Of a stretch of DNA of 33,108 nt, positions 1 through 33,108 are shown in pieces. Source of the DNA: Psychromonas hadalis ATCC BAA-638 (GTDB lineage Bacteria > Pseudomonadota > Gammaproteobacteria > Enterobacterales > Psychromonadaceae); NCBI RefSeq assembly GCF_000420245.1, contig NZ_ATUO01000023.1, positions 1 through 33,108 of the forward strand, read 5' to 3'. The position numbers and the translations under genes are program-made. The notes under the pieces are model-generated. The model was not told the DNA's origin. It made no database searches and saw only the letters and a program-made list of their open reading frames with translations. Within the stretch, counting starts at the first letter, position 1, and each line of letters opens with the position of its first letter.

Positions 1-177
1 TTGTTATTTGAACAACTGATTCATAATATGTTTTCCATCTACCAACTAAATTCGATGCAAGCGATTGTGGCTAAAAATAACCACGCAACAATCTCGATAA
101 TGGAATCACTTCACTTCAAGCAAGTTAAAAAAGTAGATTGCCGTGGTAGAGAAAGTTTCCTCTATCAATATCCTTAA
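1..177 (+). CDS. GNAT-family N-acetyltransferase, C-terminal fragment
   Basis: An open frame enters from the left edge and ends at TAA 175-177, giving 58 residues. The visible part reads as the last alpha/beta portion of a GNAT (RimJ/RimL-like) acetyltransferase: a segment with NNHATISIMESLHF matches the family pattern in which an Asn and a helix precede the 'lGF' strand, followed by a short terminal strand ending YQYP. GNAT enzymes move an acetyl group from acetyl-CoA to an amine; the substrate cannot be told from this piece. The acetyl-CoA binding loop and the start lie outside the window. It is followed by the purH promoter region. The family call is tentative because only the tail is seen. 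Confidence 0.5.
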   Translation: MLFEQLIHNMFSIYQLNSMQAIVAKNNHATISIMESLHFKQVKKVDCRGRESFLYQYP

Positions 178-220
178 TATCCTCTTGATCCTAAAAATAT
201 TTATAAATAAATAGCTCAAA

Positions 221-243
221 TTCGCATCGTTTTCGGGTAGAAT
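221..243 (+). promoter_or_regulatory. Candidate purH promoter with degenerate PurR-like operator
   Basis: CGCATCGTTTTCGGGTAGAAT lies about 165 bp before purH. The part GTTTTCG matches one half of the PurR operator (consensus roughly ACGCAAACGTTTTCGT), and CGCA stands where the other half begins but the spacing is one base short. TAGAAT (238-243) would be a fair -10 box; no good -35 is seen. Position and resemblance to purHD promoters of enteric bacteria support it; the imperfect operator keeps confidence low. Confidence 0.35.
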
Positions 244-264
244 ACTGCCCCAAGAATGTTGCTA

Positions 265-365
265 AGGAATCGTTACACAATAACTTGCGCTAAATTGTTT
301 TCAAAAAGCCAGAAATGACTGGTTATTTTGAAAACAAAAGCGCAAGTAATTTTGAAGCCAATCCT
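265..365 (+). repeat. 101-bp palindromic dispersed element, copy 1 (purH leader)
   Basis: A 101-bp unit from AGGAATCG to CCAATCCT can fold on itself: CTTGCGCT pairs with AGCGCAAG, TTGTTTTCAAAA with TTTTGAAAACAA, and the inner CCAG with CTGG. A second copy at 19442-19542, in the same orientation, differs at only four positions by hand alignment. The ends are loosely inverted (AGGAATCG against the reverse of the far end), as in a MITE. It lies between the likely purH promoter and the purH start, so it would be transcribed as a long leader hairpin. No transposase is recognised for it here. Confidence 0.8.
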
Positions 366-407
366 AAGCTATTTAGTAATTAATTTAACCGAGGAATGAG
401 TGATAAA

Positions 408-2000
408 ATGGAAACTAGCCGACCGATCAAAAGAGCACTACTGAGTGTTTCTGACAAAGCAGGTATTGTTGAATTTGCACGTGAATTAGCTGAAAAAGGC
501 GTTGAGATTCTTTCTACGGGTGGTACTTGTAAACTACTTGCTGATAATGGCATCAAAGTAACTGAAGTTTCAGATTACACAGGTTTTCCTGAGATGATGG
601 ATGGACGAGTTAAAACACTTCACCCAAAAATTCACGGTGGCATTCTTGCTCGTCGCGGTATTGATGAAGATGTTATGTCTAAAAATGGTATTCAAGCAAT
701 TGATATGGTTGTTGTTAACCTATACCCATTTGCGGCAACAGTGGCTAATCCTGACTGTAAGCTTGAAGATGCAATCGAAAATATCGATATCGGCGGGCCA
801 ACAATGGTGCGCTCTGCAGCTAAAAATCATAAAGACGTAACAATCGTCGTAAACGCTTCTGATTACTCGCGCATCTTAACTGAGATGAATAGCAACGATG
901 GTAGCTTAACGTACAAAACGCGTTTCGATTTAGCGATTGCGGCTTTTGAACATACTGCACAATACGACGGTATGATAGCAAACTACTTCGGTACTAAAGT
1001 GCCAAGTTATGGCGAAAACAAAGAGGGTGATGAAGCTTCTCAATTTCCACGTACATTCAACATGCAATTTCAGAAGAAGCAAGATATGCGCTACGGTGAA
1101 AACGCTCATCAAGCAGCTGCTTTTTATGTTGAAAATAATATTCAAGAAGCCTCTGTTGCAACGGCCACTCAGCTCCAAGGTAAAGCCCTTTCTTACAACA
1201 ACATTGCAGATACAGACGCAGCCCTTGAGTGTGTGAAAGAGTTCTCTGAGCCAGCTTGTGTCATTGTTAAACATGCAAATCCATGTGGTGTTGCGGTTGC
1301 TGGTAGTATTCTTGATGCCTATGAAGGTGCTTACAAAACAGATCCTACCTCAGCATTTGGTGGCATTATCGCCTTTAACCGTGAGTTAGATGCGGACACC
1401 GCAGAAGCGATTGTTTCGCGTCAATTCGTAGAAGTGATTATTGCGCCATCAATCAGTCCAGAAGCAGCACAGATTGTGGCTGCCAAGAAAAACCTACGTC
1501 TACTTGAATGTGGTCAGTGGGACACAACCACCACAGAGTTTGATATTAAACGCGTTAACGGTGGTTTATTAGTACAAGACAGAGACCAAGGTATGGTTGG
1601 ATTAGATGACTTGAAAGTGGTTTCTAAACGTCAGCCAACAGACGCTGAGTTTGCTGATTTACTGTTTAGCTGGAAAGTCGCTAAATATGTTAAATCAAAT
1701 GCCATTGTTTACGTTAAAAACAGTGCAACTATCGGGGTTGGTGCAGGTCAAATGAGCCGTGTTTACAGTGCTAAAGTTGCAGGTATTAAAGCCGCTGACG
1801 AAAACCTAGTGGTTGAAGGTTCAGTCATGGCATCAGATGCATTCTTCCCATTCCGTGATGGTATCGATGCAGCCGCAGAAGCAGGTATTAGCTGCGTGAT
1901 TCAGCCGGGTGGTTCAATGCGTGATAATGAAATTATCGACGCTGCGGACGAACATAACATGGCGATGGTATTTACAGGTATGCGCCACTTCCGCCATTAA
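408..2000 (+). CDS. purH: Bifunctional AICAR transformylase / IMP cyclohydrolase
   Basis: Catalyses the last two steps of de novo IMP synthesis in the cytosol: formylation of AICAR using 10-formyl-tetrahydrofolate, then ring closure. The N-terminal MGS-like cyclohydrolase domain (about residues 1-200) starts with [16 protein letters not shown] and carries STGGT and [13 protein letters not shown]; the transformylase domain follows, with the catalytic KHANPCGVA segment, and ends GMRHFRH as in other PurH proteins. The start at 408 ([12 protein letters not shown]) aligns with family N termini and gives 530 residues against 529 in E. coli. An in-frame ATG at 396 would add four residues, but it lies only one base after the GAGG ribosome binding site (391-394). 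purD follows on the same strand, separated by an unusually long 426-bp gap. Confidence 0.97.
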
Positions 2001-2050
2001 ATTGTTTTTTGCGTCGTGCTTTAGCTCGAACTCGGCGTTGAAAGTACTCA

Positions 2051-2150
2051 CAAATTCTTCGGGAAAGAATTTGAACACCCGTAGGGTGGCCTGAAAGGTG
2101 GAGTACAGGAAGTACGGAATACTTGGTAAACCAAGCTCCGTGCTTTCTCC
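2051..2150 (+). other. Structured, non-coding segment after purH
   Basis: Directly after purH there is a run of hairpins: CAAATTCTT/AAGAATTTG (2051-2073, 9 bp, 5-nt loop), CACCC gta GGGTG (2076-2088), and ACGG..CTTGG taaa CCAAG..CCGT (2114-2141). None is followed by a clear T run, so they do not look like a simple terminator. No credible coding frame is seen. It could be an RNA structure in the purH-purD transcript or the remains of a mobile palindromic element. Confidence 0.45.
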
Positions 2151-2211
2151 TTGATTTCAAACTAAATCACTTAGCAAAAAGACAATTAATCTATTTGAAT
2201 GTGTAGGAATT

Positions 2212-2398
2212 CGGAGGTGATGGCGAATTGAACGGCAGTTCAGGCTAATGAGCGGGTAAGCTCTGCGAACCCTTTTTTTAGCTTCGCTTGTTTTCTTTTT
2301 AAAACAAGGCAGGACTAAAGTCCTACGTCCGAAATAAGATTTGCTTTTGGACGTAAGACTTTAGTCTTGCCTGTTTGTAGCTTCAGCTTACATAAGCA
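2212..2398. repeat. REP-like cluster between purH and purD (long form plus inverted pair)
   Basis: Positions 2212-2290 hold a long-form unit with GGCGAATTGAACGGCAGTTC and GAGCGGGTAAGCTCTGCG, nearly the same as 32266-32340 and the right edge of the window. Positions 2303-2331 (GGCAGGACTAAAGTCC then TACGTCC) and 2349-2376 (GGACGTAAGACTTTAGTC) are two copies of the short palindrome facing each other, a BIME-like pair. A GCTTCAGC motif follows (2381-2388). These belong to the same family as the repeats around the RAYT gene at the right end. They would be transcribed between purH and purD. Confidence 0.8.
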
Positions 2399-2426
2399 TT
2401 AAATAAAATATTTTAAGGTTTCTAAA

Positions 2427-3713
2427 ATGAACGTTCTAATTATCGGTAGTGGTGGTCGTGAACATGCGTTGGCATGGAAAGTGGCACAAAACGAACAAGT
2501 TAAAAATATCTTTGTTGCACCAGGCAATGCGGGTAGCGCACTGGAAGATAAAGTAACCAATGTAAATATCGGTGTTGAAGATATCGACGCATTAGTGGTA
2601 TTTGCAAAAGATAACAATGTTGAACTAACCATTGTCGGCCCTGAAATGCCATTGGTTATGGGGGTGGTTGATGCCTTTCAAGAAGCGGGTCTTGCTTGTT
2701 TTGGTCCGACGAAAGGGGCCGCACAGTTAGAAGGCTCTAAAGCGTTCACGAAAGACTTCTTAGCGCGTCATAATATTCCAAGCGCTTGGTACCAAAACTT
2801 CACTGAAGTTGAGCCTGCATTGGCTTATGTGCGTGAAAAAGGTGCGCCAATCGTAATCAAAGCTGACGGTCTTGCTGCCGGTAAAGGTGTGATTGTTGCG
2901 ATGACATTAAAAGAAGCGGAAGATGCGATTCAAGATATGCTTGCAGGTAACGCCTTTGGTGAAGCAGGGCATCGTGTTGTCATTGAAGAGTTTTTAGACG
3001 GTGAAGAAGCATCATTTATTGTCATGGTCGATGGTAAAAACATCGTGGCAATGGCAACCAGCCAAGACCACAAACGTGTTGGTGATGGTGACACTGGGCC
3101 AAATACGGGCGGCATGGGGGCTTATTCTCCTGCACCAGTGGTCACGCCTGAAATGCACGATCGCATCATGGAATTGGTTATCAATCCAACCGTTAAGGGC
3201 ATGGCGAGCGAGGGTAATACTTACACCGGTTTCCTTTACGCCGGTCTAATGATCATGGCGGACGGCACACCAAAAGTGATTGAATATAACTGTCGTTTTG
3301 GTGATCCTGAAACGCAACCTATCATGTTACGCATGAAGTCAGATATTGTTACTTTGTGTCTAGCGGGTGTAAACGGTGAACTTGAAGGCATGGTTGCTGA
3401 GTTTGATGAGCGTGCTGCTATTGGTGTTGTTTTAGCTGCTGGTGGCTATCCTGCGGATTACAAAAAAGGATTGGTGATCTCAGGTATTCCTACTGAATCT
3501 GAAGGCCTGAAAGTGTTCCATGGCGGGACAACGGTGGTTGATGGTCAGGTAGTAACAAGTGGTGGTCGTGTGCTTTGTGCAACTGCGTTGGGTAATACTG
3601 TGACAGAAGCACAGCAGAAAGCGTATGCACTCGCTAAACAGATCAGTTGGGATGGTATGTTCCATCGTAACGATATTGCTTATCGCGCGATTGCACGTGA
3701 AGCTAAAAAGTAG
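2427..3713 (+). CDS. purD: Phosphoribosylamine-glycine ligase (GAR synthetase)
   Basis: Joins glycine to 5-phosphoribosylamine with ATP to give GAR, the second step of purine synthesis. The 428 residues match the usual length (429 in E. coli). The N domain begins MNVLIIGSGGREHALAWK, typical of PurD; the ATP-grasp region has PIVIKADGLAAGKGV and the metal-binding part VIEYNCRFGDPETQ. The C-terminal domain shows the usual VVLAAGGYP. AGG lies about 10 bases before the ATG. It is probably co-transcribed with purH despite the repeat-filled gap, and is closed by a strong terminator at 3738. Confidence 0.97.
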   Translation: MNVLIIGSGGREHALAWKVAQNEQVKNIFVAPGNAGSALEDKVTNVNIGVEDIDALVVFAKDNNVELTIVGPEMPLVMGVVDAFQEAGLACFGPTKGAAQLEGSKAFTKDFLARHNIPSAWYQNFTEVEPALAYVREKGAPIVIKADGLAAGKGVIVAMTLKEAEDAIQDMLAGNAFGEAGHRVVIEEFLDGEEASFIVMVDGKNIVAMATSQDHKRVGDGDTGPNTGGMGAYSPAPVVTPEMHDRIMELVINPTVKGMASEGNTYTGFLYAGLMIMADGTPKVIEYNCRFGDPETQPIMLRMKSDIVTLCLAGVNGELEGMVAEFDERAAIGVVLAAGGYPADYKKGLVISGIPTESEGLKVFHGGTTVVDGQVVTSGGRVLCATALGNTVTEAQQKAYALAKQISWDGMFHRNDIAYRAIAREAKK

Positions 3714-3737
3714 TCGCTAACACTATGAATACGAACA

Positions 3738-3767
3738 AAGCCGATGTTTAAGCGCATCGGCTTTTTT
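3738..3767 (+). terminator. Intrinsic terminator after purD
   Basis: AAGCCGATG (3738-3746) pairs with CATCGGCTT (3755-3763), with an 8-nt loop and a T run to 3767. It lies 25 bp after the purD stop and just before the convergent leftward reductase gene ends. Confidence 0.85.
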
Positions 3768-3769
3768 GT

Positions 3770-4789
3770 TTAAAGCTCAACCACTAAATCTGAATTCGCT
3801 TTTGTACTACAACTTAGTACGTAACCCTGCTCAATCTGCTCCGCTGTGAGCGCTTCATTACTGCTACTGACAACATCACCTGACACTTTACACTTACACG
3901 CACCACAGATGCCTGATTTGCATGAATAGGGTACTTTAATACCTGCCTTGTGCATTGCATCTAATAAGCTTTGCTGATCATTTGCCATAAACTGTTTGTC
4001 TAATGCAGGAAATGTAATTTGATGATTCACATCTGAAAAAACAGTTTCACCCGCTTTAGTGGCAGCTACAAAACTCTCTTTGTGGAAATAATCCATATTA
4101 AAACCACTTCCAAAAACAATCTCTTCGACAGATTTCATATACAAAGAGGGACCACAAATAAACAGTGTTTGTTTACTGTTATCAGGTACAAGTTGCTTAA
4201 ATAAGTGACTGTCTAAACGCCCTTGGAAATAATCGGGGTTATCAGTCTTCTCTAAAATAAGTGTTAAACGGAAATTACTATGGGTATCAGCAAGCTCTGT
4301 GAGCAGAGAACTCATTATCACATCGCTAGCTTGTCGTGCGCTGTGGATGAAATGGATATTCGTCTTTTTCTGTGTATCAAGTAGATAGCGTGCAATGGCA
4401 AGACAAGGAGTAATTCCACTGCCTGCACTCATTAGCAATAGGTTGTTTGTGGTTTTGTTTGCTTCTAGGGTGAATTTCCCTGCGGGTGCCATTGCGGGTA
4501 ATGCGTGACCTGCTTGTAAGTTATCAAGTAGGTAATTAGATATTTTACCTCCTGGGACGCGTTTGATAGCGATAGTGACGCTATTTGCCTGTGTTGGGGA
4601 GGAGCAGATAGAGTATGCTCGGTATAACAGATTGTTATAATGGTTAATTTCAAAAGTAAGAAATTGCCCGGCTTGAAATTCAAAAGGGCGTTGGTCGAGG
4701 TGTTCAAATTCAAAGGTACTTGCATCACTGGTTTCATCAATACGTTTAATGCAACGTAGGCGCTCAAATTGGTTAGTACTGTTTGGCAT
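3770..4789 (-). CDS. Hcr-like FAD / 2Fe-2S NAD(P)H oxidoreductase
   Basis: A 339-residue electron-transfer flavoprotein of the ferredoxin-NADP reductase superfamily with a fused plant-type ferredoxin. The order is an FAD-binding barrel with YRAYSICSS (RxYS motif, about residues 57-65), an NAD(P)-binding domain with LLMSAGSGITPCLAIAR and FICGPSLYM, and a C-terminal 2Fe-2S domain with CKSGICGACKC and a fourth Cys in VLSCST. This order matches Hcr (reductase of the hybrid cluster protein) and related hybrid-cluster oxidoreductases. No hcp gene is adjacent, so the electron acceptor is not known from context. It could also serve an oxygenase. It converges on purD, with only the purD terminator between them. 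Confidence 0.8.
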   Translation of the reverse strand: MPNSTNQFERLRCIKRIDETSDASTFEFEHLDQRPFEFQAGQFLTFEINHYNNLLYRAYSICSSPTQANSVTIAIKRVPGGKISNYLLDNLQAGHALPAMAPAGKFTLEANKTTNNLLLMSAGSGITPCLAIARYLLDTQKKTNIHFIHSARQASDVIMSSLLTELADTHSNFRLTLILEKTDNPDYFQGRLDSHLFKQLVPDNSKQTLFICGPSLYMKSVEEIVFGSGFNMDYFHKESFVAATKAGETVFSDVNHQITFPALDKQFMANDQQSLLDAMHKAGIKVPYSCKSGICGACKCKVSGDVVSSSNEALTAEQIEQGYVLSCSTKANSDLVVEL

Positions 4790-4840
4790 ACTGTTCTCTA
4801 ATGGGGGAGTTGGTGATTAATAAGTTAAAGAATGGTAACA

Positions 4841-4873
4841 AAAAAAAAGGTGAAACCGAAGTTTCACCTTTTT
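4841..4873 (-). terminator. Bidirectional-looking terminator after hupA
   Basis: GGTGAAAC (4849-4856) and GTTTCACC (4861-4868) form an 8-bp stem around a CGAA loop. A run of A lies to the left and a run of T to the right, so it reads as an intrinsic terminator on either strand. On the minus strand it ends hupA, 46 bp after its stop. Confidence 0.85.
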
Positions 4874-4918
4874 GTTGTTTTATAGATTATCTATTTTAAA
4901 TAGCGACGGGCAGAGGTG

Positions 4919-5194
4919 TTATACGTTAACAGATTCTTTAAGTACTTTACCTGCAACAAAGGCGGGAACATTTGCAGCTTTAATTTGAATCTCGTCACCT
5001 GTTTGTGGATTACGGCCCATGCGTGCTGCACGATGGTTTACTTTGAAAGTACCAAAACCGATTAGCTGTACTGGTTCGCCATCTTTTAGGCTATCAGTGA
5101 TACTTGCAAGAATTTGCTCTAAAGCTGTTTTCGCTTGTACTTTAGTTAGTTCTGATTTTTCTGCGATCTCTGCAACAAGTTGAGTTTTGTTCAT
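4919..5194 (-). CDS. hupA: DNA-binding protein HU-alpha
   Basis: A 91-residue histone-like nucleoid protein that bends DNA as a dimer and compacts the chromosome. It starts [20 protein letters not shown] and has the family signature [19 protein letters not shown] and the arm segment GRNPQTG, with the core ending [14 protein letters not shown]. It is closer to HU-alpha than to HU-beta or IHF in these segments. A GGAAA ribosome binding site lies 8 bases upstream of the ATG. The gene is single, with its own terminator. Its neighbour yjaG and the nearby purHD repeat an arrangement known in enteric bacteria. Confidence 0.96.
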
Positions 5195-5351
5195 TTATCG
5201 ATTTCCATATTAGTAATAGTAAAAATAATGTTACTTACCGAAATAATGTATTTCAAGTGCTATTACTAAGTAAAGCTTAATGAGTGTAAAAATAGGATAT
5301 ATCACTTTTAAATGTTCTTATTGTGTTAAAAATCACATTTAAGTTGTTAAA

Positions 5352-5945
5352 TTACTCACTTAAAGCGATGCCAAGGTTAGTCACACCATGGGCTTGCACA
5401 AAATGTTGTATCGATTTTATCAGCTCAGGACTGCGTTCATTGTCTAACATTTTTAATAGTTCTGTTTGAAATTCAAGCTGTTCTATAAAGAGAGCTTGCT
5501 CTTGTAGCATCTCATCATCTAGCTCATCTCCACTTTGTAATTCAATAAAACTAGCAATTGTTGAGAAGCTTGTTTGGCTTGCATTGAGTGCTTCATCGTT
5601 GGATTTGATTAAAAAAGAGTTAAAAGCACAGCTTAAAATAACGCAATGGTCAATGGCAGGGTAAACACCATAAAAATCATGTTTACGGGAATCGGGAATG
5701 ATCTCATCAAAATGCTCTTGTTGAATGGTTAAGTTAACTTTGACGCCTTTCACCGTCATTTTTTCCCAGAAAAGTTGATTAAATTTATCTATCTCATTAT
5801 TTATCTTAGTACCTGCCTCATTTTCAATCGCCTCACAAAAAAGATGAAAATGTAATTTTGTGTGTTCACTAAGTGCCATACAAAAAACACTTTGTTGCCA
5901 GCTTAATAAGTTTTTCAGTTGGTCGTTAATAGGGAGTGAAAGCAT
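5352..5945 (-). CDS. yjaG: YjaG family protein (DUF416)
   Basis: A 197-residue cytosolic protein of unknown function matching the DUF416/YjaG family (196 residues in E. coli), which also lies next to hupA there. The start was placed at 5945 (MLSLPINDQLKNLLSWQQSV) because this aligns with family N termini and has AGGA five bases upstream; an in-frame ATG at 6005 would add 20 residues and run into the terminator region. Features seen are a helical, acidic C-terminal half (EQLEFQTELLKMLDNE) and the SVFCMALSEHTKLHFHLFCE segment typical of the family. No catalytic motif is apparent. Confidence 0.88.
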   Translation of the reverse strand: MLSLPINDQLKNLLSWQQSVFCMALSEHTKLHFHLFCEAIENEAGTKINNEIDKFNQLFWEKMTVKGVKVNLTIQQEHFDEIIPDSRKHDFYGVYPAIDHCVILSCAFNSFLIKSNDEALNASQTSFSTIASFIELQSGDELDDEMLQEQALFIEQLEFQTELLKMLDNERSPELIKSIQHFVQAHGVTNLGIALSE

Positions 5946-5994
5946 ATTTATCCTAATGGCTTGAAATAAAAGATTAAGCATATATTGAATCAAT

Positions 5995-6018
5995 AAAAAA
6001 GCCACCCGAAGTTGGGTG
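5995..6018 (-). terminator. Possible second leftward terminator upstream of yjaG
   Basis: Read leftward, CACCC-aacttc-GGGTG is followed by GC and six T. The 5-bp stem is short, so it may be only a back-up to the stronger hairpin at 6030-6055. Confidence 0.45.
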
Positions 6019-6029
6019 AAAAACAGCTT

Positions 6030-6055
6030 AAAAAAAAGCGACTAGAAAGTCGCTT
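6030..6055 (-). terminator. Intrinsic terminator after fis
   Basis: AAGCGACT (6036-6043) pairs with AGTCGCTT (6048-6055) around a 4-nt loop; read leftward the stem is followed by a run of eight T. It lies about 30 bp beyond the fis stop. Confidence 0.85.
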
Positions 6056-6087
6056 ATGTCTTATTTTATGTTGTGTTAATTAAAGAA

Positions 6088-6387
6088 TTAACCCATGCCA
6101 TATTTTTTTAATTTTTTACGTAACGTACCACGGTTAATACCTAACATGGTTGCTGCGCGAGTTTGGTTACCACGTGTGTATTGCATGATAATATCTAACA
6201 TCGGTGCTTCAACTTCTGCTAATACCAACTCGTATAATTCAGTAGTATCTTGACCGTTTAATTTTGCCACGTAACCTGAAACAGCTTGACGCACTGAATC
6301 ACGAAGTGGTTTTTGAGTTATCTGCCCGGTAGCCGGAATACTGGTTGTTGTGGTAAGTGCTTCTTGAGGAATATTTTGTTCAAACAT
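6088..6387 (-). CDS. fis: DNA-binding protein Fis
   Basis: A 99-residue nucleoid-associated regulator that bends DNA and activates rRNA and other growth-linked promoters. The conserved core [27 protein letters not shown] and the C-terminal helix-turn-helix [20 protein letters not shown] are almost those of E. coli Fis (98 residues); it ends LKKYGMG. It is the distal gene of a dusB-fis operon, 13 bp after dusB, the arrangement conserved in gammaproteobacteria. Confidence 0.98.
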
Positions 6388-6400
6388 GGCTATTAACTCT

Positions 6401-7360
6401 TTAATTATTCAAATAAATTTCTAATGTTTTTAACTGCTCGATAGGGCAATCAATGGCATTAAATTGTCGTTTAAAGTGACCAAACTGCGCTTGCGTTTGC
6501 AGATACCAACCAACATGCTTCCTAGCAATACGAGGACCCATTACGTTGCCATAAAAACCATGCAATGCTTGCACATGATTCAGCAAAATATGAGTGACTT
6601 CCTGTTTATCCAAAGGTGCTTTGTGCTCACCTGTGGTTAAATAGTGGTTAATTTCATTGAATATCCAAGGTGCACCTTGTGCACCTCGTCCAATCATAAT
6701 GGCATCTGCCCCTGTGTAATCGAGCACGTATTTGGCTTTTTCTACACTGGTGATATCACCATTCGCAATCACGGGTATGGTTAAATTTTCTTTAATTATT
6801 TTTATTGTGTCGTACTCTGCTTCACCTTTATAAAGGCATTGGCGTGTACGACCATGTACTGCAATTGCTTGGATTCCAGCGTTTTGGGCAATTTGTGCTA
6901 TTTCCAGACCGTTTCTACTTTCAGGATCCCAGCCAGTGCGAATTTTCAACGTCACAGGTATATCAACGGCATCTACGACAGACTCTAAAATTGCTTGCAC
7001 AAGTTTAGGGTGAGGCAGTAGCGCTGAGCCTGCTTTTTTCTTATTCACTTTTTTGGCAGGACATCCCATATTGATATCAACAATCTGCGCGCCTTGTTGC
7101 ACACATAACTGTGCAGCAGTGGCCATTGCATTTGGCTCAGAGCCAGCAATTTGCACGGAGCGAATACCCGATTCGCCATGGTAATCCATTCTTAATTTAG
7201 ATTTTCTGGTATTCCATACACGTGGATTAGACGACAACATTTCAGAAACCGCCATTCCAGCACCTTGCGCTCTGCAAAGTTCGCGGAAGGGGCGATCTGT
7301 TACCCCTGCCATCGGCGCCAAAATAAGTTTGTTCACTAATTGATAGTTACCAATACGCAT
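6401..7360 (-). CDS. dusB: tRNA-dihydrouridine synthase B
   Basis: An FMN enzyme that reduces specific uridines in tRNA to dihydrouridine. The TIM-barrel start [19 protein letters not shown] and TDRPFREL are typical; the active-site Cys lies in [10 protein letters not shown] with the following [14 protein letters not shown] and [13 protein letters not shown] mark the FMN-phosphate region. Starting at 7360 gives 319 residues (321 in E. coli) and aligns with the family; a GTG at 7369 would add three residues and stands better placed after an AGAGA sequence. It is the first gene of the dusB-fis operon. The 143-bp gap back to the prmA stop presumably holds the promoter. Confidence 0.96.
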
Positions 7361-7512
7361 ATAAAACACACAATCTCTCTAACTCAAGGCGGCGTAGTGT
7401 ACGCATTTTTGACGACAGAATAAAGGTTAATAATTAACCATTGCGCAATTATTTTGCTTGCAAATTGCCCAATATTCAGATTGATCTCATTTCTGACGCT
7501 GTTTTGCTGGTT

Positions 7513-8397
7513 TTATGAACGCTTTACACCTGATAAACGCGCCCACTCCTCTTTGATAGACGCTTTGTCCATTTCAAACCATTGCCCGTAAATTTCGATT
7601 AATTCAGGTGCTTGCTGTTCTAAAATACCCGAAAGTGCCAGACGGCCCGTCGGTTTGATTAATGCTTCAATGCTTGTTGATAGTTCGCGCAGTGGCCCTG
7701 CAAGAATATTCGCCACTAATACATCCGCTACAATACCCTCGGGAAAATCAGCGGGGAGGTATAATTCAAGTTGATCGGAAACATCATTACGTTGCGCATT
7801 ATCTCGACTTGCCGTAATTGCTTGCGGGTCAATATCGATACCGATAACCCGTTTTGCACCCAATTTAAGGGCCGCAATGGCTAAAATACCCGAGCCACAA
7901 CCAAAATCGATAATTACTTTATCTTGCAGGTCTTGTCCGTCTAACCACGCCAAACAGAGCGCGGTTGTTGGGTGTGTCCCGGTGCCAAATGCAAGGCCAG
8001 GATCAAGCATGACATTCACTGCATTTTCATCAGGTACGGGCTTCCAGCTTGGGCAGATCCATAAACGTTTACCAAATTGCATTGGGTGAAAGTTATCCAT
8101 CCATTCACGCTCCCAATCTTTGTCCTCTAATTGCTCAATTTTATAAGCAAAATTATTGTCTAATAGTGGGCTTGTTTTTAGTATTGCAACAATGGCTGGC
8201 ATATCGGCATCGGCTTCATAAAGCCCGGTAATATCTGTATCTCCCCACAGGCGAGTTTCTCCCGGTAGGGGCTCAAAAACAGGTGTATCCTGTGCATCAG
8301 TAAAAGTGGCAGAAAGCGCGCCATTGCTCATTAACAGCTCACCAATATCTTCAGCGTTTGTTGACGTTGCGTTTAATTTAAGTTGTATCCAAGGCAT
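7513..8397 (-). CDS. prmA: Ribosomal protein L11 methyltransferase
   Basis: Trimethylates several amino groups of ribosomal protein L11 using SAM. The 294 residues match E. coli PrmA (293). The N-terminal L11-recognition domain starts [20 protein letters not shown]; the catalytic domain has [19 protein letters not shown], the SAM motif [20 protein letters not shown] and [12 protein letters not shown] (NPPF-like position). It precedes dusB-fis on the same strand, as in many gammaproteobacteria. It is divergent from the response regulator gene at 8590. Confidence 0.97.
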
Positions 8398-8589
8398 GCT
8401 TTAAATCCTATTTGTTTAATTTTCAAGGAGGATACAGGGGAAGCGCTCAATATTCCAATTGATTGAAAAGTGGCCATAGTGAGGAGGTCCTCAAAAATAA
8501 AGATGAATTATTGTTTAAGTATTCAAAATTGAGTGTAAATTAGTCTTATTGTAATAAAATTGAAAACGTTCCCTAAATAGGATTTTTGA

Positions 8590-9228
8590 ATGAATAAAAT
8601 TGTTATTATTGATGATCACCCGCTATTTCTACATGGATTAAAATTAACCCTTGAGAGTAGTAATAATGAGGTGTTCGTTTTTGACAATCCAATGGTTGCA
8701 TTGATGCAAATTGAGCAACTGCAACCTGATCTTATTCTAATGGATCTTTGCATGCCAGAGATGGATGGCATTTGCATGATTGATGAACTAACAAAACGGC
8801 AAATATTATCACCCGTTATTGTGCTTTCTGCCTGTGAAGATTATAAAGATGTATTACTCGCGCTACAAAAAGGTGCGATGGGTTTTATTCCTAAATCTTA
8901 TTCACCACAAGATATGCTTGCAGGGCTAGAAGCTGTTTTGATGGGGGATATTTTTATCCCCAGTGAAATAGAGTTACAGTTAGAAGCGCTTGTATTGCAG
9001 GAGAAAAAGAATAAAGCGTTATACCATCTTTCAGGTAGGCAAGCAGAGATATTATTGTTGTTGCAGGCAGGGAAAACCAATCGAGAGATTGCGGCGTTAT
9101 TGTCTATTTCACCAGATACAGTAAAGTTTCATCAGAAAGGGATTTATCAGATTTTAGATGTTTCGGGTGTAAACAGTCGTGCTAAGGCACTGCAAAAAGC
9201 GCTTCAAGTTGGCTTATTAAGCGCTTAA
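8590..9228 (+). CDS. NarL/FixJ-type response regulator
   Basis: A 212-residue two-component regulator. The receiver domain (residues 1-120) has the acidic pair in IVIIDDHPLF, the phosphoacceptor Asp52 in LILMDLCMPEMDG and the conserved Lys in GFIPKSYSP. The C-terminal LuxR-type helix-turn-helix (about 145-205) reads LSGRQAEILLLLQAGKTNRE then SPDTVKFHQKGIYQIL. AGGAT lies 6-7 bases before the ATG. It converges on a hybrid histidine kinase gene, which is its most likely partner, though nothing in the sequence proves this. The target genes are unknown; acs lies 2.7 kb away. Confidence 0.9.
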   Translation: MNKIVIIDDHPLFLHGLKLTLESSNNEVFVFDNPMVALMQIEQLQPDLILMDLCMPEMDGICMIDELTKRQILSPVIVLSACEDYKDVLLALQKGAMGFIPKSYSPQDMLAGLEAVLMGDIFIPSEIELQLEALVLQEKKNKALYHLSGRQAEILLLLQAGKTNREIAALLSISPDTVKFHQKGIYQILDVSGVNSRAKALQKALQVGLLSA

Positions 9229-9252
9229 TCTTGTATTAAATAAGATGAGCCC

Positions 9253-9280
9253 CCCTTCAAATTTGATTTGAGGTGTTTTT
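9253..9280 (+). terminator. Weak terminator between convergent regulator and kinase
   Basis: CCTTCAAA and TTTGAGG can pair with one bulge, followed shortly by five T. It sits in the 98-bp gap where two genes meet. Confidence 0.35.
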
Positions 9281-9326
9281 ATAAAAATAGGCTTAAATGG
9301 CAACGACCTGAGTAGTTACAATAAGA

Positions 9327-10985
9327 TTAACTCAATAACTGTCGTAATAACAATCGTAATGCGGCGGGTTTTATCGGTTTATGTAATACTTTATAATTTC
9401 TAAACTCCCCCTCTTTAAACTTGTCAGGATCAACTTCACCTGTTAATAGCAACGAAGGAATACCCTGTTTCTGTTGTGCTATTTTGATCAGGTCAATACC
9501 ATTTTTATCACCCGGCAATCGGTAATCTGAGATCATCAATGCAAACTGTTTATTCTCTAATGCGTTAATGGCTTGTTCGCTATTCTCTGCACAATCAACT
9601 TTATATCCCCAATTTTCTAATAACATAGAGAGCGCACTTAGAATACTTGTATCATCATCAATTAAAAGGATATTTTCATTATTTTCTTGCGTGAGCTGTG
9701 CGGGTGGAATCACTTCTCTAGTCGCTAATCCTTTCGCTATTTGAATAGAAAAACAGCTACCGTTATCAGAGGTTTTTACCTTGATTTGTGAATTTAAAAG
9801 AGTGGCTTTACGTTGTGAGAGTGCTAACCCTAAACCCAATCCTTTGGCTTTATTGTGATTTGGGTTTTTAGGATAATAAAGCTCATCAAAGAGGGAATTA
9901 AGATGTTCATTATTAATGCGAGTGCCTTTATTCCAAACTTGAATATTGATTGTGTTTTGCAGATTACGTGCGCTTAATAAGATGGTGCCACCACGCTTTT
10001 GTGAACCGTGTAATAGAGCATTACTAAGCAGGTTATCAATGATCTCACTTAATAGTTTTGTGTCGGTATACAACACGGTATTGCCAAGGTGTAGTTTTAA
10101 TGTCATGCCTTGTGATGCTATTTTTTCATTTTGCTTTTTAATGACACTAGAAAGGCAGGTTGCTAATGGGATACTTTTTATCGTTACTTTTAGAGTGTTG
10201 GAATCGAGTGTTGCAAGTTCAAGCAGTGATGATAACCAACGATCTAATTGATTAGATGCACCCAGTAAGTTTTTCATCAAATCAACCGATTTTTCATCAT
10301 CAATCTGTTTTTCAAGTAGGTAGCTATATAACGCTAAGCTACTCAACGGTTGGCGAATATCATGAATAATATTGCTTAGATAGAGTGAATTTTTCTGATT
10401 AAGGGTAGGCCCTCGTATTGCTTTAACGGTGTTGCCTTTTGATGAGTAGGTATTATTTTTGATATGTGAGTAGAGAGTTAAAAAACCGAGTGTGAAGAGA
10501 AATAACAGGTTTAAAATAAATACTAACGTACTGGTATCTCCGACGACGGCGGTAAAAGTGTAACTCACAATGGCCACTAAATTATTGATAATTAACAGCT
10601 GAAAATTATAGGCGAGTATATACGCGTAAAAAAGAGGCAATAACAGGGTGAAATAGAGAAAGCTATTCTGTGAGGTTTCGGTTTCAAAATGACTATTAAT
10701 GGTAATAAACAGGGTCGTAAATAGGGTTAAAATTGGAATTAAGCGAATGCTTATTTTATCTTTTTCGGTAACCAAACAGTGAATCAGGTAAGCGCAAAGA
10801 AAAATAGCACTTAAAGGTAATATAAACGGCAGGTTAAATGCCGCTGGAGGCATAAAAAAACTATAACTTTGTAGTGTGCCGATAGAGTAGAAAAAAAGAA
10901 AAGCTGTCAGTATCACTATGTTGTAAACACGTAGTGATTGCCATCTTTTAAATAGGAACGCTTTGTTGGTTTGTATATTGCTCAT
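9327..10985 (-). CDS. Membrane hybrid sensor histidine kinase
   Basis: A 552-residue kinase. The N-terminal third holds about six membrane segments (roughly residues 20-40, 50-72, 80-97, 108-127, 130-148 and 153-172) with no large periplasmic domain, so it probably senses something in or near the membrane. The HisKA box is NIIHDIRQPLSSLALYSYLL with His208; the ATPase domain has the N-box DNLLSNALLHGS and the G-box KGLGLGLALSQRKA. A receiver domain ends the protein (about 430-552) with LLIDDDTSIL, Asp in LMISDYRLPG and Lys in VLHKPIKP. It has no HPt domain. The convergent NarL-type regulator next door is the natural candidate partner. The signal is unknown. Confidence 0.9.
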   Translation of the reverse strand: MSNIQTNKAFLFKRWQSLRVYNIVILTAFLFFYSIGTLQSYSFFMPPAAFNLPFILPLSAIFLCAYLIHCLVTEKDKISIRLIPILTLFTTLFITINSHFETETSQNSFLYFTLLLPLFYAYILAYNFQLLIINNLVAIVSYTFTAVVGDTSTLVFILNLLFLFTLGFLTLYSHIKNNTYSSKGNTVKAIRGPTLNQKNSLYLSNIIHDIRQPLSSLALYSYLLEKQIDDEKSVDLMKNLLGASNQLDRWLSSLLELATLDSNTLKVTIKSIPLATCLSSVIKKQNEKIASQGMTLKLHLGNTVLYTDTKLLSEIIDNLLSNALLHGSQKRGGTILLSARNLQNTINIQVWNKGTRINNEHLNSLFDELYYPKNPNHNKAKGLGLGLALSQRKATLLNSQIKVKTSDNGSCFSIQIAKGLATREVIPPAQLTQENNENILLIDDDTSILSALSMLLENWGYKVDCAENSEQAINALENKQFALMISDYRLPGDKNGIDLIKIAQQKQGIPSLLLTGEVDPDKFKEGEFRNYKVLHKPIKPAALRLLLRQLLS

Positions 10986-11058
10986 TGTATTAATTTATGT
11001 GTATGTCACTTGTTAAATATTGTAGCACTTTACATTTCAAAATAAGCAAAAAAAAGAC

Positions 11059-11084
11059 AAAAAAAAGCCTAACAACGTTAGACT
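11059..11084 (-). terminator. Strong leftward intrinsic terminator
   Basis: Read leftward, AGTCTAAC-GTT-GTTAGGCT forms an 8-bp stem in RNA (one G-U pair) followed by seven to eight T. The nearest leftward gene is aroQ, whose stop is about 265 bp earlier, so it either ends a long aroQ 3' UTR or ends a separate small transcript. Confidence 0.75.
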
Positions 11085-11346
11085 CGCCTGTAATATGTCT
11101 CTTATTATTACAAATTTTATAACAATCAAAATCCATTTGTTTGGCATCAAAAAGTGGGTTTACTCTAATGCCTTAATTCCTTAAGACAAGGTAAGAATGC
11201 CCTATTTAGATAATTTAAGTAACTACCTACCCGGGTAGTTTTTGGTGATTAAACGATAAAAATACCATTTTTCGTTCTTTAATATGAACGCCACCGTCTT
11301 CATTAACAATAAAACACGGTGTGGTTAGTGAGTTAGAAAGTGAAAG
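11085..11346. other. Gene-free stretch after aroQ
   Basis: No gene with a credible start and ribosome binding site is seen. It holds a perfect 12-bp palindrome CTACCCGGGTAG (11227-11238) inside a larger imperfect hairpin followed by T on the plus strand. One minus-strand frame reads open for about 35 codons from the aroQ stop but has no start codon. An unannotated small RNA running leftward to the terminator at 11059 is possible. Confidence 0.35.
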
Positions 11347-11790
11347 TTAATTCATTCGATCATAAATAGATTGCAGTGCCAATGAGTAACCTTTTACACC
11401 TAATCCACAAATAACACCGACAGCAACATCAGAAAGATAGGAGTGCTGACGAAAACTTTCACGTGCATGTACATTTGAGATATGCACCTCGATAAAAGGG
11501 ATCTTAACGCCAAGCAAGGCATCTCTTATCGCAACACTGGTATGGGTAAAGGCCGCTGGATTAATAATAATAAAGTCAATCTCATTCAATGAGGCATGAA
11601 TTTTTTCAATCAGCTCATATTCTCGGTTGCTTTGTAGGTGGGTTAATTTTATATCCATGCTTTTTGCTTCACTGCAAAGTGCATCAATAACATCATTAAG
11701 CGTTTGTTTACCGTAAATACCGGGCTCACGTTGACCCAGTAAGTTTAAATTTGGCCCATTTAACACTAATATATTTATTTTTTTTGACAT
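11347..11790 (-). CDS. aroQ: Type II 3-dehydroquinate dehydratase
   Basis: Removes water from 3-dehydroquinate in the shikimate pathway; forms a dodecamer in the cytosol. The 147 residues show [21 protein letters not shown] with catalytic Tyr26 and loop Arg21, the [16 protein letters not shown] segment, His103 in EVHISN and [21 protein letters not shown]. Odd: the usual QSNHEGEL stretch reads QSNREYEL (Arg56, Tyr58), so a normally well-kept His and Gly are replaced. The ribosome binding site AGGAG is buried in a hairpin directly before the start (11797-11823). It lacks the accB-accC partners often found with aroQ and instead follows acs. Confidence 0.95.
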
Positions 11791-11823
11791 AAAAAAGACT
11801 CCTAAATAATATATTTAGAAGTC
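11791..11823 (-). promoter_or_regulatory. Hairpin plus T run overlapping the aroQ ribosome binding site
   Basis: On the minus strand GACTTCTAAAT pairs with ATTTAGGAGTC (11 bp including one G-U, 5-nt loop), followed by six T and then the aroQ ATG. The AGGAG that should bind the ribosome lies within the 3' arm. The shape is that of an intrinsic terminator, so it may end acs transcripts (stop 90 bp upstream) and also hold aroQ translation in check. Confidence 0.65.
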
Positions 11824-11860
11824 TATCTGCATGTTAATTAACTAGCCAGTTAATTAATTC

Positions 11861-11887
11861 GTGGACAGGACTTCAGTCCTGCTTTAG
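11861..11887 (-). repeat. Short REP-like palindrome between acs and aroQ
   Basis: CAGGACTTCAGTCCTG (11866-11881) is a 7-bp stem with a 2-nt loop, preceded by GTGGA. It matches the core of the REP family found elsewhere in the window and lies in the transcribed acs 3' region. Confidence 0.65.
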
Positions 11888-11913
11888 TGATGGCCTAAAT
11901 AACAAACTGCCGA

Positions 11914-13860
11914 TCACAGATCTGCATTCTCTTTGATAAGCTGATCAACCACGCTTGGATCTGCTAGTGTAGAAATATCACCTAACTGATCACTCTCACC
12001 GGTGGCAATTTTGCGCAAAATGCGACGCATAATTTTACCTGAACGTGTTTTAGGTAGCCCTTCCGCCCAATGTAAAATATCAGGGGTTGCGATAGGACCA
12101 ATCTCTTTACGCACCCACTGTTTAATCTCAGCATATAATTCAGGGGAAGGGTATTCACCTGAATTTAAGGTGACGTATGCGTAGATCCCTTGACCTTTAA
12201 TCTCATGGGGTACACCTACAACAGCCGCTTCGGCAACTTTAGGGTGAGAAACTAATGCACTTTCAATTTCAGCTGTACCCATACGATGGCCAGAAACATT
12301 CAGTACATCATCAACGCGCCCCGTTATCCAGTAGTAACCATCTTCATCACGACGTGCGCCATCACCTGTTGTATACATCCCTTTAAAAGTAGAGAAGTAA
12401 GTTTGCTCAAAGCGGTCATGATTATTAAACAGTGTACGCATCTGACCCGGCCAGCTATCAAGTATCACTAAGTTACCCGACGCAACACCTTCCAAAATAA
12501 CTCCTTCATTATCAACTAATGCAGGTTGCACACCAAAGAATGGACGTGTTGCAGAGCCCGGTTTAAGATCGGTTGCACCCGGTAATGGCGTAATTAAAAT
12601 ACCACCTGTCTCTGTTTGCCACCACGTATCAACGATAGGGCAAGACTTATTACCAATTTTATCGTAATACCATTCCCATGCTTCAGGATTGATAGGCTCA
12701 CCCACTGAGCCTAAAAGTCGTAATGATTTACGGGAAGTACCAGTAATCGCATCATCGCCTTTCGCCATTAATGCACGAATCGCAGTGGGTGCGGTATAAA
12801 GCAAGGTTACATTGTGCTTATCAACTATTTGGCTCATGCGCGCTGTGGTTGGATAATTGGGAACACCTTCAAATAAGAGGGTAGTTGCGCCATTGGCAAG
12901 TGGGCCATAAACTAAATAACTGTGACCGGTGATCCAGCCGACATCTGCAGTACACCAGTAAATATCGCCTTCTTGATAATCAAAGATATATTTGAAAGTC
13001 ATGGTTGCATAAACAAGATAACCCCCCGTAGTGTGTAAAACACCTTTTGGTGTACCTGTCGAGCCTGAAGTATAAAGAATAAATAGTGGATCTTCTGCAT
13101 TCATCGGCTCAGGTGGGCAGTCGACTGACTGTGCTTCAGTAATGTCAGTCCAATCTAAATCGCGGTTTTCATGCCAAGCTACATCGCCACCCGTGTTTTT
13201 AAATACAATCACTTTTTTAACACAATCAGTGCCGGGTTTTTCTAATGCTTCATCGACATTGGCTTTCAAAGGTACAACACGGCCACCGCGACGACCTTGA
13301 TCGGCAGTGATAACGATTTTTGATTGACTATCAACAATACGTCCTGCAATCGCCTCTGGTGAGAAACCCCCAAACACAATTGAATGCACCGCGCCAATAC
13401 GTGTACAAGCGAGCATTGCAATGGCCGCTTCTGGTGTCATCGGCATATATAAACAAACCACATCCCCTTTTTTCACATCTTGTGCTTTTAGTGCATTAGC
13501 GAATTTACAAACGCGCTGGTGCAATTCATTATAAGTGATGCGTTGATCTTGATCAGGTGAGTCACCCTCCCAAAGAATGGCAACCTGATCGCCTTTTGTG
13601 GCAAGGTGTCTGTCGATACAGTTAGCAGAAACATTCAGTTCGCCATCTTCAAACCATTTAATATTGATATGGCCGGGGTCATAAGAGGTGTTTTTCACTT
13701 TAGTATAAGGCTTCATCCAATCTACTATTTTACCTTTTTCACCCCAGAACGCATCAGGATCATCAATGGATGCTGCATATTCTGCTAGATATTGCTCATT
13801 CGTTAATAGGCTTTTTTCAGCAAGTTCAGCTGATACAGGATAAATATGACTTTCGCTCAT
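11914..13860 (-). CDS. acs: Acetyl-CoA synthetase (AMP-forming)
   Basis: Activates acetate to acetyl-CoA through acetyl-AMP, allowing growth on acetate and scavenging of excreted acetate. The 648 residues match the family (652 in E. coli). Visible are the N-terminal ACAS_N region, the phosphate-binding loop [16 protein letters not shown], the adenylate motif [23 protein letters not shown] and the C-terminal catalytic Lys in [16 protein letters not shown], which in this family is switched off by lysine acetylation. No deacetylase or acetyltransferase gene lies next to it. About 380 bp lies upstream before the divergent pilX-like gene. Confidence 0.98.
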
Positions 13861-14240
13861 TCTTAAACTCCAATGGTTAACTAGACAAGCACTTTTTAAA
13901 TATCAATGCTTGAAATTGTCTGATATTTCTACGTACAGTCTAAAACAGCAACAAAAAATAAATTGTGAACTGGCTAGAGCTTGTTAAACAAATGTTAAGC
14001 CGTTGTGTACCTAAAATTGTTTTTGGGATCAATATCAATAAAAACAGCTATCTAGAAACCACCTCTAAACAATCATACTTTTATCTTATGTTGGTTAGTT
14101 TACTTTTAGATTTTGTTTCCTAAGCTTAATATTGGGAGTTAGTTTTCGGAAGTAAGACTTTAGTCTTACTTTTTTTTACTTGGACTTTTTTGATAAAAAT
14201 TAATATAACCACTGTTATTTTAAGTGTCTGGAAGCTTTAA
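13861..14240. other. Divergent intergenic region between acs and pilX-like gene
   Basis: It presumably holds promoters for acs (leftward) and the minor pilin genes (rightward). A half CRP-like site TGTGA occurs near 13964, but no full site is convincing. The only clear structure is the REP-like hairpin with T run at 14150-14178. No coding sequence is seen. Confidence 0.5.
14150..14178 (+). terminator. REP-derived hairpin with T run
   Basis: AAGTAAGACT pairs perfectly with AGTCTTACTT (14150-14171), preceded by CGG as in the GGAAGT-type repeats, and followed by a run of T to 14177. It is built like a rightward intrinsic terminator about 85 bp before the pilX-like start. No rightward gene lies immediately upstream, so it may shield the pilus genes from read-through or act as a leader structure. 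Confidence 0.6.
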
Positions 14241-14261
14241 ATGACTTGCTCGGAGTCGATT

Positions 14262-15746
14262 ATGTTATCTAAAAATAGAACGTTTAAAAAAACACCTTTC
14301 AATAAAATAAGAAAACAGCAAGGTTTTGCGGTATTAACCACTGCCGTTCTTCTCAGCCTAGCTGGTATTATTTTTACCACCAACATGGCCTCTTCGCAAT
14401 TAGTTGATAATCAGATTATTGGTAACTATTACCGCAATAATGAAGCCTTTGCGAATGCTGAGTCGGGGATTAATTTTGTGTTGAGTCAGTTGGATGATGA
14501 TATTTTAATCGAGGCTTTATTAACCAGTTTACCCTATTCTCATTCAGAGCCTACACATCATTACACTGTTGAAGTAAATAAAATCCATTCAAGTAAACTT
14601 GAGATTATCTCCTATGGAACATCTGTGGACACCACTGCTAGACGTCAGATTCAACTACAAATCGATTTTTATAATAGCTTTCCTATCCCTGATACACCTA
14701 TTGGGGCAAACGGAAAATTAAACTTTTCAAAATTCAATTTGGGCGATCCTAATTGTAAAGGGCTTGATCCTAGAGATTGCCTCACAAACGGTAATACAGC
14801 AGAGAAAGTTATTGAAAGCAACCCTAGTCTTGTCGGTAAAATGGAGGGAAATTGTGCGGGTATTGTTAATGATCCTAATGATCCTAATGATCCATTTAAT
14901 AAAAACAGTATCGATTTAAGTGGTATTTCATACGAGGGAAATGACTCTGCCTCTGATGATAAGTATGTGGTAGATAATGGAGGGAATTGGCAATCAAACA
15001 TAAAATCAGGCTCAGAGATTTTTGGTGTTAATGCTATTTTCTTTAAAGGAGCAACATCCCCTGATCCAACGCCTAATTCCTTATTTGAAGCGACTTACGG
15101 TATTGAGTTTAATGAAGCTAATATAGCAAAAATTAAACAATATGCTGTTGAGATTGATGGTGCGTTTTGTGCTGATCAGCTGCAAGATATTGGTGATGAA
15201 GAAGATGTTATCTTTATTACTGGCGATTGCATTATTGGTATTGGTGCAGTGGGCGTTGAGCAATCATCAGGATCTGAAAACAAGTTATTTACAATTGGCT
15301 CTGTAGATCACCCTAAGTTGGTTTTCATTGAAGGGGGGACCATTAAGGTTGGTAATGATAATGCTAATGCAGGCGCTAAAGTGGTAGGTATGTTGCATAT
15401 GTTACCTGGAACTACGCATGACCTTGTGGATGATGAAGGGGAATTAATCGATTGGGATGGTAATCGATTAGCTGAGGGAGAAGATCCATTACAGCAAGAT
15501 GATTTACTGTCGATTAATATGGGGGGAATAACCGTTGATGGCGCTTTATTAAGTGAATATAAATGCACCTATAGTGGCAGTACAGTTGAAAACCAAGATG
15601 AGAGAAGTAATGGGCAAACTAATGTCAAAGAACACTTTTCTGCAACCTACGATAAAACCATTTTAGGTGCGCTATATTCCCAAATGGGCCTTGGTTCTGA
15701 TGGTAGCCGCTACAAATTATCGAGTGGAACATGGAGGGATTTCTAA
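14262..15746 (+). CDS. PilX-like type IV pilus assembly protein
   Basis: About 494 residues. The N terminus has a basic stretch and then QQGFAVLTTAVLLSLAGIIF, a prepilin-type membrane helix of the PilX_N kind, followed by NNEAFANAESGINFVLSQL, the usual PilX continuation. Unlike PilV or PilA, position 5 after the Gly is Thr, not Glu. The remaining 400 residues, with an NDPNDPNDP microrepeat and several Cys, form a large extracellular part; the C-terminal GTWRDF is like other PilX proteins, though classic PilX is much shorter. The start was placed at 14262 because GGAG lies 7 bases upstream; an ATG at 14241 with GGAAG is an alternative. The stop overlaps the start of the PilV-like gene. Confidence 0.75.
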   Translation: MLSKNRTFKKTPFNKIRKQQGFAVLTTAVLLSLAGIIFTTNMASSQLVDNQIIGNYYRNNEAFANAESGINFVLSQLDDDILIEALLTSLPYSHSEPTHHYTVEVNKIHSSKLEIISYGTSVDTTARRQIQLQIDFYNSFPIPDTPIGANGKLNFSKFNLGDPNCKGLDPRDCLTNGNTAEKVIESNPSLVGKMEGNCAGIVNDPNDPNDPFNKNSIDLSGISYEGNDSASDDKYVVDNGGNWQSNIKSGSEIFGVNAIFFKGATSPDPTPNSLFEATYGIEFNEANIAKIKQYAVEIDGAFCADQLQDIGDEEDVIFITGDCIIGIGAVGVEQSSGSENKLFTIGSVDHPKLVFIEGGTIKVGNDNANAGAKVVGMLHMLPGTTHDLVDDEGELIDWDGNRLAEGEDPLQQDDLLSINMGGITVDGALLSEYKCTYSGSTVENQDERSNGQTNVKEHFSATYDKTILGALYSQMGLGSDGSRYKLSSGTWRDF

Positions 15747-16459
15747 TGGTGAATAAAAATGGGTTTTCATTAGTGGAGATATTAGTTTCTCTGTTTGTAG
15801 TGAGCCTTGTAGCTGTGAATATATCAGGCTTGCAAAAAATGGTTGGGGATCAAAATCGTGACAATTTTTCTCATACTGCGGTAGTGAAGCTTGCAACAGG
15901 AAAATTTGAAGAAATAATGAAATTAAAAACGATTGCAGAGGTTGATCTACTTACAGGTCTTACGCCTGCTAGTGTGTTAATTAGTAATACTGTGTTTGAT
16001 TTGGACTGGACTGTAACGAATGTTGCTGGTGCTGGTGGTGATATTCGCAATGTTAAACTAAAGGTGAGTTGGAAAGATTCATCGTGGAGAAATACGAGTG
16101 ATGCGAAACAAACTTTTACCTACTCAGAACAGGTTTCATTGGCTATGTTACTTAAAGGTGCTGGTGGAGGAACAGGCGAGGAATGGGGTTATACTATTCC
16201 TAATCTATTAAATACCAATAAAGTGGGTTATTTTGAAGCCAATATGGGCTACAAAAGAGGTGCATATGTTATTTATAATAGCCAACTTTTCCATTCAACA
16301 TCTGTGCATTCGGTTGGTAACGGAGGAAATGATCCGCGAGATTTAGATCCGCCAATTAGTTATGAGGGTGAAAGCGGTAGTCGCATAGCGACCGTCTCTG
16401 ATGGCTGGGAAAACCTAGGTCGTATCGACAACGCTGATTTAGTCTCCCTATTTCAATGA
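15746..16459 (+). CDS. PilV-like minor pilin with unusual C-terminal domain
   Basis: A 237-residue prepilin: MVNKNGFSLVEILVSLFVV has a short leader cleaved after Gly6, Phe at +1 and the conserved Glu5 of type IV pilins. The start at 15746 overlaps the previous stop (TAATG) and has GGAGGG 7 bases upstream, so the two genes are translationally coupled. The middle is a pilin-like beta domain. After a glycine-rich linker (GAGGGTGEEWGY) the last 80 residues have GYKRGAYVIYNSQLFHS and DGWENLG, which resemble the pattern of small carbohydrate-binding modules (CBM5/12 type). That resemblance is inferred by eye only. PilW, PilE and FimT are absent next to it. Confidence 0.75.
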   Translation: MVNKNGFSLVEILVSLFVVSLVAVNISGLQKMVGDQNRDNFSHTAVVKLATGKFEEIMKLKTIAEVDLLTGLTPASVLISNTVFDLDWTVTNVAGAGGDIRNVKLKVSWKDSSWRNTSDAKQTFTYSEQVSLAMLLKGAGGGTGEEWGYTIPNLLNTNKVGYFEANMGYKRGAYVIYNSQLFHSTSVHSVGNGGNDPRDLDPPISYEGESGSRIATVSDGWENLGRIDNADLVSLFQ

Positions 16460-16479
16460 TGAGATAAAAAAGTAAAGCA

Positions 16480-16530
16480 CTTGCTATTGATATATTATGG
16501 TTATTCTATTCATAACATATCAATAGCAAG
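16480..16530 (+). repeat. Long perfect inverted repeat before the DinB-like gene
   Basis: CTTGCTATTGATAT (16480-16493) and ATATCAATAGCAAG (16517-16530) are perfect 14-bp inverted arms. The interior adds TTATG/CATAA after one mismatch, leaving an 11-nt loop. There is no T run. The right arm touches the likely ribosome binding site AAGAG (16528-16532) of the next gene. Confidence 0.8.
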
Positions 16531-16541
16531 AGATGTTTTTC

Positions 16542-17054
16542 ATGATCCACAGCCAAATCAACATATTAAAACAAGCCCAAAGTTATCTGTGCTCTGTCAC
16601 TGCCTCGCAATACAATGAAATAGTTAAACCTCTGTTCATCAGCTCTGCAGGCGCGCATATACGTCATATTTTAGATCACTACCGTGCGATTATAACTGGC
16701 TTAGAAGCGGGCTTGATTGATTATGATAAACGTAGTCGTGGTGGCTGTGTCGAAACGGATATTGATGAGGCTTTAACACTGATTACTCAGATAGAAAAAT
16801 TTCTGTTATCACTTTCTCCAACACAGCTACAGCAAACCCTACAACTTTCAACCGAGGTTTGTGTTGAGAGAAAACAGGTAGAGGTAGTAGGAACAACACT
16901 TGCTCGAGAGCTTGTTTTTGTTGGTAGTCATGCGATTCACCATTATGCAATGATTGAGCAGATTTCAAAAGCGCAAAAGTTAGCCACGCCTGAGCAGTTT
17001 GGCATTGCACCTGCAACGGCTACTTTTTTGCGTAATGAGGCAAGGGTAAGTTAA
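16542..17054 (+). CDS. DinB-like metal-binding four-helix protein
   Basis: A 170-residue helical protein resembling the DinB/YfiT superfamily of small metal-binding proteins. The likely ligand histidines are in AHIRHILDHY (N-terminal helix) and SHAIHHYAMIE (about residue 130). The enzyme activity is unknown; related proteins use the metal for thiol-linked chemistry. The start at 16542 has AAGAG 9 bases upstream; an ATG at 16533 adds three residues but sits too close to it. The stop TAA overlaps the ATG of the NRDE gene (TAATG), so the pair is an operon. It is not clearly linked to the pilus genes before it, from which a large hairpin separates it. Confidence 0.75.
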   Translation: MIHSQINILKQAQSYLCSVTASQYNEIVKPLFISSAGAHIRHILDHYRAIITGLEAGLIDYDKRSRGGCVETDIDEALTLITQIEKFLLSLSPTQLQQTLQLSTEVCVERKQVEVVGTTLARELVFVGSHAIHHYAMIEQISKAQKLATPEQFGIAPATATFLRNEARVS

Positions 17055-17764
17055 TGTGTACACTAACTTATCGTTTAACGGAAATAGGTTATGAACTGTT
17101 TTTTAATCGTGATGAGCAGCATAGTCGAAGCCAAGCTCACGCACCTAAAATGGATAAACAGTTAAATGCACTCTACCCGATTGACCCACTCGGTAAAGGT
17201 ACTTGGATTGCGGTGCATCAAAGTGGTTTATCGTTAGCGTTACTAAATTATTACCAAGCACAAAAAAATAGGGTAAGTGGTAAGTTTAAAAGCCGTGGTG
17301 AAATTATATTAAAACTGCTAGAAAAAGCACCCAATGTGATAACCGTTTTAAAAACGATGCCACTTCACATTTATCAACCTTTTCAACTATGTCTATTTCC
17401 CTCGGATTTAACGCTATCAAATCAAAAGCCACGTTATTTTCAATGGGATGGTATTCATCTGACTGAATCTGAAAAAACACTCCCTATTACCTCCTCGGGT
17501 GTTGATTACCCACAAGTTTATCAAGCACGTAAAATCACCTTTAAACAGATGGTTGATGCTAATAATCCCACCAGTAAACAGCTATTAAATTACCACCAAT
17601 CACAACAGCAAGAGGGTAAACTGTCAGTGAAAATGTCACGCTCAGATGCGCAAACGGTAAGTTTAAGTTGCATCTGCGTGAGCGAGACTGTGGAATTTAG
17701 ATATATTGATTATTTAGATAAACAGCGTTATTTAGTTTCATTCCATACCAATTTCACTAATTGA
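17054..17764 (+). CDS. NRDE / TANGO2 family protein
   Basis: A 236-residue protein beginning MCTLTYRLTEIGYELFFNRD, with Cys2 at the N terminus and the NRDE motif after it. This is the mark of the TANGO2/NRDE family, which resembles Ntn hydrolases in having an exposed N-terminal Cys; its cellular job is not settled. It also shows GTWIAVHQSGLSLALLNYY, typical of the family. It is coupled to the DinB-like gene by a 1-base overlap. The last few codons (HTNFTN and stop) lie within the left end of the MITE-like element 17745-17905, so the natural C terminus may have been altered by that insertion. Confidence 0.85.
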   Translation: MCTLTYRLTEIGYELFFNRDEQHSRSQAHAPKMDKQLNALYPIDPLGKGTWIAVHQSGLSLALLNYYQAQKNRVSGKFKSRGEIILKLLEKAPNVITVLKTMPLHIYQPFQLCLFPSDLTLSNQKPRYFQWDGIHLTESEKTLPITSSGVDYPQVYQARKITFKQMVDANNPTSKQLLNYHQSQQQEGKLSVKMSRSDAQTVSLSCICVSETVEFRYIDYLDKQRYLVSFHTNFTN

Positions 17765-17905
17765 ATAGTCTAATATTACGCAGGGAAAACAGACAAGTTC
17801 AAGGCGAAAGCTGATGTAAATGGTTATTCCCTTTGCAAAGTTTTCAACGCAGAAATTGTTTGTTTTAACCAGTAAGATTGATCAGTTATTTAGTGGAGTT
17901 GGTAT
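17745..17905. mobile_element. MITE-like element between NRDE gene and slyX
   Basis: The ends are inverted: ATACCAATTTCACTAA at 17745 against TTAGTGGAGTTGGTAT ending at 17905 (14 of 16 match), with TTGA/TCAG beyond. The 161-bp interior encodes nothing credible. Its left end supplies the stop of the NRDE gene and its right end touches the slyX stop. Terminal sequences of this kind are, from memory, common in marine gammaproteobacteria; no database check was made. No clear target duplication is seen. Confidence 0.6.
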
Positions 17906-18114
17906 TAGTAATGAGGCGGGCGCATCTCAACTTGATCAATACCACCGTCATCAGGCTCTGATTCTTTTAGTTTTTCTACTAAATAGGCAACTTGTTCGGT
18001 GAGAATTTGTAATTTACGCTGTTGTTCAAAAACTTCACTGTTTAATATTTCAATATTGTCATCTTGAAAGGCAACTTTCATCTCTAACTGTTCAATACGG
18101 CTTTCTGTGGTCAT
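17905..18114 (-). CDS. slyX: SlyX family protein
   Basis: A 69-residue coiled-coil protein (72 in E. coli). MTTESRIEQLEMKVAFQDDN starts the heptad-rich region, and the C terminus ends in PPHY, the family signature. The start at 18114 is chosen by alignment; a GGAAA sequence lies just upstream, while an in-frame ATG at 18171 would begin inside the neighbouring repeat. SlyX has no settled function; it usually lies near FKBP-type isomerases, and here an FKBP gene lies 1.5 kb away. The gene fits tightly between two MITE-like elements, the stop codon abutting one and the start 20 bp from the other. Confidence 0.9.
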   Translation of the reverse strand: MTTESRIEQLEMKVAFQDDNIEILNSEVFEQQRKLQILTEQVAYLVEKLKESEPDDGGIDQVEMRPPHY

Positions 18115-18133
18115 TATTTTTCCAGTACGTTTG

Positions 18134-18396
18134 TATACCCATGTTACATCAAGATGCTTTGTCAGGCACAAGCTCGATAATCAGAACAAGGCGTAACATG
18201 AGGTAATTGTTATTCACTTTTTGAATGTTGCAACGCTGGGCTGGTTTTCGAGCTTGCGCCCCGTAGGGCGAGGAAACTTGCACCAACCTGCGTTGTTATA
18301 AAATTTCGATTTAGATCAACTATACTTCAATTTTATGCCTAGCATTTGGGCACAATTTTCCTTGCTGACTTTGTATCTTGAAGTATCATGGGTATA
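18134..18396. mobile_element. MITE-like element between slyX and WD40 gene
   Basis: A 263-bp unit with imperfect inverted ends: TATACCCATGTTACATCAAG at the left and, read in reverse, TATACCCATGATACTTCAAG at the right. The centre (about 18230-18297) has nested complementary blocks (CAACGC/GCGTTG, CGCCC gta GGGCG). No transposase is encoded. If the outer TA pairs are target bases it would fit an IS630/mariner-like TA insertion, which is an inference. The right end overlaps the 3' end of the WD40 gene and gives its last three residues and stop. Confidence 0.7.
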
Positions 18397-19372
18397 AAGG
18401 CCAGATTTCAAGAAATCCAGCGGAGCTTTCAGTGGCAATTTTGTCACCGTCCCATAATGTGGCAGAGTATACTACAGCTGTTTTCGGGCGTGTCTCTTTT
18501 CTTGGTGTCACCATCCACTTTTGTAAACTCAATCCACTTTTTACATCCCATAAACGTACCGTTTTAGTGCCATTTCCAGTCAATAACTGCTTGCCATCAT
18601 TAATAAAACGTACAGAGGAGAAAATAGATTGTCGTGCTGTGTAGATTAAACTACTTTGTAGCTCGCCGGTTTCTATATTCCAGATTTGTGATGCTTTTTG
18701 AGTATCCGCAATAAAAGCATAACGTCCTTTATCTTCTAATCTGACCATTGAAATCCGATGTTTAAAATTAAACTGTTGAATAATTTGCGCTGTTTTTGTA
18801 TTCCATAAAAAAGCACGATGGTCGTTTCCCCCAGAGAGTGCGTACAGTCCATTGGCGGACATATCAACACTGTTCACCTTTTCGGTATGAATCGGCATCT
18901 CTAATCGACGACCTGTTTTTAAATCAATATGAACTACTTTACCATTTACTTGTCCATACAAAACGTAACGCCCATTTGCAGATATTCGGATATCACGAAT
19001 GGGGGAATCGCTGACTTGATAAAAGCCAACAGATTGGCCAGTTTTGATGTCCCAAATAGCAAATTCACGTCGACTGGCAGAGAGTGCATGGCTGTTGTTT
19101 GCAGAGATGCGCACTATATAGACATCGTTATTTTCTGCATTACGATGTTGCCATTGATAAAGCAACTTATTATTGCGGTTATCCCAAAGGCCTAATCCAT
19201 GATGAATGGATGAGGTAATGGAGTAGTCTCCATTTTGTGAGATTTCAGCTGCAAATGCGCCCTCTACAGCATGTTCATATTGCTGTAATGGCGTATCTGA
19301 TTGCGAACAAGAGAAAACAAAAATGAGACTCAGCAATAAAAAAAACGATTTTAAAGGTAATTTTAATAACAT
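18386..19372 (-). CDS. WD40-repeat lipoprotein
   Basis: A 328-residue protein with a signal peptide MLLKLPLKSFFLLLSLIFVF and a Cys at SCSQS, a plausible lipobox though with Phe at -2, so a lipid-anchored envelope protein is likely. About six to seven WD-type repeats follow, with ends such as LGLWDN, FAIWDIKTG, FLWNTKT, SQIWNIETG and VRLWDVKSG, which should form a beta propeller for protein contacts. Function unknown. It lies beside an FKBP-type isomerase gene (divergent) and slyX, hinting at envelope protein folding. The final residues LYP and stop come from the MITE-like element 18134-18396. Confidence 0.8.
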   Translation of the reverse strand: MLLKLPLKSFFLLLSLIFVFSCSQSDTPLQQYEHAVEGAFAAEISQNGDYSITSSIHHGLGLWDNRNNKLLYQWQHRNAENNDVYIVRISANNSHALSASRREFAIWDIKTGQSVGFYQVSDSPIRDIRISANGRYVLYGQVNGKVVHIDLKTGRRLEMPIHTEKVNSVDMSANGLYALSGGNDHRAFLWNTKTAQIIQQFNFKHRISMVRLEDKGRYAFIADTQKASQIWNIETGELQSSLIYTARQSIFSSVRFINDGKQLLTGNGTKTVRLWDVKSGLSLQKWMVTPRKETRPKTAVVYSATLWDGDKIATESSAGFLEIWPLYP

Positions 19373-19441
19373 TCGATAATTAACTTTTGGTGAAAATAAT
19401 CATTAAGGTTAGTATATACCAACAGATTTTGATAGTGACTT

Positions 19442-19542
19442 AGGAATCGTTACACAATAACTTGCGCTAAATCGTTTTCAAAAAGCCTGAAATGACTGGT
19501 TATTTTGAAAACAAAAGCGCAAGTAATTTTGAAGCCGATTCT
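19442..19542 (+). repeat. 101-bp palindromic dispersed element, copy 2 (FKBP leader)
   Basis: Same 101-bp unit as 265-365, same orientation, with four differences seen by hand. It begins AGGAATCG and ends CCGATTCT and folds through CTTGCGCT/AGCGCAAG and the GTTTTCAAAA/TTTTGAAAAC arms. It ends 45 bp before the FKBP gene start, so as at purH it lies just upstream of a rightward gene. Confidence 0.8.
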
Positions 19543-19587
19543 TAATGTTAACTATCAGCAAGTTTAATATAAATATTTGGAGTAACA

Positions 19588-20331
19588 ATGAAAAACGTAT
19601 TTAAGGTTTCTTTATTAGCTGCCGCTGTTGCATTTACAGTGGGTTGTAATGAAAAAACACCAGAAACAAACGTTTCTTTTGAAGATAGCCAAGAAAAAGC
19701 GGCTTACGCAATTGGTGCATCATTTGCGAGCTATGTGAATACCACGCTTGAGAAACAAGCTGAGTTTGGTATGGCGTTAGATAAAGAGATTATCTTAAAA
19801 GGCATTTCTGACAAGTTACGCGATAAATCACAAATGACGGAAGAAGAGATGATTGAAACACTTAAAGCATATGATGCTGAAGTGAAAATAGCCGCTGAAA
19901 AGCAGCAAGTAGAAAAAATTGCAAAAGCGGCTGAAACTGCCAAAACTTTTTTAGCTGATAACGCTAAACTTGAAGGTGTAACGGTTACAGAGTCTGGCTT
20001 ACAGTATTCTGTTATCACTAAAGTAGATGGTCCTAAACCAACAGCAGAAGATACTGTTTCAGTTCATTATGTAGGTACTTTAGTTGACGGTACTGAGTTT
20101 GATAGTTCTGTGAAACGTGGTCAACCTGCTAAATTCCCACTTAACCGTGTTATTGCGGGTTGGACTGAAGGTGTTCAGTTAATGAGTGTTGGCGAGAAAT
20201 ACAAGTTTGTTATTCCTGCTGAGCTAGGATACGGCGAACAAGGTGCAGGCTCTATTCCTCCTGGTTCAACACTTATTTTTGAAGTGGAATTATTAGAAAT
20301 TGTAGCGGTTGAAACGCCTGCAGCTGAGTAA
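19588..20331 (+). CDS. FKBP-type peptidyl-prolyl isomerase, FkpA-like lipoprotein
   Basis: A 247-residue folding helper of the cell envelope that turns prolyl bonds. The signal peptide MKNVFKVSLLAAAVAFTVGC ends in a lipobox (TVGC), so the protein should be lipid-anchored, unlike soluble periplasmic FkpA of E. coli. The helical dimerisation domain (about residues 30-125, QEKAAYAIGASFASYVNTTL) is followed by the FKBP domain (about 140-240) with VSVHYVGTLVDGTEFDSS, FPLNRVIAGWTEGVQLM, YGEQGAGSIPPGSTLIFEVE. GGAG lies upstream of the ATG. The slyX gene nearby matches the classic slyX-fkpA neighbourhood. Confidence 0.93.
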   Translation: MKNVFKVSLLAAAVAFTVGCNEKTPETNVSFEDSQEKAAYAIGASFASYVNTTLEKQAEFGMALDKEIILKGISDKLRDKSQMTEEEMIETLKAYDAEVKIAAEKQQVEKIAKAAETAKTFLADNAKLEGVTVTESGLQYSVITKVDGPKPTAEDTVSVHYVGTLVDGTEFDSSVKRGQPAKFPLNRVIAGWTEGVQLMSVGEKYKFVIPAELGYGEQGAGSIPPGSTLIFEVELLEIVAVETPAAE

Positions 20332-20351
20332 TCTGAACGAAGGCTTCTGTT

Positions 20352-20409
20352 GGACGTAGGACTTCAGTCCTGCCTTGTTCACTATTAGCGTAGCTAAAGC
20401 AACACGTCC
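20352..20409. repeat. REP-like composite unit after the FKBP gene
   Basis: A 58-bp unit bounded by GGACGT and ACGTCC. It holds the palindrome GGACTTCAGTCC and the second motif TAGCTAAAGC. In reverse it is close to the unit at 26932-26996. It lies about 20 bp after the FKBP stop. Confidence 0.75.
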
Positions 20410-20714
20410 TATTTTCTTTTTAGGTTTGTGCACAAGAGTCAGCGCTCTAGCTCCGCAATATTTTTTTTTTGCTTGTTTTTATGGGGTCAAGAGAAAAAAG
20501 AGCGACCACGAAGGAACGAAGTTAACGAAGAAGAGCGTGGGAAATGTGTAATATTTATTGCTGTTCTCTGTGCCTTCGTGGTGTTTCTTTTGTTTTGGAT
20601 GAAGATTTTTAGCCCGGTGATTGTTCACAGTGTTTGCTGTTGTTTCTATCCTCGCTTTTACTGTATCCTTATCGCCTTATAAATTGAGGTGGTTGTTTAA
20701 GGTGAGAATTTAAT
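20410..20714. other. Non-coding stretch with a long-range inverted repeat
   Basis: CCACGAAGG (20506-20514) and CCTTCGTGG (20573-20581) are inverted 9-bp arms 58 bp apart. A T10 run lies at 20461-20470. An 84-codon open frame exists but is Cys- and Phe-rich with no family resemblance and no good ribosome binding site, so it is not called a gene. AGGTGAG at 20699-20705 serves the next gene. Confidence 0.5.
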
Positions 20715-21926
20715 ATGGTAAATATGTGGGATGTAATCATTATTGGTGCAGGTGCATCGGGGCTAATGTGTGCAATTGAAGCGGGCAAGCGTGGCCGTAA
20801 AGTGTTGCTATTAGATCACGCTAAACGTGCAGGACAAAAAATTATTATGAGTGGAGGGGGTCGTTGTAACTTCACTAACCTCTATGTTGAACCCCATCAT
20901 TTTCTTTGTGATAATCCCCATTTTGTAAAATCAGCACTGAGTCGTTATAGCCAGTGGGATTTTATTGCGTTGGTGGATAAACACAATATCAGCTGGCATG
21001 AGCGCGACCATGGTCAGCTATTTTGTGATGATAGTGCCAAGCAGATCATCAAAATGTTATTAGATGAAGCGCACAGTGCCGGCGTAAAAGTACAACTGCA
21101 GTGTGAAATATTTTCTCAGCAACAACTTAGTGATAACCATTATAGCTTACAAACTAAGTCGGGCTCCTATGAGTGTCAATCATTAGTGGTTGCAACGGGT
21201 GGTTTATCGTTGCCTAAAATGGGCGCTACCCCTCTTGCTTATAAAATTGCTGATTATTATCAATTGCCTGTGAAAGCAACACGCGCAGGGTTAGTACCCT
21301 TCACTTTACATCAAGCACAAAAAGAGAAGTTTGCTGATCTTTCTGGTATTAGCTTTCCTGCTCGTGCCAGTTGTGACATAAAAGTGGGTAAAAAAACCAA
21401 ACAGATAAGCTTTACAGAAGCGCTATTATTTACTCATCGCGGTTTAAGTGGTCCTGTTATTTTACAAATATCAAATTACTGGCAGGCGGGAGAACCATTA
21501 ATATTGGATCTTCTACCTAAGTTAGATCTTTTCAAAGAGCTTTTATTTACCCAGCAAAAACGTCCTGAACTGGGTCTGAAAACGCTGCTTAGTCAGCAAC
21601 TACCGAAACGTGTGGTGGAATGTTTGTTAGAAAGCGCTGCAATTAATAGTGTGCCATTGAAACAATATAATGAGAAACAGCTGCAACGAGTAAGTGAACT
21701 GTTTCATCAATGGCAACCGCAAATTAATGGTACAGAGGGATATCGCACCGCTGAGGTGACCTTAGGCGGTATTGATACCGATGTTATCTCATCAAAAACA
21801 ATGCAATGTAAATCAGTACAAGGGCTCTATTTTATCGGTGAGGCGTTAGATGTCACGGGTTGGTTAGGTGGGTTTAATTTTCAATTCGCGTGGAGCAGTG
21901 GTTGGGCCGCAGGGCAGGTTGTTTAA
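20715..21926 (+). CDS. YhiN/HI0933-type FAD flavoprotein
   Basis: A 403-residue NAD(P)/FAD-dependent oxidoreductase. The FAD-binding Rossmann motif is VIIIGAGASGLMCAIEAGKR near the N terminus; SGGGRCNFTN is the family signature; the second FAD region reads GLYFIGEALDVTGWLGGFNF. YhiN-like proteins are widespread but their substrate in most bacteria is not known; a distant relative acts in bile acid reduction. It stands alone between a repeat region and a convergent c-di-GMP gene. Confidence 0.9.
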   Translation: MVNMWDVIIIGAGASGLMCAIEAGKRGRKVLLLDHAKRAGQKIIMSGGGRCNFTNLYVEPHHFLCDNPHFVKSALSRYSQWDFIALVDKHNISWHERDHGQLFCDDSAKQIIKMLLDEAHSAGVKVQLQCEIFSQQQLSDNHYSLQTKSGSYECQSLVVATGGLSLPKMGATPLAYKIADYYQLPVKATRAGLVPFTLHQAQKEKFADLSGISFPARASCDIKVGKKTKQISFTEALLFTHRGLSGPVILQISNYWQAGEPLILDLLPKLDLFKELLFTQQKRPELGLKTLLSQQLPKRVVECLLESAAINSVPLKQYNEKQLQRVSELFHQWQPQINGTEGYRTAEVTLGGIDTDVISSKTMQCKSVQGLYFIGEALDVTGWLGGFNFQFAWSSGWAAGQVV

Positions 21927-21928
21927 CG

Positions 21929-21970
21929 AAAAAACGCGGGCAGATCAAGTCTTAGCTTTAATCTGTCCCG
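21929..21970 (-). terminator. Leftward terminator after the GGDEF/EAL gene
   Basis: CGGGCAGAT and ATCTGTCCCG pair with one bulged base; read leftward the stem is followed by GCG and six T. It lies in the 55-bp gap between the convergent YhiN-like and GGDEF/EAL genes and could serve both. Confidence 0.7.
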
Positions 21971-21981
21971 ATTTAAATTAT

Positions 21982-23736
21982 CTATTGTGCTTTAAGCAGT
22001 GTTTCAAACTCTATTGTACTGATCGGTTTTGAAAATAGGTATCCTTGATAATATTCACACTGCTCAGTTGCAAGCAGTTGGCGTTGCTCTTCATGTTCAA
22101 CACCCTCTGCCACAATTTTCATTCCTAAGTTTTGTCCTAGCTGAATAATGGTTCTCACCACCATGTGATCGTCACGGTTACTGACGCAGTTATCAATGAA
22201 ACACTTATCAATTTTTAATACATCCAGTGGCAGTCTTGCTATTTGGCTGAGTGATGAGTAACCCGTGCCAAAATCATCGAGCGCAAGGCTTACGCCTAAT
22301 TCTTTCAACTGTTTAAGGATATTAATATTGTACTCTTGATCGTGTATTAGCCAGCTTTCTGTTTGCTCTATCTCTAACCATTGTGGTTCGCAGTTGCTTT
22401 TGTTTAATATTGCTTGCACCGTCGCGGTGAAATTAGGCTCTGTAAGTTGTATTGAAGAGACGTTTACTGCAATGTTTTCTAGGCAATATTGTGTTTTCCA
22501 TTGACTCATTTGTATACAAACCTGCTCTAACACCCATTGACCGATGGGAATTATTTCGCGATTCTGTTCGGCAATGGGAATAAATTCAAATGGGCTAATT
22601 AAGCCATACTTAGGGTGCAACCAACGTAGTAGTGCCTCAGCAGAAAATATTTTTCCAGATTGTATATCAACTTTGGGTTGGTAGAGTAAAAACAGTTGCT
22701 GTTTTTCTATTGCATTTTTAAGGTCTGATTCTAACTCATTGCGTCGTGCAATCGTTTCTATAAATTGTTTTTCAAAGTAGGTGAAGGCGCTTTTACCTAT
22801 GGATTTTGATTGATACATTGCTAAATCAGCATAACTACACAGTATTTCAATGTCATTACTGTCATCAGGCAGAAATGATATACCGACACAAGCTGAGATA
22901 TAATATTTTTTGTTATTCAGCAGGTAGGGCTGTTTTTCTGTGGCAATTATCTGCTTTGTTAGCTTATCTGTCTGTTGGTGTAACTCATCTTGGTCACACA
23001 CTAAAAATGCAAATTCATCCCCCCATAAACGGTACGGTTTACCCATCTTCTCTAAGCGTTTGGCAACTAAACATAACATCTCATCTCCCGCTAAGTGACC
23101 CAGTTGATCATTAATACTTTTAAAACTATCGAGATCAATAATGATCAGTGCAAACGCTTGTTGTTGCTCTTGCAGTGAGTGCATATGTTTCATTATTTTT
23201 TTTCGGTTGGGCAGGCGGGTTAAATAATCGGTATAACTTTCACTACGAAACAGGCGCATTCTATCAAGTGAACTCTGTTGGAAGTAGGTCATGATGGTAG
23301 CAAACGTTGCGATAACAATTAACTCTAAGCCGTCTTCTATCACATCCACTAGCTCATTATTTTCAAGACTTGGGAAATAAGCGCTAAGCAGTAAAAATGA
23401 GACTAAAATGGGCCACATTGTGCCAGGTAAAATAAGCAGGTAAAGAAAAGGGATAAAGGTATACATCTCTTCTATCTCTTCAATATCATTAATAAAAACA
23501 AAACCTGAAATAATTAAAACAATAACAGAAATAAAGCAGGCGTAGTATTTATAGCCTTCGGGTAAATTAAGTTGTTGGGAAAAATAAGCGCTAAAAATGA
23601 GGGTGGCGGCTGTGCCGTAAGTCATTAATGCGATTTGTGTGTGGTGTAGGCTGACAAATGTAATAAAAACAATTGCTAACAGAATTAAAAAGAGAAAGGG
23701 GAGCAGCAAGTGTTGAGCTAGTTGTCTTACATTCAC
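21982..23736 (-). CDS. Membrane GGDEF/EAL cyclic-di-GMP protein, likely phosphodiesterase
   Basis: 584 residues. Five or six membrane segments fill the first 150 residues with no clear sensor domain. The GGDEF domain (about 165-320) has DLDSFKSINDQLGH but its signature reads RLWGDEF: Trp238 replaces the first Gly and no RxxD inhibitory site precedes it, so cyclase activity is doubtful. The EAL domain (about 335-575) keeps SAEALLRW, EIEQTES, LALDDFGTGYSSL, LKIDKCFID, AEGVEH and QGYLFSKP, so it should hydrolyse c-di-GMP. This would lower c-di-GMP and favour motility over attachment. It has its own terminator. Confidence 0.9.
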   Translation of the reverse strand: MNVRQLAQHLLLPFLFLILLAIVFITFVSLHHTQIALMTYGTAATLIFSAYFSQQLNLPEGYKYYACFISVIVLIISGFVFINDIEEIEEMYTFIPFLYLLILPGTMWPILVSFLLLSAYFPSLENNELVDVIEDGLELIVIATFATIMTYFQQSSLDRMRLFRSESYTDYLTRLPNRKKIMKHMHSLQEQQQAFALIIIDLDSFKSINDQLGHLAGDEMLCLVAKRLEKMGKPYRLWGDEFAFLVCDQDELHQQTDKLTKQIIATEKQPYLLNNKKYYISACVGISFLPDDSNDIEILCSYADLAMYQSKSIGKSAFTYFEKQFIETIARRNELESDLKNAIEKQQLFLLYQPKVDIQSGKIFSAEALLRWLHPKYGLISPFEFIPIAEQNREIIPIGQWVLEQVCIQMSQWKTQYCLENIAVNVSSIQLTEPNFTATVQAILNKSNCEPQWLEIEQTESWLIHDQEYNINILKQLKELGVSLALDDFGTGYSSLSQIARLPLDVLKIDKCFIDNCVSNRDDHMVVRTIIQLGQNLGMKIVAEGVEHEEQRQLLATEQCEYYQGYLFSKPISTIEFETLLKAQ

Positions 23737-23868
23737 AAAAAAATCCTAGTTAATGACTGACTTTTAAAGATAGTTTATAAGTTCCTATTTCACCCCTTTG
23801 TTATTCATTTTTTGTGTGTATTCCCTAATGTTTTTTTTAACATCTTATTTTAGGTTGATTAATCGCCA

Positions 23869-23896
23869 TAAAAAAGCCCACAATAAAGTGGGCTTT
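23869..23896 (-). terminator. Intrinsic terminator after adhE
   Basis: AAAGCCCAC (23873-23881) pairs with GTGGGCTTT (23888-23896) around a 6-nt loop; read leftward it is followed by a T run. It lies about 30 bp after the adhE stop. Confidence 0.9.
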
Positions 23897-23927
23897 GAGT
23901 TAGTAAGGATTATATTTGTAGCCTTTG

Positions 23928-26591
23928 TTAAACTTTAGCTGATTTTTTAGCTTTGTTAATTGCTTTTTCAGCTACTTCTGCTGGCTCATCAACAACATCT
24001 GCGTAAGCTGTGCCGTAGTAAGAAGCTAATAATACTTCTTTAAGCTCTTTGATCAGTGGGTAGCGTGGGTTAGCACCAGTACACTGGTCATCAAACGCAT
24101 CTTCAGCAAGTTTGTCAACTTTAGCTAGGAACTCAGCTTCGTTAACGCCGGCAGCTTGAATTGACAGTGGAATATCTAATTCAATTTTAAGCTCTTCTAA
24201 CCAGTTAAGTAATGCATTCACTTTAGTTTCAGTATTACCTTCACGGTAACCTAAGTGCTCAGCAATTTCAGCATAACGAGCACGCGCTTTAGGGCGATCG
24301 TACTGAGAGAATGCAGCTTGTTTAGTTGGGTTATTAGTCGCGTTAAAACGAACCGTGTTAGAAATTAATAACGCATTTGCTAAACCATGTGGAATGTGGA
24401 ATTCAGCACCTAGTTTATGCGCCATTGAGTGACACACACCAAGGAAAGACTGCGCAAAAGCCATACCAGCAATGGTTGCTGCATTGTGAACTTTCTCACG
24501 AGCGATTGGGTCTTTTTTACCATTTTTGTAAGAACTTGGTAAGTATTGTTTAAGCATCTTAAGTGATTGCAGAGCGTGACCGTCTGAGAACTCATTAGCA
24601 AGAATAGAGACGTAAGCTTCCATTGCGTGCGTTACTGCATCGTAACCACCAAATGCACAAAGAGACTTAGGCATATCCATAACAAGATTTGCATCAACGA
24701 TAGCCATGTTTGGAGTTAGCTCGTAATCTGCAAGAGGGTATTTAGCGCCTGTTTTCTCATCTGTTACAACAGCGAACGGTGTTACTTCAGAACCCGTACC
24801 AGAAGTCGTCGTAATACAAACTAATTCAGCTTTTTTACCCATTTTAGGGAACTTGTAGATACGTTTACGAATATCCATGAAACGCATTGATAAATCTTCG
24901 AAATCAGTTTCTGGATGCTCATACATAACCCACATGATTTTCGCTGCATCCATCGGTGAACCACCACCCACGGCTAAAATAAGATCAGGTTGGTAGCTAA
25001 GACAGGCTTTAGCGCCTTCTTTTACGATAGCCAGTGTCGGATCAGCTTCTACTTCATGGAATACTTCAACTTCCATGCCTTTCTCTTTTAAGATAGTACG
25101 CAAGTCATCAATGTAGCCATTGTTGAATAGGAAACGGTCAGTGACGATTAATGCACGTTTTTTATCGCTGTAATCGTCCATTGCGATTGGTAAACAACCA
25201 CGACGGAAGTAGATAGATTTTGGTAGTTTATGCCACAACATATTTTCAGCTCGCTTAGCAATGATTTTCTTATTAATAAGATGTTTAGGACCTACATTTT
25301 CAGAGACGGCATTACCACCCCAAGAACCACAACCCAGTGTTAAAGAGGGTGCTAGTTCGAAGTTGTAAAGGTCGCCAATACCACCTTGAGATGCAGGTGT
25401 ATTAATAAGAATACGTGCTGTTTTCATTTTATCACCGAAGTAGGTGATACGATCTTCATTGTTATCTTGGTCAGTGTAAAGCACTGAAGTATGACCAACA
25501 CCGCCTATATCTAACACGATAGCTGCTTGACGTACTGCATCTTCAAAGTCTTTTGCTTTGAATAAACCTAACGTAGGAGATAATTTTTCATGTGCAAACT
25601 CATCATCCCAAGACGCTTCTAAACCTTCACCGATAAGAATTTTAGTGGATGTAGGCACTTTAACACCGGCAAGCTCAGCAATAATATGTGCGGGTTGGCC
25701 CACGATTGCCGCATTTAGTGCGCCATCGATAAGCAGTACTTTACGTACTTTATCAGCATCAGATTTGCTCAGCACGGCTGCGCCATATTTAGCGAAACGG
25801 TCGCGTACTGCGTCATAAACAGACTCAACAACGATTGCAGCTTGCTCAGAAGCACAGATAACACCGTTATCGAATGTTTTAGACATTAAGATAGAAGAAA
25901 CAGCACGTTTAATATCAGCTGTTTCATCAATAACAACAGGGGTATTACCCGCGCCAACACCGATTGCAGGTTTACCTGAAGAGTAAGCCGCTTTAACCAT
26001 GCCCGGGCCACCTGTAGCAAGAATCATGCTGATATCAGGGTGTTTCATTAGTTTGTTAGAAAGGTCAACAGAAGGAACATCAATCCAGCCGATAATATCT
26101 TTTGGTGCACCTGCTTTAACTGCGGCATCAAGAACGATTTTAGCCGCAAAGTTAGTTGAATTTTTAGCACGTGGATGTGGTGAAAAGATACAGCCATTAC
26201 GTGTTTTAAGACAGATTAAAGATTTGAAAATAGCAGTAGATGTTGGGTTTGTTGTTGGTACGATTGCACAAACAATCCCTAGTGGCTCAGCGATAGTGAT
26301 GGTACCACCTTCATCGTTACGATCGATGATGCCACAGGTTTTTTCATTTTTATATTTATTGTAAATGAATTCAGACGCGAAGTGGTTTTTAATCACTTTA
26401 TCTTCCATGATGCCCATGCCTGTTTCTTCCGCCGCCATTTTAGCCAGTTCAATACGTGCCGTTGAGGCAGCTAAAGAGGCAGCACGGAAGATTTTATCAA
26501 CCTGCTCTTGTGAAAAAGTAGCAAACTCTTGCTGTGCGATTTTAACGCGCGCTACCATTTCATTTAATTCAGCAACATTACTTACTGTCAT
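23928..26591 (-). CDS. adhE: Bifunctional acetaldehyde-CoA / alcohol dehydrogenase
   Basis: Reduces acetyl-CoA to acetaldehyde and then ethanol with two NADH, the main route for redox balance in fermentation; the enzyme forms long spirosomes. At 887 residues it matches E. coli AdhE (891). The N-terminal aldehyde dehydrogenase part carries the catalytic Cys in NGVICASEQAAIVVE; the linker leads to an iron alcohol dehydrogenase part with VGGGSPMDAAKIMW, TTSGTGSEVTPFAV and the iron ligands in CHSMAHKLGAEFHIPHG. The lysine-rich tail is slightly unusual. Upstream sites for FNR (26728) and perhaps ArcA (26749) fit anaerobic expression. Single gene with terminator. Confidence 0.98.
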   Translation of the reverse strand: MTVSNVAELNEMVARVKIAQQEFATFSQEQVDKIFRAASLAASTARIELAKMAAEETGMGIMEDKVIKNHFASEFIYNKYKNEKTCGIIDRNDEGGTITIAEPLGIVCAIVPTTNPTSTAIFKSLICLKTRNGCIFSPHPRAKNSTNFAAKIVLDAAVKAGAPKDIIGWIDVPSVDLSNKLMKHPDISMILATGGPGMVKAAYSSGKPAIGVGAGNTPVVIDETADIKRAVSSILMSKTFDNGVICASEQAAIVVESVYDAVRDRFAKYGAAVLSKSDADKVRKVLLIDGALNAAIVGQPAHIIAELAGVKVPTSTKILIGEGLEASWDDEFAHEKLSPTLGLFKAKDFEDAVRQAAIVLDIGGVGHTSVLYTDQDNNEDRITYFGDKMKTARILINTPASQGGIGDLYNFELAPSLTLGCGSWGGNAVSENVGPKHLINKKIIAKRAENMLWHKLPKSIYFRRGCLPIAMDDYSDKKRALIVTDRFLFNNGYIDDLRTILKEKGMEVEVFHEVEADPTLAIVKEGAKACLSYQPDLILAVGGGSPMDAAKIMWVMYEHPETDFEDLSMRFMDIRKRIYKFPKMGKKAELVCITTTSGTGSEVTPFAVVTDEKTGAKYPLADYELTPNMAIVDANLVMDMPKSLCAFGGYDAVTHAMEAYVSILANEFSDGHALQSLKMLKQYLPSSYKNGKKDPIAREKVHNAATIAGMAFAQSFLGVCHSMAHKLGAEFHIPHGLANALLISNTVRFNATNNPTKQAAFSQYDRPKARARYAEIAEHLGYREGNTETKVNALLNWLEELKIELDIPLSIQAAGVNEAEFLAKVDKLAEDAFDDQCTGANPRYPLIKELKEVLLASYYGTAYADVVDEPAEVAEKAINKAKKSAKV

Positions 26592-26727
26592 ATGTTTTCT
26601 CCAAAGATTTATAAAATTAAAAAGTTTAAAAGTTTAAAAATGTTTTACTAAAATTGAGGTTTTTTACAAAACGTATCTTAGTAAATAACTTTCACAATGA
26701 TTATAGAAATTTACACTTTTTGAGGTA

Positions 26728-26741
26728 TTGATCGAGATCAT
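26728..26741 (-). promoter_or_regulatory. Candidate FNR box upstream of adhE
   Basis: TTGATCGAGATCAT matches the FNR consensus TTGAT-N4-ATCAA at nine of ten fixed positions. It lies 137 bp before the adhE ATG, a reasonable distance for an anaerobic activator with a leader. Confidence 0.6.
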
Positions 26742-26748
26742 ATTGTAA

Positions 26749-26758
26749 GTTAATTACA
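26749..26758. promoter_or_regulatory. Candidate ArcA half-site upstream of adhE
   Basis: GTTAATTACA matches the ArcA box GTTAATTAAA at nine of ten bases and stands 7 bp from the FNR-like site. Such short AT-rich matches are frequent by chance here. Confidence 0.35.
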
Positions 26759-26931
26759 GAAAAGAGTGCAACAGATACCTTTTTAACCACTGTTAGTGAT
26801 TAACTTTAAAAAAAATGTCTGTTTTATGACATGAAAGTGCGGGTTAGAGCAACTAATTCAATGTGTTAATTCGCTGTTGTAATTTTATTACATTATTAGT
26901 GATTGCTAATAATGGCTTTAGTGGATGTTTT

Positions 26932-27060
26932 ATTCGGACGTGCTGCTTTAGCTTCGCCCTTGGTCACAAGGCCGGACTAAAGTCCTACGTCCGAATGATT
27001 TTTGTTTTGAACGTGCTGCTTTAGCTGCGCCAATAGTGAACAATACAGAATACAGCACTA
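26932..27060. repeat. REP-like composite unit and a decayed second copy
   Basis: 26932-26996 is bounded by perfect inverted ATTCGGACGT/ACGTCCGAAT and holds GCTGCTTTAGCTTCGCC and GGCCGGACTAAAGTCC. From 27009 a second copy (GAACGTGCTGCTTTAGCTGC) follows and decays towards ACTACGT. The rest of the adhE to AI-2E gap (26592-26931, 27061-27169) shows only the FNR/ArcA-like sites and no gene. Confidence 0.8.
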
Positions 27061-27169
27061 CGTATTTTGTTTTTTACTTTGGCGTCGATATGGTTTTTCA
27101 GGCCGATAAAGATGATAAAAAAAACCTTTACCTGTAAGGTGTTATTTTTGCTCATAATATGGATTCGTT

Positions 27170-28261
27170 ATGTCACAAATGCCCGCATCTGCACGTACTG
27201 CGCTCTATTTTGCCGCCATTGTTATCTCATTAGCAGGAATAAAAATAGCGGCACCCATTGTGGTGCCTTTTTTACTTTCACTGTTTGTTGCCATTATTTG
27301 TAACCCTGCCATTAATTTTTTAGCTGATCGTAAAATTCCACGAGGGCTTGCTATCACCTTGGTTATCTTTTTTATATTTTCCCTGTTTATTATATTGGGT
27401 GGAATTATCGGCAGTTCGGTGACGGGTTTTCAGGCAGCATTACCGAGCTATGAAGCGCAGCTTGCTAGTGAACTCGAGTGGGTTATCAATAAAATGGCCA
27501 GCCATAATATTACTATTTCGATGGATGAAGTACGTGCTTATTTTGACCCAAGTAAGATAATGGGATTAGTGACAACAACACTCAGCGGATTTAGTAGTGT
27601 CTTAGGTAATATATTTTTACTACTATTAACCGTTGTTTTTATGCTTGCAGAAGGACAAGGTTTTGCCAAAAAGCTACATTTTGCTTTTGATGACTCGGTA
27701 GAAACAGAGAAGCGCTTAGACAACGTATTAAATATGGTTAACCGTTATATGGCGATCAAAACCATGATAAGTTTAGCCACGGGATTAATTATTGGTTTTG
27801 TCTTGTGGGTAATGGGCGTGGACTTCTTTGTGTTGTGGGCGTTATTGGCATTCCTGCTTAACTATATTCCTAATATTGGCTCTATTATTGCTGCCGTACC
27901 TGCGGTTATTCTCACTTTCTTGCAACTCGGCATGATGCCAGCCACGTTTGTTATTGGGTTATTTGTTACTGTCAATATGGTGATGGGCAGTGTGGTTGAA
28001 CCTAAATTTATGGGGCGCAGTTTAGGGCTCTCAACCTTAGTGGTATTTTTGTCGTTAATTTTTTGGGGCTGGTTATTAGGTGTGGTGGGTATGCTCCTGT
28101 CTGTACCGTTAACCATGATCTTTAAAATCGCCTTAGAAAACAGCAGTGATAGCCGTTGGTTTGCTATTTTATTAAGCTCTGATGAAGAGATAGAACTCCT
28201 TGCTAAAGAGTTACAAGAAGAAAATGAAGAAGATAATAATGAAGCTAATAGAACAGATTAA
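27170..28261 (+). CDS. AI-2E family transporter (PerM-like)
   Basis: A 363-residue inner-membrane protein of the AI-2E/PerM family, with about eight membrane segments: two near the N terminus (ALYFAAIVISLAGI and APIVVPFLLSLFVAIICN), the central hydrophilic region (about 95-145), and a C-terminal set containing LLAFLLNYIPNIGSIIAAVP and VEPKFMGRSLGLSTLVVFLS, both family signatures. Members have been linked to autoinducer-2 export or to Na+/H+ exchange; the substrate here is unknown. The tail is acidic (KELQEENEEDNNEANRTD). Its end overlaps the methyltransferase gene by 23 bp, so the two are co-expressed. Confidence 0.9.
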   Translation: MSQMPASARTALYFAAIVISLAGIKIAAPIVVPFLLSLFVAIICNPAINFLADRKIPRGLAITLVIFFIFSLFIILGGIIGSSVTGFQAALPSYEAQLASELEWVINKMASHNITISMDEVRAYFDPSKIMGLVTTTLSGFSSVLGNIFLLLLTVVFMLAEGQGFAKKLHFAFDDSVETEKRLDNVLNMVNRYMAIKTMISLATGLIIGFVLWVMGVDFFVLWALLAFLLNYIPNIGSIIAAVPAVILTFLQLGMMPATFVIGLFVTVNMVMGSVVEPKFMGRSLGLSTLVVFLSLIFWGWLLGVVGMLLSVPLTMIFKIALENSSDSRWFAILLSSDEEIELLAKELQEENEEDNNEANRTD

Positions 28262-29165
28262 TTGGTCAACGATCCAAGGTTTACCAGCAACAGAGTGTCA
28301 GCGTTTATATCACGGTCGTGGCTTCCATTTTCCTGAAAGTAGTCACATCAATATTGATTGGTTATCGCCCGTTATCTTGATCATTTTGTATAAGGAGAAA
28401 GAGCAAGAGGAAAACAGTGCGTGGTTAGCAGAGCTAACTGAATCTTTATTGGCAAAAATGGCAGAGATTGGCTTTGTGGTAAAAAGCGTACAAGTGCAAT
28501 ATCGTTGTCGAGACTTTGCGCCTACTGAGCTACTGTGGGGAGAGGAGGTTACTGATTTTGTCTCTCAAGAAAGTGGCCTAAATTATAAAATAAACCTTGG
28601 CAAAAACCAAAACTACGGCATCTTTTTAGACATGAAAAATGGGCGCAGTTGGTTACGTGAAAATTCACTGGGGAAATCAGTGTTAAACCTGTTTTCTTAT
28701 ACCTGTGCATTTTCAACCGTTGCCATAGAGGGCGGGGCGGTAAGTGTCGTGAACCTTGATATGAGTAAAGCAGCGCTCGCTGTGGGACGTGATAACCACC
28801 GATTAAATGGACATGATCTCAGTAAAGTTAAATACCTCGGGCACGATCTGTTTAAATCGTGGGGTAAAGTGAAACGGTTAGGCAAGTACGACATTGTTAT
28901 TGCCGATCCGCCTTCACTGCAAAAGGGCAGTGTGAATATAAAACGTGATTACCCTAAAATTATCCGTCGTTTACCTGAACTGCTTAATAACGGTGGCATC
29001 GCATTACTTTGTTTGAACTCCCCTGATCTGGATTTTGCCTTTTTAGAGGCGATAATCAAAACTGAATGCCCGAGTGCGACTATTTTGCAAAAAATAGAAC
29101 CAGAAAATCATTTTATCAATATCGAACCTGATCGCGGTTTAAAGTGTTTGTTAGTGAAGCTTTAA
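28239..29165 (+). CDS. Class I SAM-dependent methyltransferase (RlmI-like fold)
   Basis: About 308 residues. The C-terminal Rossmann domain has SAM motif I SVLNLFSYTCAFSTVA, an acidic motif II VVNLDMSK and motif IV DIVIADPPSLQKG, as in the RlmI/RlmK group of 23S rRNA methyltransferases (PF10672 type). YGIFLDMKNGRSWLREN before motif I also fits that group. A PUA domain is not obvious; the N-terminal 100 residues are divergent. The RNA target is therefore only inferred. The start at 28239 has GAAGA 6 bases upstream; an ATG at 28224 is possible. It overlaps the AI-2E gene. Confidence 0.8.
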   Translation: MKLIEQINWSTIQGLPATECQRLYHGRGFHFPESSHINIDWLSPVILIILYKEKEQEENSAWLAELTESLLAKMAEIGFVVKSVQVQYRCRDFAPTELLWGEEVTDFVSQESGLNYKINLGKNQNYGIFLDMKNGRSWLRENSLGKSVLNLFSYTCAFSTVAIEGGAVSVVNLDMSKAALAVGRDNHRLNGHDLSKVKYLGHDLFKSWGKVKRLGKYDIVIADPPSLQKGSVNIKRDYPKIIRRLPELLNNGGIALLCLNSPDLDFAFLEAIIKTECPSATILQKIEPENHFINIEPDRGLKCLLVKL

Positions 29166-29190
29166 CTGCTGCGCTTTTGACTTTTGTTTT

Positions 29191-29430
29191 GGAAGTGAGG
29201 CTTCAGCCTTGCGTGTTTTGACTTTTGTTTTCAGCAAACAAGGCAGGACTAAAGTCCCACTTCCGTATGTAGCGGCTGCTTCGGCGGAACAAGGCAGGAC
29301 TAAAGTCCCACTTCCGTGAACTGCTGCTTCAGTGGTAGTGGTTTAAAACAAGGCAGGACTAAAGCCCCACTTCCGTGGAACTGCTGCTTCAGCTGCGGCG
29401 GTTTTGGAAGTGAGGGCGAACTGAACTGGC
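29191..29430. repeat. REP array upstream of pilA (GGAAGT type)
   Basis: One short-form hairpin GGAAGTGAGGCTTCAGCC (29191-29208) is followed by three direct copies of GGCAGGACTAAAGTCC/ACTTCC (about 29237-29265, 29288-29316, 29347-29375; the third reads AAAGCCCC) separated by GCTGCTTC-type motifs. A broken long form starts at 29405 (GGAAGTGAGGGCGAACTGAA) and is lost after 29430. Spacing between cores is about 50-60 bp. Confidence 0.85.
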
Positions 29431-30035
29431 GTATCAACGAATACCACCTGCTTCTATTACCTTTTTTACTTAGGGGGATCTCAGTTTGTGATTGTGCGAT
29501 ATTCGCTGTTGTTTTTGTGTTAATCACTGCATGTTTGCATGGTAAATAGACGTTTCAACATTAACCCTGAATAGTTAATGAATACTAAACGCTCTGTTAC
29601 CCGCATCATTGCGGGCCTTCTTTGTCTTTCATTCTTCTACTGCGTTGATTGTAAAAGCCATTATTTAAAGTGGCAATAAAGCGATCTACCTCTAAGAGTT
29701 ATGATCGTCCTCTGTTCACTGCCTTGTTTGCTACTGGCGATTATGAGATCATTTAGCTACGCAAGGTTAATTGTTTTTATATAAACCTTTAAAGTTTGCT
29801 TTGTTTCTGTTTTTAGCAACTGGTTTTTCTAATGTGGGCTAAGCTATAAAACAGGAACAAAAGGTAAAACAAAACAAACTTTATTGGATGTTTCATAAAA
29901 CACACCTTTCACACTCGAGTTGATTTTATTAAAAATCTTGTGCAGGGAAGAAGCTGGCAAGAGAAGGAATTTTGTTAATATCTACTATACGTAGCAGATG
30001 TTAATGCCCGTTTTTAATAGAGTTAACTTTTAAAA
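29431..30035. other. Long gene-free region before pilA
   Basis: No gene is supported. A hairpin CCCGC-atcatt-GCGGG (29600-29615) followed by a T-rich stretch could be a weak rightward terminator. An imperfect palindrome ATCTACTA tacg TAGCAGAT lies at 29980-29999. The pilA promoter must lie in this region, but no sigma-54 site with correct GG/GC spacing was found. Confidence 0.4.
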
Positions 30036-30106
30036 TTGCCACTGTTTCATCTTTCCTCTCCTACAGGTCACGCTGGGGAATCAGAGAGAAAAATAAACAG
30101 CGGCAA
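30036..30106 (+). promoter_or_regulatory. Long stem-loop in the pilA leader
   Basis: TTGCC-a-CTGTTT (30036-30047) pairs with AAACAG-c-GGCAA (30095-30106), and inside it TTT-c-CTCTC (30052-30060) pairs with GAGAG-a-AAA (30084-30092), about 19 base pairs with a 23-nt loop. It ends 8 bases before the AGGA ribosome binding site of pilA. It should form in the pilA mRNA leader and could affect stability or translation. Confidence 0.6.
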
Positions 30107-30126
30107 CTTAATTAAGGATAATTAAA

Positions 30127-30561
30127 ATGAAAAAAGTACAAAGTGGTTTTACATTGATCGAACTATTAATCGTTATCGCGATTATCGGTATTTTGGCGGC
30201 GGTTGCGTTGCCTGCTTATCAAACTTATACAAAAAAAGCTGAGTTTACTAATTTGACAACAGCAGTTGGTGCAGTTAAATCAGCTGTTGAAATTTGTGCT
30301 CAAATAGAAGCTTCAACTCCTGCTACATTTAAAACGAACTGTATTGCTGGTCAAGGTGGCGTTCCTAGTAATACAACTGCTTCAATTGCAGTTACAACTG
30401 GGACTGCAGCTCCAACAGGTGCTACTGCTGGTAGTGATATATACTTATCCTCTAAAATTTCAAGCCCAATGGGAAGCCTAGGTGCCAACTCTACATATAT
30501 TCTTGGTGCAAATTATTCAAGTGGAGCAGTTACTTGGGTTATTGATGAAATTATGAACTAA
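30127..30561 (+). CDS. pilA: Type IV major pilin PilA
   Basis: A 144-residue prepilin. The leader MKKVQSG is cut before Phe8; [20 protein letters not shown] is the canonical pilin helix with Glu5. The mature part is Thr/Ser/Gly/Ala-rich. Odd: the only two Cys (57 and 72) lie in the first half, at the alpha/beta loop, and there is no C-terminal disulfide-bound D region, so the fold at the fibre surface differs from classic type IVa pilins. AGGA lies before the ATG. pilB follows 5 bases after its stop, so they form an operon. Confidence 0.95.
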
Positions 30562-30566
30562 ATATA

Positions 30567-32258
30567 GTGTCCAATCATAATATCAGCGGCCTTGCTTCTA
30601 GCTTGGCCGCTCGCGGTTTACTGCCCCTCGAACAACTGCAACAGATCACCACTTCTGCAATCAATGAAAAAAAATCATTGGTTGCTTATTTAGTTGAAAA
30701 TAACTTTATTGCCAGTTTAGCGCTGGCGCAGTTTTGCGAAGCGGAATATGGTATTCCTCTCTTAGACTCTGACACCCTCGAACTTGATAATATTCCCGAT
30801 AAGTTTATTAATGAGAAACTAATAGAGAAGCATCATGCCCTGCCTGTTTATGTACAACAGAAAACCCTCTATATCGCTATGTCTGACCCGACCAATGTCG
30901 GCGCACTGGAAGACTTTGGTTTTAGCTTTGCCATGCACACCGAAGCGTTATTGGTGGAAGAGACCTTTTTAAAAGCAGCCATCGAAAAAATCTTAGAGAG
31001 TGAAGAAGAGACACTCGGTGAGATGGACATGGGGGACATCGACGACATTGAAATTGATGAATCCGATTCCCGTTTAGACGAAGCACAAGGCGTAGACGAT
31101 GACGCGCCCATTGTTAAATATATTAATGGTATTTTAATCGATGCAGTGCGCAAAGGGGCATCAGATTTACACTTTGAACCTTACGAAAAAAAATATCGCA
31201 TCCGTTTCCGTATCGATGGCATCTTAAAAGAGATAGCCACCCCCCCTGTTAATTTAGCTAACCGCTTTTCCGCACGTTTAAAAGTCATGTCAAAACTCGA
31301 CATTGCCGAACGTCGTTTACCACAAGATGGGCGTATCAAACTTAAAATTTCCAGTAAACGCAGTATTGACCTGCGTGTCAGTACCTTGCCCACTATGTGG
31401 GGCGAAAAAGTGGTGATGCGTATTTTAGACTCATCGGCAGCTGCCCTGAATATTGATAAGTTAGGTTACAGTGATGAGCAGAAAGCCAAATATTTAGCGG
31501 CATTAGACAAGCCACAAGGCATGATATTAATCACCGGTCCGACAGGCAGTGGTAAAACAGTTTCCCTTTATACGGGGCTTAATATTCTTAATACCGTTGA
31601 ACGTAATATCTCCACGGCGGAAGATCCTGTTGAGATAAATTTAACCGGTATTAACCAAGTACAAATTAACATTAAAGCGGGTCTGACCTTTGCTTCTGCA
31701 TTGCGCTCCTTTTTACGCCAAGATCCCGACATCGTCATGGTCGGTGAAATACGCGATTTAGAAACCGCAGAAATTGCCATAAAAGCGGCTCAAACAGGTC
31801 ACTTGGTATTATCGACCTTGCATACAAACTCCGCTTCTGAAACATTAACCCGTCTATTAAACATGGGCGTACCCGCTTTTAATATCGCCTCATCAGTTTC
31901 GCTGATTATCGCGCAACGTTTAGCGCGTCGTTTATGCCCAGAGTGCAAAGCTATCGACCCATACAGTGATGCCGAGCTTAAAACCATTGGTTTTAGTGTC
32001 AGTGATGTTGCAGCAGGTTTTACGCTATACAAACCGATTGGTTGTAAAAAATGCAGTGATGGTTATAAAGGCCGTGTGGGCATTTATGAAATAATGGTGA
32101 TGACAGATAATATTGGCCATATCATTCTTAATGACGGCAACGCCATGCAGATAGCCACTACCGCGGAAGCAGAGGGGATGTTTACCCTACGCCAATCCGC
32201 CCTGCACAAAGCCATAGAGGGCGTGACCAGTTTGAAAGAGGTAACGAGGGTTACTTAG
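30567..32258 (+). CDS. pilB: Type IV pilus assembly ATPase PilB
   Basis: A 563-residue hexameric ATPase that drives pilus extension at the inner membrane. The N-terminal MshEN/T2SSE_N region (about 1-140) precedes an acidic linker (143-180, [15 protein letters not shown]). The core has ASDLHFEP, Walker A GPTGSGKT (324-331), the Asp box STAEDPVE, Walker [11 protein letters not shown], the His box [11 protein letters not shown] and the zinc-type Cys pairs CPEC and CKKC. The start is GTG, only 5 bases after pilA, with no clear ribosome binding site, suggesting coupling to pilA. pilC and pilD, its usual followers, are not in the next 850 bp. Confidence 0.96.
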
Positions 32259-32263
32259 TGTTT

Positions 32264-32475
32264 TCGGAAGTGAGGGCGAATTGAACGGCAGTTCAGGCAA
32301 TGAGCGGGTAAGCTCTGCGAACCCTTTTTCAGCCTTGCGTGTCGGAGGTGAGGCTTTAGCCTTGCGCTTTTGACTTTTGTTTTTAAAACAAGGCAGGACT
32401 AAAGTCCCGCTTCCGTATGGAACTGTTGCTTCAGCTGCGGCAACTTCAACAAGGCAGGACTAAAGCCCTACTTCC
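32264..32475. repeat. REP cluster before the RAYT gene
   Basis: A long form (32266-32340) is followed at once by a short form CGGAGGTGAGGCTTTAGCC (from 32343), then two copies of GGCAGGACTAAAG followed by TCCC or CCCT (about 32387-32416 and 32448-32475) with a GCTTCAGCTGC motif between. Comparing the long and short forms shows a 53-nt block (32276-32328) inserted within the hairpin. The cluster starts 6 bp after the pilB stop. Confidence 0.85.
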
Positions 32476-32499
32476 TAATATTATGTTATAAGGTAAGTT

Positions 32500-33011
32500 A
32501 TGAAACATACGCACTTGCCACATATTGATAACCTTACTTATTATCAGTTTATCACTTTTAGAACCTATGATAGTACAGACTCTTTTGTTGCTGGTTTAGC
32601 CACTAAAAGTAATCGAAAATTGCAATTAGCAATGGATGAATACCTCGATTGCTCTTTAAAAGGTGCTTATCTTAAGGGTAATGTTTAATTTGTTTGTCTA
32701 CTCAGCTCAAAAATGCAGACAAAAAAGATTATGAATTATGTGCGTTTGCTATTATGCCCAATCATGTACATCTACTATTAAAACCATTAATTTCATTGCC
32801 TTTAATGATGCAAAAAATGAAAGGAAAAAGTAGTAAGCAGATTAATGAACTATTATTGTTATCGGGCTCTTTGTGGGCGAGAAGTTATTACGACCGAGCA
32901 ATTAGGTCGCAAAAACATTTCGATGTGACCTATCAATATATAAAGAATAACCCGTTAAAGCTTTGTGAAGATGCTGATAGTGAATTCAGATTTTATGGCT
33001 GTTTTGAGTGA
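32500..33011 (+). pseudogene. REP-associated tyrosine transposase (RAYT, IS200-like), frameshifted
   Basis: A Y1-type HUH transposase split over two frames. The first part (32500-32688) starts MKHTHLPHIDNLTYYQFITF and runs to a TAA; the second, in another frame, has the metal-binding HUH motif AFAIMPNHVHLLLKP and the C-terminal YYDRAIRSQKHFDVTYQYIK with NNPLKL. Together they give about 170 residues, the usual RAYT size. One indel near 32677-32690 separates them; there is no slippery run there, so programmed frameshifting is unlikely and a broken gene is more likely. REP units flank it on both sides, the arrangement expected of the transposase that spreads them. Confidence 0.85.
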
Positions 33012-33013
33012 TA

Positions 33014-33108
33014 TTTAAAACAAGGCAGGACTAAAGTCCCACTTCCATTTGGAACTGCTGCCGGAAGTGAGGGCGAATTTAACGGCAGTTCAGGCAATGA
33101 GCGGGTAA
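33014..33108. repeat. REP units after the RAYT gene, cut by window end
   Basis: A copy of GGCAGGACTAAAGTCC followed by CACTTCC (33019-33046) and the start of a long form (from 33063, GGAAGTGAGGGCGAATTTAA then GAGCGGGTAA) run off the right edge. With 32264-32475 they bracket the RAYT gene. Confidence 0.8.

Follow-up and report, generated by a model that had tools for sequence, protein, structure and literature searches.

A Psychromonas REPtron with a broken or misread RAYT gene, REP pairs aboard a 243-bp MITE and a structured module in REP loops

The window analysed here is the entire contig C23 of Psychromonas hadalis ATCC BAA-638 (genome G000), 33108 bases long, from an assembly of 3.98 Mb in 351 contigs. 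Towards its right end lie pilA (30127–30561) and, on the plus strand, pilB (30567–32258), followed by a run of palindromes, two open reading frames in different frames, and further palindromes up to the end of the contig. The pilB frame is intact (563 aa) and its product is 91% identical to PilB of Psychromonas sp. Urea-02u-13 (G011); in both genomes the next gene is a RAYT. The right border of the window is set by the assembly, since the contig ends within the second REP copy that bears an insert in its loop. No orthologue of pilC was found in the P. hadalis assembly (best match 33%); the gene is present in 23 of the 23 other Psychromonas genomes, at 66–100% identity. The sequence found 3' of pilC in G011 corresponds here to window positions 17905–20335, 10 kb before pilA, where it adjoins another ORF (the regions concerned are 17039–20335 and 32258–33108). 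The absence of pilC and the displaced downstream sequence reflect either an assembly gap or a rearrangement in which pilC was lost.

The first of the two frames (ORF1, 32500–32688, plus strand) starts with ATG and encodes 62 aa of a RAYT N-terminus, matching the G011 relative at 35 of 62 aligned residues. The C-terminal piece (32682–33011, plus strand, in another frame) contains the HUH motif PNHVHLLL and the stretch TYQYIKNNP, and shares 78 of 105 residues with the same relative; ORF2 itself comprises 105 aa (32694–33011), and its frame is open from 32682 already. As ORF1 ends at 32688, the frame change can be placed within 32682–32688. ORF2 carries the Y1_Tnp/HUH domain of a RAYT (Pfam PF01797, E 1.2e-12, 48.5 bits against a cut-off of 23), while its score with the NCBIfam model REP_Tyr_transpos (NF047646) is 58.7 bits, below the cut-off of 80; the intact G011 relative likewise stays under that cut-off, at 56.5 of 80 bits. 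ORF1 alone has no match in the Pfam or NCBIfam library. Aligned to six intact relatives, both pieces tile one protein without internal stops, so that, with the two different frames and the Y1_Tnp match, the view taken in an initial annotation of an IS200-like HUH protein split by one frame change holds. That annotation had also pointed to a YYDRAIR motif, which is probably not the site of the catalytic tyrosine: in an alignment of the G011 relative with the structure 2f4f, it is the second tyrosine of TYQYIKNN that pairs with Y121, which we take to be the catalytic residue. When the G011 protein is compared with solved structures, the top matches are IS200-type transposases (2f4f, E 5e-4), and TnpAREP is a weak match (4er8, E 0.67). 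RAYT is described as a single-copy gene in the available text of PMC8049555, and the P. hadalis assembly has one close RAYT locus, flanked by REPs that populate the genome; G008 (SP041) and G021 each have two such loci.

A RAYT protein search of 24 Psychromonas genomes gave matches in 14, with close ones (≥82 bits) in 12, P. hadalis included. The best relative is that of G011, an intact gene of 172 codons from its ATG with 74% identity over the C-terminal piece. Twelve of the 13 other close loci are open from end to end; the remaining one (L052, on contig C67 of G008) is a second G008 copy with an in-frame stop, the open copy of that genome lying on its contig C20. Palindromic repeats, differing between genomes, flank all 12 of the relative loci that were read by eye, L052 being the one close locus outside this reading. 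The layout of a RAYT within its own REP source locus, which the initial annotation had recognised here, is thus also that of 12 of the 13 close relatives. The gene order in G011 is pilA-pilB-RAYT-pilC, and of the 23 genomes that have a pilC orthologue, G011 alone has a detected RAYT in the pilB–pilC gap, which there measures 1097 nt; none was detected in the gaps of the other 22 Psychromonas (24–480 nt), and in the flanks examined neither pilB nor pilC adjoins a relative from any other genome. Because those 22 gaps have no detected RAYT, the gene and its REPs probably entered the pilB–pilC gap on the branch of P. hadalis and G011.

The substitution pattern bears on the age of the break. Differences between P. 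hadalis and G011 at the three codon positions number 22/11/33 and 24/12/54 for the two pieces, the third position being the commonest, and residues unique to P. hadalis as against those unique to G011 number 6 versus 13, 9 versus 15 and 7 versus 8 with three outgroups, so that there is no excess on the P. hadalis branch. In a gene long dead the opposite would be expected; since the pieces have no extra decay, the break appears to be recent, or a misread. The second of these, a sequencing or assembly error in a strain whose actual RAYT is unbroken, we judge somewhat unlikely: the frame-change site lies outside any long homopolymer, the adjoining pilB is intact at 563 aa, and broken RAYTs exist elsewhere in the genus, as the in-frame stop of the second G008 copy attests, even if an error would fit with a gene that is otherwise clean and free of internal stops against its intact relatives, that keeps its HUH motif on a branch that is not accelerated, and that ends 97 bases from the contig end. 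Programmed frameshifting, which would join both pieces into a functional product, seems very improbable. The frames do overlap by only a few bases, and both are still conserved, but inspection by eye found no X-XXY-YYZ slippery heptamer in 32680–32691, and none of the 13 other close loci (≥82 bits, 11 genomes) has a frame change: 12 have a single uninterrupted frame, and in the one on G008 C67 the lesion is an in-frame stop.

The initial annotation had proposed looking for an intact paralogue. Searches of the 351-contig draft with Y1_Tnp and REP_Tyr_transpos yielded no intact close paralogue. The other matches were rejected as close copies: those on C65, C33 and C13 are of IS200 type, judging from their sequences, that on C2 has 251 aa and 29% identity, and those on C53, C192, C224 and C76 are weak or partial. 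A second RAYT could be hidden in gaps of the draft, as several of its 351 contigs end in these repeats.

The palindromes around the gene were said in the initial annotation to be scattered through the window, and they are: the REP core GGACTTYAGTCC occurs eight times in the window and not once in 100 dinucleotide shuffles, which rules out palindromes arising by chance. Read by eye, a unit consists of a GTAG or GTGG tag followed by GACTTTAGTC, with a TTTA or TTCA loop. Between pilB and RAYT there are a REP hairpin with a structured module in its loop (32265–32341, plus strand; module 32275–32326), a plain hairpin of the variant GTGAGGCTTTAGCCTTGC (32344–32365, plus), a plain hairpin with the perfect core GGACTTTAGTCC (32387–32414, minus; core 32396–32407), a diverged hairpin GGAACTGTTGCTTCAGCTGCGGCAAC (32419–32444, plus) and a plain hairpin with an imperfect core (32448–32475, minus). 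On the 3' side of RAYT follow a plain hairpin (33019–33047, minus; perfect core 33028–33039) and the second module-bearing REP, cut by the contig end (33062–33108, plus). Further away the window holds a third module-bearing REP (2212–2290, plus; module 2222–2274), plain REPs at 2303–2338 (minus; perfect core 2312–2323), 20344–20379 (plus; perfect core 20359–20370) and 26966–26992 (minus; perfect core 26974–26985), a perfect core at 11868–11879 (plus), and a REP cluster upstream of pilA (29182–29426, unstranded; cores 29246–29257 and 29297–29308).

REPs of this family are found throughout the genome and are specific to a lineage. Perfect cores number 79 in P. hadalis, 54 in G011 and 48 in P. 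antarctica DSM 10704 (G001), with three or fewer in each of the other 21 genomes, and a reversed-core control gives none in P. hadalis and 0–3 across genomes. The units are therefore common to the rest of the genome, on which the idea of a source locus hinged. With a GTAG-like tag, a short stem and loop and a high copy number (79 perfect cores) they belong to the GTAG superfamily of REPs; the arms vary between species, and the RAYT gene is kept. REPtrons, in which a RAYT/TnpAREP gene is flanked by REP or BIME, are described for E. coli, Stenotrophomonas and Marinomonas in the accessible portion of PMC8266576, and the present locus resembles them in its HUH Y1 protein inside its own hairpins and in the GTAG or GTGG that precedes these. 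The TTTA loop found here is shared with the Marinomonas REP, whose cleavage depends on T12, T13 and A15 according to the same excerpt (PMC8266576). The locus thus belongs to a known kind, the REPtron, its RAYT being either freshly broken or misread; it differs from the REPtrons covered by that part of PMC8266576 in its broken frame, its site in the pilB–pilC gap and the module of about 53 nt in some REP loops. As in the REPINs of PMC3116915 there are inverted REP pairs, and as in the long-loop GTAG repeats of PMC3733652, with 9–15 bp loops and inner paired regions of up to 27 bp, loop size varies; the systems presented in the available text of those two papers are unlike ours with respect to the loop module of about 53 nt, conserved across a genus, and the inverted pair aboard a MITE (PMC3116915, PMC3733652).

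The module, of about 53 nt within the REP loop, consists of GCGAATT, a stem with a GNNA loop, and then ATGAGC-GGNN-RA-GCTCTGCG-N-NNCC. Its structure is conserved: in 35 copies, chosen for diversity from 71 distinct modules (alignment A4; alignment A2 holds 21 of 29 sequences), 95.9% of cells are paired as against 83.2% after shuffling, and the covariation score is 0.407 versus 0.152, with 0 of 500 shuffles as high and slid controls of at most 0.095. For the outer REP stem the score is 0.633 versus 0.281 shuffled (slid controls at most 0.263). Part of this score may reflect shared descent, because the two of five measures that are least inflated by relatedness, pair changes on both sides and further pair types, do not clearly beat the shuffles: they are reached in 49 and 81 of 500 for the module, in 198 and 399 for the outer stem, and in 134 and 499 for the whole structure. 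Changes on both sides are seen in stem 1 and in the GGNN/NNCC stem. In the crossing GAGC/GCTC stem just one side changes, and a pseudoknot through it is possible, without covariation support. Folded singly, six module-bearing REPs have mostly unremarkable energies (z −2.47 to 0.20). Duplex-energy tests of the module flanks yielded no clear signal: a single comparison gave −7.36 versus −6.68 shuffled, and true arms did not separate from genome-swapped ones (−5.81 versus −5.94 over 98 flanks, with 6 of 98 beyond the 10% point). Rfam covariance models gave no match to the window modules up to E 5, and four further loci yielded no more than two mir-471 matches (E 1.6, 21.4 of 80 bits) at the edge of module copies in locus L137 and on the opposite strand, so that nothing rises above chance or reaches the gathering score of a family.

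Among the matches listed, the module model finds its target in 23 of 24 Psychromonas genomes, all but G009, of 1.7 Mb, with faint matches in two of the 23 (G019, 6.4e-8; G020, 1.8e-6); a first model that included the REP arms matched 21 of 24 (again among the matches listed). Outside the genus there are weak matches in 10 of 370 genomes sampled from the order, among the matches listed, the best at 4.7e-6 in a genome with at least three, and at least one in each of the other nine, copy numbers per genome being lower bounds throughout. REPs are not its only host: when 106 distinct copies (from 143 matches, at loci that were chosen and not random) were sorted by simple flank rules, 68 lay in REP-like hairpins, 10 in copies of the 5S rRNA 3' end and 9 in TTTAGCAA repeats, with 19 unsorted. 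In G007 the native 5S reads GTAGG-TCATCGCC and the repeats read GTAGG-module-CATCGCC. A plasmid search with the REP and module at 32265–32341 gave no match, nor did a pattern scan of viral contigs for the module core. Our literature searches on Psychromonas palindromic repeats, 5S inserts or repeats, MITEs with REPs and RAYT loss found no description of the module; in the accessible text of PMC5893861 'palindromic' and 'repeats' occur in the context of CRISPR only.

Foreign elements within REPs have precedents. IS110-type elements are insertion sequences that enter REPs. An insertion sequence found in REPs is ISPpu9, from which, as far as the available part of PMC8450116 goes, the module differs in being non-coding, about 53 nt long and also present in 5S-derived and other repeats. 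The module may be viewed as a sub-element that would have been exchanged between unrelated hairpin repeats. A bolder and, in our estimation, unlikely proposal is that Psychromonas has in it a non-coding mobile element in its own right, single-stranded when it moves, which resides in the loops of other hairpins (REPs, 5S rRNA 3' ends, TTTAGCAA repeats), enters them beside a GTAG-like foot and relies on an HUH transposase, for instance RAYT, acting in trans; this would make it a parasite of REPs, themselves parasites.

Many REPs of P. hadalis reside in a second kind of mobile element. This element of 243 bp, with inverted ends CAGGGnAAACGGGTTTAAA and an inverted REP pair in its middle, is found at C197:12–254 (L077), at C42:26661–26903 (L079) and on other contigs, several of which end inside copies; C130 and C137 may be the two halves of one copy. 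The genome has 15 matches of at least 115 nt at 97–100% identity, corresponding to about ten sites once contig ends that share a flank are counted together, and others at 73–90%. Target duplications of 9–10 bp are visible in 9 of 26 rows, at 7 distinct sites; this count leaves out L099, L102 and REP-only matches, and many of the remaining rows stop at a contig end, where no duplication can be seen. In L089 and L090, which are older but full-length, there is none. Terminal inverted repeats, target duplications and several near-identical copies make the element a MITE. ISAs1-like ends have CAGGG and 8–10 bp duplications. From MITEs with such ends the element differs in its internal REP pair and in that no autonomous parent with matching ends was found: ISAs1-type transposase pieces (PF13808) occur at five places in the genome, the MITE end is absent from all five loci at up to 5 mismatches, and three of these show ends CAGGGC(G/A)GATCGTGC, so that these five pieces are rejected as the parent. 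Among the 24 Psychromonas genomes, matches to the MITE are confined to P. hadalis and G011, those of the latter comprising the REP part plus one end.

Perfect cores lie inside MITE copies in 35 of 79 cases, 26 of them as pairs, or in 29 of 73 when four contig ends repeating another contig's copy are disregarded. The initial annotation had concluded that a dead gene leaves the REP family two possibilities, to be frozen or to depend on another copy; this choice is incomplete, as carriage within the MITE constitutes a third spreading route. Because the inverted REP pair sits inside the MITE, REPs may also have spread passively, and because the copies with REP pairs are 97–100% identical, additions by this route were probably recent. 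It is these recent additions that speak against a family that is simply frozen, with REPs persisting and decaying after RAYT loss and the MITE copies a side show, a possibility that we regard as real but rather doubtful. Freezing of REPs after RAYT inactivation is a published model (PMC3686654, from the portion available), and it is consistent with module numbers in genomes poor in RAYT: G007 has no NF047646 match and at least 27 module matches, those read lying in 5S-derived repeats, and G016 has NF047646 matches of about 31 bits only and at least 67 module matches. As these genomes carry many copies, RAYT seems unneeded for the persistence of the module.

Taken as a whole, the data are in our opinion probably best explained by a Psychromonas REPtron whose RAYT frame was recently broken, whose REPs have also spread by MITE, and whose loop module is exchanged among repeats. 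The intact RAYT, a predicted single-strand transposase, would have bound GTAG- or GTGG-tagged hairpins and copied them, until the frame change ended or paused this copying in recent times; afterwards or in parallel, REPs would have been carried passively aboard the 243-bp MITE, moved by a cut-and-paste transposase. New to us in this are the MITE route and the loop module, both present as sequence, with mechanisms that we infer. REP families are usually ascribed to RAYT alone, and in the present genome, whose RAYT is broken, a recently active MITE carries REP pairs. The spreading of REPs thereby becomes separable from the question of RAYT, which a comparison of strains can test, and passage by MITE would offer a way round the freezing of REPs that follows RAYT inactivation. 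The module, structure-conserved DNA in 23 of 24 genomes of the genus among the matches listed and in three kinds of repeat, could show through its spread how short hairpins gain inserts.

Some minor observations concern the repeats that host the module and the window at large. In G007, locus L137 (1051–1985) is an array of truncated 5S rRNA ends with the module, beside a complete 5S gene, and in G006 a truncated 5S rRNA end carrying the module lies at 740–818 of L134. A larger TTTAGCAA repeat with several hairpins carries the module in G002, G004, G005, G011, G012 and G015 (L132, L209, L211, L129, L207). Within the window itself, a direct repeat of 104 nt, 95% identical, is found at 262–365 and 19439–19542, 19 kb apart.
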